From NCBI RefSeq assembly GCF_002216145.1, contig NZ_CP022278.1:806001-870000 (forward strand): 64,000 nt of DNA, given 5' to 3'. The notes under the pieces were generated by a model, which saw only the letters and a list, made by a program, of their open reading frames with translations, was not told the DNA's origin and did not search any database. This document shows positions 1 through 64,000 of this stretch, piece after piece (the stretch's first letter is position 1; the number at the start of each line of letters is the position of its first letter). The translations under genes and the position numbers were made by a program. The DNA is from Neisseria chenwenguii (GTDB taxonomy: Bacteria > Pseudomonadota > Gammaproteobacteria > Burkholderiales > Neisseriaceae).

Positions 1-1
1 T

Positions 2-670
2 GCCGAACAGGCGCAAAGCAACGGCAGCGCGCTGGCGTTGGGCATCAGCCAGTACACCGCCGACGGCAACGGTTACGAAAATGCCGTCGTCAACTTGAGC
101 AACTACCGCAGCCCGTCCGACGCCGTCCCCTATTACGCCAAAAACCACCTCGTCCCCTTCGGCGAATACAAACCCCTGCCGTTGATTACCAACTTCCTTT
201 ACAGACTGATGAATATGCCCTTGGCCGACTTCCGCCGGGGCGGCGAAGGCCAGGCGCCGCTGGTGCTGAAAAACCAGCGCGTCGCCTTCAACATCTGCTA
301 CGAAGACGGCTTCGGCGACGAACTCATCGCCACCGCCCGCCAGTCCACCCTGCTCGCCAACGTCAGCAACATGGCCTGGTACGGCGACTCCAACGCCATG
401 TACCAACAGCTCCAGCAGTCGCAAGCCCGCGCAATGGAACTCGGCCGCTACATGGTGCGCGCCACCAACACCGGCGCCACCGCCATCGTCTCCCCCAAAG
501 GCAGCATCGTCGCCGCAGCCGAACCCAACACCGACGCCGTGCTTGAAAGCCACATTAAAGGCTACACCGGCGAAACCCCCTACATGCGCATGGGCGGCTC
601 CTACTGGCTCATCGGACTGCTCGCCGCCGTCGCCCTCGTGTTGTTTGCCTTACGGCGCAAACCCGAATAA
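2..670 (+). CDS. lnt: Apolipoprotein N-acyltransferase, C-terminal part (5' end outside window)
   Basis: Inner-membrane enzyme that adds the third acyl chain to the N-terminal cysteine of lipoproteins. The reading frame is open from base 2, so the start and the N-terminal membrane segments lie upstream. Visible parts of the nitrilase-like domain are NHLVPFGEY, with the catalytic lysine just before the N and the conserved glutamate, and NICYED, which holds the catalytic cysteine. The catalytic glutamate of the Glu-Lys-Cys triad should lie upstream of the window. A hydrophobic segment (YWLIGLLAAVALVLFAL) followed by RRKPE gives the usual last transmembrane helix. A DUS inverted repeat follows the stop. 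Confidence 0.93.
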   Translation, partial: AEQAQSNGSALALGISQYTADGNGYENAVVNLSNYRSPSDAVPYYAKNHLVPFGEYKPLPLITNFLYRLMNMPLADFRRGGEGQAPLVLKNQRVAFNICYEDGFGDELIATARQSTLLANVSNMAWYGDSNAMYQQLQQSQARAMELGRYMVRATNTGATAIVSPKGSIVAAAEPNTDAVLESHIKGYTGETPYMRMGGSYWLIGLLAAVALVLFALRRKPE

Positions 671-690
671 CGGCCGCTTTGCCAAAAATC

Positions 691-723
691 AGGCCGTCTG
701 AAAGTTTGATTTTCAGACGGCCT
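691..723 (+). terminator. DUS inverted-repeat terminator after lnt
   Basis: AGGCCGTCTGAAA and its reverse complement, separated by a few bases, form a strong hairpin 20 bases after the lnt stop. Confidence 0.7.
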
Positions 724-836
724 GACGATATTTAACGAATGACGTAGTACGTCACGCCGTTTGGAAACGGCGGCTGATGCCGTCTGAAAAAGCGGGGCGG
801 TAGGGTTGTAATTTGTGCGGTGAGGTTTGTGCGGCA

Positions 837-871
837 GGTACGGTTACGCCGCTTTAGGCGGCTAACCGTAC
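837..871. repeat. REP-like palindrome, copy 1
   Basis: Palindromic unit GTACGGTTACGCCGC..GGCGGCTAACCGTAC with a TTTA loop. The same unit recurs at seven other intergenic sites in the window. Confidence 0.7.
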
Positions 872-1113
872 AACTACCGCAGCTATTAATATTCCACTAT
901 CCGCAGGCTGGGCTCCAGCCCGGCAATGCCGTCTGAAAAACATCTGAAATCCTGCCGGGCTGACGGTTCGGCAAACCCGCCAACCGAGTCCGGCCTACGG
1001 AAACCCCGTCCAAAAAATCTTTACACATCCCCAAGGCCGTCTGAAAACCCGCTCCGTTATAATCCCCAAAACCGCCCTCCCCTTTTCAGACGGCCTCCCC
1101 CAGAGGAATCCCC

Positions 1114-1680
1114 ATGCCCACAGCCCTCATCTCCATCGACTACACCCGCGACTTCGTTGCCGACGACGGCAAACTCACCGCCGGCGTGCCCGCGCAGGCC
1201 GTTTCAGACAGCATCGCCCGTGTGACCCAAGCCGCGTTTGATGCCGGACACTACATCTTTTTCGCCATCGACGCCCATCAGGAAAACGACCCCTTCCATC
1301 CCGAAAGCCGCCTGTTCCCGCCGCACAACCTCAACGGCACCGCCGGCCGCGGCCTCTACGGCAAACTCGCTGCGTTCTACGCCGCCCACCAAGCCGACAG
1401 CCGCGTGTTCTGGCGCGACAAAACCCGCTACTCCGCCTTCGCCGGCACCGACCTCGACCTGCGCCTGCGCGAGCGCAAAGTCGATACCGTAATCCTCACC
1501 GGCGTCTTAACCGACATCTGCGTCCTCCATACCGCCGTCGATGCCTATAACCTAGGCTACAGCATCGAAGTCGAAACCACCGCCGTCGCCGCCCTCAGCG
1601 AAGAAAACCACCGATTCGCCCTCAACCACATGCAAAACGTCTTAGGCGCCACCCTGCTCTCAGGCTTAGAAAAAATCTGA
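1114..1680 (+). CDS. Cysteine hydrolase of the isochorismatase/nicotinamidase family
   Basis: 188-residue single-domain hydrolase. The family triad is visible: Asp in SIDYTRDF (about residue 9), Lys in WRDKTRYSAF (about 108) and Cys in LTDICVLHTA (about 140). The family hydrolyses amides such as nicotinamide, ureido compounds or isochorismate; the substrate here cannot be told from sequence. The start is supported by GAGGAA seven bases upstream of the ATG. It is monocistronic, with a TATAAT about 50 bases upstream and a DUS hairpin behind it. Confidence 0.85.
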   Translation: MPTALISIDYTRDFVADDGKLTAGVPAQAVSDSIARVTQAAFDAGHYIFFAIDAHQENDPFHPESRLFPPHNLNGTAGRGLYGKLAAFYAAHQADSRVFWRDKTRYSAFAGTDLDLRLRERKVDTVILTGVLTDICVLHTAVDAYNLGYSIEVETTAVAALSEENHRFALNHMQNVLGATLLSGLEKI

Positions 1681-1697
1681 TGCAGACGCACAAAACT

Positions 1698-1735
1698 TTT
1701 CAGACGGCCTTGCATCCAAACAGGCCGTCTGAAAT
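1698..1735 (+). terminator. DUS inverted-repeat terminator after cysteine hydrolase
   Basis: TTTCAGACGGCCT and AGGCCGTCTGAAA flank a 13-base loop just after the stop. Confidence 0.6.
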
Positions 1736-1980
1736 TCTTTACAACTATACATACACCCATGTTTGTACTATACTAAGCCTATATCCCGAGCAAACCACTC
1801 AAATTTTAAAAAGCTATCAACTTTCAAAAAACAACACAAATTTACCTATCAATAGTGTAATATCAGCAAACCGAACGCGTCTGATAGAAGTATCGGAAAA
1901 GCGGTGTTATACTTGACCGCCGCACACAATTCCAAGCCGTGTCTCCGAGGCGGCAGTCTGACAAAAGGAAAACAAAACCA
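1736..1980. other. AT-rich leader region of rpoH
   Basis: Unusually AT-rich for this chromosome, with no credible ORF. TATACT at 1908-1913 is a possible -10 box, but no convincing -35 is visible 17 bases upstream. Confidence 0.4.
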
Positions 1981-2844
1981 ATGAATAACGCTTTCGCATT
2001 ACCCGTCATCCACAGCGGTAACGGCAGCTTGGAGCAGTACATTCATACCGTCAACAGCATTCCCATGCTTTCTCAAGAAGAAGAAAGCAGCTTGGCTGAG
2101 CGCCAACTCAAAGGCGACCTCGAAGCCGCCAAAAAGCTCATCCTTTCCCACCTGCGCGTGGTTGTTTCCATCGCGCGCGGTTACGACGGCTACGGCCTCA
2201 ACCAAGCCGACCTGATTCAGGAAGGCAACATCGGCCTGATGAAAGCGGTCAAACGCTACGAACCCAGCCGCGGCGCGCGTCTCTTCTCATTTGCCGTACA
2301 CTGGATCAAAGCCGAAATCCACGAATTTATCCTGCGCAACTGGCGCTTGGTTCGCGTCGCCACCACCAAGCCGCAGCGCAAACTGTTTTTCAACCTGCGT
2401 TCCATGCGCAAAAACTTGAACGCCCTGTCGCCCAAAGAAGCGCAGGACATCGCCGACGATTTGGGCGTCAAACTTTCCGAAGTTTTGGAAATGGAACAGC
2501 GCATGACCGGCCACGACATCGCGATTATGGCCGACAACAGCGACGACGAAGACAGCTTCGCGCCGATTGACTGGTTGGCCGACAACGAAACCGAGCCGAC
2601 CCGCCAAATCGCCAAACAGGCGCATTACGCGCTGCAAACCGAAGGTCTGCAAAACGCCCTCTCCCAGCTCGACGACCGCAGCCGCCGCATCGTCGAAAGC
2701 CGCTGGTTGCAAGACGACGGCGGTCTGACCCTGCACGAGCTGGCCGCCGAATACGGCGTCTCCGCCGAGCGCATCCGCCAAATCGAAGCCAAAGCCATGC
2801 AGAAACTGCGCGGTTTCTTGGCCGAGGAAGCCGAAGCAGTCTAA
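1981..2844 (+). CDS. rpoH: RNA polymerase sigma-32 (heat-shock) factor
   Basis: 287-residue sigma-70 family factor of the RpoH type, directing core polymerase to heat-shock promoters. Region 2 is recognised by NLRVV-type sequence LSHLRVVVSIARGYDGYGL, the RpoH box follows at about 125-150 (KPQRKLFFNLR), and region 4 ends with a helix-turn-helix (LHELAAEYGVSAERIRQIE). The frame is open 42 bases further upstream, but the ATG at 1981 follows an AAAGGAAAA ribosome site and gives the usual family N-terminus MNNAFALP. A 300-base spacer precedes it, AT-rich near its end, with TATACT at 1908-1913. A DUS hairpin follows. Confidence 0.95.
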   Translation: MNNAFALPVIHSGNGSLEQYIHTVNSIPMLSQEEESSLAERQLKGDLEAAKKLILSHLRVVVSIARGYDGYGLNQADLIQEGNIGLMKAVKRYEPSRGARLFSFAVHWIKAEIHEFILRNWRLVRVATTKPQRKLFFNLRSMRKNLNALSPKEAQDIADDLGVKLSEVLEMEQRMTGHDIAIMADNSDDEDSFAPIDWLADNETEPTRQIAKQAHYALQTEGLQNALSQLDDRSRRIVESRWLQDDGGLTLHELAAEYGVSAERIRQIEAKAMQKLRGFLAEEAEAV

Positions 2845-2864
2845 CGCACCGTTTTAAACAACAT

Positions 2865-2910
2865 AAAGGCCGTCTGAAAACATCCGATTCCAGGTTTTCA
2901 GGCGGCCTTT
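2865..2910 (+). terminator. DUS inverted-repeat terminator after rpoH
   Basis: AAAGGCCGTCTGAAAA pairs with TTTTCAGGCGGCCTTT; the right arm has one substitution in the DUS core. Confidence 0.7.
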
Positions 2911-2961
2911 CCACACCCCGCCGCCCCGCGCCGAAACATTCATTCCAAAGCCGACTTAGGC

Positions 2962-2967
2962 TATAAT
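2962..2967 (+). promoter_or_regulatory. -10 box of hemA
   Basis: Perfect TATAAT 36 bases before the hemA ATG. No good -35 hexamer is visible. Confidence 0.5.
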
Positions 2968-3002
2968 ACGCGACTACACACGCCACCCGTTTTCCAAATC
3001 CC

Positions 3003-4256
3003 ATGCAACTCACCGCCGTCGGACTCAACCACCAAACCGCGCCTTTGAGCATACGCGAAAAGCTGGCCTTCGCCGCCGCCGCACTGCCCGAAGCCGTGCG
3101 GAATTTGGCGCACAGCGCCGCGGCGGGAGAAGCGGTCATTCTCTCCACCTGCAACCGCACCGAACTTTACTGCGTCGGCGACACCGAGCAAATCATCGAC
3201 TGGCTCGCGCAATACCACAACATCCCCGCCGAAGAAATCCGCCCCTACCTCTACACCTTCGACAGCAGCGAAACCGTCCGCCACGCCTTCCGCGTCGCCT
3301 GCGGCCTCGATTCCATGGTTTTGGGCGAACCGCAAATCCTCGGCCAAATCAAAGACGCCGTGCGCGTTGCCCAAGAGCAGGGAAGCCTCAGCAGCCACCT
3401 CAACGCCCTGTTTCAAAAAACATTTGCCGTCGCCAAAGAAGTGCGCACCGACACGGCCGTCGGCGAAAACTCCGTCTCCATGGCCGCCGCCTCCGTCAAA
3501 ATGGCCGAACAGATTTTCCCGTCCGTTGCCGATCTCAACGTCTTATTCATCGGCGCCGGCGAAATGATCGAGCTCGTCGCCACCTACTTCGCCGCCAAAC
3601 ACCCCAAACGCATTGCCGTCGCCAACCGCACCCTGCCGCGCGCGCAGGAATTGTGCGACAAACTCAGCGTCGATGCCGAACCGCGCCTGCTCAACGAGCT
3701 ACCCGACATCCTGCACGAATACGACGTCGTCGTCTCCTCCACCGCCAGCCAGCTCCCGCTGGTCGGCAAGGGCATGGTCGAACGCGCCCTGAAAAAACGC
3801 CACAATCTGCCCGTATTCCTGCTCGACCTAGCCGTTCCCCGCGACATCGAAGCCGAAGTCGGCGAGCTGGGCGACGCCTACCTCTACACCGTTGACGACA
3901 TGATGGGCATCGTCCAAAACGGCAAAGACGCCCGCCAAAAAGCCGCCGCCGAAGCCGAAGCCATGGTCGAAGAAAAAGTCGCCGAATTCACCGCTTGGCA
4001 AAAAAGCCGCCAAAGCGTCCCCCTCATCCGCGCCCTGCGCGACGAAGGCGAACGCGCCCGCCGCCAAGTGCTTGAAAACGCAATGAAACAGCTCGCCAAA
4101 GGCGCCTCGCCCGAAGAAGTTTTGGAACGTCTCTCCGTCCAGCTTACCAACAAACTGCTCCACTCCCCAACCCGCACCCTCAATAAAGCCGGTTCGGAAA
4201 ACAGCGACTTGGTCGATGCCGTCGCGCAGATTTATCATTTGGACAAACATGGGTAG
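3003..4256 (+). CDS. hemA: Glutamyl-tRNA reductase
   Basis: First committed enzyme of C5-pathway haem synthesis; it reduces glutamyl-tRNA to glutamate-1-semialdehyde with NADPH. 417 residues, normal for the family. The N-terminal catalytic domain has STCNRTELY with the nucleophile Cys50, the Rossmann motif is IGAGEM (about 185-190), and a C-terminal helical dimerisation domain follows. The TAG stop sits at the left edge of a REP-like palindrome. Confidence 0.96.
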   Translation: MQLTAVGLNHQTAPLSIREKLAFAAAALPEAVRNLAHSAAAGEAVILSTCNRTELYCVGDTEQIIDWLAQYHNIPAEEIRPYLYTFDSSETVRHAFRVACGLDSMVLGEPQILGQIKDAVRVAQEQGSLSSHLNALFQKTFAVAKEVRTDTAVGENSVSMAAASVKMAEQIFPSVADLNVLFIGAGEMIELVATYFAAKHPKRIAVANRTLPRAQELCDKLSVDAEPRLLNELPDILHEYDVVVSSTASQLPLVGKGMVERALKKRHNLPVFLLDLAVPRDIEAEVGELGDAYLYTVDDMMGIVQNGKDARQKAAAEAEAMVEEKVAEFTAWQKSRQSVPLIRALRDEGERARRQVLENAMKQLAKGASPEEVLERLSVQLTNKLLHSPTRTLNKAGSENSDLVDAVAQIYHLDKHG

Positions 4257-4290
4257 GTACGGTTAGCCGCCTAAAGCGGCGTAACCGTAC
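4256..4290. repeat. REP-like palindrome, copy 2
   Basis: GTACGGTTAGCCGCC and GGCGTAACCGTAC arms. It starts at the last base of the hemA stop and could act as its terminator. Confidence 0.7.
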
Positions 4291-4378
4291 AGGCCCACGC
4301 AAACCGCACCATACGAATTACAACCCCATTACCCCGCTTTTTCAGACGGCACCTGCAGGTGTTTCCGAATGGCGAGAC

Positions 4379-4411
4379 GTACGGTTAGCCGCCTTTGGCG
4401 GCTAACCGTAC
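4379..4411. repeat. REP-like palindrome, copy 3
   Basis: Same unit with a TTT loop. Between it and dsbB lie a smaller GGTCGGATAC/GTATCCGACC palindrome (about 4455-4480) and a DUS. The 377-base spacer 4257-4633 otherwise shows only a TAAAAT (4579-4584) as a possible -10 for dsbB. Confidence 0.7.
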
Positions 4412-4633
4412 TACGTTTGCCTGAATCCGACATCGATGGAAACCGCTGAAAATGTCGGTCGGATACAAGTATCCGACCTACCCCCGCCAAAATTTTCAGA
4501 CGGCCTCAACCTCCGCCCGTTAACCCGCAGGCAAGCGACGTTTTCCCCGCCCGATACCACCCGCCTTCCCGCCTGTGTTAAAATCCCCGTTCCGCTTCAC
4601 AACAAAAGGCCGTCTGAAAACGGCGCGAACGCT

Positions 4634-5128
4634 ATGAATTGCTTTAGAAAAACCCTGCTTGGGCTGATTGTCCTCTCCGTCTTGACCGCCTGCGGTTCGT
4701 TTTTTTCACAATATGTCTTAGGGCTGGACCCGTGCGTATTGTGCATTTTGCAGCGCGTTTCCGTTTTGGCTGTCGGCTTGGTCGTTTTGCTGACCGCGTT
4801 TTCGCGCCAAACTTCCAAAGCAGTGCGCACGCTCAGCGCGCTGCTCATCAGCGTTCCTGCTGTTTACGGCGCGGGCGTGGCGGTTTACCAGCTCTGGCTG
4901 CAAAGCCTGCCGCCGGGCGAAGCGCCCTCCTGCGGCGCGCCGTGGACGTTCCGCCTGAAAGACTGGCCGCTGTTCGACTATTGGGAATTTGTCGTGCGCG
5001 GCTTCGGCAACTGCGCCGTACCCGATTATTTCTTGGACATCCCGCTGCCCGTGTGGAGCGTGGCGTATTTCGGGTTTGTCGTACTGGCGGTTTGGTTTGC
5101 GTGGTTTAAAACGCGCGGTGCGAAATAA
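4634..5128 (+). CDS. dsbB: Disulfide bond formation protein B
   Basis: Inner-membrane quinone reductase that reoxidises periplasmic DsbA. Both cysteine pairs are present: Cys34-x-x-Cys37 in DPCVLC after the first membrane helix, and the second pair in the APSCGAPW and FGNCAVP periplasmic loop. Four hydrophobic helices are evident. The frame is open 198 bases further upstream through a DUS, but the ATG at 4634 gives the normal length of 164 residues. VLTAC at residues 16-20 resembles a lipobox but lies inside helix 1. Confidence 0.92.
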   Translation: MNCFRKTLLGLIVLSVLTACGSFFSQYVLGLDPCVLCILQRVSVLAVGLVVLLTAFSRQTSKAVRTLSALLISVPAVYGAGVAVYQLWLQSLPPGEAPSCGAPWTFRLKDWPLFDYWEFVVRGFGNCAVPDYFLDIPLPVWSVAYFGFVVLAVWFAWFKTRGAK

Positions 5129-5129
5129 A

Positions 5130-5173
5130 AAACACAGAGGCCGTCTGAATTTTCAGACGGCCTCTGTGTTTTT
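5130..5173. terminator. Bidirectional terminator between dsbB and ptsI
   Basis: Long perfect stem: AAAACACAG extends the AGGCCGTCTGAA arm and CTGTGTTTT extends the other. It serves both convergent genes. Confidence 0.85.
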
Positions 5174-5190
5174 ATTTCCAAACGCAACCT

Positions 5191-6942
5191 TTACGCCTCA
5201 ACTTCCAATTGGTTCAACCCTTTCAACAATTTATCCGATTTTTCCGGGTCTTCGTTGCGCATGAATTTGGCGACGGTGTCTTCCAGCGCGGCGGCGTTGC
5301 TTTGCAGAACGATATTTTTCACGGCCAAGAGGTTGTTGGGATTCATGGAAAAACGGCGCAGCCCCATGCCGAGCAGGAGGCGGGTGAAGGCGGTGTCGCC
5401 GGCCATTTCGCCGCAGACGGAAACGCTTTTTTCCATGCGGTTGGCGGTGCGGATGATGTGCTGCACCATTTTCAAAACGGCGGGGTGGCCGGGTTGGTAG
5501 AGGTGGCTGACGGCATCGTCGCTGCGGTCGACGGACAAAACGTATTGGATCAGGTCGTTGGTGCCGATGGAGATGAAATCGACCAGCTTGAGGATGCTGC
5601 CGACGGTGATGGCGGCGGAGGGGATTTCGATCATGCAGCCGACGACGACGCTGCCGAAGGTTTCGCCGCGCTCGGAGAGCTGCTTTTGCGCGGTGTCGAG
5701 GTGGATCAGGCATTGGCGCACTTCGGCGACGGAGGTAATCATCGGCCACATCATTTTGACGGGGCCGTGGGCGGCGGCGCGGAGGATGGCGCGCATTTGG
5801 GTGCGGAACATCACGGGTTCGGCGAGACAGAGGCGGATGCCGGTCAGGCCGAGCGCGGGGTTGAGGCTGCCGTTGGGCGTGGCGTTTTGGCCGAACCAGC
5901 GCGGATTTTTATCGACGCCCAAATCGACGGTGCGTATGGTCAGGGTTTTTCCTTTGAGTTTTTTGACCAGCTCGCTGTAAATTTCGTATTGCTCGTCTTC
6001 AGACGGCATGGTGTCGCGGTTGAGGTAGAGAAATTCGCTGCGGAACAGCCCGACCCCGTCGGCGCCGACGGTGTTTAAGGCTTTGATGTCTTCGACGGAC
6101 TCGATGTTGGCCAGAAGCTCGATGCCGGTGCCGTCGGCGGTGGTGGCGGCGGTTTTTTTCAGCTTGTTGAGTTCGCGTTTGTGGCTGCGGTAGGCGCGCT
6201 CGAGGCGGCGGTACTCGCTCAATACCATGTCGTCGGGCGCGATAATCAGCACGCCGTTGATGCCGTCCACAATCACGGTTTCGTTTTCGGTAATCAGGCG
6301 GCGGGCGTTGTGCAGGCCGATGACCGACGGAATGTTGAGGCTGCGCCCCAAAATCGCGGTGTGGCTGGTGGGGCCGCCGACGTCGGTTGCAAACGCGGTA
6401 ATGCGTTGTTCTTTAAAGAGAACGGTATCGGCTGGCGATAAATCGTGGGCGATGAGAATTGTGTCTTCCGAGGGATTTTCCGCCAGCGTCAAATCGTTGG
6501 ACAAGCCGACCAGATTATTGTGAATCCGCTGCACCACTTGCAGCATATCCTGCTTGCGCTCGCGCAAATAAGCGTCGTCGATGCTGTCGAACTGTGCGGA
6601 AAGGCGGTCGCTTTGCAGCTTCAGCGCCCATTCGGCATTGATTTTCTGAGCACGCACAATTTCCACCGGTTCACCCGAAAGCGTGACATCGGTCAACAGC
6701 ATCAGATGCAGCGAGATAAACGCGCCCAATTCCGTCGGCGCGTTTTCGGGAATCGCGCTGCGCAGCTGTTCCAATTCCTTGCGCGTGGCCTTCACCGCCG
6801 CTTTGAAGCGCTCGACTTCCGCCTCGAGATGCTCTTCAACGATGTCGTATTGAGGCACTTCCGCCGTGCCCCGAGCAATCAGGTGGGCGCGGCCGATGGA
6901 AATGCCTTTGCCCGCCGCCACGCCGTGTAACACAATGCTCAT
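5191..6942 (-). CDS. ptsI: PTS enzyme I (phosphoenolpyruvate-protein phosphotransferase)
   Basis: Cytoplasmic enzyme that moves phosphate from PEP to HPr. 583 residues. The phosphorylated histidine is His194 in GGPTSHTAILGRS. PEP-binding motifs GCMIEIPSA and FISIGTNDLIQY are present, and the catalytic cysteine is in SVCGEMAGD near the C-terminus. The start at 6942 shares its A with the ptsH stop (TAATG overlap), so the two are translationally coupled. A longer upstream reading of the frame only runs through ptsH. Confidence 0.96.
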   Translation of the reverse strand: MSIVLHGVAAGKGISIGRAHLIARGTAEVPQYDIVEEHLEAEVERFKAAVKATRKELEQLRSAIPENAPTELGAFISLHLMLLTDVTLSGEPVEIVRAQKINAEWALKLQSDRLSAQFDSIDDAYLRERKQDMLQVVQRIHNNLVGLSNDLTLAENPSEDTILIAHDLSPADTVLFKEQRITAFATDVGGPTSHTAILGRSLNIPSVIGLHNARRLITENETVIVDGINGVLIIAPDDMVLSEYRRLERAYRSHKRELNKLKKTAATTADGTGIELLANIESVEDIKALNTVGADGVGLFRSEFLYLNRDTMPSEDEQYEIYSELVKKLKGKTLTIRTVDLGVDKNPRWFGQNATPNGSLNPALGLTGIRLCLAEPVMFRTQMRAILRAAAHGPVKMMWPMITSVAEVRQCLIHLDTAQKQLSERGETFGSVVVGCMIEIPSAAITVGSILKLVDFISIGTNDLIQYVLSVDRSDDAVSHLYQPGHPAVLKMVQHIIRTANRMEKSVSVCGEMAGDTAFTRLLLGMGLRRFSMNPNNLLAVKNIVLQSNAAALEDTVAKFMRNEDPEKSDKLLKGLNQLEVEA

Positions 6943-7211
6943 TACTCGCCCTCGCCGAAGTAGTCGTTGATCAGATCCGTCAGCGCCGCCATCGCCGCCG
7001 CCTCGTCCGCACCGTCGGTTTCCAGCTCGATGACCGTGCCTTTCGCCGCCGCCAGCATCATCAAACCCATAATGCTTTTGCCGTTGACGCGGCTGCCGTT
7101 TTTCGACACCCACACTTCGCTTTCAAACTGCGACGCGGTTTGGGTAAATTTGCTCGACGCGCGGGCATGCAGGCCGAGTTTGTTGATGATTTCGATGTTT
7201 TGCTTGAGCAT
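6942..7211 (-). CDS. ptsH: Phosphocarrier protein HPr
   Basis: 89 residues. It carries the phosphoryl group from enzyme I on His15 (KLGLHARAS) and has the regulatory Ser46 in NGKSIMGLM, the site used by HPr kinase. It has a good ribosome site (AAGGGAA). It follows ptsL at 235 bases and overlaps ptsI by one base. Confidence 0.96.
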   Translation of the reverse strand: MLKQNIEIINKLGLHARASSKFTQTASQFESEVWVSKNGSRVNGKSIMGLMMLAAAKGTVIELETDGADEAAAMAALTDLINDYFGEGE

Positions 7212-7305
7212 GGATTTCCCTTGTAGAAGTGTGCGTGGAACGGCGGGGAAAATTTTTCAGACGGCCTTTTTATAAATAGCCGTGGTTTAACAATGTTGAT
7301 GTTGA

Positions 7306-7425
7306 GTAGGGTGTAAACCCACCACCTGCCCAAAAGAGCAGGAATGCCGTCTGAAAAAATATTGCAAACGGCCGGCGTAGATTTTGTCCTGCGGGCAAAC
7401 GGTGGGCCGGCAAGCCCACCCTACG
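7306..7425. repeat. Repeat with GTAGGGTG-type inverted ends, copy 1
   Basis: Begins TAGGGTGTAAACCCACC and ends GGCAAGCCCACCCTACG, with a DUS inside. It resembles the element at 39751-39816. It lies in the ptsL-ptsH spacer. Confidence 0.4.
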
Positions 7426-7446
7426 TCATTCTGTTGATGATATTGT

Positions 7447-7884
7447 TCAGACGGCCTCAGCCTTATTACAAACCAAATCGTCCGGCGCGGCCGTAATCGC
7501 AAAAATCCCGCGTACCGCCGCATCGCGCACCAATTCGGTAAACTCGGTCAGATTTTCCGCCTTGGGCGAATACTGAATCGCCTTAATCAGCATCGGCGCG
7601 TTCAGCCCCGTCAGAATCGCCGATTTGTTTTCGCGCACCAAACGCCGCGCCGCGTTGCAGGGCGTGGCGCCGAAAATGTCGGTCATAATCAACACACCGT
7701 GGCAGTTGTCGGGAAACTCCTGAATCTTGGCGACCGCATCGTTGATCACGTCGTCGTGGCTTTCAGACGGCAACACGCCGAGAATATGCACATTCTCCGG
7801 TTTGCCGTCGGGGAAAAAATGATGCGCCAAACCGCGGTAGGCTTCGCCTATGGTTTCGTGGGTAATGATAAGCAGGCCGATCAT
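7447..7884 (-). CDS. ptsL: PTS EIIA component, mannose type
   Basis: 145-residue EIIA-Man/fructose-family protein. The phosphorylated histidine is His9 in LIITHETIGEA, and the VLIMTDIFGATPCNAA motif (about 80-95) is typical. No EIIB or membrane EIIC/EIID gene lies nearby, so with enzyme I and HPr this looks like the truncated, regulatory PTS known in Neisseria rather than a sugar transporter. It has a good ribosome site (AGGAAT). Confidence 0.88.
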   Translation of the reverse strand: MIGLLIITHETIGEAYRGLAHHFFPDGKPENVHILGVLPSESHDDVINDAVAKIQEFPDNCHGVLIMTDIFGATPCNAARRLVRENKSAILTGLNAPMLIKAIQYSPKAENLTEFTELVRDAAVRGIFAITAAPDDLVCNKAEAV

Positions 7885-8109
7885 GGCTGTATTCCTGAAA
7901 GATGTTTTTAAAACTGCGGGTTATGGTTATATGGTTGTGAACGGCGGAGAAACAAGGCCGTCTGAAAAGGGAAATCCGAAAAGGCAGAACCAACGCCGTT
8001 TTTCAGACGACCTCAGGGCTTCCTAATATTTTATCCGTAAGCGGATTTTTTAGACAAAAAACGGATACAAGGCAAAAAAGCCGCTGCGTGATGAATCGTC
8101 AGGAAGCCC
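7885..8109. other. Spacer with mucosa-dialect DUS
   Basis: No gene. It contains one AG-DUS, and TTCAGACGACCT at 8002-8013, the complement of AGGTCGTCTGAA (AG-mucDUS). Confidence 0.5.
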
Positions 8110-8673
8110 CTAGCCCTGATTCAGCGCGTAAATTTCACCTAAATTGCGCCACGCGCCCGCGGCATCCATGCCGTAGCCGAACACATAACGGTTGGGAACG
8201 TCCAGCCCGACGTAATCGCCTTTGGTCGGTTTTTCCTTACCAATCAATTTATTGGCAAACACCGCCGCACGGCAGCTTGCCGCGCCCATTTCCAGCAGCT
8301 TTGCCTGAATTGCCGCCATCGTGTGGCCTTCATCGAGAATGTCGTCCAACACCACCACATGACGCCCCTCGATCTGCGCGCGCTCAGGCATCCGTTTCCA
8401 GTTGAACGCCCCGCCCGCGAGCTTGTCACCGTAACGCGAAACGTGCACATAATCGAAATCGAGCGGGAAACGCAACAGCGGCAGAAGTTTGCCGGTAAAC
8501 ACCACCGCCCCGCCCATCACGGGCAGCAGCAGCGGGTATTTGCCGCCCAAATCGCGGGTGATTTCGGCGGCCACTTTTTCCAGCGCGGCCTCGCATTCTT
8601 CGCGGGAAAACAGCAAATCGGCGTTGTCGAGCATGGCTTGGGTTACGCGGCGTTTGGTTTCTAAATCGGTCAT
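8110..8673 (-). CDS. hpt: Hypoxanthine-guanine phosphoribosyltransferase
   Basis: Purine salvage enzyme: hypoxanthine or guanine plus PRPP gives the nucleotide. The type I PRPP loop is VVVLDDILDEGHTMAAI (about 107-122). The YGDKLAGG stretch is the flexible loop and YVGLDVPNRYVFGYG the base-binding region. 187 residues, AGGAAAA ribosome site, TATAAT (8704-8709 on the reverse strand) upstream. A second, different PRTase lies at 46648-47172. Confidence 0.88.
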   Translation of the reverse strand: MTDLETKRRVTQAMLDNADLLFSREECEAALEKVAAEITRDLGGKYPLLLPVMGGAVVFTGKLLPLLRFPLDFDYVHVSRYGDKLAGGAFNWKRMPERAQIEGRHVVVLDDILDEGHTMAAIQAKLLEMGAASCRAAVFANKLIGKEKPTKGDYVGLDVPNRYVFGYGMDAAGAWRNLGEIYALNQG

Positions 8674-8703
8674 GGCGTTTTCCTGTCGGGGTGGGAAATG
8701 TTT

Positions 8704-8709
8704 ATTATA
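8704..8709 (-). promoter_or_regulatory. -10 box of hpt
   Basis: Perfect TATAAT on the reverse strand, 31 bases before the ATG. Confidence 0.45.
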
Positions 8710-8714
8710 AACCC

Positions 8715-8769
8715 AAAGGCCGTCTGAAAATACGTCTGCACGGGAGCAGCGGATTTTCAGACGGCCTTT
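8715..8769. terminator. DUS inverted repeat between hpt and lipoprotein
   Basis: AAAGGCCGTCTGAAAA and TTTTCAGACGGCCTTTTT flank a 20-base loop, ending the reverse-strand lipoprotein transcript. Confidence 0.6.
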
Positions 8770-8802
8770 TTCTGTTTGGGTAGGTTGGGTAGGATTCAGA
8801 CT

Positions 8803-9345
8803 TCAGCTTTTCTGCCCGTCGGTTTCGGGCATACATTTCTGCACCAACGTGTTATCGACCAAACCGTCTTCACCCATGCCCTCGATTTTTTCGTGTTTGA
8901 TGAGGAAGCCGTTGCCTTCTTTGTAGTAGTCGTTGTCAAACTCATTGCCCACCGTCCACGTTTCCTCGCCGTTGCTGAACGCGCTCAAGTCGTCGTTGCT
9001 CAACTCGGGGCTGTACGGCGCGGTAAAGCTTGTTCCGTTGTAGCGCACCTGCGCGGCGGGGCCGGTATCGCCTTTGAAATAGCGCACTTCGACCTTGCCG
9101 TCGTCGCAGCGGTAAAACTGCCATTTCGCGCGCTCCTGCTCGACCAGCGCGCCGGAAACGTCTTGCGACTCGGCGGCTGCCGATGCCGCGCCCGCGTTTT
9201 CAGGCGCGGCATCGGCGGCGGGAACGGCGGAAGCCGCGGGCGCGGAAGCGTTTTGCGGCGCGTCGGGTTGCGGGGTTTCGGGCTCTTTGCCGCAGGCGGC
9301 AAAGAGGACGGCGGAAAGAATCAGAGCGGTGTGTGGGAGCTTCAT
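8803..9345 (-). CDS. Lipoprotein with MliC/ACP-like C-terminal domain
   Basis: 180 residues. A signal peptide with lipobox LFAAC predicts acylation at Cys18. A low-complexity Pro/Ala/Glu-rich linker (about 20-75) leads to a C-terminal domain of about 100 residues: FYRCDDGKVEVRYF, then AQVRYNGTSFTAPYSPE, a W-containing strand, a GFLI strand and a final QKCMPE. That layout (YxCxxG opening, NG-x-x-F/V, late Cys) is what I expect of MliC-type lysozyme inhibitors and the Neisseria adhesin complex protein. The match is by pattern only. The start at 9345 was chosen for the signal peptide, although the ribosome site is weak. Confidence 0.6.
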   Translation of the reverse strand: MKLPHTALILSAVLFAACGKEPETPQPDAPQNASAPAASAVPAADAAPENAGAASAAAESQDVSGALVEQERAKWQFYRCDDGKVEVRYFKGDTGPAAQVRYNGTSFTAPYSPELSNDDLSAFSNGEETWTVGNEFDNDYYKEGNGFLIKHEKIEGMGEDGLVDNTLVQKCMPETDGQKS

Positions 9346-9549
9346 TGCGTGGTTCGTATCGGTTGGGGAATATTTTTGAAAAGACGGCAAAACGGATTGC
9401 CGACAAGACGTTAGTGTTGCTTGCGCGGGAAAAGTTTCAGAAATCTTTCAGACGGCCTGCTGCGCGAACGCACGCAAAGCCTGCCCGTGCCGTCTGAAAG
9501 AATCCCCGTTCCACAGCGCTCCCCCTGCCTTTGTGCCGCAATCTCTTGC

Positions 9550-9555
9550 TATAAT
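9550..9555 (+). promoter_or_regulatory. -10 box of dxs
   Basis: Perfect TATAAT 41 bases before the dxs ATG; the -35 is not clear. Confidence 0.45.
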
Positions 9556-9596
9556 CGCGTATCGGCCAAACGCCGCCTCTATAAAGAAACCACACC

Positions 9597-11486
9597 ATGA
9601 GCAAAACCCCGTTATTAGATACCCTAGACAACCCGCAGGCGCTGCGCCGAATGGATCAGGACGCGCTGCCGCAGGTTGCGGCCGAGCTGCGTGAATTCCT
9701 GCTCGATTCCGTCGGCAAAACCGGCGGCCATTTCGCCAGCAATCTGGGCGCGGTCGAGCTGACGGTGGCGCTGCATTATGTCTATAACACGCCCGAAGAC
9801 CATCTGGTGTGGGACGTCGGCCATCAGAGTTATCCGCACAAAATCCTGACCGGACGTAAAAACCGTATGCACACCATGCGCCAATACGGCGGTTTGGCAG
9901 GCTTTCCCAAACGCAGCGAGTCGGAATACGACGCGTTCGGCGTCGGCCATTCTTCCACTTCCATCGGCGCGGCTTTAGGTATGGCGGTGGCGGACAAAAC
10001 CGCAGGCAACGGCCGCCGCAGCGTGGCGGTTATCGGCGACGGCGCGATGACGGCGGGGCAGGCGTTTGAAGCCTTAAACTGCGCGGGCGATATGGATGTG
10101 GATCTGCTCGTCATCCTCAACGATAACGAAATGTCGATTTCCCCCAACGTCGGCGCGCTGCCGAAATATCTGGCCAGCAACGTCGTGCGCGATATGCACG
10201 GCCTGTTGAGCACCATCAAAGCGCAGTCGAGCAAGGTTTTGGACAAACTGCCCGGCGCGATGGAAATCGCCCAAAAAGTCGAACACAAAATCAAAAGCCT
10301 CGCCAGCGAAGCGGATCATGCCAAGCAGTCGCTGTCGCTGTTTGAAAACTTCGGCTTCGACTACACCGGCCCTGTCGATGGCCACAACGTCATCGAATTG
10401 GTCAATGTTTTGAAAGAGTTGCGCACAAAAAAAGGCCCGCAGCTGCTGCACGTTATCACCAAAAAAGGCAACGGCTACAAGCTGGCGGAAAACGATCCGG
10501 TCAAATACCACGCCGTCGCCAACCTGCCCAAAGACGGCGCCGCCGCCGAAACGGGTACGCCCAAACCCGCCGCCAGACCGACCTATACCCAAGTGTTCGG
10601 CCGATGGATTTGCGACCAGGCCGCCGCCGACCCGCGCCTCGCCGCGATTACCCCCGCCATGCGCGAGGGCAGCGGTTTAGTCGAGTTTGAACAGCAGTTT
10701 CCCGAGCGCTATTTCGACGTCGGCATCGCCGAACAACACGCCGTTACCTTCGCCGGCGGCATGGCCTGCGAAGGCATGAAACCCGTCGTCGCCATTTATT
10801 CCACCTTCCTACAACGCGCCTACGACCAGCTTGTGCACGACGTCGCACTGCAAAACCTGCCCGTTTTGTTTGCCGTTGACCGCGCCGGCATCGTCGGCGC
10901 CGACGGCCCGACCCACGCGGGTTTGTACGATTTGAGCTTCCTGCGCTGCATTCCCAACATGGTCATCGCCGCCCCCAGCGACGAAAACGAATGCCGCCTG
11001 CTGCTTTCCACCTGTTACCAACTCGACGCCCCCGCCGCCGTGCGCTATCCGCGCGGTTCGGGCTGCGGCGCGCAAATTTCAGACGGCCTCGAAACCGTCG
11101 CCGTCGGCAAAGGCATCGTCCGCCGCGAAGGCCGGAAAACCGCTATCTTCGCGTTCGGCAGTATGGTCGCCCCCGCGCTTGCCGCCGCCGAAAACCTCAA
11201 CGCTACCGTCGCCGATATGCGTTTCGTCAAACCGTTAGACGAAGCGCTCATCCTCAAGCTTGCGCAAAACCACGACTACCTCGTGACCGCCGAAGAAAAC
11301 GCCGAACAGGGCGGCGCCGGCAGCTCGGTATTGGAAGTTTTGGCCAAACACGGCATCCGCAAACCCGTGTTGCTCATCGGCGTTCCCGATACCGTCACCG
11401 AACACGGCGACCCGAAAAAACTCCTCGCCGACCTAGGCTTGAGCGCGGAAGCATTGGAAAAACGGATACGCGGATGGGCGGTGTAA
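9597..11486 (+). CDS. dxs: 1-deoxy-D-xylulose-5-phosphate synthase
   Basis: Thiamine-diphosphate enzyme joining pyruvate and glyceraldehyde-3-phosphate; the first step of the MEP isoprenoid pathway, and a feeder to pyridoxal synthesis with pdxA. 629 residues. ThDP/Mg motif [15 protein letters not shown]...NDNEMSIS (about 147-181), substrate-side [13 protein letters not shown] (75-87) and the transketolase-type catalytic glutamate in [14 protein letters not shown] are present. AAAGAAACC ribosome site. Confidence 0.96.
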
Positions 11487-11521
11487 GGCCGTCTGAAAGA
11501 TTGTCCGCCGCCGCCATAAGC

Positions 11522-11680
11522 TTTAGTAGACTAAAATAAAAATCTACTTCGTTGGCTGCGGCTGAGCTCAAAGAGAACGATTCACTAAGGCGCTGAAGCG
11601 CCAAGTTCATCTGTCCCGTACTACCTGTACTGTCTGCGCCTTGTATCTTTCTTAATTTTTCTTAATTTTATCTCACTATA
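11522..11680. repeat. Correia repeat enclosed element, full-length type
   Basis: About 159 bases with degenerate inverted ends (TTTAGTAGACTAAAAT / ATTTTATCTCACTATA). It includes the central block with GAGCTCAAAGAGAACGATTC, the GCGCTGAAGCGC hairpin and CCCGTACTACCTGTACTGTC, which I recognise from full-length Correia elements. It lies between convergent dxs and the PepSY gene. Confidence 0.75.
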
Positions 11681-11684
11681 AAAA

Positions 11685-11716
11685 CAGAGGCCGTCTGAAG
11701 TTTCAGACGGCCTCTG
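11685..11716. terminator. Bidirectional DUS terminator dxs / PepSY
   Basis: CAGAGGCCGTCTGAA and TTCAGACGGCCTCTG separated by two bases. Confidence 0.8.
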
Positions 11717-11738
11717 CCTTTTCCCCCGATAAACCTGT

Positions 11739-13154
11739 TTACTTAAACCACCGCGCCAGCGCGGGTATCCTCGATAAAACAAAAGTATCCAAAATCCACA
11801 CCGCCAAAATGGCAATCACCGCCGTCGGGAAAATCACGGCGACAATCAGCAACGGCACGGCCATGCCCCACCACACGGGCGGTTTGGCCTTTTGTGCGGG
11901 CGGGTTCAGGCCGACGGCGCCTGTGGGGCGGCGTTTCCACCACATCACGAAACCGCTGATGCAGATAAAAATCACCGACAGGCAGAACAATACGTTGGCC
12001 GCCACGCTCCACCAGCCCAGCGTGCCCATGTGCAGCGCGATGCTGACCGCCATGAATTTGCCGAACCAGTTGTAGTCGTCGTAGCGGATGTCGGCGAGCT
12101 GTCTGCCGCTGTATTGGTCGAGATGGACGGTACGGTCGATAAACGGGCTGTCGGCGTCGTAGCTCATCGAGTCTTGGCTGAGCGTCCACACACCTTTTTC
12201 GCCTTTCGGGAAATTGACCTGATAACGGCCTTCAAATCCGATTTCGCGCGCGTAGCGGTCAACCGTTTCCAGCGTCATCGGCTCGCTCGGGCTGATGCCG
12301 TGTTTGCCACGCGTCGTACCCGATTGCGGCATGGACGTGAGCTCCAAAACCCACGGTACTTCTTTGGTTTTGCCGTCGTTCAACAGCTTGCCGTAGGTTT
12401 CCGCATCCGATTCGGGATTGGGCGCAACGCCCCATTTGCCCGCCGGAAACCGGCTCCACGCCTGCACCGCTTTGCCACCCCAAATCCCCGCCCACGCAAT
12501 GCCCGACAGGCAAAACGTCAGTAAAATCAACGAAATCCAAGTGCCGGCTGCCGCGTGCAAATCGCGCCACGCCGCACGGCCTTTGCCGACGGCAGGCAAC
12601 AGCAGCGTTTTCAGACGGCCCTGTTTCTGCCACCAGAGATACAGCCCCGTGATAATCATCAGAATCGTCAGCGAGGCCGCCGTTTCCAAAATATAGTCGC
12701 CCGCCGTGCCCAAAAGCATATCGCTGTGGATTTCGTCCATCAGGTGATACGGGCTTTTATTGCGGGTCGAAACATTTTTCACTTCGGCAGTATAAGGATT
12801 GACCGCCACCATTTTCGACGCCCCGCCGTCGTCCACGCGGAACACCGCCACCATATTTTCCGCACGCGGCGCAAAATACTGCGACACCGACGCCGTTTCC
12901 GATTTCAACGCCCCGCGCGCCGCCTCGGCCTGCACCGACAGCGGTTTCGCCACCGCCTGCGGCGCTACCGTCATCCGCTCGCCCTCTTTGCCGGTAATAT
13001 TGGCAAACAGCAGCATCGCCAGCCCCGTCGCCGCCAGCAGCATCAGAAACGGCGCGACAAACAGCCCTGCATAAAAATGCCAGCGCCACACCGCCAAATA
13101 ACGGCGGCTTGCCTGATTGGTATGGGTTTCGGGCGTTTTCTGCGTATCGGTCAT
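11739..13154 (-). CDS. PepSY-associated transmembrane protein
   Basis: 471 residues. It opens with the PepSY_TM signature LAVWRWHFYAGLFVAPFLML (helix 1). Two more helices follow at about 165-185 and 215-240, with a large periplasmic part and a C-terminal helix pair near FVMWWKRRP and WWGMAVPLLIVAVIF. Relatives are often linked to siderophore or iron-uptake loci, but no such gene is adjacent. The start at 13154 follows AAAGGAA; an ATG 51 bases upstream lacks one. Confidence 0.8.
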   Translation of the reverse strand: MTDTQKTPETHTNQASRRYLAVWRWHFYAGLFVAPFLMLLAATGLAMLLFANITGKEGERMTVAPQAVAKPLSVQAEAARGALKSETASVSQYFAPRAENMVAVFRVDDGGASKMVAVNPYTAEVKNVSTRNKSPYHLMDEIHSDMLLGTAGDYILETAASLTILMIITGLYLWWQKQGRLKTLLLPAVGKGRAAWRDLHAAAGTWISLILLTFCLSGIAWAGIWGGKAVQAWSRFPAGKWGVAPNPESDAETYGKLLNDGKTKEVPWVLELTSMPQSGTTRGKHGISPSEPMTLETVDRYAREIGFEGRYQVNFPKGEKGVWTLSQDSMSYDADSPFIDRTVHLDQYSGRQLADIRYDDYNWFGKFMAVSIALHMGTLGWWSVAANVLFCLSVIFICISGFVMWWKRRPTGAVGLNPPAQKAKPPVWWGMAVPLLIVAVIFPTAVIAILAVWILDTFVLSRIPALARWFK

Positions 13155-13345
13155 GGGGCGGATTCCTTTGCGTTGCTTTTCAGATTTCGGCGGATTATAG
13201 TTCAAAAGGATTAGATTTGATAAGTATAAAGTTTTAAAAATTTGACGAAGTGCAAGAATGGCGGCTGATTAAAGGTTTTTCAGACAGCATAAAACTTGTC
13301 AAGTTCCGCCCGAATGGTTTCAGACGGCATTTAAATGCTTGAGGC

Positions 13346-13515
13346 CGTCTGAATGCTTCGGCTTCGCTCAGCACAAGTGCTCCGACTTTGCTTGGTACGA
13401 GTGGTTCGGCAGGCTTGTCAACAAGCGTTTGTTCAAATTCAAGCAGCCCCCTCCTGCGGGGGAGGAAACAAATTTGCGGAGCTTCAAACTTTTCAGACGG
13501 TATTCAAATGTTTGA
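13346..13515. repeat. Dispersed 170-base repeat with 24-base units, copy 1
   Basis: Runs from AATGCTTCGGCTTCGCTCAG through ACAAGCGTTTGTTCAAATTC to the AT-DUS-like end. The same block is at 33498-33693. Copy 1 carries two of the 24-base units, copy 2 carries three. Confidence 0.7.
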
Positions 13516-13688
13516 GCAAACGCCGTAGGTACGGTTAGCCGCCCTAAAGCGGCGTAACCATACGAACCCACGCAACCCGTACCGTACAAATCCCGTTTTT
13601 CAGGCGGCATCGGCGACAGGTTTTTCCAAACGGCGCGGTATGCGGTTACGCCGCTTTAGGGCGGCTAACCGTACCTACGGCGTTTGCT
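13515..13688. repeat. Long inverted repeat upstream of recC (REP-like copies 4 and 5)
   Basis: Arms 13515-13563 and 13639-13688 are near-perfect complements (AGCAAACGCCGTAGG at one end, CCTACGGCGTTTGCT at the other) around a 75-base spacer. Each arm contains a full REP-like palindrome. Confidence 0.75.
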
Positions 13689-13750
13689 GAAAAAATAAAA
13701 TGCCTGATGCCGTCTGCCCCAACGAATCCCGCAAATACTTCAGACGGCAT

Positions 13751-13756
13751 TATAAT
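13751..13756 (+). promoter_or_regulatory. -10 box of recC
   Basis: TATAAT 29 bases before the recC ATG, abutting the end of an AT-DUS. Confidence 0.45.
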
Positions 13757-13785
13757 CCCGGTTCCACACCAAAACCGAGCCTGCC

Positions 13786-16700
13786 ATGTTTTACCTCTAC
13801 CAATCCGACCGCCTTGAATATCTTGCCGCGCTGTTTTGCCGCATCCGCCGAGAGCAGCCGCTGGCCGGGGCGTTGCGGGCGGAGGAGATTGTGGTGCAGA
13901 GCCAGGGGATGCGCCGTTATCTGGGCGCGTTTCTGGCGCGGGAAACGGGCGTGGCGGCGAATTTGAAATTCAGTCTGCCGGCAGGGCTGACGTGGCGGCT
14001 GATGCGGGAATTTATTGCCGGCATCCCCGCGCTGAGCCCGTTCGCGCCCGAGGTGATGCGCTGGCGGCTGTTGGATTTGTTCCGCAGCAGCCGTTTTCAG
14101 ACGGCCTCGGAGTTTGCCGGTGCGCGCTCGGCGTTGCAGGGTTATCTGAACAGCGGCGGTGCGGCGGATTACCGGCTTGCGGGGCAGCTTGCGGATGTAT
14201 TCGACCAGTATTTGGTGTACCGCCCGCAATGGATTGACGCATGGCAGGCGGGAAAAACGCTGGATTTGGGCGATGCGGAGGGCTGGCAGGCACAGCTTTG
14301 GCATTATTTGGACGACGGCCGCCAATCGGCGCCGCACCGTGTGGCACTTTGGGAAACGCTGCTCTCGCGGCTTTCGGCGGACAAGCTGCCCGAGCGGTTT
14401 TTTGTGTTCGGCATTTCGACGATGGCGCCGATGTATTTGCAGCTTTTGCAGAAACTTTCCGAACATTGCGATGTGATCATGCTTGCGCTCAATCCGAGCA
14501 GCCGCTATTGGGGCGATGTGATTGAGCCGGCGCAGATTCTGAAAGGCGCGGACGACGCGGATTTGAACTTGAGCGGGCATCCGTTTCTGGCTTCGCTGGG
14601 CAAACAGGGGCGCGATTTTTTTGATTTTTTAAACGAAATCGAGCTGGAAGAAAGCCGCGTGTTCGACGAAGACTCGCAGCCCGATACGCTGCTGCACCGG
14701 CTTCAGCACGACATCCGCACGCTGGCAATGCCGTCTGAAAATGTACCGACAAACGCGGAAAAAATGCTCGGCGACGGCTCGGTCCGCGTGGTTTCGGCGC
14801 ACAGCCCGCTGCGCGAATTGCAGATTTTGAAAGACCGGATTTTGCACATTCTGGCCGAACACCCGACTTGGCAGCCGCACGATATTGCTGTGTTAACACC
14901 GAATATCGAGCCGTACAGCCCGTTTATCGAGGCCGTGTTCGGGCAGGCGCAGGCGGGCGCGCAGGCTTTGCCGTATTCGGTTTCCGACGTGCGCCTCAGC
15001 CGCCGCCAGCCGCTGTTTTATGCGTTGGAACAGGTTTTGGATCTGCTCGAAAGCCGTTTTGAAGTCGATAAGGTATTGATGTTGTTGGAAAGTCCGCCCG
15101 TATTGGCGCGCTTCGGGCTGACCGCCGACGATTTGCCTCTGCTGCACGACACCGTCGCCGCGCTCAAAGTGCATTGGGGTTTGGACAAAACCATGCGCGG
15201 CGGTTCAGACGGCCTCTTCACTTGGCAGCAGGCGCTGGAGCGGCTGGTATTGGGCTGGATGCTGCCCGAGGGACAAAATCCGCTTTGGCACGGGATCAGC
15301 GCATGGCACGGCGACGTCAACCGTTTGGACACCTTCGCCCGCTTCGCCGCCTTCGTGCGCACGCTCGCCGACACCGCGCGGCTTTGGGCGCAAAATGCCG
15401 ATACCGCCGGCTGGACGGCGCGCGCGCGCGGTTTGGTCGAAGCCCTCTTCGCACCCGACGACGCCGACCAATACGCGCTTCAGCAGTTTGAACAGGCGCT
15501 TGCGCAATGGAATCAGGAAGCTGCGCTGGCCGGGTTTACGGGCGAACTGCCGCCGCCGACCGCCCTGCGCCACCTGCGCCGTTTTCTCGGTAGCGAAAGC
15601 GACGCGGGCTTCCTGCGCGGCGGCATCACCTTTTGCAGCATGGTGCCGATGCGCAGCCTGCCGTTTAAAGTCTTGTGTTTATTGGGTTTGAACGACGGCA
15701 ATTTCCCGCGCAACACCAAAGCCGCCGAATTCGACCTCATCGCCCGCCACCCGCAAAAAGGTGACCGCGCCCGCCGCGACGACGACCGCTACCTCTTCCT
15801 CGAAGCCCTTATCAGCGCCCGCGAAATCCTCTACCTTTCCTACATCGGCCGCGACATCCGCAACGATGCCGAACTCGCGCCGTCCGCACTTTTGGGCGCG
15901 CTCATCGACACCGTCGCCGCCATGACCGGCACGCGCAGCCGCGATTTGCTCGAAACCTGGATTGTGCAACACCCCTTGCAACCGTTTTCCCGCCGCTACT
16001 TCATACCGTCTGAAACCCGGCCGCACGGGCAGATTTCAGACGGCCTCAGTTCCACCCGCCGCGACTACGCCGCCGCCCTCGCGCAAACGCCCGAAAGCCC
16101 GAAAGCCTTTTTCAGACAGCCTTTGCAGGAAAACCAACCCGCCGCCGCAGTCGGCCAAAACGAGCTGATCGCGTTTTGGAAAAACCCCGTCAAAAGCTGG
16201 TTGCACCAGACCCTCGGCTGGCGCGAACCCTACCGCGACGCCGTGTGGGAATCCGCCGAACCCTTCGAACCCGAAGCCGCCGGCACCGCCGCAGCCGCCT
16301 ACCTCGACGCCCGCCGCCGCAAACAAAACTTCGATGACGTCGCCGTCCGCCTCGCCGCCGAAAGCCTGGTGCCCGCCGGCGAATTGGGCAAACTCTGGCA
16401 GGCGCGTTTCCAAGCTGATGCCAAACACATCGACCAAACCCTGCTCGACGGCCCCAAACACCCGCCGCACGCCTACGAATTAACGTTCGTCCAAGATTTC
16501 GGCGACCAAACCCTGCAAGGCAGCCTCACCGACGTGTACCAACGCGGGCAAATCCTGTTTGCCGAAAAAACACCAAACGCCCCCGAAACCCTCGCCGTTT
16601 ACCTCAAACACCTGATTTTCTGCGCCGTCAGGCCGTCTGAAAGCGAAAGCGCCCAAACCTGGCTGGTTTTGCCCGACCAAACGCAGCACTACCCCGAAAT

Positions 16701-17052
16701 CCCGCAAATCGCCGCCCGCGCCATGCTGGCAGACTGGCTGGCATACTACAGCCGCGGCCAAACCCGCCCCCTGCCCTTCTTCGCCAAAACCTGCCTTGAG
16801 GCCGCAAAAAAATATCTGAAAGAAAAAACAGACGAAAACAAAAAAGCCGCCGCCCTCAAAGCCGCCGCCGATGCCTACAAAGGCAACAAAATAAACAAGG
16901 GGCAAGGCAGCTACACCGACACTGCGCTCATCTTCGGCAACGACGAAACCGCGCCGTATGAAACGGATTTGTTTTGGGAGTTATTGGAAAAACTGCTGCT
17001 ACCGCTGCTGGCGGCGTTGCAGGAGAAGGAAGAAGACGGAGAGGCCGTCTGA
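13786..17052 (+). CDS. recC: Exodeoxyribonuclease V gamma subunit
   Basis: 1088-residue RecC subunit of RecBCD, which processes double-strand ends for recombination and scans for Chi. The N-terminus FYLYQSDRLEYLAALF and the VVQSQGMRRYL motif are typical. SVSDVRLSRRQPLFYALEQVLDLL and FCSMVPMRSLPFKVLCLLGLNDGNFPR are conserved blocks of the inactive helicase fold. recB and recD are not in the window. Five exact DUS cores lie inside the gene and are read as peptides such as FQTA, MPSE, SDGL and RPSE. Confidence 0.93.
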   Translation: MFYLYQSDRLEYLAALFCRIRREQPLAGALRAEEIVVQSQGMRRYLGAFLARETGVAANLKFSLPAGLTWRLMREFIAGIPALSPFAPEVMRWRLLDLFRSSRFQTASEFAGARSALQGYLNSGGAADYRLAGQLADVFDQYLVYRPQWIDAWQAGKTLDLGDAEGWQAQLWHYLDDGRQSAPHRVALWETLLSRLSADKLPERFFVFGISTMAPMYLQLLQKLSEHCDVIMLALNPSSRYWGDVIEPAQILKGADDADLNLSGHPFLASLGKQGRDFFDFLNEIELEESRVFDEDSQPDTLLHRLQHDIRTLAMPSENVPTNAEKMLGDGSVRVVSAHSPLRELQILKDRILHILAEHPTWQPHDIAVLTPNIEPYSPFIEAVFGQAQAGAQALPYSVSDVRLSRRQPLFYALEQVLDLLESRFEVDKVLMLLESPPVLARFGLTADDLPLLHDTVAALKVHWGLDKTMRGGSDGLFTWQQALERLVLGWMLPEGQNPLWHGISAWHGDVNRLDTFARFAAFVRTLADTARLWAQNADTAGWTARARGLVEALFAPDDADQYALQQFEQALAQWNQEAALAGFTGELPPPTALRHLRRFLGSESDAGFLRGGITFCSMVPMRSLPFKVLCLLGLNDGNFPRNTKAAEFDLIARHPQKGDRARRDDDRYLFLEALISAREILYLSYIGRDIRNDAELAPSALLGALIDTVAAMTGTRSRDLLETWIVQHPLQPFSRRYFIPSETRPHGQISDGLSSTRRDYAAALAQTPESPKAFFRQPLQENQPAAAVGQNELIAFWKNPVKSWLHQTLGWREPYRDAVWESAEPFEPEAAGTAAAAYLDARRRKQNFDDVAVRLAAESLVPAGELGKLWQARFQADAKHIDQTLLDGPKHPPHAYELTFVQDFGDQTLQGSLTDVYQRGQILFAEKTPNAPETLAVYLKHLIFCAVRPSESESAQTWLVLPDQTQHYPEIPQIAARAMLADWLAYYSRGQTRPLPFFAKTCLEAAKKYLKEKTDENKKAAALKAAADAYKGNKINKGQGSYTDTALIFGNDETAPYETDLFWELLEKLLLPLLAALQEKEEDGEAV

Positions 17053-17071
17053 AAACAATTCAGACGGCCTC
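17041..17071 (+). terminator. DUS terminator after recC
   Basis: GAGGCCGTCTGAA and TTCAGACGGCCTC around a 5-base loop; the left arm overlaps the recC stop codon. Confidence 0.8.
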
Positions 17072-17098
17072 AAACTTTGCCCGAAACACGGATATAGC

Positions 17099-17206
17099 TA
17101 TAGTTGATTAAAATAAAAATGAGACAAGGCGGCAACGCCCGCAGTGTACGAATAGTACATAAGGGCGTTGGCAACGCCGTATCATTGCGATTTTAATCAA
17201 CCATAG
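17099..17206. repeat. Correia repeat enclosed element, short type
   Basis: About 108 bases with inverted ends TATAGTTGATTAAAAT / ATTTTAATCAACCATA and inner GACAAGGCGGCAACGCC. This is the size of the internally deleted Correia class. The right end supplies the stop codon and last two codons of truA. Confidence 0.85.
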
Positions 17207-18021
17207 TTTCCGCATATTTTGAGCCACTCAGGCAGGGAAACAGCGGCAATGCCGTATTCGGGCGGGTAATCGACGCCGGTGAGATAAAGGCCGTCAGGCA
17301 TAAAGGTCGGCGGCGCTTTGAGGCGGCTTTTGGCTTCGATAAGGCCGGAAAATTCTGCGACGCTGAGTCTGCCGCTGCCGACATACACCAGCGCGCCCAT
17401 GATGTTACGCACCATGTGGTGCAGGAAGGCATTGCCGTGCAAATCAAGCGAAATCCATTCGGGGTTGCCGCTGATTCGGGCCCGATAGATGGTTTTGACG
17501 GGAGATTTGGCCTGGCATTGGGCGGCGCGGAAACTGGAAAAATCGTGTTCGCCGACCAGCAAGGCGGCGGCCTGCTTCATTTTTACGGTATCCAAACGGT
17601 GGTGCGTCCAGCCTGCCCTGCCGATAAGCAGGGGCGAACGGACGGGCGCGGATTGGAGCAGGTAGCGGTAGCGGCGGCCGAAAGCGTCAAAGCGGGCATG
17701 AAAGTCGGAGGCGACGGTTTGGGCGGTAAGAACGGCAATGCCGCGCGGCAGGTTGGCGTTAACGCCCCGTATCCATGCCTGCGGACTGCGGATGGCGGTT
17801 GTGTCGAAATGGACGACTTGTGCCGTGGCGTGAACGCCTGTGTCGGTGCGGCCGGCAACGGTAACGCAGACGGGGTGGCAGGCAATTTTGCCCAATGCCT
17901 GTTCTAAGGCCGTCTGAACGGTCGGCAGGCCGTCTGCCTGCTTCTGCCAGCCGAAAAAAAGGCTGCCGTCGTAAGACAGGGTCAGCGCCCAGCGTTGGAT
18001 TGTCGGAGAGGTCGGCTGCAT
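17197..18021 (-). CDS. truA: tRNA pseudouridine synthase A
   Basis: Makes pseudouridine at positions 38-40 of the tRNA anticodon arm. 274 residues. The catalytic aspartate is Asp60 in [10 protein letters not shown], and the conserved [16 protein letters not shown] (about 106-120) and [16 protein letters not shown] (about 203-218) follow. The TGA stop and the last tyrosine-glycine codons lie in the terminal repeat of a Correia element, so the natural C-terminus was probably changed by the insertion. Confidence 0.94.
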
Positions 18022-18118
18022 GGTTGTGTCCGTCGGTATCGTGGCACGGCCCGTCAGGCCGGCGGAATCTGTGAAACGGTGGGCGGTTACCCTGCCCTGA
18101 AACTTGGCGGTTAAAAGT

Positions 18119-18158
18119 TTTCAGACGGCCTGTGCTGCTGCGACAGGCCGTCTGAATT
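18119..18158 (-). terminator. DUS terminator after pilR
   Basis: TTTCAGACGGCCTGT and ACAGGCCGTCTGAAT around a 10-base loop, immediately after the pilR stop on the reverse strand. Confidence 0.7.
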
Positions 18159-18159
18159 T

Positions 18160-19785
18160 TTAGTTGATGTCGAGCCGTTCCATGCGGTAGCGCATCGAGC
18201 GGAAGCTGATGCCTAAGAGTTTGGCGGCTTGGGTGCGGTTGTAGCGGGTTTGTTCCAGCGCCATTTCGATGATGCCGCGCTCGACTTGGTCGAGGTATTC
18301 TTGAATCTGCATGGTGCGCGGATCGAAGGGTTGCAGGGGGGCGCCCACCGGCAGCAGCGGCGTTTCTTCCAACGCAGACAGGGCTTCTTCGACTGCGGCG
18401 GCAACGGGCTGGGCAACGGCGTTGTTGGTGTTTTGCTGAATCTGCAAATCATCAAGCTGGATGATTGAACCGACGGTCAGGGCGACGGCGCGTTCGAGGA
18501 TGTTTTCCAGCTCGCGGAAGTTGCCGGGATAGCTGTAATGCAGCAGGGCTTCTTGGGCTTTGGGACTGAGTTTGTAGGTCCGGTTGCCGTGGCGGTGTCG
18601 GTAGAGCAGATACAGAATCAGTGCGCCCAAGTCTTCGCGCATTTCGCGCAGGGGCGGCATGTGCAGGGAAACGACGTTGAGGCGGTAGTATAAGTCTTGG
18701 CGGAACGCGCCGCTTTCGACGAGGGCTTCGAGGTTTTTGTGAGTGGCGCAAACGATGCGCACGTCCACAAAGGTTTCGCGCGCGTCGCCGATGCGGCGCA
18801 CGGCTTTTTCCTGAATGGCGCGCAGGAGTTTGACCTGCATGGACAGGGGCAGGTCGGCCACTTCGTCGAGGAAGAGAGTGCCGCCGTCGGCGTGTTGGAA
18901 AAAGCCCAGGCGGTCTTGGTCGGCGCCGGTAAAGCTGCCTTTTTTGTAACCGAAAAACTCGCTTTCCATCAGGTTTTCGGGAATGGCGCCGCAGTTGACG
19001 GCGATAAAGGGTTTGTCGGCGCGCTCGGAAAGCTCGTGAATGGTGCGCGCGGCCTGTTCTTTACCGGTACCCGATTCGCCGGCGATGTAAACGGGTACGC
19101 CGCTTTTGGCCAAACGGCGGATCAGGTGGCGCACTTCGATCATCTGCGGCGACATGCCCAAGAGGCGCGGCATATCGGCTTCGCCGCCGAGTTGCGGCGC
19201 GTCTTCCATGTCGGTGCCGATGCTGTTGCCGGTGTTGAAACGCTCTTTCAGCGATTTCAAACCCTCGGGAACACCGTTGCCGGCGTTGATGTTGCGCTGC
19301 TGTTTTTGGGCAGGCAGCGGTTGGCGGGCGGGAGGGGTTTGCAGGTTTTTACGGTAAGGCTCGGCTGCCGTGGAAACATTTTTCTGCGGTTCGGGCGGTA
19401 CGGAGGGTGCGTCGGAAACGGTAACGGCGGATTTGACCAGCGAACGCAGTTGCGAAAGGGTAATCGGTTTTTGCAGATAATCGAATGCGCCGGCTTTCAG
19501 CGCCTCGACAGCCTGGTCGGCGTTGCCGAATGCGGTAATGACGGCGACGGGAGTGTCTAGCATGAGTTCGTCGATGTATTGCACGACTTCTAAGCCCGAG
19601 CCGTCGGGCATACGCATATCGGTGAGCACCAATGAATAGTCGTTGTCGTCGAGCTTGTTTTTGGCTTCTTCGACGCCGGCGGCGGTTTCGACGCGCAGAC
19701 CCATTTTCATCAGAGTCATTTCCATGAGGTCGCGGATGTCGGCTTCGTCGTCCACAACCAATACGGGATCTTGCAGCTTACTCAT
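18160..19785 (-). CDS. pilR: Sigma-54-dependent response regulator PilR
   Basis: 541-residue NtrC-family regulator. The receiver (1-120) has acidic pocket Asp12/Asp13, phospho-acceptor Asp56 (VLTDMRMP) and Lys in LQKPI. A variable linker follows. The AAA+ domain has Walker A GESGTGKE, the sigma-54 contact loop GSFTGA and Walker B GTLFLDEVADL. A Fis-type helix-turn-helix ends the protein (RTQAAKLLGISFRSMRYRM). All contact and catalytic motifs look intact, so RpoN should be encoded elsewhere. The first 8 bases overlap the end of pilS. Confidence 0.88.
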   Translation of the reverse strand: MSKLQDPVLVVDDEADIRDLMEMTLMKMGLRVETAAGVEEAKNKLDDNDYSLVLTDMRMPDGSGLEVVQYIDELMLDTPVAVITAFGNADQAVEALKAGAFDYLQKPITLSQLRSLVKSAVTVSDAPSVPPEPQKNVSTAAEPYRKNLQTPPARQPLPAQKQQRNINAGNGVPEGLKSLKERFNTGNSIGTDMEDAPQLGGEADMPRLLGMSPQMIEVRHLIRRLAKSGVPVYIAGESGTGKEQAARTIHELSERADKPFIAVNCGAIPENLMESEFFGYKKGSFTGADQDRLGFFQHADGGTLFLDEVADLPLSMQVKLLRAIQEKAVRRIGDARETFVDVRIVCATHKNLEALVESGAFRQDLYYRLNVVSLHMPPLREMREDLGALILYLLYRHRHGNRTYKLSPKAQEALLHYSYPGNFRELENILERAVALTVGSIIQLDDLQIQQNTNNAVAQPVAAAVEEALSALEETPLLPVGAPLQPFDPRTMQIQEYLDQVERGIIEMALEQTRYNRTQAAKLLGISFRSMRYRMERLDIN

Positions 19786-21358
19786 CGGCAGCCTCTCTCG
19801 GTAAAATCAGTTCGAATCCGTTCATTTCGGGGTGGTAGTGCAGTTGGCCGAGGTTGGCGTACGCCAGCTCGCGGGCGACGTACAGCCCCAAGCCCGTGCC
19901 TTGTTTTTCGGTGGTGTAAAACGGCTCGAACAAGTGGTTGCGCATTTCGGGCGAAACGCCTTTGCCGTTGTCGGCGACGACGATGGAAATGTGCATCCGT
20001 CCGCTCGGGCGGATTAATACGGTAATGGCGTTTTCGTCTTTGCGGCTGTGGCGCCAGGCGTTGTTGCAGAGATTCCACATGATTTGCTGGACGTGCATAT
20101 GGTCGGCGAGTACGGTCAGGTTGTTGCCTTCCATATTCATGCGCAGGCAGCCGATGGCATCGGAGTTGTTGAGGGTGAATTCCTGTTTGAACGCCAGCCA
20201 GAATTTCATCAGATTAATCGGTTCGCGGCTGATATTGTCGCGCTTGTTGAGCAGGGAAACGTCCTCCAGCATTTTGTCGATGCGCTGGATATTACTGTCG
20301 ATAATGCCGTAGAGCTTGGCTTTGACAGGATCCTGCTCTTCATTTTCCTGCAAGAGGTCGCTGGCGTGGCGGATGGCCGACATCGGGTTGCGGATTTCGT
20401 GGGCGAGGTTGGCGGTCAGCTGGCCGAGTGAAGTCAGCTTGGTGGACATGGCTTCGGCGGCCACTTCGCGCAGCGAGCGGACATACAGCATCAATAGTTC
20501 GGTCTGCTCCTGAATCAGCGGAACGGCACGGACGTGCATGGCGTGTTGGAAGATGTGGATGTCGGTTTCAAAGGCTTTGTCGGGCTGGTACTGCCAGCGG
20601 CTGACCAGTTCGCCGAATACCAGCTCCTGCTGATCGACGGCCAGGCCGGGGAAATAGGCTTTGGCCTGTTTGTTGAACAGCCAAACGCGCTGGCTCGCAT
20701 CGATGACGATAACGGCTTCCTGAACGCGGTTGAGCACCAAACGGTTCAGGCCGCTGATGCGGCGGTAGGCGAGCTGGTGTTTGCTGGCCGATTCGCTGGC
20801 CTGTTCCAGATATTTGGCGGCAAACGCCGTCAGAATGGCAACGAGATAACACGCACCCGCCAGCAGAATGGCGGTGATGACGTTTTGCGTGTTCCAAGAA
20901 AGGGGATTGAAGCGGATGCTGCCGTCGAGTACGAGATTGATGACATACAGCATAGACGCATAACCCGCATACAGCAGCGGGTAATGCCCGTAGCTGAGCA
21001 GGCATGACGTGGCGACGAAAGGCAGCACCAAAATACCGAAACCGGAACCGAGTCCGCCGGCGAGGTACACCAGAATCATCATCATGGAAATATCGACGAC
21101 CGCGCTGGCGTTAGGTAGTTCGAGCGACTGCCATTGCCAGTCGGGGCGGAACACCGACAGCATGATTAAAATCGAATACACCGCCGCCCAACTGTAAAAC
21201 TCGATCATCGGGAACGCGGCTTTTTCGGATGCGCCACCATAGGCGCTGACGGTTTGAAACACCAGCAGCGACATCACGATGGCGATGCGGGCGATATTGG
21301 TTAATCCCGGAATGCGTTCGCTGAGGTTGTCCAGCTCCTGACTGCTGATTTTGGTCAT
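19778..21358 (-). CDS. pilS: Sensor histidine kinase PilS
   Basis: 526 residues. About six N-terminal membrane helices (residues 20-200) match the PilS type, which senses pilin in the inner membrane. A PAS-like segment (about 210-320) follows. The H-box is ANLAHEIRNPMSAIRH, and the ATPase boxes are NLCNNAWRHS, DNGKGVS and GTGLGLYVARELA. It partners pilR by an 8-base overlap; together they control type IV pilus genes in relatives. An 18-base palindrome lies in its upstream region. Confidence 0.86.
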   Translation of the reverse strand: MTKISSQELDNLSERIPGLTNIARIAIVMSLLVFQTVSAYGGASEKAAFPMIEFYSWAAVYSILIMLSVFRPDWQWQSLELPNASAVVDISMMMILVYLAGGLGSGFGILVLPFVATSCLLSYGHYPLLYAGYASMLYVINLVLDGSIRFNPLSWNTQNVITAILLAGACYLVAILTAFAAKYLEQASESASKHQLAYRRISGLNRLVLNRVQEAVIVIDASQRVWLFNKQAKAYFPGLAVDQQELVFGELVSRWQYQPDKAFETDIHIFQHAMHVRAVPLIQEQTELLMLYVRSLREVAAEAMSTKLTSLGQLTANLAHEIRNPMSAIRHASDLLQENEEQDPVKAKLYGIIDSNIQRIDKMLEDVSLLNKRDNISREPINLMKFWLAFKQEFTLNNSDAIGCLRMNMEGNNLTVLADHMHVQQIMWNLCNNAWRHSRKDENAITVLIRPSGRMHISIVVADNGKGVSPEMRNHLFEPFYTTEKQGTGLGLYVARELAYANLGQLHYHPEMNGFELILPREAADE

Positions 21359-21511
21359 GAGCCTGTCCTCCGGCTTGTTGTTATCATTATAAAAAAACTC
21401 CCTTTTTCGAATAAAAGGCGGCCTGCGTGTCCGCTTTTATACCTCCGGTTCGGTTGTAGAAAACTACTACACAGTTAGTAACATGTCATTAATTACAAGA
21501 CAAATAAACTC

Positions 21512-21529
21512 ATTGTAAATATTTACAAT
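21512..21529. promoter_or_regulatory. 18-bp perfect palindrome upstream of pilSR
   Basis: ATTGTAAATATTTACAAT, centred about 160 bases before the pilS ATG in an AT-rich spacer. It has the form of a homodimeric repressor or activator operator; the regulator is unknown. Confidence 0.5.
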
Positions 21530-21542
21530 AAATTTGTTGTGA

Positions 21543-23852
21543 TTATACAGAATTTACATCAAATAATCTTTTCTGGCGGCCGGAAAGTTCGATTTTTTTA
21601 CCTTTTTTTCCACGTTTTCCTGAAATTTCGGCGGTTTCCAGCGTTTCCTGATGCACCGCGCCGCGTTTTCCGACGGTTTCCAGCGTCACGGTCGGGCTGA
21701 TGGTGGTTAGAATGTGCGCCAGAGTTTCGCCCTGATGCAGGCTGATAAGCTGCAAACCGCGCCCTTTCGCCATCACTTTCAGTTCGTTTAAGGTAAACGC
21801 CAGCGCGCGGTCTTGGTCGGTCACGGCAACGACTTTGCAGTCGGGGTTGATCAAAGAGGCGGCATACACGGAAACGGGCGGCAACACGGTTTCACCGCTT
21901 TCTACCGTCATCACCACTTTGCCCGCTTTCACACGGCCGACCATGTCGCCGAGTTTGGCGATAAAGCCGTAACCGCCGCTGCCGCTCAACAGATAATGCT
22001 GCTCGGGCAGACCGGTGAGCATGGCAACGACGCGGGCGCCGTTTTGCAACTCAATCAGCGACGATACAGGTACGCCGTCGCCGCGCCCGCCGGGGATTTC
22101 CGCCGCATCGAGGGTGTAGGTGCGCCCCAGCGAATCGAGTATCACCACCGGCCACACGCTGCGGCCTTCCAGCGTCTGCTTCAGGCCGTCGCCCTCTTTA
22201 AACGTCGTCTGGCTCAAATCCAGATTGTGACCGGCGCGGCTGCGGATCCAGCCTTTGTTTGACAGAATCACGGTAACAGGCTCGTCGGCGGTCGTCTGCG
22301 TCAGCACCGCACGGCCGGCTTCCTCCACCAGTGTGCGGCGTTCGTCGCCAAACTGCTTCATATCCGCCTGCATTTCTTTGATGATGAGTTTTTTCTTCTC
22401 GTTTTCATCGCCGAGCAAAACATTCAGACGGCCTTGTTCTTCCTGCAACTCGCCCAGTTCTTTTTCGAGCTTGAAGCCTTCCAAACGCGCAAGCTGGCGC
22501 AGGCGGATTTCGAGAATGTCTTCGGCTTGGATTTCGGAAAGGCCGAACGCCGCCATCAATTCGGGTTTCGGCTCATCGCTCTCGCGAATCACACGAATCA
22601 CTTCGTCGATGTGCAGGAACACTTTCAGACGGCCTTCGAGAATGTGCAGCCGTTTTTCTACTTGGCTCAAACGGAATTTCAGACGGCGTGTTACCGTTAC
22701 CGTGCGGAAATCCAGCCATTCCTGCAAAATCGTTTTCAGATTTTTCTGTGCAGGGCGGTTGTCCAGACCCATCATCACGAGGTTGACCGAAACATTACCT
22801 TCCAGCGAAGTCTGCGCCATCAGCGTGTTCATAAAGTTTTCCGGCTCGGTGCGGCTGGATTTCGGCTCGAACACGAGACGCACGGGATTTTCGCCGTCGC
22901 TCTCGTCGCGCACTTTTTCAATCAGATCCAACATCAGTTTTTTGGTGTTGAGCTGGTCTTGGTTGAGCTGTTTTTTGCCCGCCTTCGGCTTCGGATTGGT
23001 TTGCTCTTCGATTTCGGCGAGTATTTTTTGCGCGCTGGTGTTGGGCGGCAATTCGGTCACAATCACGCGCCATTGGCCGCGCGCCAGCTTTTCGATTTCA
23101 TAACGCGCACGCACGCGCACGCTGCCTTTGCCCGTTTCATACATATGGCGCAAATCCGCCGCGGGCGTGATGATGTGGCCGCCGCCCGCAAAATCGGGGG
23201 CAGGGATATAGTCCATCAAATCGGCGGTTTCGAGCGACGGTTTTTTCAAAAGTGCAATCGCCGCTTTGGTTACTTCAGTTAAATTGTGGGACGGAATTTC
23301 CGTCGCCATGCCCACCGCAATGCCACTCGCACCGTTGAGCAACACCATCGGCAGCCGCGCGGGCAGCGCCAGCGGCTCTTCAAACGCGCCGTCGTAGTTG
23401 GGCACGAAATCCACCGTGCCCATATTGATTTCCGAAAGCAGCAATTCCGCAATCGGCGTCAGCCGCGCCTCGGTGTAACGCATCGCCGCCGCACCGTCGC
23501 CGTCGCGGCTGCCGAAGTTGCCGATGCCGTCGATCAGCGGGTAGCGCAGGGTAAAATCCTGTGCCATGCGCACCATCGCTTCATAGGCCGAACTGTCGCC
23601 GTGCGGATGGTATTTTCCCAAAATCTCGCCGACCACGCGCGCCGATTTCACAGGCTTCGCGCCGTGCGTCAGCCCCATGTCGCGCATGGCGTAGAGAATG
23701 CGCCGCTGCACAGGCTTTTGGCCGTCTGAAACTTCAGGCAGTGCGCGGCCTTTGACCACGCTCATGGCGTATTCGAGATAAGCGCGTTCGGCATACTGAC
23801 CGAGCAGAAGATAATCTTCGCCGACGGGGGATACGGGAGTTTGGTCGTTCAT
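21543..23852 (-). CDS. parC: DNA topoisomerase IV subunit A
   Basis: 769 residues; breaks and rejoins DNA to unlink daughter chromosomes. The catalytic tyrosine is Tyr126 in [10 protein letters not shown]. The quinolone-resistance region reads [15 protein letters not shown] with Asp86, Ser87, Ser88 and Glu91, the unmutated Neisseria state. The start was placed at MNDQTP (23852), where the conserved N-terminus begins; the frame is open 135 bases further through a DUS pair. C-terminal beta-pinwheel repeats follow about residue 490. parE is not in the window. Confidence 0.95.
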
Positions 23853-23925
23853 GGATGATACGGAAATTAAAGGAAAATAACGGGGCGTATTGTAAAGCAA
23901 AACCGCCCGCTGCTTGAAGAGGGCA

Positions 23926-23963
23926 GAGGCCGTCTGAAAAAAACGGTTTTCAGACGGCCTCTG
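23926..23963. terminator. DUS inverted repeat between parC and the PspC gene
   Basis: CAGAGGCCGTCTGAAAA and TTTTCAGACGGCCTCTG in the divergent spacer. It sits in the parC leader, so its role as a terminator is uncertain. Confidence 0.4.
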
Positions 23964-24063
23964 AAACGGTTTTAAACGATTTTGCAAACCCTGCGACTTG
24001 ATTTTCCGAGCGTAAGCGCTATTTCAAAACTGTCGCCACACCTCATCACAAAAAGGAAAACCC

Positions 24064-24276
24064 ATGGACAAACTCGTTAAAATGCACCGTTCCCGCCGCT
24101 ACCGCATGATCGCAGGCGTAATGGGCGGCATCGCCGAATACCTCGGCTGGTCGCCGACGCTGACCCGCCTGCTGTTTGTCATCCTCTCCTGCGCCAGCGC
24201 CGCCGTGCCGGGTATTCTGATTTATATTGTGTTGTGGATTATGATGCCGAACGCCACGCAGGATTCTTATCAGTAG
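24064..24276 (+). CDS. PspC-domain membrane protein
   Basis: 70 residues. It opens with a basic segment (KMHRSRRYRMIAGVMGGIAEYLGW), the PspC signature, then one strong membrane helix (ILSCASAAVPGILIYIVLWIMM). Stand-alone PspC proteins are small inner-membrane factors related to the phage-shock response; no pspA or pspB is adjacent. It has an AAAAGGAAAA ribosome site and a hairpin right behind it. Confidence 0.85.
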   Translation: MDKLVKMHRSRRYRMIAGVMGGIAEYLGWSPTLTRLLFVILSCASAAVPGILIYIVLWIMMPNATQDSYQ

Positions 24277-24289
24277 TTTGGGAGAACAA

Positions 24290-24330
24290 AGGCCGTCTGA
24301 AAATCTGCATTGCAGTTTTTCAGACGGCCT
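24290..24330. terminator. Bidirectional terminator PspC / lipoprotein pseudogene
   Basis: AGGCCGTCTGAAAA and TTTTCAGACGGCCT are joined by CTGCATTGCAG, itself a palindrome, so almost all 41 bases pair. Confidence 0.85.
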
Positions 24331-24346
24331 GATTCATTTTAAAAAT

Positions 24347-24566
24347 TTACAACGGCAATCTCCGGCCGCTTTTGTCTTTCGGCATACCCTCCCTCGGCCG
24401 GCAACTGTCTCCGCCGCCTCCAAAGGCGAAGCGGTCGCAATTCGGGTCGGGCTGCTTGGCAGCGGAACCGGGCTTGGTAGGCAGTCCGTCCGCATCAAAC
24501 GAACCGCAGGCGCTTTAAGAGGAGCGCCGTAAATAAGAAGGCTGAAAATATTTTTGCCGTTCCCAT
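24347..24566 (-). pseudogene. Small lipoprotein gene with a +1 frameshift in the lipobox
   Basis: An ATG at 24566 with AAAGGA ten bases upstream begins MGTAKIFSAFLFTALLL, a good signal peptide. The frame then goes wrong (KRLRFV, stop). One base over in the AAA at 24514-24516, the other frame reads SACGSFDADGLPTKPG, completing a lipobox LSAC, and continues about 50 codons with PDPNCDRFAFGGGGDSC and a C-terminal PKDKSGRRLPL before TAA and the hairpin. So one extra A appears to break a lipoprotein of about 72 residues. It could be a real pseudogene, a sequencing error, or slippage on the short A run. Confidence 0.7.
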
Positions 24567-24688
24567 CGGGTTGAATCCTTTCGTCAAAGTTACCCGTTTG
24601 GGACAGCCGGTTTTGTTTTTTGTTCCCCGCTTCGGGCAAAACAAACTGAAATGCCGATGCAGACGAAAAGTTTCAGACGGCCTTTTGT

Positions 24689-25195
24689 TCACGTCTTATT
24701 ATGTTCGCGCAAAATCCGTTGGTAAACCGGTTCGGGCAGGTAGCGGCGGATCATGTCGCGCCAGCCTTTGGGGCCGACGAGGCCTTTGACCATGGTGGAC
24801 GAGACTTCGGCGATTTCGCGCGGCGGCATCAGGAAGACGGTGGAAATTTCGGGGGCGAGGTCGCTGTTGATGTAGCGCATCGAGCGTTCGAATTCGTAGT
24901 CGGCGTTGGCGCGGATGCCGCGCACGATAAAGCGGGCTTCGACTTCGCGGGCGTAGTGTACTAAAAAGCGGTTTTCAAACACGGTAATGCGCACATTGGA
25001 AAACTCGCGGGTAATGTCTTCGAGCATGGCCTGCCGTTCGGCGACGGTGTAGCTGCTGCGCTTTTCGGGGTTGGTGCCGATGGAAACGATGAGTTCGTCA
25101 AACAGCGCGGCGGCTTCGCGTATCATCCAGAGGTGGCCGTTGGTCGGCGGGTCAAAACTGCCGGCGTAAACGGCGCGGCGGGCGGGATTGTTCAT
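24689..25195 (-). CDS. coaD: Phosphopantetheine adenylyltransferase
   Basis: Fourth step of coenzyme A synthesis: 4'-phosphopantetheine plus ATP gives dephospho-CoA. 168 residues from the ATG at 25195 ([21 protein letters not shown]). The nucleotidyltransferase motif is PTNGH and the second motif EVSSTMVK. An alternative start four codons up (25207) is the ATG of an AT-DUS, encoding MPSE; neither has a strong ribosome site. Confidence 0.94.
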
Positions 25196-25356
25196 TTCAG
25201 ACGGCATCCATGATGGAAAACGCTGTCAGGATATAGGCCGGAACGGGGGCTGTCAAAAGGAAAGGCCGTCTGAAACTTCGATTAAACCCAACAATCATTC
25301 CGGTTGCTGAGCGGAGTCGAAGCATCAGACGGCCTTTCGGCTTTTTACGGCGCGGA

Positions 25357-26046
25357 TTATTCGTCGCCGGAGAGGGAAAGCAGAATGTTCAACAAGCTGC
25401 TGAAGATGTTGTAGATGGAAATGAAAATGGTCAACGCCGCGCTGATGTGGCTGTCTTCGCCGCCGTCAATCACCAAGCGTGTCTGGTACAAAATCATAAC
25501 CGAGCTGAAAATCACAATACCTGCGGAAACCGTCAGCGCCAACGCGGGGATTTGCAGGAACATATTGGCGACCATCGCAACGATCAAAACCACGAAACCG
25601 ACGGTGAGGAAGTTGCCGAGCGCGCCCATGTTGACGTTGGGATGGCGGGCAAGCGCCGACATGGTGAAGAACACGGCGGCGGTCATCGCGGCGGCGATGC
25701 CGACGATTTTCGCGCCCGAAGGAATATTCAGCACGTATTGCAGCATCGGGCTGATGAGCACGCCCATACCGAAAGTGAACACCATCAGCAGCGTAACGCC
25801 GACGTTGCTGTAACGGTTTTTCTCAATCAGGAAACACATGCCGTAGAAAAACACCATGACCGCAATAAACGACATCCAGCGGCCGCCCAACACGGCATAA
25901 ATGTTCAACCCCGCCTGCGCGGCGATAAACGCACCGGCAGCGGCGGGCAGGAAAGAGAGGCCGAGCAGGCCGTAGGTTTTGCGCAATACGGTATTTTTCT
26001 GCGATACCGCACCGGCGGAAGTGTAGTCGTAAACGTCGTTTTGCAT
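25357..26046 (-). CDS. Bax inhibitor-1 / YccA family membrane protein
   Basis: 229 residues, seven hydrophobic helices and a C-terminal SGDE tail. The family includes YccA, which binds the FtsH protease, and BI-1-type calcium leak channels; the exact role here is inferred only from family. The start at MQNDVYDYTS (26046) follows GGAGCAAACGCC. The frame is open 237 bases further upstream but has no family-like sequence there. Confidence 0.88.
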   Translation of the reverse strand: MQNDVYDYTSAGAVSQKNTVLRKTYGLLGLSFLPAAAGAFIAAQAGLNIYAVLGGRWMSFIAVMVFFYGMCFLIEKNRYSNVGVTLLMVFTFGMGVLISPMLQYVLNIPSGAKIVGIAAAMTAAVFFTMSALARHPNVNMGALGNFLTVGFVVLIVAMVANMFLQIPALALTVSAGIVIFSSVMILYQTRLVIDGGEDSHISAALTIFISIYNIFSSLLNILLSLSGDE

Positions 26047-26264
26047 GGCGTTTGCTCCAAAAAATGTATGAATAAAAAATAAAACGAAAGCCGATTCTAT
26101 CAGTAAATCATTGAGTTGAGGAAAAAATGTCCGGCAAACGGCAAATGGGGGGCTAATGCAGGAAAACCAAGCCGATACAGCTGTTTTCTTTTCAGACAGC
26201 CTTGCCCAGCCGCACCGAACGGAATAAGCTGAAGCCGTCTGAAATTCGAATGAAAGAGCAAACC

Positions 26265-26768
26265 ATGACACCGATTGCAGCACTCATCTACCGCGGCGAA
26301 GGCAACGACGAACTGCGCCTGCTCTGGCAGGCCGTGGAAAACTGGCGGCGGCAGGGCTTGCGCGTGGTCGGGCTGTTGAACAAACTCGACGCAAACGGCA
26401 ACAAAATGCGCGACCGCACCGCTTCGCTGACCGACAGCCGCGAATACGCGATTATGTACGACGGCGGCTGCAGCGACGACGCCTGCCTGCTCGACCCGCA
26501 CGGGCTGGCCGCCTCATCGGAGGTCATCCGCGAAGCGCTGGCCTCGCCGCCCGACATTTTAGTGTTCAACAAATTCGGCCACACCGAAAGCGAAAACAGC
26601 GGCCTGATCGAAGAATACGCCGCCGCCGTCGGCGCAGGCATCCCCGTCGTGTCGCTGCTCTCCGAAAAATACCTGCCCGAGTGGCGCAACTTTACAGACG
26701 GCATGGGCACGGAACTTACCGGCACCGAAGACTTGGCAGCTTGGGCCGCTGCGGTTGCGGCGGGATAA
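26265..26768 (+). CDS. DUF2478 protein (NTPase-like)
   Basis: 167 residues from ATG 26265 (MTPIAALIYRGEG). The pattern of a short hydrophobic strand, a WRRQGLRVVGLL strand, LNKLDANG, IMYDGGCSDDACLLDP and DILVFNKFGHTESEN (an NKFG motif) is that of DUF2478. Such proteins are usually found with molybdenum or other metal transport genes, but none is adjacent. An alternative ATG lies at 26250. The gene stands alone between two DUS-bounded spacers. Confidence 0.7.
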   Translation: MTPIAALIYRGEGNDELRLLWQAVENWRRQGLRVVGLLNKLDANGNKMRDRTASLTDSREYAIMYDGGCSDDACLLDPHGLAASSEVIREALASPPDILVFNKFGHTESENSGLIEEYAAAVGAGIPVVSLLSEKYLPEWRNFTDGMGTELTGTEDLAAWAAAVAAG

Positions 26769-26785
26769 GGTTTTGTATTGCGGTA

Positions 26786-26820
26786 GGTACGGTTAGCCGC
26801 CGAAAGCGGCGTAACCGTAC
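26786..26820. repeat. REP-like palindrome, copy 6
   Basis: GTACGGTTAGCCGCC/GGCGTAACCGTAC type, 18 bases after the DUF2478 stop. Confidence 0.7.
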
Positions 26821-26836
26821 GCCATGCCGTTTGAAG

Positions 26837-26868
26837 ATGCCGTCTGAAAATAATCTTTCAGACGGCAT
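26837..26868. terminator. AT-DUS terminator, convergent DUF2478 / monooxygenase
   Basis: ATGCCGTCTGAAA and TTTCAGACGGCAT around a 6-base loop. A Kingella-dialect DUS (26877-26888) follows directly. Confidence 0.75.
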
Positions 26869-26898
26869 TTCCTATTTTCAGGCTGCCTATTTTACGGG

Positions 26899-27192
26899 TT
26901 ACTCAAACGCATCCACAATCTGCAAATGCAATTTTCCGTCCGACAGACAGCCGAGCAGTTCTGCTTCATTCGCCTTAAAAAACGGGTGCGAACAATGCGC
27001 GTCAAACGCCGCGCGGTCAACCCAATGCTCCTGAAAAATAAACTGGTTTTCTGCGTTTGCCACTTTGCCGCAAAAATAGCTGATGCAGCCCTGATGCGTG
27101 TTTGATTCGCTCACAAAACGGCGCTCAACCGCTTCAAATTCTGCGTGTTTATCCGGTTTCACATTGCATAAAGTGATGACTCCGACAGTCAT
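26899..27192 (-). CDS. Antibiotic biosynthesis monooxygenase (ABM) domain protein
   Basis: 97-residue ABM/YgiN-like fold: VGVITLCNVKPDKHAEFEAVE, then CISYFCGKVANAENQFIFQEHWVDRAAFDAHCSHPFFK. Relatives act as cofactor-free quinol monooxygenases or haem-degrading enzymes, and no specific substrate can be named. It has a strong ribosome site (AAGGAGATTATT). It is divergent from a MerR regulator across 107 bases with an operator-like palindrome, so it is probably that regulator's target. Confidence 0.8.
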   Translation of the reverse strand: MTVGVITLCNVKPDKHAEFEAVERRFVSESNTHQGCISYFCGKVANAENQFIFQEHWVDRAAFDAHCSHPFFKANEAELLGCLSDGKLHLQIVDAFE

Positions 27193-27271
27193 AATAATCT
27201 CCTTAAAAGTTAAAAGGGTTGAAAAACATTTTCAGTCAATCTTTCAACTGCTGAGCCGATAAGATAAACTA

Positions 27272-27285
27272 TGAAGTTAACTCCA
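27272..27285. promoter_or_regulatory. MerR-type operator between monooxygenase and regulator
   Basis: TGAAGTTAACTCCA, an imperfect dyad around GTTAAC. Its TTGGAG half reads as a -35 box for the reverse-strand monooxygenase gene, as is usual for MerR-family operators placed inside the spacer of the target promoter. Confidence 0.5.
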
Positions 27286-27299
27286 ATGCAAGTAGTAAT

Positions 27300-27671
27300 A
27301 TGAAAATTAAAGAATTTGCCGCCCAAACAGGCTTATCCCCCGCCACCCTGCGCTTCTACGAAAAAGAAGGCTTGCTGCTGCCCCAACGCGATGCCAACGG
27401 CTACCGCGCATACAGCGAGCAAGACATAGACTGGGCGTTGTGCATCCTGCGCCTGAAACAAATGGGCGTACCGCTCACTCAAATGAAAACCTACGCACAC
27501 CTGAAACATCAAGGCAATGCCACTGTCTCCCAGCGTTACGCGCTGCTGCAAGCCCACCGCGAAGCCCTAACCGCGCAACAGCAGGAACTCGCCGCCTACC
27601 AATATTATTTGGAACAGAAACTCGCGGTGTATCGCGCATTTTTGGAAGAGGGAGGCGAAGCGGCTGTCTGA
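27300..27671 (+). CDS. MerR family transcriptional regulator
   Basis: 123 residues. The winged helix begins MKIKEFAAQTGLSPATLRFYEKEGLL with the classic RFYE motif, the wing is RDANGYRAYSEQDI, and a coiled-coil dimerisation helix (residues 75-115) follows. The C-terminus has no cysteine cluster for metal sensing, so an organic or redox signal is more likely. It has a weak ribosome site. Confidence 0.88.
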   Translation: MKIKEFAAQTGLSPATLRFYEKEGLLLPQRDANGYRAYSEQDIDWALCILRLKQMGVPLTQMKTYAHLKHQGNATVSQRYALLQAHREALTAQQQELAAYQYYLEQKLAVYRAFLEEGGEAAV

Positions 27672-27680
27672 AAAACACCG

Positions 27681-27715
27681 ATGCCGTCTGAAAGTTTTTA
27701 ATTTTCAGACGGCAT
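27681..27715. terminator. AT-DUS terminator after merR-type gene
   Basis: ATGCCGTCTGAAA and TTTCAGACGGCAT. It also lies 18 bases beyond a reverse-strand stop codon (27734-27736) that may end a gene remnant. Confidence 0.7.
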
Positions 27716-27733
27716 TCCCATTTCCAAATCATC

Positions 27734-27836
27734 TTAAACCGCTTGGCTCTTACGCACTTTTGCACTGCGAACCATGCCGTCAAGCCATTCTTGATGACCG
27801 TCAATCATCGGATGTGGCACGGTTTTCGATAGTTTT
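27734..27836 (-). pseudogene. Possible 3' remnant of an unknown gene
   Basis: Reverse-strand codons reading KTVPHPMIDGHQEWLDGM and RSAKVRKSQAV end in TAA just before a terminator hairpin. No good start or ribosome site exists and the sequence further upstream is AT-rich. The rest of the 368-base spacer 27672-28039 shows only a half dRS3 near 27910 and a DUS hairpin. Not recognised. Confidence 0.25.
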
Positions 27837-27978
27837 ATTTTTTCTAAAATGTTAATTTTGTAACATTTCGATATTTAAGAAAAATTTATTCAGGATAGAA
27901 GTGCGCGCAGGCGGGAATCCACAGTTAAAAACAGGCAATATCTTGTTTTGAAAAAGTTTCAGCCTTTTACAAAAGTCT

Positions 27979-28018
27979 CAGGCCGTCTGAAAATCCGCTA
28001 TGGTTTTCAGACGGCCTG
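27979..28018 (-). terminator. DUS terminator after fabF
   Basis: CAGGCCGTCTGAAAA and TTTTCAGACGGCCTG, 22 bases beyond the fabF stop. Confidence 0.8.
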
Positions 28019-28039
28019 TTGTCTTTTTACATCAATTAT

Positions 28040-29287
28040 TTAGCCTTCAAACTTTTTGAACACCAGCGTGCCGTTGGTGCCGCCGAAGCCGAAGGAGTTG
28101 GAGATGGCGACGTTGATTTTCATGTCGCGCGCTTCGTTGGCGCAGTAATCGAGATCGCAGCCGCCTTCGGTATCCTGCTCTTGCAGGTTGATGGTGGGCG
28201 GCGATTTTTGGTTGTATACGGCCAAGATGCTGTAAATCGCTTCTACGCCGCCGGCGGCGCCGAGGAGGTGGCCGGTCATGGATTTGGTGGAGTTGACCAC
28301 GGTTTTGTATGCGTGGTCGCCCAATGCGCGTTTCAGGGCTTTGGTTTCGTTGGCGTCGCCCAGCGGGGTGGAGGTGCCGTGGGCGTTGACGTAATCCACG
28401 TCGGCGGCGTTGATGCCGGCGTCTTTCAGGGCACGGGTAACGGATAACGCCGGGCCTTCTTCGTTGGGCGCGGTAATGTGGTAGGCGTCGGAACTCATGC
28501 CGAAACCGGCCAACTCGGCGTAGATGGTGGCGCCGCGTTTTTTGGCGTGTTCGAGCTCTTCCAATACCAAGACGCCCGCGCCTTCGGCGATGACGAAGCC
28601 GTCGCGGCCTTTGTCCCACGGGCGGGAGGCGGCGGCTGGGTCGTCGTTGCGGGTGGAGAGGGCTTTCATGGCGGCGAAACCGCCGACGCTGAGCATGTTG
28701 ATGGTGCCTTCTGCGCCGCCGGCAATCATGATGTCGGCGTCGCCGTATTTGATCAGGCGGGCGGCGTCGCCGATGGCGTGTGCGCCGGTGGTGCAGGCGG
28801 AAACCGTGCCGTAGCTGGGGCCGCGGTAGCCTTTGAGGATGGTAACGTGGCCGGAGATGAGGTTGATCAGCGAGCCGGGAATGAAGAAGGGGTTGATTTT
28901 GCGGGGGCCGCCTTCTTGTACGGCGACGCCGGTGGCTTCGATGCTGGGCATGCCGCCGATGCCTGAGCCGACGATGACGCCAACGCGGTCTTTGTCCAAG
29001 TCGGGAATATCGTCCAAGCCTGCGTCGGCAACGGCCTGCATAGAGGCGGCAATGCCGTAGTGGATGAAGAGGTCCATACGGCGGGCTTCTTTGTTGCTGA
29101 TGTATTGGCCGATGTCGAAATCGCGCACTTCGCCGGCGATGCGGCTGTTGATTTCGGAGGCGTCGAAGCGGGTGATTTTACCGATGCCGCTTTTGCCTGC
29201 AAGAAGGTTGTTCCATGCGGTTGCGACGTCGTTGCCGACGGGCGATACCTGTCCCAAACCTGTGATGACGACTCTTCTCTGACTCAT
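28040..29287 (-). CDS. fabF: 3-oxoacyl-ACP synthase II
   Basis: Condensing enzyme that elongates acyl-ACP with malonyl-ACP. 415 residues. The triad is Cys165 (TVSACTTGAH), His303 (NAHGTSTPLGD) and His340 (KSMTGHLLGAAG). It follows acpP by 177 bases, the usual acpP-fabF pairing, with a DUS inverted repeat in between that may lower fabF expression relative to acpP. Confidence 0.96.
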   Translation of the reverse strand: MSQRRVVITGLGQVSPVGNDVATAWNNLLAGKSGIGKITRFDASEINSRIAGEVRDFDIGQYISNKEARRMDLFIHYGIAASMQAVADAGLDDIPDLDKDRVGVIVGSGIGGMPSIEATGVAVQEGGPRKINPFFIPGSLINLISGHVTILKGYRGPSYGTVSACTTGAHAIGDAARLIKYGDADIMIAGGAEGTINMLSVGGFAAMKALSTRNDDPAAASRPWDKGRDGFVIAEGAGVLVLEELEHAKKRGATIYAELAGFGMSSDAYHITAPNEEGPALSVTRALKDAGINAADVDYVNAHGTSTPLGDANETKALKRALGDHAYKTVVNSTKSMTGHLLGAAGGVEAIYSILAVYNQKSPPTINLQEQDTEGGCDLDYCANEARDMKINVAISNSFGFGGTNGTLVFKKFEG

Positions 29288-29320
29288 GTTGATCTCGCTG
29301 TTGGTTTCCGTTCCGGCGTG

Positions 29321-29364
29321 ATGCCGTCTGAAAACGGCGGTTCGTCCGGTTGTTTCAGACGGCC
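29321..29364 (-). terminator. Mixed AT/AG DUS inverted repeat between acpP and fabF
   Basis: ATGCCGTCTGAAAAC on one side and TTTCAGACGGCCT on the other. A possible attenuator in the acpP-fabF transcript. Confidence 0.5.
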
Positions 29365-29464
29365 TGAAATTAGAGTTTTTCTCTAATTTCTGCCTTCCTT
29401 AAATACGCTAAAAGCCTCTGGTTGCGGGAACGCAGCAGAGGCCGGTGTGTCGTTCGCTACCGTC

Positions 29465-29701
29465 TTAGCCGTTGTGGGCAGCGATGTAGTCGATAGCCAG
29501 TTGTACGGTGGTGATTTTTTCGGCTTCTTCGTCGGGAATTTCGCAACCGAAGGCTTCTTCCAAAGCCATAACCAGCTCAACGGTGTCCAGAGAGTCGGCG
29601 CCCAAATCGTCTTGGAAAGAAGATTCGTTTTTCACTTCGGCTTCGTTTACGCCCAGTTGTTCAGCAACAATTTTCTTAACTTGTTGTTCGATGTTTGACA
29701 T
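29465..29701 (-). CDS. acpP: Acyl carrier protein
   Basis: 78 residues, acidic. The phosphopantetheine attachment serine is Ser37 in [11 protein letters not shown]. It carries growing chains for FabF, FabI, FabH and PlsX, all encoded in this window. It has a strong AAGGAA ribosome site. Confidence 0.97.
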
Positions 29702-29924
29702 GTCAGTCGTTCCTTATATGCCTTGCGGCGGTTTGATAAAAGAAAAGGGAATCGGCGTTATTTTACCGAATCAGATTGGAGTTTTCCATCTAAAAATGCG
29801 CAATCTGCGCCTTTGGGGGAACTCTTTCTGTTACGGCGCATATTAGCATAGGCTGATTTTATCCTACAAGCGGGTTTTTGTTTTTGTGTTTTATCAAAGT
29901 GTTAACGCGGTTTTCGGGCGTTGC

Positions 29925-29955
29925 GGCCGTCTGAAAAACCGCTCTTTCAGACGGC
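29925..29955 (-). terminator. DUS terminator after prolyl oligopeptidase gene
   Basis: GCCGTCTGAAA and TTTCAGACGGC around a short loop, directly beyond the stop at 29964. The spacer 29702-29924 shows no gene. Confidence 0.65.
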
Positions 29956-29963
29956 ACGGCTGT

Positions 29964-31979
29964 TCAGGCGAGGGTTTCTTTTAAAAACGACAAAACGCAG
30001 GCCAATTCGTCGGCGGCGTCGCGCTGGGTGCCGTTACCGGTATGGCCGCCGCTGTCGGGGGCATGGAGACGGCAGTCGGCGCCGGTCTGCCGCAGTTTGG
30101 CGTAAAACTTCAGCGCGTGGGCGGGGTGGACGCGGTCGTCGCTGAGGCTGGTGGTAATGAGGGCGCGGGGGTAGGTTTGGCCGTCTGAAAGGTTATGGTA
30201 CGGCGAATGCTGCGCCCAATATTCGCGGCAGATTCCGTATTTGAGCGGGTTGCCGTATTCGTCCGTCCAGCTTGCGCCGGCGGAGAGCAGGGGGTAGCGC
30301 AGCATATCGGTGAGCGGCATTTCGCAAACCATTGCGGCGAAACTTTCCGGTTTTTTTGCGAACGCCATGGCGGCGACCAAACCGCCGTTGCTGCCGCCCT
30401 GAATGCCGGTGTGCGCCGCCGAAGTCAGGCCGCGGCGGGCGAGGTCGGCGACGACGGCGAGCAGGTCTTCGGCGCTTTTGTGTTTCGACAAGCCCTGCGC
30501 GGCCTGATGCCAGCGCGGACCGAACTCGCCGCCGCCGCGCACATTCGCCAACACAAACGCGTTACCCGCTTCCAGCCAGTATTTGCCGATGCTGCCCAGA
30601 TAGTGCGGCAGTTCGGGCACGCCGAACCCGCCGTAAACGTACACCAGCGTCGGCGTGTTTGCGTCCGCTTTTTTGCCAACATGGAAATAAGGAATCCGTT
30701 CGCCGTCATCGGAAACGGCCTGATATTGCGCCACTTCGATGCCGTCCGAAACAAACTGCGCACGCTGACGGCGCATGACGGCGAGTTCCATCACGTTCAA
30801 ATCCAGCGCGTAGAGCGTGAGCGGCTCGGTGAAATGGCTGGCGGCAAGGTAAACCACGTCGCCGCCCCACGGCTGGTCGGTCAGCTCAAGCGCGCCTGTC
30901 GGCAGGCGCGGCAGTTCGGCTTCCTGCCAGAGGCCGTCTGAAAAACGCCATGCTTTCAGACGGCCTTCGACGTTGTCCAAAATATGCGCGACCACAAAGC
31001 GTTTGGTCGTTTCCACGCACTCGAGCGCCTGCGTTTCGTCCGGGGCGAACAAAAGCTGCGCCGCGCCGGGTTCGCCCTTATTGAGCTTCACCGCCACCAA
31101 CGCGCCGGCGGGATAACTTTGGTTGGCGCGCTGCCAGTCTTTGCGCAGCGTCAGCAGCAGCCAGCCCGCGAGATAGCCCGCCACGTCGCAATCGGCGGGC
31201 AGCTTGAGCGGTTTGGACTCGAGGTTTTTCGTAATCTGAAGATAGGTCTTGGTGTAAAACCCGTCGGACGCCTCGATCAAATCCACCGGCGAACCCTGCG
31301 GATCGAGATAACGCCACGCGTTGACCATCATGCCGTCTGAAGCGATTTGGTAAACAGGGGTACTTTCTTCAAAACTCTGGCCGCGTTCCACCAGCCAGAC
31401 CTCGCGCGGATAGCCCGATTCGGTGAGCTGGCGCCCGTCCCACGCGGGGCAGACCCAGACGCTGTTTTCATCGCGCCACGAAATATGGTTTTTGCCCGCC
31501 GGAAAATGAAAACCGCCCGCCACCAGCGCGCCCGCCTCCAAATCCATTTCCAGCGTGTAGGCCGTATCGCCGCCCGCACGGCTCAGGGTCAGCAGCGCGC
31601 GGTCGGGCTGTTCGACCAGATGCGACACACCGCCGAGATACACGTCGTCGCCCAGCATTTCGTCGAAATCCGCCACGGAAAACAACACTTTCCACTCGGG
31701 ATAACCGCTGCGGTAAGTCGCCGCCGTGCAGACGCGGTACACGCCTTTGGGGTGTTCCGAATCCTGATGGAAATGGTACATCCGCGCGCGGTGTTCCTGA
31801 CAAAACGGAATCTGCCGCGTATCCTGCATCTGCGCAAGAATGCCGTCTGAAAGGAATTTCGCCGCATCATTTTCCAAAAACCGCGCCTGCGTTTCGGCAT
31901 GGGCGGCAGCGGCGAAATTTTGTGTGTCGGGGGAGTCGAGGTTTTCGAGGAACTGGAACGGGTCGGTTTGGGTTTGCAT
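29964..31979 (-). CDS. Prolyl oligopeptidase family serine peptidase
   Basis: S9A-type peptidase, 671 residues from MQTQTDPFQFLENL. An N-terminal beta-propeller (to about 400) precedes the alpha/beta-hydrolase domain. Nucleophile motif is GIQGGSNGGLVAAM, the aspartate is in SLSDDRVHPAHALKFY and the histidine in DSGGHTGNGT. No signal peptide, so cytoplasmic cleavage of short proline-containing peptides is likely. The start is uncertain: ATGs at 31979 and 31994 both lack a clear ribosome site. A Simonsiella-dialect DUS (32011-32022) lies just upstream. Confidence 0.85.
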   Translation of the reverse strand: MQTQTDPFQFLENLDSPDTQNFAAAAHAETQARFLENDAAKFLSDGILAQMQDTRQIPFCQEHRARMYHFHQDSEHPKGVYRVCTAATYRSGYPEWKVLFSVADFDEMLGDDVYLGGVSHLVEQPDRALLTLSRAGGDTAYTLEMDLEAGALVAGGFHFPAGKNHISWRDENSVWVCPAWDGRQLTESGYPREVWLVERGQSFEESTPVYQIASDGMMVNAWRYLDPQGSPVDLIEASDGFYTKTYLQITKNLESKPLKLPADCDVAGYLAGWLLLTLRKDWQRANQSYPAGALVAVKLNKGEPGAAQLLFAPDETQALECVETTKRFVVAHILDNVEGRLKAWRFSDGLWQEAELPRLPTGALELTDQPWGGDVVYLAASHFTEPLTLYALDLNVMELAVMRRQRAQFVSDGIEVAQYQAVSDDGERIPYFHVGKKADANTPTLVYVYGGFGVPELPHYLGSIGKYWLEAGNAFVLANVRGGGEFGPRWHQAAQGLSKHKSAEDLLAVVADLARRGLTSAAHTGIQGGSNGGLVAAMAFAKKPESFAAMVCEMPLTDMLRYPLLSAGASWTDEYGNPLKYGICREYWAQHSPYHNLSDGQTYPRALITTSLSDDRVHPAHALKFYAKLRQTGADCRLHAPDSGGHTGNGTQRDAADELACVLSFLKETLA

Positions 31980-32065
31980 GGTTGGGTTGTGCATAGCAGT
32001 TTGGCAGATGAGGCTGCCTGAAAAGGTTGGAAACGGGTATTGTAGCGGCAAAGTCCGGCAGTTTC

Positions 32066-32091
32066 AGGCCGTCTGAATTTTCAGACGGCCT
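32066..32091 (-). terminator. DUS terminator after xerC
   Basis: AGGCCGTCTGAA and TTCAGACGGCCT with a 2-base loop, five bases beyond the xerC stop. Confidence 0.8.
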
Positions 32092-32095
32092 TTGT

Positions 32096-32995
32096 TTATC
32101 CCCTCTTCCGCCGCGCGCGCGGATGCGATTCGTCGTAAACCTGCGCCAGATGGTCGAAATCCAGCTTGGTATAAATCTGCGTGGTCGAGAGGTTGCCGTG
32201 CCCCAAAAGTTCCTGCACGGCGCGGATGTCGCGGGACGACTGCAAGACATGGCTGGCGTAGCTGTGGCGCAGCATATGCGGCGAGAGGTGTTGCGCGCTG
32301 CCTTGTTTTACCGCCCATTCCTGCAGGCGTTTCTGGATTTGGCGCGTGCCCAGACGCGTGCCGTTGCGGTTGGTAAAGAGCGCGGCTTCACCCGCGGCGG
32401 CGGCGCGTTGCGGAAGGTAAGCCTTTATCGCGTCTATGCTTTTTGCAACCAACGGCACTTGGCGCTGCTTGTTGCCTTTGCCGGTCACGCTGACCCAGCC
32501 CGCGTCGAGCGAGAGATCGTCCACATCCAAACCATGCACTTCGCTCAGGCGCAAACCGCTGCCGTAGAGCAGCTCGAAAATGGCCGAATCGCGTGCGTCG
32601 AGCGGGGTGTCGGCGGGGGTGCGGTCGAGCATTTGGTTGAGCGGCTCCTGCTGAAGCGCTTTGGGCAGACGTTCGGGCGGCTTGGGGGCTTTGAGGTTGG
32701 CGGTCGGATCGGCGGTCATCAGGTTCTGCCGCACCAGCCAGCCGCAATACTGCCGCCACACGGAAAGTTTGCGCGCGAGGCTGCGTTCGCTCAGGTTTTG
32801 CTGCGACAGCTTTTTGAGGGCGGCGACAAAATCGCTGCGTTTCAAATCCGCGTTTTCAGACGGCCTTTCGGGCAGAATCTGCTCGAGCTGCGCCAAATCG
32901 CGCTGATAGGCCGCAAGCGTGTGCGCCGATTTGCCCTGTTGGCGCAGGGTGTTGAGAAAACGCGGCTGATGGGTAAAAAAATCTTCGGTATTCAT
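32096..32995 (-). CDS. xerC: Tyrosine recombinase XerC
   Basis: 299-residue site-specific recombinase that with XerD resolves chromosome dimers at dif. The core catalytic set is complete: Arg149, Lys173, His240, Arg243, His266 and Tyr275 ([11 protein letters not shown]). The N-terminal SAM-like domain holds a DUS-encoded RPSEN. The ending [19 protein letters not shown] is closer to XerC than XerD. It starts 3 bases after the thioesterase stop, so the two form an operon. Confidence 0.9.
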
Positions 32996-32998
32996 GTT

Positions 32999-33427
32999 TC
33001 AGACGGCCTCCAGCGCGGTTTTCAGCGTCTCGGGCAGGCGGCAGACCTTTTGCGCGGCATAATCGAAACAGGCCATGCCGGTTTGGACTTCGGCAATCTT
33101 GAGACCGTCTGAAACGCGGACGATGCGGTAAAGCAGGTTAAACCCGCCGCGCCCGATATCCGCCGCGCCCATTTCCACCGCCAAGCAGTCGCCGTGCCGC
33201 ACCTGCGCGTGGTAGCGCACCGCCGCATCCGCCATAATCAGCCCCGCGCCGCCGGCATCGAGTTCGCTCCAGCCGTTTGCCGCCAACCAGCGCACGCGCG
33301 TTTCGTGGCAGAGCCGCAAAACCGCATCGTTGGCGAGATGCCCGCCGTAATTGATGTCGCCGATGGTAACGGGTATTTCGGCGGTAAACAGGATTTTTTC
33401 GGGCGCGGGAACGGTGATGCGGGGCAT
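32999..33427 (-). CDS. Acyl-CoA thioesterase, hotdog fold
   Basis: 142-residue 4HBT-family protein: PVTIGDINYGGHLANDAVLRLCHETRVRWL contains the asparagine/glycine motif and the helix-capping residues of YbgC/FadM-like thioesterases. GLIMADAAVRYHAQVRHGD is the second conserved strand pair. The acyl substrate is not predictable. It is first gene of an operon with xerC, with a TATAAT (33457-33462, reverse strand) upstream. Confidence 0.82.
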   Translation of the reverse strand: MPRITVPAPEKILFTAEIPVTIGDINYGGHLANDAVLRLCHETRVRWLAANGWSELDAGGAGLIMADAAVRYHAQVRHGDCLAVEMGAADIGRGGFNLLYRIVRVSDGLKIAEVQTGMACFDYAAQKVCRLPETLKTALEAV

Positions 33428-33456
33428 GGTCGGGCTTTCGGTTTTCAGACGGCCTT

Positions 33457-33462
33457 ATTATA
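33457..33462 (-). promoter_or_regulatory. -10 box of thioesterase-xerC operon
   Basis: TATAAT on the reverse strand, 30 bases before the ATG, next to a DUS. Confidence 0.45.
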
Positions 33463-33497
33463 GAACGGGTTGGGGCGGGGAAGAAAATGAGGCCACC

Positions 33498-33693
33498 TGA
33501 ATGCTTCGACTTCGCTCAGCACAAGTACTTTGGCTCCGCTCGGCACAAGTGCTTCAACTTTGCTTGGTACGAGCGGTTCGGCAGGTTTATCAACAAGCGT
33601 TTGTTCAAATTCAAACAGCCCTCTCCCGCGGAAGAGGGAACAAATTTGCGGAACTTCAAACTTTTCAGACGGCATTCGAATGTTTGAGGCCGT
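33498..33693. repeat. Dispersed repeat with three 24-base units, copy 2
   Basis: Units begin TCGACTTCGCTCAGCACAAG, TTGGCTCCGCTCGGCACAAG and TCAACTTTGCTTGGTACGAG. They are followed by the shared block GGTTTATCAACAAGCG and an end with inverted DUS. Copy 1 is at 13346-13515; fragments lie near 25305-25325 and 62009-62035. Confidence 0.75.
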
Positions 33694-33985
33694 CTGAAAT
33701 ATTTTACGGTCCAACAGACGCGTTCCTGCTCCGCGGAAGCGGGCTGTTTGCCGTTTTGCAAGCGCTGTAAGAGCGGAGCAGCGGCAAAGCCTGCCCTGCG
33801 ACCGTTTTCCCCGACATATTTTCAGACGGCCTCAAGCATCTGCCCCTCATGCCGTCTAAAAAAATCCGTTTCTCTGCCAAACCGCCGTTGCGTAAAGATT
33901 TGCGCGGTTTCCATCTATGCTACACTTATTTCGTTAACATCAAAAAATAATGTAGCATCATGTAGTCTTTTAACCCGGAAACGAC

Positions 33986-33991
33986 TATAAT
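33986..33991 (+). promoter_or_regulatory. -10 box of fba
   Basis: TATAAT 41 bases before the fba ATG in an AT-rich region. Confidence 0.5.
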
Positions 33992-34031
33992 TCAGCGTAA
34001 ATTTCTATTCCCCCCCATTCAGGAGATTCTT

Positions 34032-35096
34032 ATGGCACTAGTATCCATGCGCCAACTGCTCGACCATGCGGCTGAAAACAGCTACGGCCTGCCCGCCTTC
34101 AACGTCAACAACCTCGAACAAATGCGCGCCATCATGGAAGCCGCCGACCAAGTAAACGCGCCCGTGATTGTGCAGGCCAGCGCGGGCGCGCGCAAGTATG
34201 CGGGTGCGCCGTTTCTGCGCCATCTGATTTTGGCGGCGGTCGAAGAATTTCCGCATATTCCCGTGGTGATGCACCAAGACCACGGCGCATCGCCCGATGT
34301 GTGCCAGCGCTCGATCCAGCTCGGCTTTTCGTCGGTGATGATGGACGGCTCGCTGATGGAAGACGGTAAAACGCCGTCCACCTACGAATACAATGCCGAA
34401 GTCACCCGCCGCGTGGTGCAGTTTTCCCATGCCTGCGGCGTGTCGGTCGAGGGCGAAATCGGCGTGTTGGGCAATCTGGAAACCGGCGAAGCGGGCGAGG
34501 AAGACGGCGTGGGCGCCGCCGGCAAGCTGTCGCACGACCAAATGCTCACCAGCGTGGAAGACGCTGTGCGCTTCGTAAAAGACACCGGCGTGGATGCGCT
34601 GGCCATCGCCGTCGGCACGTCACACGGCGCGTATAAATTTACCCGCCCGCCCACCGGCGACGTTTTGCGCATCGACCGCATCAAGGAAATCCACGAGGCG
34701 CTGCCGAATACGCACATCGTGATGCACGGTTCCAGCTCGGTGCCGCAGGAATGGCTGAAAGTGATCAACGAACACGGCGGCAACATCGGCGAAACCTACG
34801 GCGTGCCCGTGGAAGAAATCGTCGAAGGCATCAAATACGGCGTGCGCAAAGTCAACATCGACACCGACCTGCGCCTCGCCAGCACGGGCGCCATCCGCAA
34901 ATTTATGACGGAAAACCCCGCCGAATTCGACCCGCGCAAATATCTGGCGAAAACCGTCGAAGCGATGAAACAGGTCTGTATCGACCGCTATACGGCGTTC
35001 GGCTGTGAAGGCCAGGCGGCGAAAATCAAACCGGTTTCGCTGGAAAAAATGGCAACGCGCTACGCAAAAGGCGAGTTGGAACAGATTGTGAAGTAA
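34032..35096 (+). CDS. fba: Class II fructose-bisphosphate aldolase
   Basis: Zinc-dependent aldolase of glycolysis and gluconeogenesis, 354 residues. HQDHG at 81-85 holds the catalytic aspartate and zinc histidine; GTSHGAYKF and [12 protein letters not shown] give further metal and phosphate ligands. Strong AGGAGATT ribosome site. Confidence 0.96.
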
Positions 35097-35314
35097 GGAT
35101 TTTTTGGGTAGTAAAGAGGCCGTCTGAAAACTTCGATGCCGCAAACGCAGCCAACCCGCTGTGTACGGCAAACGAATGTTCGGACGGCCTGAAGTTTTAT
35201 TTTGCAGTTTGAACGCCCGATGCGCGTACAATGCCGTCACCGGAAACCGGCAGACGGCGGGCAGACTTTCCAACCGCCCCGCCCTCTTCTGCCGGAAAAC
35301 ACAAAGGAACAACC

Positions 35315-36310
35315 ATGACCCTTCCCTTCCTCGCCATCACCTCGGGCGAACCCGCCGGCATCGGGCCGGACATCTGTTTGGACTTGGCCGCCGCCGGTTT
35401 ACCCTGCCGCGCCGTGGTGTTGGGCGATAAAAACCTGCTGAAAGCACGGGCGCAAATACTGGGGAAAAACATCGTTTTTCAGGATTTCGATCCGCAGAGG
35501 CCGTCTGAAAAAGCGGCGGACGGTGTTTTGGAAGTGTTTCATATTCCGCTGGACGCGCCTTGCGAAGCAGGCCGTCTGAATCCGCAAAACGCGGCTTATG
35601 TCTTGCGGCTTTTGGATACGGCGCACCAAGGCATTTCAGACGGCCTGTTTGCCGCGATGGTTACGGCGCCGCTGCACAAAGGCGTGATTAACGACGGCGC
35701 GGCGGCGCACGGATTTTTCAGCGGCCACACCGAATATCTGGCGGAAAAAAGCGGCACGCCGCAGGTCGTGATGATGCTCGCCGGCGGCGGACTGCGCGTG
35801 GCGCTGGTAACGACGCATCTGCCGTTGAAAGACGTTGCCGCCGCCGTAACGCAGCCGCGGGTCGAATCGGTCGCCCGCATTCTGCACGCGGATTTGCGCG
35901 ACAAATTCGGCATCGCCGCGCCGCGCATTCTGGTCACGGGCTTGAATCCGCACGCGGGCGAGGGCGGACATTTGGGGCACGAAGAAATCGAAGTCATCAT
36001 CCCCGCGCTGGAAAACCTGCACGCCGACGGCATAGACGTGCGCGGCCCGTATCCTGCGGATACCGTCTTCCAACCGTTTATCCTCAAAGACGGCGACGCG
36101 GTTTTGGCGATGTACCACGACCAAGGCTTGCCGACCCTGAAATACGCGGGTTTCGGCAAAGGCGTAAACATCACGCTGGGTCTGCCGTTTATCCGAACCT
36201 CCGTCGATCACGGCACCGCGCTGGATTTGGCGGGCAGCGGACGGGCAGATTCGGGCAGTTTGATTGTGGCGGTGGAAACAGCGTTAGAGATGGCGGGGCA
36301 TGAGGGTTAG
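35315..36310 (+). CDS. pdxA: 4-hydroxythreonine-4-phosphate dehydrogenase
   Basis: NAD-dependent enzyme of the deoxyxylulose branch of pyridoxal phosphate synthesis; dxs in this window makes the co-substrate. 331 residues. ITSGEPAGIGPD opens the protein, metal ligands are in APLHKG (118-123), GHTE (137-140), LNPHAGEGGH and MYHDQGL. The start at 35315 follows AAAGGAACAACC. Three DUS cores lie in its first third. Confidence 0.95.
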   Translation: MTLPFLAITSGEPAGIGPDICLDLAAAGLPCRAVVLGDKNLLKARAQILGKNIVFQDFDPQRPSEKAADGVLEVFHIPLDAPCEAGRLNPQNAAYVLRLLDTAHQGISDGLFAAMVTAPLHKGVINDGAAAHGFFSGHTEYLAEKSGTPQVVMMLAGGGLRVALVTTHLPLKDVAAAVTQPRVESVARILHADLRDKFGIAAPRILVTGLNPHAGEGGHLGHEEIEVIIPALENLHADGIDVRGPYPADTVFQPFILKDGDAVLAMYHDQGLPTLKYAGFGKGVNITLGLPFIRTSVDHGTALDLAGSGRADSGSLIVAVETALEMAGHEG

Positions 36311-36336
36311 CATGTCCCCCGTTATGATGAAAAACC

Positions 36337-36370
36337 AAAAGGCCGTCTGAAACTTTTCAGACGGCCTTTT
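36337..36370. terminator. Bidirectional DUS terminator pdxA / mscL
   Basis: AAAAGGCCGTCTGAAA and TTTCAGACGGCCTTTT with a 2-base loop and a T run. Confidence 0.85.
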
Positions 36371-36387
36371 TTCATATCGAGAACAAA

Positions 36388-36828
36388 TTATTTTTTGTTC
36401 AAAGAATCGCGGATTTCGCGCAACAGCAATACTTCTTCAGAAGGCTCTGCCGGTGCTTCGGGAGCGGCTTCTTCTTGTTTTTTCATAGAGTTGAGCAGTT
36501 TAACAACCATGAAAATTGCAGCAGCAACAATCAGGAAGCTGATAATGTTGTTGATAAACAGACCGATGTTCAAAGTAACCGCGCCGTCGGCTTGGGCAGC
36601 CGCCAAAGTGGCGTAACCGGCTTCGGTCGCTTTCGCGCCGTCTTTCAGGGTCAGGAACAGGTTGGAGAAGTCCACGCCGCCGATCAAAATACCGATCGGC
36701 GGCATGATTACATCGTCAACCAATGATTTTACGATGGCGCTGAACGCTGTACCGACGACCATACCGACGGCCAAGTCAACCACGTTGCCGCGCATTACAA
36801 ACGCTTTAAATTCTGAAGCAATAGACAT
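36388..36828 (-). CDS. mscL: Large-conductance mechanosensitive channel
   Basis: 146 residues. The N-terminal amphipathic helix plus TM1 (FKAFVMRGNVVDLAVGMVVG), a periplasmic loop, TM2 (NNIISFLIVAAAIFMVV) and a charged cytoplasmic helix (EVLLLREIRDSLNKK) form the usual MscL plan. It releases solutes under hypo-osmotic shock. Strong AGGAGT ribosome site. Confidence 0.95.
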   Translation of the reverse strand: MSIASEFKAFVMRGNVVDLAVGMVVGTAFSAIVKSLVDDVIMPPIGILIGGVDFSNLFLTLKDGAKATEAGYATLAAAQADGAVTLNIGLFINNIISFLIVAAAIFMVVKLLNSMKKQEEAAPEAPAEPSEEVLLLREIRDSLNKK

Positions 36829-36982
36829 ATCAAACTCCTGATTATGTTATGTTAATAAAATTTCTTAATGAAAACGAACGGTCGGCATGATACCGACCAA
36901 TAGGTTAAATACCATTAAAAAAGGTTAAACTTTGAATTTCTTTAATCTTTTTCACTTTAACCTACCATTTCATACGAAAAAC

Positions 36983-37032
36983 AGGCCGTCTGAAAACTAC
37001 GTGTTACATTTTCACACAATTTCAGACGGCCT
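36983..37032 (-). terminator. DUS terminator after fabI
   Basis: AGGCCGTCTGAAAA and TTTCAGACGGCCT with a 23-base loop, directly after the fabI stop on the reverse strand. Confidence 0.65.
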
Positions 37033-37051
37033 TCGATTACCGCGCCGAGCC

Positions 37052-37837
37052 TTACTCTTCGTCGTTCAGCGCGTTGATGCTGTAGCCGCCATCCACATAT
37101 GTAATTTCACCGGTAATGCCCGATGATAAGTCAGACAGCAAAAACGCCGCCGTATTCCCGACTTCTTCAATCGTCACGTTGCGGCCGAGCGGATTTTGCG
37201 CGGCAACGTGACCCAAGAGTTTGCTGAAATCGGCGATGCCGGAAGCGGCCAGCGTTTTAATCGGGCCCGCGGAAATGCCGTTGCAGCGGATACCCTCTTT
37301 GCCCAAACAGGCAGCGGTGAAGCGGATGCCCGCTTCCAGGCTGGCTTTGGCCATACCCATCACGTTGTAGTTCGGAATCGCGCGCACAGCGCCCAAGTAG
37401 GTCAGCGCCACAATCGCGCCGTTGCGCCCCCGCATCATCGGACGCGCTGCTTTGGCCAGCGCGGGCAGGCTGTATGCGGAAATTTCGTGCGCGGTGTTAA
37501 ACGCTTCGCGGCTGATGCTGTCGAGAAAATCGCCGCTCAAGGCTTCTTTCGGCGCAAAACCGATGGAGTGAACCAGGCCGTCCAAGCCATCCCAATGTTT
37601 GCCCAAATCGGCAAACACTTGGTTGATTTCTTCATCGCTGGCCACATCGCAACGGAACACCAGCTTGGAGCCGAACTCTTCCGCCATTTTGCGCACGCGC
37701 TCTTCCAGCTTGTCGACAACATAAGTAAAAGCCAGCTCCGCACCCTGGTCGCGGCAGGCTTTGGCGATTCCGTAAGCAATCGAACGCTCCGAGATCATGC
37801 CTGTAATCAGAATTTTTTTACCTTGCAGAAAACCCAT
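37052..37837 (-). CDS. fabI: Enoyl-ACP reductase (NADH)
   Basis: Last reductive step of each fatty-acid elongation cycle. 261-residue short-chain dehydrogenase of the FabI type: [13 protein letters not shown] nucleotide loop, catalytic Tyr147, Tyr157 and Lys164 ([11 protein letters not shown]-x6-K spacing). AGGATT ribosome site; TATAAT at 37884-37889 on the reverse strand. Confidence 0.96.
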
Positions 37838-37883
37838 TTTTTAATCCTCAATCGTAGTGGTATGGCGTAGGTTGAAACGCAGC

Positions 37884-37889
37884 ATTATA
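37884..37889 (-). promoter_or_regulatory. -10 box of fabI
   Basis: TATAAT on the reverse strand, 47 bases upstream of the ATG. Confidence 0.45.
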
Positions 37890-37948
37890 ACGCAAAGCAT
37901 CGGTTTTAGCATAGAAAACAAGCGATAAGGCTTTTGCTGCACCGCTTT

Positions 37949-37976
37949 CAGGCCGTCTGAATTTTCAGGCGGCCTG
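37949..37976 (-). terminator. DUS-like terminator after the glycosylase gene
   Basis: CAGGCCGTCTGAA and TTCAGGCGGCCTG; the right arm has one substitution. Confidence 0.7.
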
Positions 37977-37979
37977 TTT

Positions 37980-38561
37980 TCACAACAACCCTATTTCCGC
38001 AAAAAATGCCCCATATGCCGCCGCTTTTTTCTCCAACGCCAGCGGATACGCCCGCGAGGACGACGGCAGGCGGTAGAGGCGCAAATGCCTGTCTGAAAAC
38101 ACCGCCTCCGAGTAAGCGCCGATTTTCGGCTTTGCCGTTTCAGACGGCATCAGCGACAGCAGCGTATCCGTCGCCAGCTCGCCCGTGGTCATCACCGTGC
38201 GGCACAGCGGCATCTTATCCAGCAAAGCCGCCAAATCTACCGCTTCGACAACCTCCAAAAATTTATCCGACGCATTGCCCTGCAACCGCCGCACCCGATA
38301 CGCCGTGTCGTAAACCCCAATCCCCTTATCCGCCAGAAATTCGCGCAACAGCGTTTCCCGAAACGCCTTGCCGCCCTCGGCAACGAAATAATCCTTGTCC
38401 CCGAAAAACACCAACCCGAAAATCCGCCACATATCGTTTTGAAAATTCGGGTAATAAAACTCCATCTTCCAACGCGCGCGCGGCGGCGGGAAAGAACCGA
38501 GCATCAGCAGCTTGGCGTTAGGCGGGGTGAACGGCGGCAAGGGGTGGGTTTCAATAGTCAT
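37980..38561 (-). CDS. DNA-deoxyinosine glycosylase (uracil-DNA glycosylase superfamily)
   Basis: 193 residues. LLMLGSFPPPRARWKMEFYYPNFQNDMW is the family opening, and the C-terminal RLPSSSRAYPL is the second motif. The family removes deaminated bases such as hypoxanthine from DNA. The ATG overlaps the RhuM stop (ATGA), so translation is coupled to it. The gene carries a TG-wadDUS (38086-38097), and a related but diverged copy of its first 25 codons survives at 39651-39728, so this allele is probably imported. Confidence 0.8.
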   Translation of the reverse strand: MTIETHPLPPFTPPNAKLLMLGSFPPPRARWKMEFYYPNFQNDMWRIFGLVFFGDKDYFVAEGGKAFRETLLREFLADKGIGVYDTAYRVRRLQGNASDKFLEVVEAVDLAALLDKMPLCRTVMTTGELATDTLLSLMPSETAKPKIGAYSEAVFSDRHLRLYRLPSSSRAYPLALEKKAAAYGAFFAEIGLL

Positions 38562-39577
38562 TTTTCAGACGGCCTTTCATCGCGATAACGCAGCAGTTCG
38601 GCAATATCCTGCTCTCCCCGTATCTCCCTGATTTGCCGCTGCGCCGCCTGATAGCGTTCATATTCGGCTTCCGCTTTGGCATCAGCCTGCTTTTTACTGA
38701 TTGTTCCTGCACCTTGCAGCACTTCGCGGTCGTTGAATTGCAGAAACTGATCCAGCTTTTCCACCCAATCGCGCAGAAAAACCTGTTTTTTCCGCAGCGC
38801 CTGGTCTTCGGCAAAATCCAGCCACATGGTGACGATGCGGTTTAATTCGCCGATTTCGTTTTCCTGCAAATAATTTTTTGCGGTTTTGATGTCTTTTTTG
38901 CGCACTCCGCCGTCTGCCGTATGGGTCAGCCCCATCAACGGTTTGTCCGCATCGGCACGATGAAACACCAATTCGGCAGCCGTTTGCCCCGTTGCGGCAA
39001 AATGCAGTTTGTTTTGAATCACTTTGAAAAACTGCGTGGTTTCCTTAAAACTCGGCTGATAATCCGCGGCCAGCGCGAAAATTTCCCGCACACGCAGATA
39101 CACCCGCTTTTCGCTGGCACGAATATCGCGGATGCGTTCCAGCAATTCGTCGAAATAATCCGGCGCCGGCACCGTGCCGACCGGCGGATTTTTCAAACGC
39201 TCGTCATCCAGCACAAACCCCTTTTGCAGATACTCGCCCAAAGTGCGCGTTGCCCACTGGCGGAACTGCGTGCCGCGCGTAGAACGGACGCGGTAGCCGA
39301 CGGCGATAATCATCGGAAGCGAATAATGTGCGATTTCACGACTGACTTCGCGACCGCCTTCGTTTTGAACTGTCAACTGAAAGTTGACAGTTGCCGCTTC
39401 AAGCAATTCGCCTTCCGATAAAACAGCGGCAATATGCTTGCTGATGTTCTGTTTGCTGGTCTGATACAGCTCGGCCATTTCCGCCTGCGTAAGCCAAAGC
39501 TGTCCGCCCAGCTCGCGCAAGATAAATTGGGACAGGCCGTCTGAAGTGGTGTAGAGGATTAAGGTGTTGTCAGTCAT
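38558..39577 (-). CDS. rhuM: RhuM family protein
   Basis: 339 residues from MTDNTLILYTTSDG. The region QLWLTQAEMAELYQTSKQNISKHI (about 24-47) looks like a helix-turn-helix. YSLPMIIAVGYRVRSTRGTQFRQWATRTLGEYL is the family hallmark. RhuM proteins occur on pathogenicity islands and mobile elements; their biochemical function is not established. A Kingella-dialect DUS lies just upstream of the start, and the last codons (RPSEK) are themselves a DUS shared with the glycosylase start. Confidence 0.85.
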   Translation of the reverse strand: MTDNTLILYTTSDGLSQFILRELGGQLWLTQAEMAELYQTSKQNISKHIAAVLSEGELLEAATVNFQLTVQNEGGREVSREIAHYSLPMIIAVGYRVRSTRGTQFRQWATRTLGEYLQKGFVLDDERLKNPPVGTVPAPDYFDELLERIRDIRASEKRVYLRVREIFALAADYQPSFKETTQFFKVIQNKLHFAATGQTAAELVFHRADADKPLMGLTHTADGGVRKKDIKTAKNYLQENEIGELNRIVTMWLDFAEDQALRKKQVFLRDWVEKLDQFLQFNDREVLQGAGTISKKQADAKAEAEYERYQAAQRQIREIRGEQDIAELLRYRDERPSEK

Positions 39578-39650
39578 GTTTTTTTCAGGCTGCCTAAATG
39601 TTTGATAAAACAATTTTCTCATACGCAGCTATTTTGTGCTTGGTCTGTAC

Positions 39651-39728
39651 CTACAACTTTGGGAAGAAGCCGAGCATCAGAAGCGTGGCGTTGGACGGGG
39701 GAACGGGGGCAAGGGGGGCGATGGCCAT
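39651..39728 (-). pseudogene. Remnant of a second glycosylase 5' end
   Basis: Reverse-strand ATG with MAIAPLAPVPPSNATLLMLG then FFPKL and a stop. It matches the start of the glycosylase at 38561 (TLLMLGFFP versus KLLMLGSFP). The 20 bases spanning ATG and upstream DUS are identical at 38559-38578 and 39726-39745. The remnant ends abruptly after codon 25. Confidence 0.75.
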
Positions 39729-39750
39729 TTTTCAGACGGCCTTTCGGTAG

Positions 39751-39816
39751 GGTGGGTGTAAGCCCACCATTATTTATCACTTTAATCAACACGGCAGGTT
39801 TACACTTACCCTACTC
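39751..39816. repeat. Repeat with GTAGGGTG-type inverted ends, copy 2
   Basis: GTAGGGTGGGTGTAAGCCCACC at one end, GGTTTACACTTACCCTAC at the other. Similar to 7306-7425. It overlaps the end of the transposase gene. Confidence 0.45.
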
Positions 39817-40323
39817 ATGATAAAGATTCCGCACATTTTCAGACAGGCATCCGCCCCAATCGGCGGGAAACAACCCGTTTTGCACATCGCGGTGGAACGA
39901 AGAATGCGGCCAGTCGCGCACCTGCCGCACCAAGCCGTGTTTTACCGGATTGAAATAAGTATAAAAAACATGACGTTCCAAATCCGCATCGTCACGGATT
40001 TTATGTTCCCAAAACCGCTGCTGCCAAATGCCCGCTTCACGTTTCCCGTTTTGGCTGGCATTCGGACGGCGGCAGCTTTCAGGCAGGCGTTTGGAAAAAT
40101 TGGTTTTCAGAACCTGCACGATACGCGAAAAATCGTTGCGGTTGTCAGGCAGTCGCAGCACCAGATGGAAATGGTCGGGCAGGACGGTAACCGCAACGGT
40201 TTCAAACGGGCAATGCCGCAAAGTTTCCCTATAGGCCTCGCGAAATTCATGGATATACCGCACCAGCCAATCACAACGGCGGTTTTGCAGAACCGCCGTG
40301 ATAAAATTACATAATATATTCCT
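39811..40323 (-). CDS. REP-associated tyrosine transposase (RAYT), 5'-truncated
   Basis: Y1-transposase fold: VLPDHFHLVLRLP holds the HxH metal pair and YFNPVKHGLV the catalytic tyrosine region; WQQRFWEHKIRDD is also typical. From a GTG at 40263 it reads 150 residues. The frame continues upstream as FITAVLQNRRCDWLVRYIHEF, clearly still the domain, but hits a stop at about 40323 before the usual first strand (YRRxxxxGGxYFFT). So the start has been lost at the junction with the rloB 3' end. A TG-wadDUS lies at 39838-39849. Activity is doubtful. Confidence 0.75.
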   Translation of the reverse strand, partial: RNILCNFITAVLQNRRCDWLVRYIHEFREAYRETLRHCPFETVAVTVLPDHFHLVLRLPDNRNDFSRIVQVLKTNFSKRLPESCRRPNASQNGKREAGIWQQRFWEHKIRDDADLERHVFYTYFNPVKHGLVRQVRDWPHSSFHRDVQNGLFPADWGGCLSENVRNLYHE

Positions 40324-40334
40324 TCAAAGAAACC

Positions 40335-40997
40335 TTATTGCTCATTTAAATTCTTTAAACGTTTAACCAGAATATGTACTTGTGTTGAGGGGTTATCAGT
40401 ATTTTCTCTTTCTGTTTCTTTTAATGCTTTTTCCGCATATGCAATTGCATGCATTAGCTGTTTATCTAAATCACTTAAATCTTTAAAAATATCAAATTTT
40501 CCTTTTTCATAATCAGGCAAATACTGTTCTAGATGTTTTATTACTTCTGCCGGTTCCGAGTATGGTTTAGTTGTATATTCAAAATGTAACAATAGCCAAT
40601 ACTCAAAACACGGAACAGATGTTATAGCATGGAAGATATTTTTATCCCTACTGTTTTTCAGCTCATTTATTGCTTCTTGATAGTTTGTATGCCTGTCTTT
40701 ATCAAATACACAATAAACTTCATCAAAGGCATTACCTATGTTTTTTTCCTCTCCAAAACGCTGTTTGGCATACTTCACAATACTTTTAGGATCAGAGCCG
40801 CATTTATCACCACTGATTTCAATATTTGCTGTATGTAAACGATAGTAGCTCCGTATACCGATAAAATAATTCGGTTCAGTTTTTTCTCCTTCACAAACAA
40901 TTAAAATCCGTTTGTATGATTTGCGATCTTTTTGCCGTTTCAGTTCTTTTGTATTTCTAGCTTTTCTCTTCTTTTTAAACAAATCATCGCTACCCAT
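40335..40997 (-). CDS. rloB: RloB family protein (TOPRIM-like nuclease subunit)
   Basis: 220 residues. A lysine-rich N-terminus (1-30) is followed by RILIVCEGEKTEPNYF with Glu36, and VYCVFDKDRH with Asp99 and Asp101: the E...DxD layout of TOPRIM metal sites. SVPCFEYWLLLHFEYTTKPY is a family motif. It is separated from rloA by one base. Paired RloA/RloB proteins were first named beside type I restriction genes and resemble AbiL-type abortive infection and other ATPase-TOPRIM defence pairs; I infer nuclease or toxin action triggered by phage. It is much more AT-rich than its neighbours. Confidence 0.83.
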   Translation of the reverse strand: MGSDDLFKKKRKARNTKELKRQKDRKSYKRILIVCEGEKTEPNYFIGIRSYYRLHTANIEISGDKCGSDPKSIVKYAKQRFGEEKNIGNAFDEVYCVFDKDRHTNYQEAINELKNSRDKNIFHAITSVPCFEYWLLLHFEYTTKPYSEPAEVIKHLEQYLPDYEKGKFDIFKDLSDLDKQLMHAIAYAEKALKETERENTDNPSTQVHILVKRLKNLNEQ

Positions 40998-40998
40998 A

Positions 40999-42258
40999 CT
41001 ATCTCCCTAAATCAAAAGCATGGATAAACGGTAGTGCCCCATATCGACCGGATAAATAACCTGCTTCCAAGTTTTCTTTTCCCTTTTTGGGACTGAAATC
41101 TGATAAAGGATAAAGGATAGAGGACTGTTTATTATCTCTTTCACAAAACCAAATTTGATCGCGACGGAAAACGTTTTGATTCAAAATGGATGTTTCATGC
41201 GTGGTAAAAATTAATTGGGCATTTTTCGGATTGCTGGCTTGGTCATGGAATAACTCAACCAAAAACTGAACCAGTTTAGGATGCATATTCACATTCAGTT
41301 CATCAATACATAGTGTATAACCGTTTTCCAATACATCTAAAATCGGACCAACAAATGAAAAGAATTTTTGAGTGCCATCTGATTCATCATTGAAATCAAA
41401 ATTCACCTCACTCCCATCATTATCGTAATGAACAGTTTTTAATTTAAGGTGTTTAATATCTTTCAATTTTTCAAACAAATGATTTTTCAATGTTTCAGGC
41501 ATATCCTCAGGAAAAAAAGAAGGATCAAAATCTTCTGTTTCTACGTTAATATTGTGAATATTAAAATCTGCAGCTTTTAACAGCTTAATCACTTTTTCTT
41601 TTTTACCTTCATTACATTGATGAGCAGTATATTCAGGTCCAAATCCATCAACTCCACTAAATAGTAGGTTATTATCGAACCAATCAAATAGCGGCTTTAA
41701 CTGCTCGCTATTTAACTGAACTGCTGTTGATAAAAATAAGGCATTATCTCTAGTCGCTTGCTGCCAAACCTGTTTCGTACCTAAGAGAAAAGAACTGAAC
41801 TTCCAATGATATTTTTTTTCTTCATCATCCCACACCCGTTCAAACCATTTTTGGGAATGGCCTTTAGGGTACGCAAACAGCCATTCATCAAAAATCTGTG
41901 TTTCGGTTGCACTAAACCCATATTGATAGCGAATATTTTGAACAATAAAAGTAATCTCGAATTCTGTGGGTTCAGTTAGATAAGCTTTATCTAATTTAAA
42001 CGGAATGAGCGGCAGTTTGTCTCCACGTTGAGAAGTATTGGTAACAATACGTTTCATTGTTTTTAATGCTTTGAGGAAATTAGATTTTCCACTTGCATTT
42101 GCGCCATAAATTGCTGATGTTTTCAACAGTTCCAGTCCCTTAATACTTTCAATACGGAAAGTATTACTTGGCTGTTCATCACCTTTTGTTTTTACCATAC
42201 TGAAATTTTGTTGTTCACGGAAAGAACGGTAGTTACTCACAGCGAAGTCAATAAGCAT
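40999..42258 (-). CDS. rloA: RloA-type AAA ATPase
   Basis: 419 residues, SMC/OLD-like ATPase (AAA15/21). FAVSNYRSFREQQNFSM is the typical opening, Walker A is YGANASGKSN (51-60), a signature-like SDGTQKFFSF is at 293-302, Walker B YTLCIDE at 314-320 and the H-loop TTHE at 352-355. It is expected to sense infection and hold or activate RloB. The ribosome site (AAGGG) six bases before the ATG lies inside a 24-bp hairpin. Low GC and the foreign uptake sequences nearby mark it as acquired. Confidence 0.85.
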   Translation of the reverse strand: MLIDFAVSNYRSFREQQNFSMVKTKGDEQPSNTFRIESIKGLELLKTSAIYGANASGKSNFLKALKTMKRIVTNTSQRGDKLPLIPFKLDKAYLTEPTEFEITFIVQNIRYQYGFSATETQIFDEWLFAYPKGHSQKWFERVWDDEEKKYHWKFSSFLLGTKQVWQQATRDNALFLSTAVQLNSEQLKPLFDWFDNNLLFSGVDGFGPEYTAHQCNEGKKEKVIKLLKAADFNIHNINVETEDFDPSFFPEDMPETLKNHLFEKLKDIKHLKLKTVHYDNDGSEVNFDFNDESDGTQKFFSFVGPILDVLENGYTLCIDELNVNMHPKLVQFLVELFHDQASNPKNAQLIFTTHETSILNQNVFRRDQIWFCERDNKQSSILYPLSDFSPKKGKENLEAGYLSGRYGALPFIHAFDLGR

Positions 42259-42265
42259 ACAAAGC

Positions 42266-42316
42266 CCTTTTTCATGCTATTTTTGGAAATTTTTTCCAAA
42301 AATAGCATGAAAAAGG
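42266..42316. promoter_or_regulatory. Perfect 24-bp inverted repeat over the rloA ribosome site
   Basis: Arms 42266-42289 and 42293-42316 (core TTTTTCATGCTATTTTTGG and complement) with a 3-base loop. In the rloA transcript the arm nearest the start contains the AAGG of the ribosome site, so the folded RNA would hide it. It could also be a binding site for a dimeric protein. Confidence 0.7.
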
Positions 42317-42455
42317 TAGTTAAGCAAAATTTTTACACTTAATTAAGGCAATTGACTCCCTATCAAGCCATCACCAGTTACGCTTTCGGCTGGCTCTTTA
42401 ATACAACCTTAGCTTTAGATAGTGGGGCTACTTGCCATCTACTTAAAATGCAAAA
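42317..42455. other. AT-rich leader upstream of rloA
   Basis: No gene. It contains the palindrome TTAATTAA and probably the rloA promoter, but I cannot pick a convincing -35/-10 pair. Confidence 0.35.
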
Positions 42456-42496
42456 TGCCTGTCTGAAATCCGTCGGAGTGTTTTTTCAGACAGGCA
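42456..42496 (-). terminator. Inverted pair of wadsworthii-dialect DUS after tex
   Basis: TGCCTGTCTGAA (42456-42467) and its complement (42485-42496) form a hairpin downstream of the tex stop. The dialect is TG-wadDUS, not the AG/AT forms used elsewhere. An AG-DUS follows at about 42500. Confidence 0.7.
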
Positions 42497-42511
42497 CATT
42501 TTCAGACGGCC

Positions 42512-44797
42512 TTACTTTTTCAACCTCGCAAACGCATCCGCCATCGCGGTATTGCCCACGTTTTTTTCCCTTTGCCCTTTATCTTTCAGGCTGCCTGAAC
42601 GGTTGTTTCTCGCGGCGTTTTCAGACGGCCTGCCGTTTTTTGGCGAACCGCTGTCTGCGTCGTCGTTCAGGCGCATGGTCAGCGCGATGCGTTTTCTCGC
42701 GGCATCGACTTCCAGCACTTTCACTTTTACCACATCGCCGGCTTTGACGATTTCGCGCGGGTCTTGCACGAATTTGTCGGCGAGCGCGGAGATGTGGACG
42801 AGGCCGTCCTGATGCACGCCGATGTCCACGAATGCGCCGAAGTTGGCGACGTTGGAGACGACGCCTTCCAGTATCATGCCTGCCTGTAAATCGCTGATTT
42901 CGTTGATGCCTTCGGCGAATGAAGCCGTCTGAAATTCGCCGCGCGGGTCGCGGCCGGGTTTTTCCAGTTCGGCGAGGATGTCCATGATGGTGGGCAGGCC
43001 GAATTGGTCGGTGGTGTAGGCGGCGGGTTTGATTTGGCGGATTTTGTCGCGATTGCCGATGAGGTCGGCGGCACTGATGTGCAGGTCGTCGAGCATTTTG
43101 GCGACGATGGGGTAGGCTTCGGGGTGTACGGCGCTGGCGTCGAGCGGTTCTTTGCCGCCGTTGATGCGCAAAAATCCGGCGGCCTGCTCGTAGGTTTTTT
43201 CACCGAGGCGCGGCACTTTGAGGAGTTTGCGGCGGCTGTCGAACGCGCCGTTTTCGTCGCGGTAGGCGACGATGTTTTGCGCCAAGGTGCTGTTTAGGCC
43301 TGAAATTCTGGCGAGCAGCGGCGCGGAGGCGGTGTTCACATCCACGCCGACGGCGTTCACGCAGTCTTCCACCACGGCATCGAGCGATTTGGCGAGCTGG
43401 GTTTGGTTGACGTCGTGCTGGTACTGGCCAACGCCGATGGATTTGGGGTCGATTTTCACGAGTTCGGCGAGCGGGTCTTGCAGGCGGCGGGCGATGGAAA
43501 CCGCGCCGCGCAAGCTGACGTCGAGTTCGGGAAATTCTTTGGCGGCCAGTTCGCTGGCGGAATAGACGGATGCGCCGGCTTCGGAGACGACGATTTTGTG
43601 CAAGCCCGCTTCCGGCAGGCCTTTGATGAGTTCGCCCGCCAGTTTGTCGGTTTCGCGGCTGGCGGTGCCGTTGCCGATGGCAATCAGTTTGATGCCGTAT
43701 TTTTTCACGAGGGCTGCGAGCGTTGCCAAGGCGTTGTTTTCCTGATGTAAATAGACGACGGCGGTGTCGAGCAGCTTGCCGGTGTCGTCCACCACGGCGG
43801 TTTTGATGCCGGTGCGGTAGCCGGGGTCGAGGCCGAGGGTGGGCAGGCGGCCGGCGGGCGCGGCAAGCAGCAGGTCTTTGAGATTGCGTGCAAACACAGT
43901 AATTGCGTCGCTGTCGGCGTTTTCTTTCAGACGGCCCAAGGCGTCGAGTTCGAGCGATAGGAAGATTTTCGCCCGCCAGGTCAGGCGCACAGTGTCGCGC
44001 AGCCATTTGTGGCCGTCTGAAATCTTGAAATGCGCGGCGATGATTTTTTCATACGCGCTTTGCTCGGTAACCAGCGTTTCATCCGGCTGGTATTTGAGCG
44101 CGACGGTCAGCACGCCTTCGTTGCGGCCGCGCAAAACCGCCAGCGCGCGGTGGCTGGGCATGGTGCGCACGGGTTCGCGGTGGTCGAAATAATCCTTGAA
44201 TTTTTCGCCGTCTTTTTCTTTGCCTTCAAGCACTTGCGCATGGACTTCCGCTTCCGCCCACAGCTTGTCGCGCAGACGGCCGATGAGTTCGGCATCCTCG
44301 GCAAACTGTTCCATCAGAATCGCGCGCGCGCCGTCCAGCGCGGCTTTGCTATCAGGCACCTGCTCATTCAGGTAGGCATTTGCGGCGGTTTCCGGGTCTT
44401 GCGACTGGTCAGCTAGCAGCACGTCGGCAAGCGGCTGCAAACCGTTTTCGCGCGCGATTTGCGCTTTGGTGCGGCGTTTGGGTTTGTAGGGCAGATATAA
44501 ATCTTCCAGCGCGGTTTTGTTGTCGCAGGCTTCGATTTGCTCGCGCAGGCCGTCTGAAAGTTTGCCTTGCTCTTCAATGCTTTTCAGCACGGTGGCTTTG
44601 CGTTCTTCCAGTTCGCGCAGGTATTGCAGACGCTCGGCCAGCGTGCGCAGCTGCGTATCGTCCAGCCCGCCCGTGGCTTCTTTGCGGTAGCGGGCGATAA
44701 ACGGCACGGTTGCGCCCTCGTCGAGCAAATCGACGGCGGCTTGGATTTGGGAAACGGTGGCGGAGAGTTCGGAGGCGATGATTCGGGTGATGTTCAT
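42512..44797 (-). CDS. tex: Tex family transcription accessory protein
   Basis: 761 residues. The N-terminal helical part starts [20 protein letters not shown], then a YqgF-like domain ([17 protein letters not shown]), helix-hairpin-helix repeats and a C-terminal S1 RNA-binding domain ([21 protein letters not shown]). Tex binds nucleic acid and affects transcription of toxins and virulence genes in other bacteria. The tail after the S1 domain is partly encoded by uptake sequences: GRPSENAA by a DUS and [10 protein letters not shown] by the overlapping Kingella/Simonsiella forms at 42585-42599. Confidence 0.93.
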
Positions 44798-44976
44798 GGT
44801 GATGGTTTTGGGGTTTGCAAAAAGGGGAAAGGATAGCGGTTTTGCGGGGCTTTGGCAAAGCGGATGCCTGCTTGGGAAACAGGGATTTGGTAGAGGCCGT
44901 CCGAAAAAAACAAGGGGTTTCAGACGGCCTCTGCGTACATTTCCTGCATCGGAACAACTGCACTAAAAAAGCCGAA

Positions 44977-45131
44977 ATGACTACGCTGTTTTGGCTGACG
45001 GTTATCGCCGCCACCCTCATAGGCACCGGAATTCCCACCTGCTTCACTATGGCAGCCCGATTTTGTTCATCAACTTGCTGATTGTGCATGTCCGGCATCA
45101 CAAACATTCGGCAGAAAATAAAACCGAATAA
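44977..45131 (+). pseudogene. Possible small membrane protein, frameshifted
   Basis: ATG 44977 reads MTTLFWLTVIAATLIGTGIP, a membrane helix. Soon after (near 45035-45045) a different frame reads LLHYGSPILFINLLIVHV then RHHKHSAENKTE and stops at 45129-45131. The two halves together would make a two-helix protein of about 51 residues ending just before a terminator. No ribosome site is obvious. The rest of the 459-base spacer between tex and plsX shows one degenerate DUS and the hairpin. Confidence 0.35.
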
Positions 45132-45165
45132 CCCCAATCCGTTTTACCCGCACCTGAGAAAAGCA

Positions 45166-45195
45166 AAGGCCGTCTGAAAACTTTCAGACGGCCTT
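45166..45195. terminator. DUS terminator between the small ORF and plsX
   Basis: AAGGCCGTCTGAAAA and TTTCAGACGGCCTT. It serves the plsX transcript on the reverse strand. Confidence 0.75.
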
Positions 45196-45256
45196 ACATT
45201 AAAATTTAATTTCCCATAAAATCATACAGTTAAATAATTTTTTAGATGACCTCCAT

Positions 45257-46336
45257 TCACTCCGCCGCCGTACCGATATGGGTAACGGCGGTTTCCAATG
45301 CGGCTTCCTGTTCGCGCACCTCTTCCAATGCGGCGAGCTGGGCGGCGACACCCTGTTCGATTTTCGACAGGCTGGCGGCTTCGGCTTCGTGGTAGGCTTC
45401 TTCGAGCGCGTACATAAAGCCGACTTCGTCGGTGCCGCCGTGGCTTTTGACGACGACGCCGCGCAGGCCGAGGAAAATGGCGCCATTGAATTTACGCGGA
45501 TCGAGTTTGCTCTTCATGCCTTTGAGCGCGGGCAAGGCAGCGACGGCGGCAAGTTTGTTGTACCAGTTGCGCTGAAATTCCTGCTTGATTGCGCCGCCCA
45601 TGAATTTGACGGCACCTTCGATGGTTTTCAGCATGATATTGCCGACAAAGCCGTCGGCGACGACGACGTCGATTTTACCGTTGAATACGTCGTTGCCTTC
45701 AACATTGCCGATAAAGTTCAGCTTGCCGGATTTCAGCAGCTTGAAGGTTTGTTTGACGGTATCCGTGCCTTTGATGTCTTCCGTGCCGACGTTGAGCAGG
45801 CCGACGCGCGGCAGCCCTCTTTCGGGATGCAGCGCCTGCACCAGCTCGCTGCCGACAACGGCAAACTGCACGAGTTGGTCGGGCGTGCAGTCCACATTCG
45901 CGCCCAAATCCAGCATCAGCGTGAGGTGGTTTTCGCCCGAAGGCAGGAATTTGGCAATCGCAGGGCGTTCGATACCCGGGATGGTTTTGAGCACAAAACG
46001 CGCAGTCGCCATCAGTGCGCCGGTGTTGCCTGCGGATACGGCAGCTTGCGCAACTCCTTCCTTGACCTGATTGATGGCAACGCGCATAGAGGAATCTTTT
46101 TTGTTTTTTAGCGCCAGCTGCGGCGCTTCGTCCATTTCAACCACTTGAGCGGCATGAACGATTCTGACGCGCTCCATCGGCACACCTGCTTCGCGCAGGG
46201 CTTTGCCGACGGCGGCTTCGTCACCGACCATCATCAAACGGACGTTTGGCTGGCGCTTCAGAAAAGCAGCCGCGCCGGGCACGGTAACCGCCAGGCCGGC
46301 ATCGCCGCCCATGGCATCTACGGCCAATGTAATCAT
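45257..46336 (-). CDS. plsX: Phosphate acyltransferase PlsX
   Basis: Converts acyl-ACP to acyl-phosphate for phospholipid synthesis, 359 residues. The ITLAVDAMGGDAG opening, VSAGNTGALMA and VDVVVADGFVGNIMLKTIEG blocks are diagnostic. GGAGAACC ribosome site. In many relatives it follows rpmF directly; here a phosphoribosyltransferase gene lies between. Confidence 0.95.
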   Translation of the reverse strand: MITLAVDAMGGDAGLAVTVPGAAAFLKRQPNVRLMMVGDEAAVGKALREAGVPMERVRIVHAAQVVEMDEAPQLALKNKKDSSMRVAINQVKEGVAQAAVSAGNTGALMATARFVLKTIPGIERPAIAKFLPSGENHLTLMLDLGANVDCTPDQLVQFAVVGSELVQALHPERGLPRVGLLNVGTEDIKGTDTVKQTFKLLKSGKLNFIGNVEGNDVFNGKIDVVVADGFVGNIMLKTIEGAVKFMGGAIKQEFQRNWYNKLAAVAALPALKGMKSKLDPRKFNGAIFLGLRGVVVKSHGGTDEVGFMYALEEAYHEAEAASLSKIEQGVAAQLAALEEVREQEAALETAVTHIGTAAE

Positions 46337-46647
46337 AAGGTTCTCCGTTTTATGGTTTCAGACGGCATCGGCACATCAGGCCGCCTGAAATCAGGAAACG
46401 TCAGTAAAATCAAAAATTAAGCTATCGGCAAAACCGCTTCGTCCCAATGAACGGGGCAGTTTTGACGCTTCTGCGACAAATGGTTTTCAGACGGCATTGC
46501 TTGAAAAACGATTCACGCAAACCGCTTTCAGACAGCTGTTTAAACAGACCGAAACTTTTGCAAAATACCCAAAGGATACCCAAAGGCCGTCTGAAAAATT
46601 TGTACCGCCAACTGCCGTTTGCACGTTTTTCAGACGGCCTGCGGCGT
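46337..46647. other. Spacer between the phosphoribosyltransferase gene and plsX
   Basis: 311 bases with DUS copies and a DUS hairpin (46584-46640) that ends the upstream reverse-strand gene. No gene is seen. Confidence 0.5.
46584..46640 (-). terminator. DUS terminator after phosphoribosyltransferase gene
   Basis: AGGCCGTCTGAAAAA and TTTTTCAGACGGCCT with a 27-base loop, just beyond the stop. Confidence 0.65.
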
Positions 46648-47172
46648 TTAGCAGCCCTCTTTGGCCAAACGGTTGTGTTCGTCGATGTCTTCCGCGTCCC
46701 ACGGATAATTAATCCACCAGTCTTCCACGGTCAAGCCGCTGAAATAGGGAATGCCTTCGGGAATTTTGCCGGCTTTTTCTTTGATTTTTTCATGCAAAAC
46801 GGCAACGCCGACGGTGGCGAAATCCTCTTTGAGCAGCTCGTTCAGACAAAATTCCATCGTAACGCGGCTGTCGTCCACTTCATCGACCACCAGCACGTTT
46901 TTGCCTTTCAGCGCATCGGGTACGGGATCGAGCCATTGCACTTTTTTCACTTCTTCCGTGACTTGGCCTTCGTTGTCGCTGTCGTAATAAGCGGTTGTCA
47001 CGGCGTAAATCGGAATCTCCAGAAAACAGCGCAGCATACGGGCGGGAATAAAGCCGCCCCCGCCGATGGCAATCATGGCATCGTAACGGACGCCCGAATT
47101 TTGGATTTTCTCCGCCAAGCCTTTAATGACGCGGTGGATGTCGTCGTAGGTGTACCAGATTTTCTGTTTCAT
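46648..47172 (-). CDS. Phosphoribosyltransferase (purine-type)
   Basis: 174 residues. The PRPP loop is NVLVVDEVDDSRVTM (about 92-106), and AIGGGGFIPARML supplies the pyrophosphate-binding turn. The ending VEDWWINYPWDAEDIDEHN is typical of xanthine/guanine-like PRTases in this family. The base used is not certain. No strong ribosome site is seen. Confidence 0.8.
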   Translation of the reverse strand: MKQKIWYTYDDIHRVIKGLAEKIQNSGVRYDAMIAIGGGGFIPARMLRCFLEIPIYAVTTAYYDSDNEGQVTEEVKKVQWLDPVPDALKGKNVLVVDEVDDSRVTMEFCLNELLKEDFATVGVAVLHEKIKEKAGKIPEGIPYFSGLTVEDWWINYPWDAEDIDEHNRLAKEGC

Positions 47173-47279
47173 GGTCTTGCCCGATTTTCAAGTGAACAAA
47201 GCGACCCGCCTTTGGCGGCGTAATGCAAAAAAGCCAGTATTGCATGGCAATAGGCTGGCTTTCAGTCAGTCGGGAAAAA

Positions 47280-47459
47280 TCATTCGCCTTTGGCTTTAAC
47301 GACTTTGCGGCCGCGATACATACCGTTGGGCGAAATGTGGTGCGGACGGTGTACTTCGCCGGTGTTGCCGTCGACAGACAGCGCAGGCGCGGTCAGCGCG
47401 TCGTGTGAGCGGTGCATACCGCGTTTAGAGGGGGATTTTTTGTTTTGTTGAACGGCCAT
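47280..47459 (-). CDS. rpmF: 50S ribosomal protein L32
   Basis: 59 residues: [20 protein letters not shown] start, [20 protein letters not shown] middle, KVVKAKGE end. The usual size. TAGGAGC ribosome site. It lies 58 bases behind yceD, the conserved pairing. Confidence 0.95.
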
Positions 47460-47517
47460 TTCAAGCTCCTAAAATAAATAACTGTAAACCTAATCTTACC
47501 TAATCAGCGGCATCCGC

Positions 47518-48015
47518 CTATTTTTTCAAACCCGCCAATACGGCAAAAGGATTGGGTTTGTCCCGATTGACCTCGTCAAGCGCCGAATTGCCGCAATCTT
47601 CGTGACGCGGGGAATAAGGCAGCGCAATCAGAATCTGGTCTTCCACCAGGCTGCGGACATCCAAAACGTCTTGCAGCAGCATACCCTCCAACTCGTCGTC
47701 GGCGAGCATGGCTTCGTCGAGGCTTTCTTCGTCGGCAAACAGAAAAATCCGGCAGGTATCGTTTAATTCAAACGGCACGGGCTTGATGCAGCGCTGGCAA
47801 ACCAGCGGCATTTCCGCTTTTACCGTCAAATCGAGAAACAGCCTGTGCAGCCGGTCTTGTCCGCCTTGCAGCGTAAACGAAACCGCGCTTTTTCTGTCGG
47901 CGAAAAAGTCGTGCGACCAAACACGTTCGTCCAACTCGTCCAGCCGGAAGCCGCCCTGCAGCGCCTGCTTTTCGTCGGCGAAAACCTTCGGGTCAATCAA
48001 ATTAGGGTCTGACAT
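47518..48015 (-). CDS. yceD: YceD (DUF177) family protein
   Basis: 165 residues. The paired cysteines in MPLVCQRCIKPVPFEL and the acidic segment FADEESLDEAMLADDELEGM mark the family, which is linked to 23S rRNA accumulation and is nearly always upstream of rpmF. The start at 48015 (MSDPNLIDPKVFADE) is chosen over an ATG 51 bases upstream. It is divergent from maf with 53 bases between starts. Confidence 0.9.
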   Translation of the reverse strand: MSDPNLIDPKVFADEKQALQGGFRLDELDERVWSHDFFADRKSAVSFTLQGGQDRLHRLFLDLTVKAEMPLVCQRCIKPVPFELNDTCRIFLFADEESLDEAMLADDELEGMLLQDVLDVRSLVEDQILIALPYSPRHEDCGNSALDEVNRDKPNPFAVLAGLKK

Positions 48016-48068
48016 AAACGGGGTATGATATAATTTCGGCTGTCTAACGTCAATATTTTTAAGCAAAA

Positions 48069-48659
48069 ATGAGTGAAAAACTGCCTTTGGTTTTAGGGTC
48101 GGGTTCGATATTCCGCCGCGCGCAACTGACGCGGCTGGGTTTGGATTTTCAGACGGCCTCGCCCGACTTCGACGAAACGCCGCAAGCGGGCGAAAATGCG
48201 GAACAAACTGCGCTGCGCCTGGCCGAGGGCAAAGCCCGTTCGCTGGCTGCGCAATTTCCGCGCGCGCTGGTTATCGGCGCAGACCAAGTGGCATGGTGCG
48301 GCGGCCGCCAGCTCGGCAAACCGATGAACGTCGCCGCAGCGCAACAAATGCTTGCTTCGCTCAGCGGCAAACAGATTGAATTTTACAGCGCCGTCGTGCT
48401 TTTGAATACCGCCGCCAACCGCATTCAAACCCACGTCGATTACACCGCCGTAACCATGCGCACGCTGACCGACGCGCAAATCCGCGCTTATCTGGCGCGC
48501 GAACCCGACGCTGTCTATTGTGCGGGCGCGGCGAAAAGCGAGGGCTTGGGCACGGCGCTGATTGAGGAAATCGACAGCCGCGACCCAAACGCCCTGATCG
48601 GTCTGCCGTTGTTCCGACTAATTGATTTTCTGCGCAACGAAGGCGTGGAAATTCTGTAA
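48069..48659 (+). CDS. maf: Maf family nucleotide pyrophosphatase
   Basis: 196 residues. The GSGSIFRRAQLTRLGLDF opening carries the conserved arginines, VIGADQVAWC the catalytic aspartate region, and SEGLGTALIEEIDSRDPNALIGLPL the C-terminal motif. The motif set is nearer the YceF (7-methyl-GTP) branch, but assignment is tentative. Followed by a methyltransferase gene after a DUS hairpin. Confidence 0.88.
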   Translation: MSEKLPLVLGSGSIFRRAQLTRLGLDFQTASPDFDETPQAGENAEQTALRLAEGKARSLAAQFPRALVIGADQVAWCGGRQLGKPMNVAAAQQMLASLSGKQIEFYSAVVLLNTAANRIQTHVDYTAVTMRTLTDAQIRAYLAREPDAVYCAGAAKSEGLGTALIEEIDSRDPNALIGLPLFRLIDFLRNEGVEIL

Positions 48660-48702
48660 AGGCCGTCTGAAAATCTAGGCAGGCGCCGTTTTCAGACGGC
48701 CT
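48659..48702 (+). terminator. DUS inverted repeat between maf and methyltransferase
   Basis: AAGGCCGTCTGAAAA and TTTTCAGACGGCCT; the right arm lies just before the next ribosome site. Confidence 0.6.
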
Positions 48703-48713
48703 GAAAGGACATC

Positions 48714-49424
48714 ATGAACCCCGTTCTCTACCTCATCCCAACCCCGCTCGGCGCACCCGACACTCCCTGTCTGCTGCCGCACGAACAGGCGCAGATTACC
48801 GGCCTGACCGATTTTGTCATCGAAGCGGAAAAAACCGCCCGCGCCCATTTGAAACATCTGGGCATTACCACGCCGATACGCGAGTTAAACTTGCAAACGC
48901 TCAACGAACACACCGACAAAAAAACGCTACCCGAGCTGCTAAGCCCCTTGCAAAACGGCCGCAGTATGGGATTGCTCAGCGAAGCCGGCTGCCCCGCCGT
49001 CGCCGATCCGGGTGCGGATTTGGTCGCGCTGGCGCACCGCCGCGGTTTTGAAGTCCGCCCGCTGGTCGGCCCCTCCAGCCTGCTGCTGGCCTTGATGGCA
49101 TCGGGCGCAAACGGACAGAATTTCGCGTTTAAAGGCTACCTGCCGTCTGAAAAAAACGAGCGCATCGCCGCGCTCAATGCGTTGGAACAGCGTTCGCGCC
49201 AATGCTGCGAAACCCAGCTTTTCATCGAAACGCCCTACCGCAACGACGCCCTGCTCGCCGACGCCGTTGCCCACCTCCATCCCGAAACCCGCCTCTGCAC
49301 CGCCTGCGACCTGACACTGCCGACACAGAGCATCATCAGCCAGCCCGTCGCCGCTTGGCGCAAATTGAAAGGGTTGCCGAATCTGAAAAAGCGCCCGACG
49401 ATTTTTGTATTGCATGCAGAATAA
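48714..49424 (+). CDS. SAM-dependent methyltransferase, RsmI-like
   Basis: 236-residue tetrapyrrole/corrin-type methyltransferase fold: YLIPTPLGAPD, FVIEAEKTARAHLK, SEAGCPAVADPGADLV and VGPSSLLLALMASGANGQNFAFKGYLP match the family of RsmI. The enzyme target (16S rRNA or other) is not settled; the sequence is shorter than typical RsmI. AAAGGACATC ribosome site. Confidence 0.82.
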   Translation: MNPVLYLIPTPLGAPDTPCLLPHEQAQITGLTDFVIEAEKTARAHLKHLGITTPIRELNLQTLNEHTDKKTLPELLSPLQNGRSMGLLSEAGCPAVADPGADLVALAHRRGFEVRPLVGPSSLLLALMASGANGQNFAFKGYLPSEKNERIAALNALEQRSRQCCETQLFIETPYRNDALLADAVAHLHPETRLCTACDLTLPTQSIISQPVAAWRKLKGLPNLKKRPTIFVLHAE

Positions 49425-49473
49425 GGAATTGAAAATCCGTACCCATTATTTGCAGACACCATTACCGAAAACA

Positions 49474-49508
49474 AAAGATGCCGTCTGAAAATTTCAGACG
49501 GCATCTTT
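49474..49508. terminator. AT-DUS terminator methyltransferase / yidC
   Basis: AAAGATGCCGTCTGAAA and its complement with a 1-base loop, between convergent genes. Confidence 0.85.
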
Positions 49509-49521
49509 ACTTAATACCGCA

Positions 49522-51174
49522 TCAAGAAACCACTTCGCCTTGCGCGCGCTGTTTTTCAATGCTTTTATTGATGTACCACTGTTGGGCGATGGTCAGCAGG
49601 TTATTGACCACCCAGTACAACACCAAACCTGCGGGAAAAAAGAAGAACATGACAGAGAACACAATCGGCATGATTTTCATCATTTTCGCCTGCATCGGGT
49701 CGGTCGGCGGCGGGTTGAGGTAGGTTTGCGCAATCATGGTCACAGCCATAATCAGCGGCAGGATGTAATAAGGATCGGTGCGGCTCAGGTCGGTAATCCA
49801 ACCCAGCCACGGCGCTTGGCGCAGTTCGACCGAGGCAAACAGCGCCCAGTAAAGGCCGATGAACACGGGAATCTGCAACAGCATGGGCAGGCAGCCGCCC
49901 AGCGGGTTGATTTTCTCGTCTTTATACATCTGCATCATGGCTTGTTGCAGCGCCATGCGGTCGTCGCCGTATTTGGCTTTCAGTGCTTCCAGTTTGGGCG
50001 CGACGGCGCGCATTTTCGCCATCGAGCGGTAAGAAGCGTTGGTCAGCGGGAACAACACGGCTTTGACGATGCAGGTCAGCGCGACAATCGCCCAGCCCCA
50101 GTTGCCGATTAGGTTGTGCAGTTGGTTCAGAAGCCAGAACAGCGGCGAGGCAAACCAATGCACTTTGCCGTAGTCTTTCGCCAGTTGCAGATTGTCGGCA
50201 ACGTCGGCAATCACGCTGGTAGTTTGCGGGCCGGCATAGAGGTTGACCGACATCGTGCCTTTTCCGCCATTGGGAACAGCCGCCATCGGCACGCTCACAG
50301 CCGCGCTATACAGATTGTCGCCGCGGCGTTTGATGTCGATGCGACAGTCGCCGGCCGCACAAACGCTCTGCTGCGCACCTTTGGGCTGAAGAATCCAGGT
50401 GGACATAAAATGGTGCTCGATCATGCCCAGCCAGCCGGTGTGGGTTTTGCGGACGTAATCAGCTTCGTTTTTGCCGGATTTGGCATCGCTGTCCAAGTCG
50501 GAAAACTGCACTTTCTGGAACTCGCCTTCGGGCGTGTACACCACGGGACCGACATAAGACTGGGTAAAATAACCCTGACCTTCGGGCTTACTGCCGTCGC
50601 GCACGATGCGGTAGTCGGCGGTCAAGTTGGCGGGCTGCGCACCGGCATTGTTCACGTCGAAACGCACGTTGACCAGATAGCTGCCTTTGGTAAAGGTGTA
50701 AACCTTGTCGATTTTCAAACCTTTGGTTTCGGGCGCGGTCAGGCGGACTTCGACTTTGTCGCCGTTGAGGGTGTACTGTTTCTGCGGCGAAGTAAAGGCC
50801 ACGCCTTGCAGAATATTGTTGCCCTGCGCGTCTAAAAGTTCGGACTGGGCAACATAGGTATATTCTTTGCTGTCGTTAAATAGAACAAACGGTTTGTTGC
50901 CGTCGCCGTTGGCTTCGTATTTCAACAGCGTAAGCCGGCGCAAATCACCGCTTTTCTCATCGATAACGGCTTTGACCGTATCGGTCATCACGGTAATCGG
51001 CGCAGCGGGCGCCAGCGCGGCTTCGGCCTTTGCGGTTGCCGCGGCGGCCTGCTGCCGTTGCGCGGCTTGCTGTTGCGCCTGCTGCGCGGGCTTCGGCGAC
51101 GGGAACAGTTTTTCCCAACCCATCAAAATCGCCAAAGCAATGGCAAAAAATGCCATAAGTCTTTTAAAATCCAT
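49522..51174 (-). CDS. yidC: Membrane protein insertase YidC
   Basis: 550 residues. N-terminal membrane anchor (MDFKRLMAFFAIALAILMGW), an Ala/Gln-rich linker, a large periplasmic domain (about 55-330), then five membrane helices. The insertase core has the positively charged groove arginine in NASYRSMAKMRAV and the conserved MLLQIPVFIGLYWALFASVELRQAPW. It works with SecYEG or alone. It ends the rpmH-rnpA-yidD-yidC cluster. Confidence 0.96.
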   Translation of the reverse strand: MDFKRLMAFFAIALAILMGWEKLFPSPKPAQQAQQQAAQRQQAAAATAKAEAALAPAAPITVMTDTVKAVIDEKSGDLRRLTLLKYEANGDGNKPFVLFNDSKEYTYVAQSELLDAQGNNILQGVAFTSPQKQYTLNGDKVEVRLTAPETKGLKIDKVYTFTKGSYLVNVRFDVNNAGAQPANLTADYRIVRDGSKPEGQGYFTQSYVGPVVYTPEGEFQKVQFSDLDSDAKSGKNEADYVRKTHTGWLGMIEHHFMSTWILQPKGAQQSVCAAGDCRIDIKRRGDNLYSAAVSVPMAAVPNGGKGTMSVNLYAGPQTTSVIADVADNLQLAKDYGKVHWFASPLFWLLNQLHNLIGNWGWAIVALTCIVKAVLFPLTNASYRSMAKMRAVAPKLEALKAKYGDDRMALQQAMMQMYKDEKINPLGGCLPMLLQIPVFIGLYWALFASVELRQAPWLGWITDLSRTDPYYILPLIMAVTMIAQTYLNPPPTDPMQAKMMKIMPIVFSVMFFFFPAGLVLYWVVNNLLTIAQQWYINKSIEKQRAQGEVVS

Positions 51175-51341
51175 GAGAATTTCCCAAATTAAACAAGGGG
51201 GACAGGGCTTGCGCCGCTGTTTCAGACGGCATTATATAGTAGTCCGTTAAAAATAAAAGGAAACTTAGCCGCCGCCCGTATCCGCCTGCCGGGCGGTTTG
51301 ATTAAAAACAGGCGCCCGTTTTTTCAGACGGCTCTGCCAAC

Positions 51342-51563
51342 CTACGGTACAGGGTCGTGTCCGCAGCCGCCGAGCGGATGGCAGCGGCAGATGCGTTTGA
51401 ACGCCAGCCAGCCGCCTTTCAACGCGCCGTATTTTCTCACCGCTTCCAACGCGTATTGCGAACAGGTCGGCGTAAAGCGGCAGCGCGGCGGAATCAGCGG
51501 GCTGACTGCATATTGGTAAAACTTAATCAGCGCGAGCAGCAGTTTGGCGGGTAAATCTGCCAT
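51342..51563 (-). CDS. yidD: Membrane protein insertion efficiency factor
   Basis: 73 residues. [31 protein letters not shown] is the YidD hallmark with its cysteines. The ATG overlaps the rnpA stop by one base (TAATG), so they are coupled. Confidence 0.95.
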
Positions 51564-51901
51564 TATCGCTTCGCCAGCAGTTGCGCCAGCTGGGCGCGGG
51601 CTTCAGCGGCGGTTTCGCGGTTGAACGCGCGCGCGACCCTGACCACAAAATCCTGCGGGGGCAATGTGGCTTTGTTTAAGCGGAACCAGTCGCGCAAGAC
51701 CCGTTTCATATAATTGCGCTCATGCGCGCGCTTGGCGGTTTTTTTGCTGACCACCAAACCCAGCCGCGCATGATTCAGACCGTTGGCTTCCGAACGGTAA
51801 ACCTGAAGCATCGCGCTGCTGCGCCGCTTTTTAAACGCAAAAACGGATGAAAAATCATCCGTTTTTAATAAGCGGTAACGCTTGCCGAAACCGTAATCCA
51901 A
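51563..51901 (-). CDS. rnpA: Ribonuclease P protein component
   Basis: 112 residues from a TTG at 51901 (reads [20 protein letters not shown]). The RNA-binding RNR motif is in [22 protein letters not shown]. With RnpB RNA it matures tRNA 5' ends. No ATG or GTG is in frame near here, and the TTG lies 2 bases after the rpmH stop. A longer upstream reading only passes through rpmH. Confidence 0.92.
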
Positions 51902-51903
51902 GA

Positions 51904-52038
51904 TTACACAGCCAAACGTTTGCGGCCTTTGGCACGGCGCGCAGCCAATACGGCACGGCCGCCGCGGGTTTTGGAGCGGACCAGGAAGCCGTGGGTGCGT
52001 TTGCGTTTGGTAACGGAAGGTTGATAAGTACGTTTCAT
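51904..52038 (-). CDS. rpmH: 50S ribosomal protein L34
   Basis: 44 residues, [20 protein letters not shown] to KGRKRLAV. First gene of the rpmH-rnpA-yidD-yidC cluster that faces away from dnaA. Confidence 0.97.
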
Positions 52039-52164
52039 GATTTTTCCTAAAATTCGGTAGAGAATTAAACCGCAGATTACAACCGATTTTGCCGCTTTTG
52101 TCAATCAATATAAAACTTTGCGGCAAAATTTTCCGCGCACCCGCCGCAATGTCCGTCGCGCGCC

Positions 52165-52173
52165 TGTGGATAA
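52165..52173 (+). promoter_or_regulatory. DnaA box 1
   Basis: TGTGGATAA, exact complement of TTATCCACA. Confidence 0.8.
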
Positions 52174-52188
52174 AAATTCTACTGCGGC

Positions 52189-52197
52189 TGTGGATAA
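52189..52197 (+). promoter_or_regulatory. DnaA box 2
   Basis: Second TGTGGATAA, 24 bases after the first, in the same orientation and followed by the same AAAAT. Confidence 0.8.
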
Positions 52198-52204
52198 AAA
52201 TCGG

Positions 52205-52210
52205 TATAAT
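52205..52210 (+). promoter_or_regulatory. -10 box of dnaA
   Basis: TATAAT eight bases after the second DnaA box, so DnaA bound there would cover the -35 region. Confidence 0.5.
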
Positions 52211-52353
52211 CGCAAGACCTGTGTATTTCCGCACAACAGGCCGTCTGAAGAAATCAGTTGCGCTGTTTATCCTTCTGATTTTTTGCATTTTTCCCGCCAT
52301 TTTCTTTTTCAGACGGCCTCACCCTACCCATCTTTCCGACCGTGAGCCGCTCC

Positions 52354-53925
52354 ATGACCTTAGCTGAATTTTGGCCGCAATGCCTGCGCAAACTCCACGA
52401 TACCCTGCCGCAGCAGCAGTTCCAGCAATGGATTGCGCCGCTGACCGTGGGCGAGGAAGACGGCGCGTGGGTGGTGTACGGCAAAAACCAGTTTGCCTGC
52501 AATATGCTCAAATCGCAGTTTGCCGCCAAAATCGACGCCGTGCGCGCCGAGCTGGCTCCGCAGCAGGCGGCGTTTGCGTTTAAAGCAGGCACGGGACGGC
52601 ATTATGAAATGGCGGAAAGCGCGGCTGATGGAAATGAAAACATTGCCGTGCCGTCTGAAAACAGCGAAGCCAAAAACAACGAAGCCGATGCGCCGAAAGC
52701 CGGTATTGCGCACGAGAACAGGCCGTCTGAAACCGAACGCAGCGCCAAACCCGCCGCCAAAAAATCCGCCGCCGACATCGTTGCCGCGCGCTTGAAATCG
52801 CTGCCTGCCGAATCGCAGCAGAAAGCCGAACCCGCCGACAGCAAACGCGCGCCGGGCAAAGTCAAAACCGAAGCCAAACGCGAGGCGGAAGAATCGCGCT
52901 ACAACCAAACCAACCTCTCGTGCGACTACACATTTGAAACGCTGGTCGAGGGCAAGGGCAACCGCATCGCCGCCGCCGCTGCGCAGTCTATCGCGGAAAA
53001 TCCGGGTCAGAGCTATAACCCGTTTTTCCTCTACGGCAGCACGGGCTTGGGTAAAACCCACCTTGTTCAGGCCATCGGCAACGAGCTTTTGAAAAACAAG
53101 CCCGATGCAAAAGTGCGCTATATGCACGCCGACGACTACATCCGCAGCCTGATGGTCGCCGCGCGCACCAACACCTTTGATACGTTCAAACAGCAGTTCA
53201 AACAATACGATTTGCTGATTATCGACGACATCCAGTTCATCAAAGGCAAAGACCGCACGATGGAAGAATTCTTCTATCTTTACAACCACTTCCACAACGA
53301 GAAAAAGCAGCTCATTCTTACCTGCGACGTTTTGCCCGCCAAAATCGAAGACATGGACGACCGCCTCAAATCGCGGTTTTCATGGGGTTTGACGCTCGAA
53401 CTCGAGCCGCCCGAACTCGAAATGCGCGTTGCCATTCTTCAGAAAAAAGCCGAATCCGCCAATGTCAGCCTGACCGAAGAAGCTGCGTTTTTCATCGCCA
53501 ACCTGATACGCTCCAACGTGCGCGAGCTGGAAGGCGCGTTCAACCGCGTCAGCGCCAGCAGCCGATTTATGAACAAGCCCATCGACATCGACTTGGCGCG
53601 CGAAGCCTTGCAGGATATTATTGCGGTCAGGCACAAAGTCATTACCGCCGACATCATTATCGACGCCACCGCCAAGTATTACCGCATCAAAATCAGCGAC
53701 ATACTCGGCAAAAAGCGCACCCGCAACATCGCCCGCCCGCGCCAGGTGGCGATGAGCCTGACCAAAGAGCTGACCAATCTGAGCCTGCCTTCCATCGGCG
53801 ATGCGTTCGGCGGGCGCGACCACACCACGGTCATGCACGGGGTGAAAGCCGTGGCGAAATTGCGCGAAGACGACCCCGAGTTGGCGCAGGATTACGAAAA
53901 ACTGCTGATTATGATACAGAACTGA
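52354..53925 (+). CDS. dnaA: Chromosomal replication initiator DnaA
   Basis: 523 residues from ATG 52354 (MTLAEFWPQCL); an in-frame GTG lies 12 bases upstream. Domain I (1-80), a long Ala/Glu/Lys-rich linker (about 85-190) containing two DUS-encoded PSE peptides, the AAA+ domain with Walker A GSTGLGKTHL and Walker B LLIIDDIQF, and the DNA-binding domain with the signature AFGGRDHTTVMHGV. It is directly followed by dnaN. Confidence 0.97.
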   Translation: MTLAEFWPQCLRKLHDTLPQQQFQQWIAPLTVGEEDGAWVVYGKNQFACNMLKSQFAAKIDAVRAELAPQQAAFAFKAGTGRHYEMAESAADGNENIAVPSENSEAKNNEADAPKAGIAHENRPSETERSAKPAAKKSAADIVAARLKSLPAESQQKAEPADSKRAPGKVKTEAKREAEESRYNQTNLSCDYTFETLVEGKGNRIAAAAAQSIAENPGQSYNPFFLYGSTGLGKTHLVQAIGNELLKNKPDAKVRYMHADDYIRSLMVAARTNTFDTFKQQFKQYDLLIIDDIQFIKGKDRTMEEFFYLYNHFHNEKKQLILTCDVLPAKIEDMDDRLKSRFSWGLTLELEPPELEMRVAILQKKAESANVSLTEEAAFFIANLIRSNVRELEGAFNRVSASSRFMNKPIDIDLAREALQDIIAVRHKVITADIIIDATAKYYRIKISDILGKKRTRNIARPRQVAMSLTKELTNLSLPSIGDAFGGRDHTTVMHGVKAVAKLREDDPELAQDYEKLLIMIQN

Positions 53926-53934
53926 TGTTCTGAT

Positions 53935-53975
53935 TTTTCAGACGGCCGTGAAACACGGAAAGGCCGTCTGAAAAC
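53935..53975 (+). terminator. DUS inverted repeat between dnaA and dnaN
   Basis: TTTTCAGACGGCC and GGCCGTCTGAAAA with CGTG/CACG extending the stem. Confidence 0.6.
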
Positions 53976-54020
53976 TAATCCGATACCGACAAAACCAAAC
54001 AAAATCCAAAGGACTTCCCC

Positions 54021-55124
54021 ATGTTAATTTTACAAGCCGACCGCGACAGCCTGCTCAAACCGCTCCAAGCCGTAACCGGCATTGTCGAACGCCGCCACAC
54101 CCTGCCCATCCTCTCCAACGTCCTCATCGAAGGCAGCGGCGGGCAGACCAACATCCTCGCGACCGACCTCGAAATCCAAATCAACACCGCAGGCCCCGAA
54201 GCCCAATCCGGCGATTTCCGCATTACCACCAACGCCAAAAAATTCCAAGACATCCTGCGCGCCCTGCCCGACAGCGCCGTCGTTTCCCTCGACTGGGCCG
54301 ACAACCGCCTGACCCTGAAAGCCGGCAAATCCCGTTTCGCCCTGCAAACCCTGCCTGCCGAAGACTTCCCGCAAATGAGCGTCGGCGAAAACGTCAGTGC
54401 CTCCTTTTCCCTTACTCAGGAAACCTTTAAAAACATGCTCTCGCAGGTTCAATACAGCATGGCCGTGCAAGACATCCGCTACTACCTCAACGGTCTCCTG
54501 ATGCAGGTCGAAGGCAACCAGCTCCGCCTCGTCGCCACCGACGGCCACCGCCTTGCCTATTCCGCCGCGCAAATCGACGCCGACCTGCCCAAAACCGAAG
54601 TTATCCTACCGCGCAAAACCGTGCTCGAACTGTTCAAACTCCTCAACCAACCCAGCGAAGCCATCAACGTCGAGCTGCTCGACAACCAAGTGCGCTTCCG
54701 CTGCAACGACACCGTGATTGTCAGCAAAGTCATCGACGGCAAATTCCCCGACTACAACCGCGTCATTCCGCTCGACAACGACAAAATCTTCGTCCTCTCG
54801 CGCACAGACCTTTTAGGCGCACTCGAACGCGCCTCAATTCTCGCCAACGAAAAATTCCGCGGCGCCCGCCTGTTCCTCCAATCCGGCCTGCTGAGCGTCG
54901 TCTGCTCCAACAACGAGCAGGAAGAAGCCCGCGAAGAATTAGAAATCGCCTATCAGGGCGGAGAACTGGAAGTCGGCTTCAACATCGGCTACCTGATGGA
55001 CGTGTTGCGCAACATCCATTCCGACGATATGCAGCTTGCGTTCGGTGACGCCAACCGATCCACGCTGTTTACCGTACCGAACAATCCGAACTTCAAATAC
55101 ATCGTGATGCCGATGCGGATTTAA
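54021..55124 (+). CDS. dnaN: DNA polymerase III sliding clamp (beta)
   Basis: 367 residues, three repeated clamp domains. Typical opening LILQADRDSLLKPLQAVTGIVERRHTLPILSNVLIE and ending TLFTVPNNPNFKYIVMPMRI. AAAGGAC ribosome site. Confidence 0.97.
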   Translation: MLILQADRDSLLKPLQAVTGIVERRHTLPILSNVLIEGSGGQTNILATDLEIQINTAGPEAQSGDFRITTNAKKFQDILRALPDSAVVSLDWADNRLTLKAGKSRFALQTLPAEDFPQMSVGENVSASFSLTQETFKNMLSQVQYSMAVQDIRYYLNGLLMQVEGNQLRLVATDGHRLAYSAAQIDADLPKTEVILPRKTVLELFKLLNQPSEAINVELLDNQVRFRCNDTVIVSKVIDGKFPDYNRVIPLDNDKIFVLSRTDLLGALERASILANEKFRGARLFLQSGLLSVVCSNNEQEEAREELEIAYQGGELEVGFNIGYLMDVLRNIHSDDMQLAFGDANRSTLFTVPNNPNFKYIVMPMRI

Positions 55125-55132
55125 GCGGTTTT

Positions 55133-55187
55133 AAAATAAAACAGATGCCGTCTGAAAAATATTTTCAGACGGCATCTGTTTTATTTT
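55133..55187 (+). terminator. AT-DUS terminator after dnaN
   Basis: AAATAAAACAGATGCCGTC arm and complement: the DUS stem is extended by about 12 further base pairs and ends in a T-rich tract. Confidence 0.85.
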
Positions 55188-55439
55188 GGCTATAGTATTA
55201 AATTGCAAGAATAAATCGGAATATTATTTCCAATAGCGTTCACTACTGATAACATTCTCTCATAGTTTAAATAAAACGAAATTTTATTATTAATAGATAA
55301 TAATGAAATAGGCAAATAGATTTCCAATATTCGGTTTGTGAGGAAGCAGCCTGTGAATATAGCTGCCGCAATAAAGCAAAACCGATTACCCGCAGCCCTG
55401 CTGCGCTGCAAACGTCAACCACTGATAAAGGAATACATT
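55188..55439. other. AT-rich leader of katA
   Basis: About 250 bases, AT-rich, no gene. TTATTAT/ATAATAA arms (55284-55303) form a small dyad that could bind a regulator. I could not place a clear promoter or OxyR site. Confidence 0.4.
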
Positions 55440-56954
55440 ATGTCCCAACACAAATGCCCCGTAACCCACCTTACCATGAACAACGGCGCGCCCGTTGCCG
55501 ACAACCAAAACTCGCTCACTGCAGGCGCGCGCGGTCCATTATTGGCGCAGGACTTGTGGCTGAACGAGAAACTCGCCAACTTCGTGCGCGAAGTGATTCC
55601 CGAACGCAGGATGCACGCCAAAGGCAGCGGCGCATTCGGCACGTTTACCGTAACACACGACATCACGCGCTACACCAAAGCCAAGCTGTTCAGCCAAATC
55701 GGTAAGAAAACCGAAATGTTCGCCCGTTTTACCACCGTGGCAGGCGAACGCGGCGCAGCAGATGCCGAGCGCGACATCCGCGGTTTCGCCCTGAAGTTTT
55801 ACACCGAAGAGGGCAACTGGGACATGGTGGGCAACAACACGCCCGTGTTCTTCCTGCGCGACCCGCGCAAGTTTCCCGATTTGAACAAAGCCGTCAAACG
55901 CGACCCGCGCACCAATATGCGTTCCGCCACTAATAACTGGGACTTCTGGACGCTGCTGCCCGAAGCCTTCCACCAAGTAACCATCGTGATGAGCGAGCGC
56001 GGCATCCCGAAATCCTACCGCCATATGCACGGATTCGGCAGCCACACCTACAGCTTTATCAACGCGCAAAACGAACGCTTTTGGGTGAAATTCCACTTCC
56101 GCACCCAACAAGGCATCCAAAACCTGAGCAACGAAGAAGCCGCTGCCGTCATCGCCGAAGACCGTGAAAGCCACCAGCGTGATTTATACGAGGCCATCGA
56201 ACGCGGCGAGTTTCCGAAATGGACGATGTTCGTGCAAATCATGTCCGAAGCCGATGCCGAAAAAGTGCCGTACCATCCTTTTGATTTGACTAAGGTCTGG
56301 CCGAAGAGCGACTACCCGCTGATTGAAGTGGGTGAGTTTGAATTGAACAAAAATCCCGAAAACTTCTTCGCCGATGTCGAACAATCCGCATTCGCACCGA
56401 GCAACCTCGTTCCCGGCATCAGTGTTTCGCCCGACAAAATGTTGCAGGCGCGCCTGTTCAACTACGCCGACGCACAACGCTACCGACTGGGCGTGAACCA
56501 CCACCAAATCCCCGTCAATGCCCCGCGCTGCCCCGTACACAGCAACGCCCGCGACGGACAGGGACGCACCGACGGCAACTACGGCAGCACCATCCATTAC
56601 GAACCCAACAGTTTCGGACAATGGCAGGAACAGGCGCAATACGCCGAGCCGCCTCTAAAAATCAGCGGCGACGCGGCGCATTGGGACTACCGCCAAGACG
56701 ATGCCGACTACTTCAGCCAACCGCGCGCGCTGTTTAACTTGATGAACGACAAGGAAAAACAATCCCTGTTTGACAACACCGCCGCCGCGATGGGCGACGC
56801 ACCCGACTTCATCAAATACCGCCACATCCGCAACTGCTACGCCTGCGACCCTGCCTACGGCGAAGGCATGGCCGCCGCACTAGGGTTAACCGTTGCCGAT
56901 GCCGTCGCCGCCCGCGCAACCGACCCTGCGCTGGGTCAGGCAGGATTGCTGTAA
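55440..56954 (+). CDS. katA: Catalase (clade 3, haem)
   Basis: 504 residues; breaks down hydrogen peroxide. The distal histidine is His59 in [13 protein letters not shown], the conserved asparagine is in [14 protein letters not shown], and the proximal haem tyrosine is in [14 protein letters not shown]. No signal peptide. The start at 55440 follows AAAGGAATACATT; the frame is open about 100 bases further upstream without family sequence. Confidence 0.96.
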
Positions 56955-57084
56955 ACGTGGAAAAATGCCGGTTTTCAGACGGCATTTCCGCCGGAAATGA
57001 TATGAAAGGAAGTAGAAAAATGTGGATGGAAATCGGCGAATGGATTGAATTGATTTGTTCAACAGTTCGAGGCAGAAACGCAGG

Positions 57085-57118
57085 AGCGGCTAGCCGCTTC
57101 CAAGCGGTGTAACCGTAC
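57085..57118. repeat. REP-like palindrome, copy 7 (degenerate)
   Basis: GGCTAGCCGCTT..AAGCGGTGTAACCGTAC. Confidence 0.5.
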
Positions 57119-57138
57119 GAACGCCGTTGAACCATAAA

Positions 57139-57175
57139 ATGCCGTCTGAAAAATTATCATGTTTTCAGACGGCAT
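57139..57175. terminator. AT-DUS terminator katA / LysR gene
   Basis: ATGCCGTCTGAAAA and TTTTCAGACGGCAT. Confidence 0.7.
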
Positions 57176-57183
57176 CAATATTT

Positions 57184-57221
57184 GTACGGTTACGCTTTGC
57201 TTGGGGCAAAGCTAACCGTAC
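57184..57221. repeat. REP-like palindrome, copy 8
   Basis: TACGGTTACGCTTTGC and GCAAAGCTAACCGTA; the inner stem differs from the other copies with compensating changes. Confidence 0.6.
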
Positions 57222-57294
57222 CTACGCGGACTGAAGCCCAGCCTGTGTCTTTTGGTTTTTCAGGAATTTCACTATATTTTCAGACGGCATCCGT

Positions 57295-58188
57295 CTATTC
57301 AAACGACACAAATTCGCTACGGACAATCTCCAGCCATGCGCGCAGAGCGGGGGCTGGGCGTTGGTGCTTTTTCCACGCCATAGTCAGTTTCCAGCGGATT
57401 TCGGGTTCGACCAGCGGCACGGCGGCGAAGACTTCGGGGTTCATTTTATTGGCGTAATACTCGGGCAGCAGGGCGATTCCCATATTGTGTCCAACCATAT
57501 CGGCGAGCAGATTCCATTGGCTGGTTCGGCAAATTACGTTGGGTGTAAAGCCTTGCTGCCGGCATGCCGTCTGAATGGTTTGGTTGAGTGAAAAACCGGT
57601 GCCGAACAGGATAAACGGTTCGTGTTTCAAACTGCGCAGCGTGAAAGCGGATTGTTTGCGCACTTTTTCGCGCGGCATGATGACCATCAGCGGATAGTCG
57701 CAAAGGGTAATAAATTCAAAGTCTTCGTGAACGGGAGCAAGCATTTGCCCGACATCGATTTCGTTTTCGCGCAGGGCTTTTCCGATGGCGAGCGAGCCTT
57801 CTTCTAAAAAGGAAAGTTGGATTTCAGGCCATTTTTGGTGGAAGCGGGAAAATGAGTTGCCCAATAAATCGCTGCCCAACAAAGTCAAACCGATGCGCAG
57901 CGTGCCGCTTTTGATTTGGCGGTAGTCATCGATGCGTTGGAGCAGTAAATCGCGTTCGTGCAATAAATTTAAGGCGTGCTGATAAACTTCGCTGCCAATC
58001 GGTGTCAGTTCCATGCGGCGTTTTTTGTGTCCGTTTTCTTTATGAAACAGCGGCACGCCCAATTCGTTTTCGAGCGATTGAATCATTTTGCTGACGGTCG
58101 GCTGCGTCAGGTTCAGCGCGGCGGCGGTGTCGGAAAAACTCTGCCGACGCACGAGTTCGACCAAGCAGTGTAGGCTTTTGAAATCCAT
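57295..58188 (-). CDS. LysR family regulator, probably of the adjacent cidA-lrgB pair
   Basis: 297 residues. N-terminal winged helix (LHCLVELVRRQSFSDTAAALNLTQPTVSKMIQSLENELGVPLF), then the effector-binding domain. It is divergent from cidA with a nested dyad between, the same arrangement as CidR with cidAB. The ligand is not known. Confidence 0.85.
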   Translation of the reverse strand: MDFKSLHCLVELVRRQSFSDTAAALNLTQPTVSKMIQSLENELGVPLFHKENGHKKRRMELTPIGSEVYQHALNLLHERDLLLQRIDDYRQIKSGTLRIGLTLLGSDLLGNSFSRFHQKWPEIQLSFLEEGSLAIGKALRENEIDVGQMLAPVHEDFEFITLCDYPLMVIMPREKVRKQSAFTLRSLKHEPFILFGTGFSLNQTIQTACRQQGFTPNVICRTSQWNLLADMVGHNMGIALLPEYYANKMNPEVFAAVPLVEPEIRWKLTMAWKKHQRPAPALRAWLEIVRSEFVSFE

Positions 58189-58200
58189 TATTCTGTTTCT

Positions 58201-58233
58201 GCATAATTTTGATGTGAATAATTCATATTATGC
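58201..58233. promoter_or_regulatory. Nested dyad in the LysR-cidA spacer
   Basis: Outer arms GCATAAT / ATTATGC enclose TGAATAATTCA (58215-58225), which has the T-N11-A form bound by LysR regulators. Both divergent starts lie within 60 bases. Confidence 0.55.
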
Positions 58234-58291
58234 AAAAAACAAACCGCTATAATCAACGCCTGTTTTTGTTTGCAATTGAATGAGTAGGATT

Positions 58292-58675
58292 ATGAACCGT
58301 ATTTTTCAGACGGCATTGCAGCTTGTTTTGATTGGTTTGGTGTGGTTTGCTTCAGATGTTGTCGTCAGGTTGGCGCATCTGCCTTTGTCGTCCGGCGTAT
58401 TGGGTTTGTTTGTGATGCTGGGTTTGCTGTCGACCGGCGTGATTAAAGTTGGCATGGTGGAAAAAGGGGCGAAGTGGGCATTGGGCGAGCTGGTGTTTTT
58501 CTTTATCCCGATTATGATTTCCGTGTTGCAATATCGGGATTTGCTGCTTTCCGAGGGCTGGCAGTTGGCGGTAACGATTGTGGTGGGGACGGCTTTGGTG
58601 ATGGTTTCGACCGCGCTGACGATGATGTTTTGCTACCGCATGAAACGCAAACTGTATAAAAAATATCACGCTTAA
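58292..58675 (+). CDS. cidA: CidA/LrgA family holin-like protein
   Basis: 127 residues, four membrane helices, with the motif LAHLPLSSGVLGLFVMLGLL. It is thought to influence murein hydrolase activity or export of small metabolites with LrgB. ATG 58292 follows TAGGATT; an ATG 12 bases up is less favoured. The first codons carry a DUS. Confidence 0.88.
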   Translation: MNRIFQTALQLVLIGLVWFASDVVVRLAHLPLSSGVLGLFVMLGLLSTGVIKVGMVEKGAKWALGELVFFFIPIMISVLQYRDLLLSEGWQLAVTIVVGTALVMVSTALTMMFCYRMKRKLYKKYHA

Positions 58676-58685
58676 AGGGAAGAAA

Positions 58686-59396
58686 ATGGATTGGGTTGCA
58701 TTATTTTGCTTGGTTTGGACGTGTGTTGCTTATGTAGTGGCAAAAAAACTCTACCGCCGCAAGCCGTTGATGATTTTTTCGCCGGTGGTAACAGTATCGG
58801 CCTGCACCATTATTTTGCTGCTGGTTTGCGGCATTTCGTATGATACCTACCACAAATACACGCAGGGCATCGTTTTTCTGCTCACGCCCGTTACCGTCGC
58901 GTTTGCCGTGCCGATTTACGAAAACCGCGAGGTTATCCTGCGCCAACTGCCGATTCTGATGGTTTCCATCGTGGTCGGAATGTTTGTCGGCATCTTGAGC
59001 GCTTTCGTGATGGCACGCCTGTTCCATTTCAGCGACGAAGTGACCAACAGCCTGATGGCGCGCTCGATTTCCACGCCGTTTGCCGTGGTATTGGCCAACG
59101 AAATCCACGGCTCGGCCGCGCTGGTTTCCCTGTTTACCATCATCACGGGTTTTGTCGGCATGATTTTCGGCGACCTGTTTCTCGCCCTGACCCGAATCCG
59201 CTTCCGCACCGCCAACGGCGTGGCTTTCGGCAACGCCGCCCACGGTTTTGGTACGTCACGCGCCGGTCAGCGCCACGAAACCGAGGGCGTCATGGCCAGC
59301 CTGACCATGATTATCGCGGGGCTGTTTATGGTTTTACTGGGACCAACCATGGTTCATTTGGTGATTTGGATGATGCGCGGGCTGGGCTTTATCTGA
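58686..59396 (+). CDS. lrgB: LrgB/CidB family membrane protein
   Basis: 236 residues, multiple membrane helices. The SLMARSISTPFAVVLANEIHGS and NGVAFGNAAHGFGTSRA motifs define the family. It partners the upstream cidA-type gene by a 10-base spacing with an AAAGGGAAG ribosome site. Confidence 0.92.
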   Translation: MDWVALFCLVWTCVAYVVAKKLYRRKPLMIFSPVVTVSACTIILLLVCGISYDTYHKYTQGIVFLLTPVTVAFAVPIYENREVILRQLPILMVSIVVGMFVGILSAFVMARLFHFSDEVTNSLMARSISTPFAVVLANEIHGSAALVSLFTIITGFVGMIFGDLFLALTRIRFRTANGVAFGNAAHGFGTSRAGQRHETEGVMASLTMIIAGLFMVLLGPTMVHLVIWMMRGLGFI

Positions 59397-59417
59397 TGCC
59401 CGCAGCCGCCATACACA

Positions 59418-59450
59418 AGCCGTCTGAAAACCCACATTTTCAGACGGCCT
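59418..59450 (+). terminator. DUS terminator after lrgB
   Basis: AGCCGTCTGAAAA and TTTTCAGACGGCCT. Confidence 0.7.
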
Positions 59451-59490
59451 TTTACCATGCCGCAGGGCTGAAATATCCAACAAAATCAGG

Positions 59491-59496
59491 TATAAT
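59491..59496 (+). promoter_or_regulatory. -10 box of gyrB
   Basis: TATAAT with CTGAAA 17 bases upstream as a possible -35. Confidence 0.5.
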
Positions 59497-59547
59497 AGCG
59501 GGCTTCGCAGCCGCATCCGGCTGCCCCGCCGTTTTCAGACGGCCTGA

Positions 59548-61980
<2,433 letters not shown>

Positions 61981-62200
61981 CACTGCGCAATGAAAAAGGC
62001 CGTCTGACACTTCGACTGCGCTCAGTGCAAGAACTTTTATGGACTTCATTTATGGACATCATTCCCGCGCAGGCAGGAATCCAGAAGTTTGAGATAGGTA
62101 ATGTTTTTAAAACAAAAAGTTGCGTGAATTTCGCCTGCCGGTCCGCCTGTGCAGGAAGAAGGACGCTTATACATTTTCAGGTTTGATTTGTTTGTTTTTT
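61981..62200. other. Spacer after gyrB with repeat fragments
   Basis: No gene. It carries a fragment of the 24-base-unit repeat (62009-62035) and a degenerate dRS3 at 62061-62080 (ATTCCC, 8 bases, AGGAAT), a Neisseria intergenic repeat. Confidence 0.5.
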
Positions 62201-62248
62201 AAAGTCACAGGCCGTCTGAAAAACATTTTTCAGACGGCCTGTGACTTT
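62201..62248. terminator. Bidirectional DUS terminator gyrB / hypothetical gene
   Basis: AAAGTCACAGGCCGTCTGAA arm and full complement, 23-bp stem with a 2-base loop. Confidence 0.85.
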
Positions 62249-62270
62249 TTTCACTTTCTTTTCCCGCGCT

Positions 62271-62651
62271 TCAATCATCCGCCAAATCCACAGTCAAAAT
62301 TCCATCTTCAATCCGCGCCGCGGCAATGCGCCGCGTTTCCAGCGCGGGGCGGAATTCGGCGAACGCCGCCAGATTCAGGCGCACGGTTTGCTTGGCGGTA
62401 TCGACCGTCAGCTTTTTCGTGCGGATGCTGCCGAAAATGCCGCCGACCGTTTTCGCCAGCAAAGCCGCGCCCCAGCCCAAATGATAGTCAAACAGCAGAT
62501 AATCGCCGCCGTGTCCGGCCAGCGTCAAATCCAAATCGGCGAGGTAGCGGGCGCGGATTTTATCCGGCGCAGTTTGCATGAAAGTGATGGTTTTTCCGCT
62601 CTGTTTGGCGAACATAGCGGAAATTTCGGCGAGTGTTTTGCGAATCTGCAT
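62271..62651 (-). CDS. Conserved-looking hypothetical protein
   Basis: 126 residues from ATG 62651 (MQIRKTLAEISAMF). Not recognised. It has no signal peptide or membrane helix; a middle GHGGDYLLFDYHLGWGAALLAK and a C-terminal EDGILTVDLADD suggest a small alpha/beta protein. Codon use matches the neighbours and it is bounded by terminators on both sides. An in-frame start 36 bases upstream is possible. Confidence 0.6.
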   Translation of the reverse strand: MQIRKTLAEISAMFAKQSGKTITFMQTAPDKIRARYLADLDLTLAGHGGDYLLFDYHLGWGAALLAKTVGGIFGSIRTKKLTVDTAKQTVRLNLAAFAEFRPALETRRIAAARIEDGILTVDLADD

Positions 62652-62696
62652 GGTTGCTGGAATAGAAAAAAGAAGCGATGTTAACACGTCCGCAAG

Positions 62697-62746
62697 CGAG
62701 AGGCCGTCTGAAAAAGCAAGCGTGCCGTTTTCAGACGGCCTCTCGC
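62697..62746. terminator. DUS inverted repeat between hypothetical gene and fabH
   Basis: GCGAGAGGCCGTCTGAAAA arm and complement; it sits between divergent genes. Confidence 0.5.
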
Positions 62747-62896
62747 TTTAATCATAAAAACACCTGAAAACACAATATATTATTCGTTTGAAATATTCCG
62801 AAAATCCCCTGCAAAAACCCGTGTTTGCTGTTTCAAAACGCTAAGGTTTTCGCTTACAATACCCGCCGTAAAAGCAACCCGCCCGAAGGATTTTCC

Positions 62897-63859
62897 ATGC
62901 AGTATGCCAAAATTTTAGGCACAGGCAGCCATCTCCCCGCCAACCGTGTCAGCAACGACGATTTAGCCAAAAAAGTCGATACTTCTGACGAATGGATTAC
63001 CACGCGCACGGGCATCAAATTCCGCCACATCGCCGCTGATGACGAAAAAACCAGCGATTTGGGCGCCGCCGCCGCACGCCGCGCATTGGCAGCCGCTAAT
63101 CTTTCCGCCGACGAAATCGACCTCGTCATCGTCGCCACCGCCACACCCGATATGCAGTTCCCTTCCACCGCCACCATCATCCAGCAGAAACTCGGCATCA
63201 CCAACGGCAGCCCCGCGTTTGACGTGCAGGCCGTCTGCGCAGGCTTTATGTATGCGCTGACCACTGCCAATGCCTATATCAAAAGCGGCATGGCGAAAAA
63301 AGCACTGGTCATCGGCGCAGAAACGTTCAGCCGCATTGTTGACTGGAACGACCGCGCCACCTGCGTTTTATTCGGCGACGGCGCCGGTGCGGTAGTGCTG
63401 GGCGCGTCCGACGAGCCGGGCATTATTCACAGCAAACTTCAGGCCGACGGCAATTATCTCGACCTCTTAAAAGTACCCGGCCAGATTGCCGGCGGAAAGA
63501 TCTGCGGTTCGCCCTACGTTAAAATGGACGGCCCGGGCGTGTTTAAATTCGCGGTCAAAATGCTGGCGAAAGTCGCCGACGACGTGATTCGCGAAGCGGG
63601 TTTTACCACCGACAAAATCGACTGGCTGGTTCCGCATCAGGCCAATAAACGCATCATTGACTCTACTGCCAAACACCTGCACCTGCCGTCTGAAAAAGTC
63701 ATCCTGACCGTACAAGATCACGGCAACACCTCCGCCGCCTCGATTCCGCTGGCCTTAGATGCCGGTATCCAAAGCGGCCAAATCCGACGCGACCAACACC
63801 TGCTGCTCGAAGGCATCGGCGGCGGCTTCGCATGGGGCGCGGTTTTGGTGAAATACTGA
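62897..63859 (+). CDS. fabH: 3-oxoacyl-ACP synthase III
   Basis: Starts fatty-acid synthesis by condensing acetyl-CoA with malonyl-ACP. 320 residues; triad Cys114 ([11 protein letters not shown]), His247 (LVPHQANKR) and Asn277 ([10 protein letters not shown]). The ATG at 62897 follows GAAGGA. It is not adjacent to plsX (45257-46336), unlike the common rpmF-plsX-fabH order. Confidence 0.96.
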
Positions 63860-63877
63860 TTCGGCTGTTTAAGCGCA

Positions 63878-63939
63878 AAAGGCCGTCTGAAAACTTTACT
63901 GTATATTGAAAGAAGCGGTTTGGTTTTCAGACGGCCTTT
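63878..63939 (+). terminator. DUS terminator after fabH
   Basis: AAAGGCCGTCTGAAAAC and GTTTTCAGACGGCCTTT around a 28-base loop. The last 60 bases of the window show no gene. Confidence 0.65.
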
Positions 63940-64000
63940 CTTCATCCGCAACATTTGCGTTCTTATTTTACAAAATCCCAAAAGCCGAGACCTTTGCAAA

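Follow-up and report, generated by a model that had tools for sequence, protein, structure and literature searches.

The interval between Tex and a DNA glycosylase gene in Neisseria chenwenguii was, on balance, probably assembled by the stacking of two alternative fillings of a single slot, AbiLi-RloB and RhuM, through an illegitimate join that left a stub of the glycosylase 5' end behind. This is the most economical account of the locus, which can be read as a trace of the way defence genes accumulate in a naturally transformable genus. Throughout, the window is the whole stretch of DNA analysed (64,000 nucleotides), and comparisons within the genus cover 46 genomes, including that of the window itself (G000).

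On the minus strand, the order is Tex, AbiLi ATPase, RloB/AbiLii partner, RAYT, REP-like palindrome, DUS-ATG-stub, a leader of 73 bases, RhuM, DUS-ATG-intact glycosylase and putative fabI, the last named by eye (Table 1). The AbiLi and AbiLii-type genes are adjacent (40335-42258) and match both PADLOC profiles of the AbiL system; this pair is a candidate AbiL abortive infection system. RhuM matches PF13310 over its full length (367.7 bits against a gathering cut-off of 33.7; profile positions 2-250 of 252) and differs from the known family in having a C terminus encoded by DUS codons that overlaps the glycosylase start. Its true start is probably the ATG at 39577 rather than 39622, because 21 homologues begin at or near the matching place. 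The score of the intact glycosylase against the DNA-deoxyinosine glycosylase model TIGR04274 is under the curated cut-off of 80, and the protein has no Pfam family at 0.001. A second glycosylase, of the other neisserial clade (about 55%), is encoded in the same genome beside a putative recA (L068 1853-2440; G000 C1:371858-372427).

Table 1. Features of the Tex-glycosylase interval, in window coordinates
Feature	Position	Strand	Evidence or remark
Tex	42512..44797	-	Pfam Tex domains; conserved upstream border of variable slot
AbiLi-type AAA ATPase	40999..42258	-	PADLOC AbiLi 7.6e-104
RloB / AbiLii-type partner	40335..40997	-	Pfam RloB 4.6e-47; PADLOC AbiLii 8.9e-33
REP-associated tyrosine transposase (RAYT)	39811..40263	-	NCBIfam NF047646, 134.8 bits (cut-off 80)
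REP-like palindromic repeat, adjoining the stub's DUS on its upstream side	39746..39771		similar sequence at scattered sites in G000 and other genomes
Repeat copy 2 (DUS and ATG of stub)	39726..39745	-	exact 20-base identity
Glycosylase 5' stub (ATG, 25 codons, stop)	39651..39728	-	homologous to about stub codon 23; homologous stub in G017
Leader, stub to RhuM start	39578..39650	-	long match in G017 only (among 46 genomes)
RhuM, probable start; frame open from 39622	38558..39577	-	Pfam PF13310 3.4e-110; PADLOC PDC-S05 9e-154
Repeat copy 1 (DUS encoding RhuM's last residues, overlapping glycosylase ATG)	38559..38578	-	exact 20-base identity
Intact clade-A DNA glycosylase	37980..38561	-	TIGR04274, 36.5 bits

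A glycosylase start present twice

The first-pass annotation had drawn attention to 20 bases, spanning the glycosylase ATG and its upstream DUS, that are identical in the two repeat copies. The coordinates are exact, and on either side the identity stops at the very next base. As evidence of a splice, the identity was nevertheless rejected: the window contains 136 DUS, and 6 of their 9180 pairs, the stub/intact pair among them, share at least 20 bases. Where DUS are so dense, a shared one is weak evidence of a splice. It was also correctly observed that the last codons of RhuM are the DUS; DUS codons encode the ...RPSEK end of the protein, whose TGA stop (38558-38560) shares bases with the glycosylase ATG (38559-38561).

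The stub itself is more than a chance resemblance. It reads MAIAPLAPVPPSNATLLMLGFFPKL and then stops, and the intact gene reads MTIETHPLPPFTPPNAKLLMLGSFP. Beyond the ATG, the stub aligns with the glycosylase start with a score of 70, a value reached by none of 2000 dinucleotide shuffles (maximum, 37), and the best score against it elsewhere in the window is 26. The claim that a diverged glycosylase N terminus of 25 codons lies beyond the second repeat, with homology past the DUS and ATG, is thus borne out. Homology stops at about stub codon 23, corresponding to intact codon 25, and the last two residues and the stop fall in unrelated sequence. About 90 bp of the glycosylase 5' end are present twice, and in the window the two copies share their 5' context. 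The stub is a dead relic of this 5' end, best explained by recombination.

The cut-off end of the stub is the end far from the DUS, so that recombination at the DUS cannot alone have made that break. The earlier proposal of a cassette recombined at the DUS stands in part: a dead 5' end does adjoin RhuM, and a DUS does sit at the RhuM-glycosylase join, but a DUS crossover leaves the far-end break unaccounted for.

An insertion of RhuM into the native glycosylase start, with duplication of a target of about 90 bp (DUS to codon 25), would make both copies native and could have proceeded by single-crossover integration of a circle or by staggered repair. RhuM does lie exactly between the two copies, whose DUS-ATG context is common to both, and in a hand-made alignment the best match of the window stub is its own intact copy, by the small margin of 56/68 columns against 53/68 for the next; in an alternative alignment, its own copy ties with four others. 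Against this, RhuM already adjoins the glycosylase in genomes in which the search revealed no stub, the left end of the supposed insert is a leader with no long counterpart among the 46 genomes but in G017, and the proteins scanned between Tex and the glycosylase include no integrase and one RAYT. We consider such an insertion unlikely. Carriage or copying of the glycosylase 5' end to its present place by the RAYT/REP unit appears very improbable: the REP-like palindrome ends where the DUS-side homology of the stub begins, but to our knowledge RAYTs move short REP/REPIN elements and not flanking pieces of genes.

The leader between stub and RhuM matches G017 at 94% over 80 bp; the other matches among the 46 genomes are weak and of 19-45 bp, and no source for it was found in them beyond G017. 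The RhuM-glycosylase join varies. In G060, the two genes overlap by ATGA and there is no DUS, and in G017 and G061 they are separated by a spacer of roughly 90 bp. The DUS-coded ERPSEK end occurs in 5 RhuM proteins among 120 homologues listed, one of them (P0004) from Neisseria sp. CCUG12390, indicating that the DUS-tail join is an established allele.

The Tex-glycosylase slot across Neisseria

All 46 genus genomes gave a Tex match, in some cases a partial or broken one. The neisserial glycosylases fall into two clades, A with 66-83% identity to that of the window (one piece of a broken copy, at 53%, being the exception) and B with 50-55%. Clade A is present in 23 of the 46 genomes, the window's own included, and five carry both clades (G000, G002, G015, G060 and G064). 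The clade-A glycosylase lies downstream of Tex, on the same strand and within about 12 kb, in 15 of the 23; in five it is not linked to Tex (G022, G035, G001, G024 and G068), and three (G016, G019 and G021) were left out of the order count, Tex being absent or partial on other contigs. The downstream border of the slot is thus conserved only in part of the genus. Two genomes enter the slot count and not the glycosylase trees or identity counts: G064, whose broken glycosylase follows Tex at a distance of about 9 kb, and G068, whose glycosylase is off the Tex contig.

RhuM is found between Tex and the glycosylase in nine of the 15 Tex-linked genomes. It stands directly before the clade-A glycosylase in five (G000, G017, G060, G061 and G065), being broken or degenerate in G017, G061 and G065, and about 7 kb from it in the other four (G030, G005, G018 and G067), in every case downstream of Tex. 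RhuM in this position is an old arrangement. The first-pass annotation had envisaged an imported RhuM-glycosylase cassette, and the occurrence of RhuM there in 9/23 clade-A genomes speaks against a recent import of that kind. The link was seen in 3 of the best 80 of 535 confirmed glycosylase loci (each of at most about 20 kb), all three labelled Neisseria; none was found outside Neisseria in that set.

The 7 kb between RhuM and glycosylase in G030, G005 and G018 are occupied by a block of metabolic genes (L054 3650-10280 and matching places in L055 and L057), in which dehydrogenases, a transporter and an IclR-type regulator were recognized by eye. The spacing in G067 is similar, and its regulator and transporter clusters are common with this block.

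Slot proteins were scanned in 11 genomes, among them G035 and G068, which lack a linked glycosylase; the cargo of G065, G030 and G064 was left out. N6-methylases of type I or Eco57I kind were found in G035, G067, G068, G005 and G069, SIR2-like and PDC-S25 proteins in G060, a Fic protein in G061, a cytosine methylase and one further protein without a Pfam match in G002, an adenine methylase in pieces in G015, Cas9 (PADLOC) in G013 and an 851-residue protein with no PADLOC match in G006. The first slot protein of G018 clusters with the SIR2 protein of G060. By eye, putative Cas1 and Cas2 and a repeat array stand alongside Cas9 in G013 (L059, L173). The best reading of these gene contents is that the Tex-glycosylase interval holds exchangeable cassettes, often apparently of defence type.

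The order Tex, cargo, glycosylase was also seen in two contigs labelled Cardiobacteriaceae, L080 and L082, whose 5 and 21 kb contain no neisserial DUS (L082 6429-10573 and L080: Tex 85%, a cargo gene, clade-A glycosylase 76%). These represent either cross-family transfer or misbinned contigs. The DUS 10-mer is likewise absent from L079 and L085, which are labelled Neisseria, and its absence is therefore no proof of another family.

Origin of the stub and the mosaic of G017

Beyond ordinary gene starts, DUS and repeats, a stub-like match occurs among the matches listed for the other 45 genus genomes only in G017, at 81% over 282 bp. The gene order of G017 is that of the window, with RhuM broken and the RAYT reduced to a C-terminal remnant of ~34 residues. 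The two stubs have the same junction to the RhuM leader and share an overlapping deletion of 5-7 bases, of ambiguous placement, relative to 20 aligned intact genes. G017 is also the only other genome of the 46 with a close AbiLi (an 86% homologue), so that the stub is limited to the two genomes that carry the AbiLi block.

Searching the 46 genomes revealed distant AbiLi relatives (43-66%) in G030, G007, G066 and G025. In stretches of 5.8-8.5 kb, their AbiLi-RloB loci contain no glycosylase or RhuM match, and what resembles the stub stretch there is short and DUS-like; they were rejected as donors.

The clearest evidence on which copy is native comes from the mosaic structure of G017. Numbered as in the window, its RhuM is 99% identical to that of the window at 39565-39491, where the other eight genomes reach 46-81%. 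The next segment (39490-39266) is closest to G005 (73-81%), window-like and clade-like sequence are indistinguishable at 39265-39117, and the remainder (39116-38596) is 82-98% identical to G030, G005 and G018 and 73-87% to the window. The intact glycosylase of G017 groups in the tree with its own Tex clade (G061, G018, G005, G030 and G067). On sequence affinity, then, the upstream block next to the stub appears to be the import in G017, and the 3' part of RhuM and the glycosylase appear to be native. With a window-like leader and RhuM 5' part followed by a clade-like RhuM 3' part and glycosylase, the stub there seems to have come with the upstream block. This speaks against the earlier view of a native stub and a foreign intact gene. 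In G017, a single switch lies within RhuM, and identity rises abruptly at the start of AbiLi. The blocks of G000 and G017 resemble each other unevenly (65-98% identity per 100-base segment, gapped stretches set aside), from which it follows that the block is not young and has been exchanged more than once.

On that earlier view, recombination at the DUS brought in a RhuM-glycosylase cassette from elsewhere, which took the place of the native glycosylase and left the 5' end of that gene as the stub. It is not without support. A DUS does sit at the RhuM-glycosylase join, G006 has a DUS at its glycosylase ATG and no RhuM, and a model of the same shape has been published for meningococcal galE2. 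Its own suggested check was that the stub should match relatives better than the intact copy does. Counted on shared columns for 20 aligned relatives of 22, this expectation failed: 16/20 are closer to the intact copy and four to the stub, the latter by one base each. Without the first nine variable columns, 16/20 favour the intact copy and four tie, and in the alternative alignment all 20 favour it. When the G017 stub is compared instead, each of the three versions places 20/20 relatives nearer to the window's intact copy than to that stub. With a stub so short (about 70 bp) and decayed, the power of the test is low. The glycosylase and Tex of the window lie on their own branches with no well-supported partner, and the intact glycosylase shows no sign of being foreign. 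Add to this the reversed polarity in G017, the wide occurrence of RhuM adjoining the glycosylase and a broken end of the stub that is not at the DUS, and displacement of the native gene seems decidedly unlikely.

Approximately unbiased (AU) tests bear on the same question as supporting evidence only, because the tree placement of the stubs is unstable. Placing the G017 stub with its own clade is rejected (p 0.007; 0.027 without the first nine columns), a result that softens with the alternative stub alignment (p 0.07-0.09), and a tree that holds both stubs with the G017 clade passes (p 0.25). Dropping the first nine columns also tells against pairing the two stubs (p 0.047) and against joining the window stub to its own gene (p 0.032). 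As to descent of the stub from the recipient's native allele, the window shows no decisive affinity; in G017 such descent is disfavoured by the main alignment and not by the alternative one.

Proposed stacking of cassettes, and known systems

Under the stacking of two fillings, one ancestral allele of the slot would have carried AbiLi-RloB(-RAYT) and, immediately after it, a glycosylase whose ATG adjoins a DUS; the other would have carried RhuM followed by a glycosylase. The two would have been joined in tandem between Tex and a clade-A glycosylase, with one junction illegitimate: there, one allele's glycosylase, broken off near codon 25, would have been fused to the other allele's RhuM leader. 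The product would be Tex-AbiLi-RloB-RAYT-[DUS-ATG-stub]-RhuM-[DUS-ATG-glycosylase], and the assembled block would later have been exchanged, in G017 through an import ending inside RhuM, with transformation as the presumed route. Several considerations count against stacking: no Tex-AbiLi-glycosylase allele without RhuM was found in the genus genomes, the AU rejections soften with the alternative alignment, the short and decayed stub prefers the window's own intact copy by a narrow margin, the uneven identity of the G000 and G017 blocks points to more than one exchange, and a local duplication of the glycosylase 5' end would leave a similar trace.

The locus fits known kinds of arrangement, to which two stacked cassettes with a 5' stub between them would add modestly. 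A close parallel is the galE2 remnant of the meningococcus. In the meningococcal cps island, which carries tex, an intact galE1 and a truncated galE2 flank acquired genes, and illegitimate recombination has been proposed (PMC5349592). The likeness lies in an intact and a truncated gene copy around acquired genes, with Tex nearby. What survives of galE2, however, is the 3' part, which is akin to the allele of the recipient, whereas a 5' stub and defence-like cargo are found here, and the stub of G017 seems to have come with the import. The minimal mobile elements of Neisseria are conserved gene pairs between which alternative whole-gene cassettes are exchanged by homologous recombination (PMC3082526). 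The Tex-glycosylase slot resembles them in its conserved border genes and differing cassettes; they vary between strains, whereas the cargo differences seen here are between species, and, unlike in those elements, two cassettes are here stacked by a seemingly illegitimate join. There is also a precedent for methylase remnants beside tex, region E of the meningococcal capsule locus containing tex and two pseudo cytosine methyltransferases (PMC6202450). In the passages of that source on which we draw, the methyltransferases are treated as part of the capsule locus, and neither a glycosylase nor RhuM appears.

Literature searches on the Tex slot, minimal mobile elements, RhuM, DUS with illegitimate recombination, and AbiL with RloB turned up no description of the slot; the principal catalogue of such elements lay outside the search, and absence from print is not claimed.

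What lends the slot its wider interest is the range of genes that alternate there, downstream of Tex: methylases, restriction-type genes, Cas9, SIR2, Fic, AbiL and RhuM. Tex itself lies in the meningococcal capsule island. We offer tentatively, as a possibility short of probable, that the interval has long served as a defence slot across much of Neisseria, and maybe also in relatives outside the genus that lack DUS, and that competing immune cassettes there may be stacked as well as swapped through crossovers in DUS and gene starts, and that such events may also make new gene ends, like the DUS tail of RhuM that overlaps the glycosylase ATG.

RhuM itself also varies. A short N-terminal module (window 39308-39445; residues 45-90) swaps between a few allele types: in three homologues (P0003, P0004 and P0008), 231-235 of the 241 residues that follow the module are those of the window's RhuM, against 23-25 of 46 within it, a pattern in the protein alignments that looks like specificity switching.
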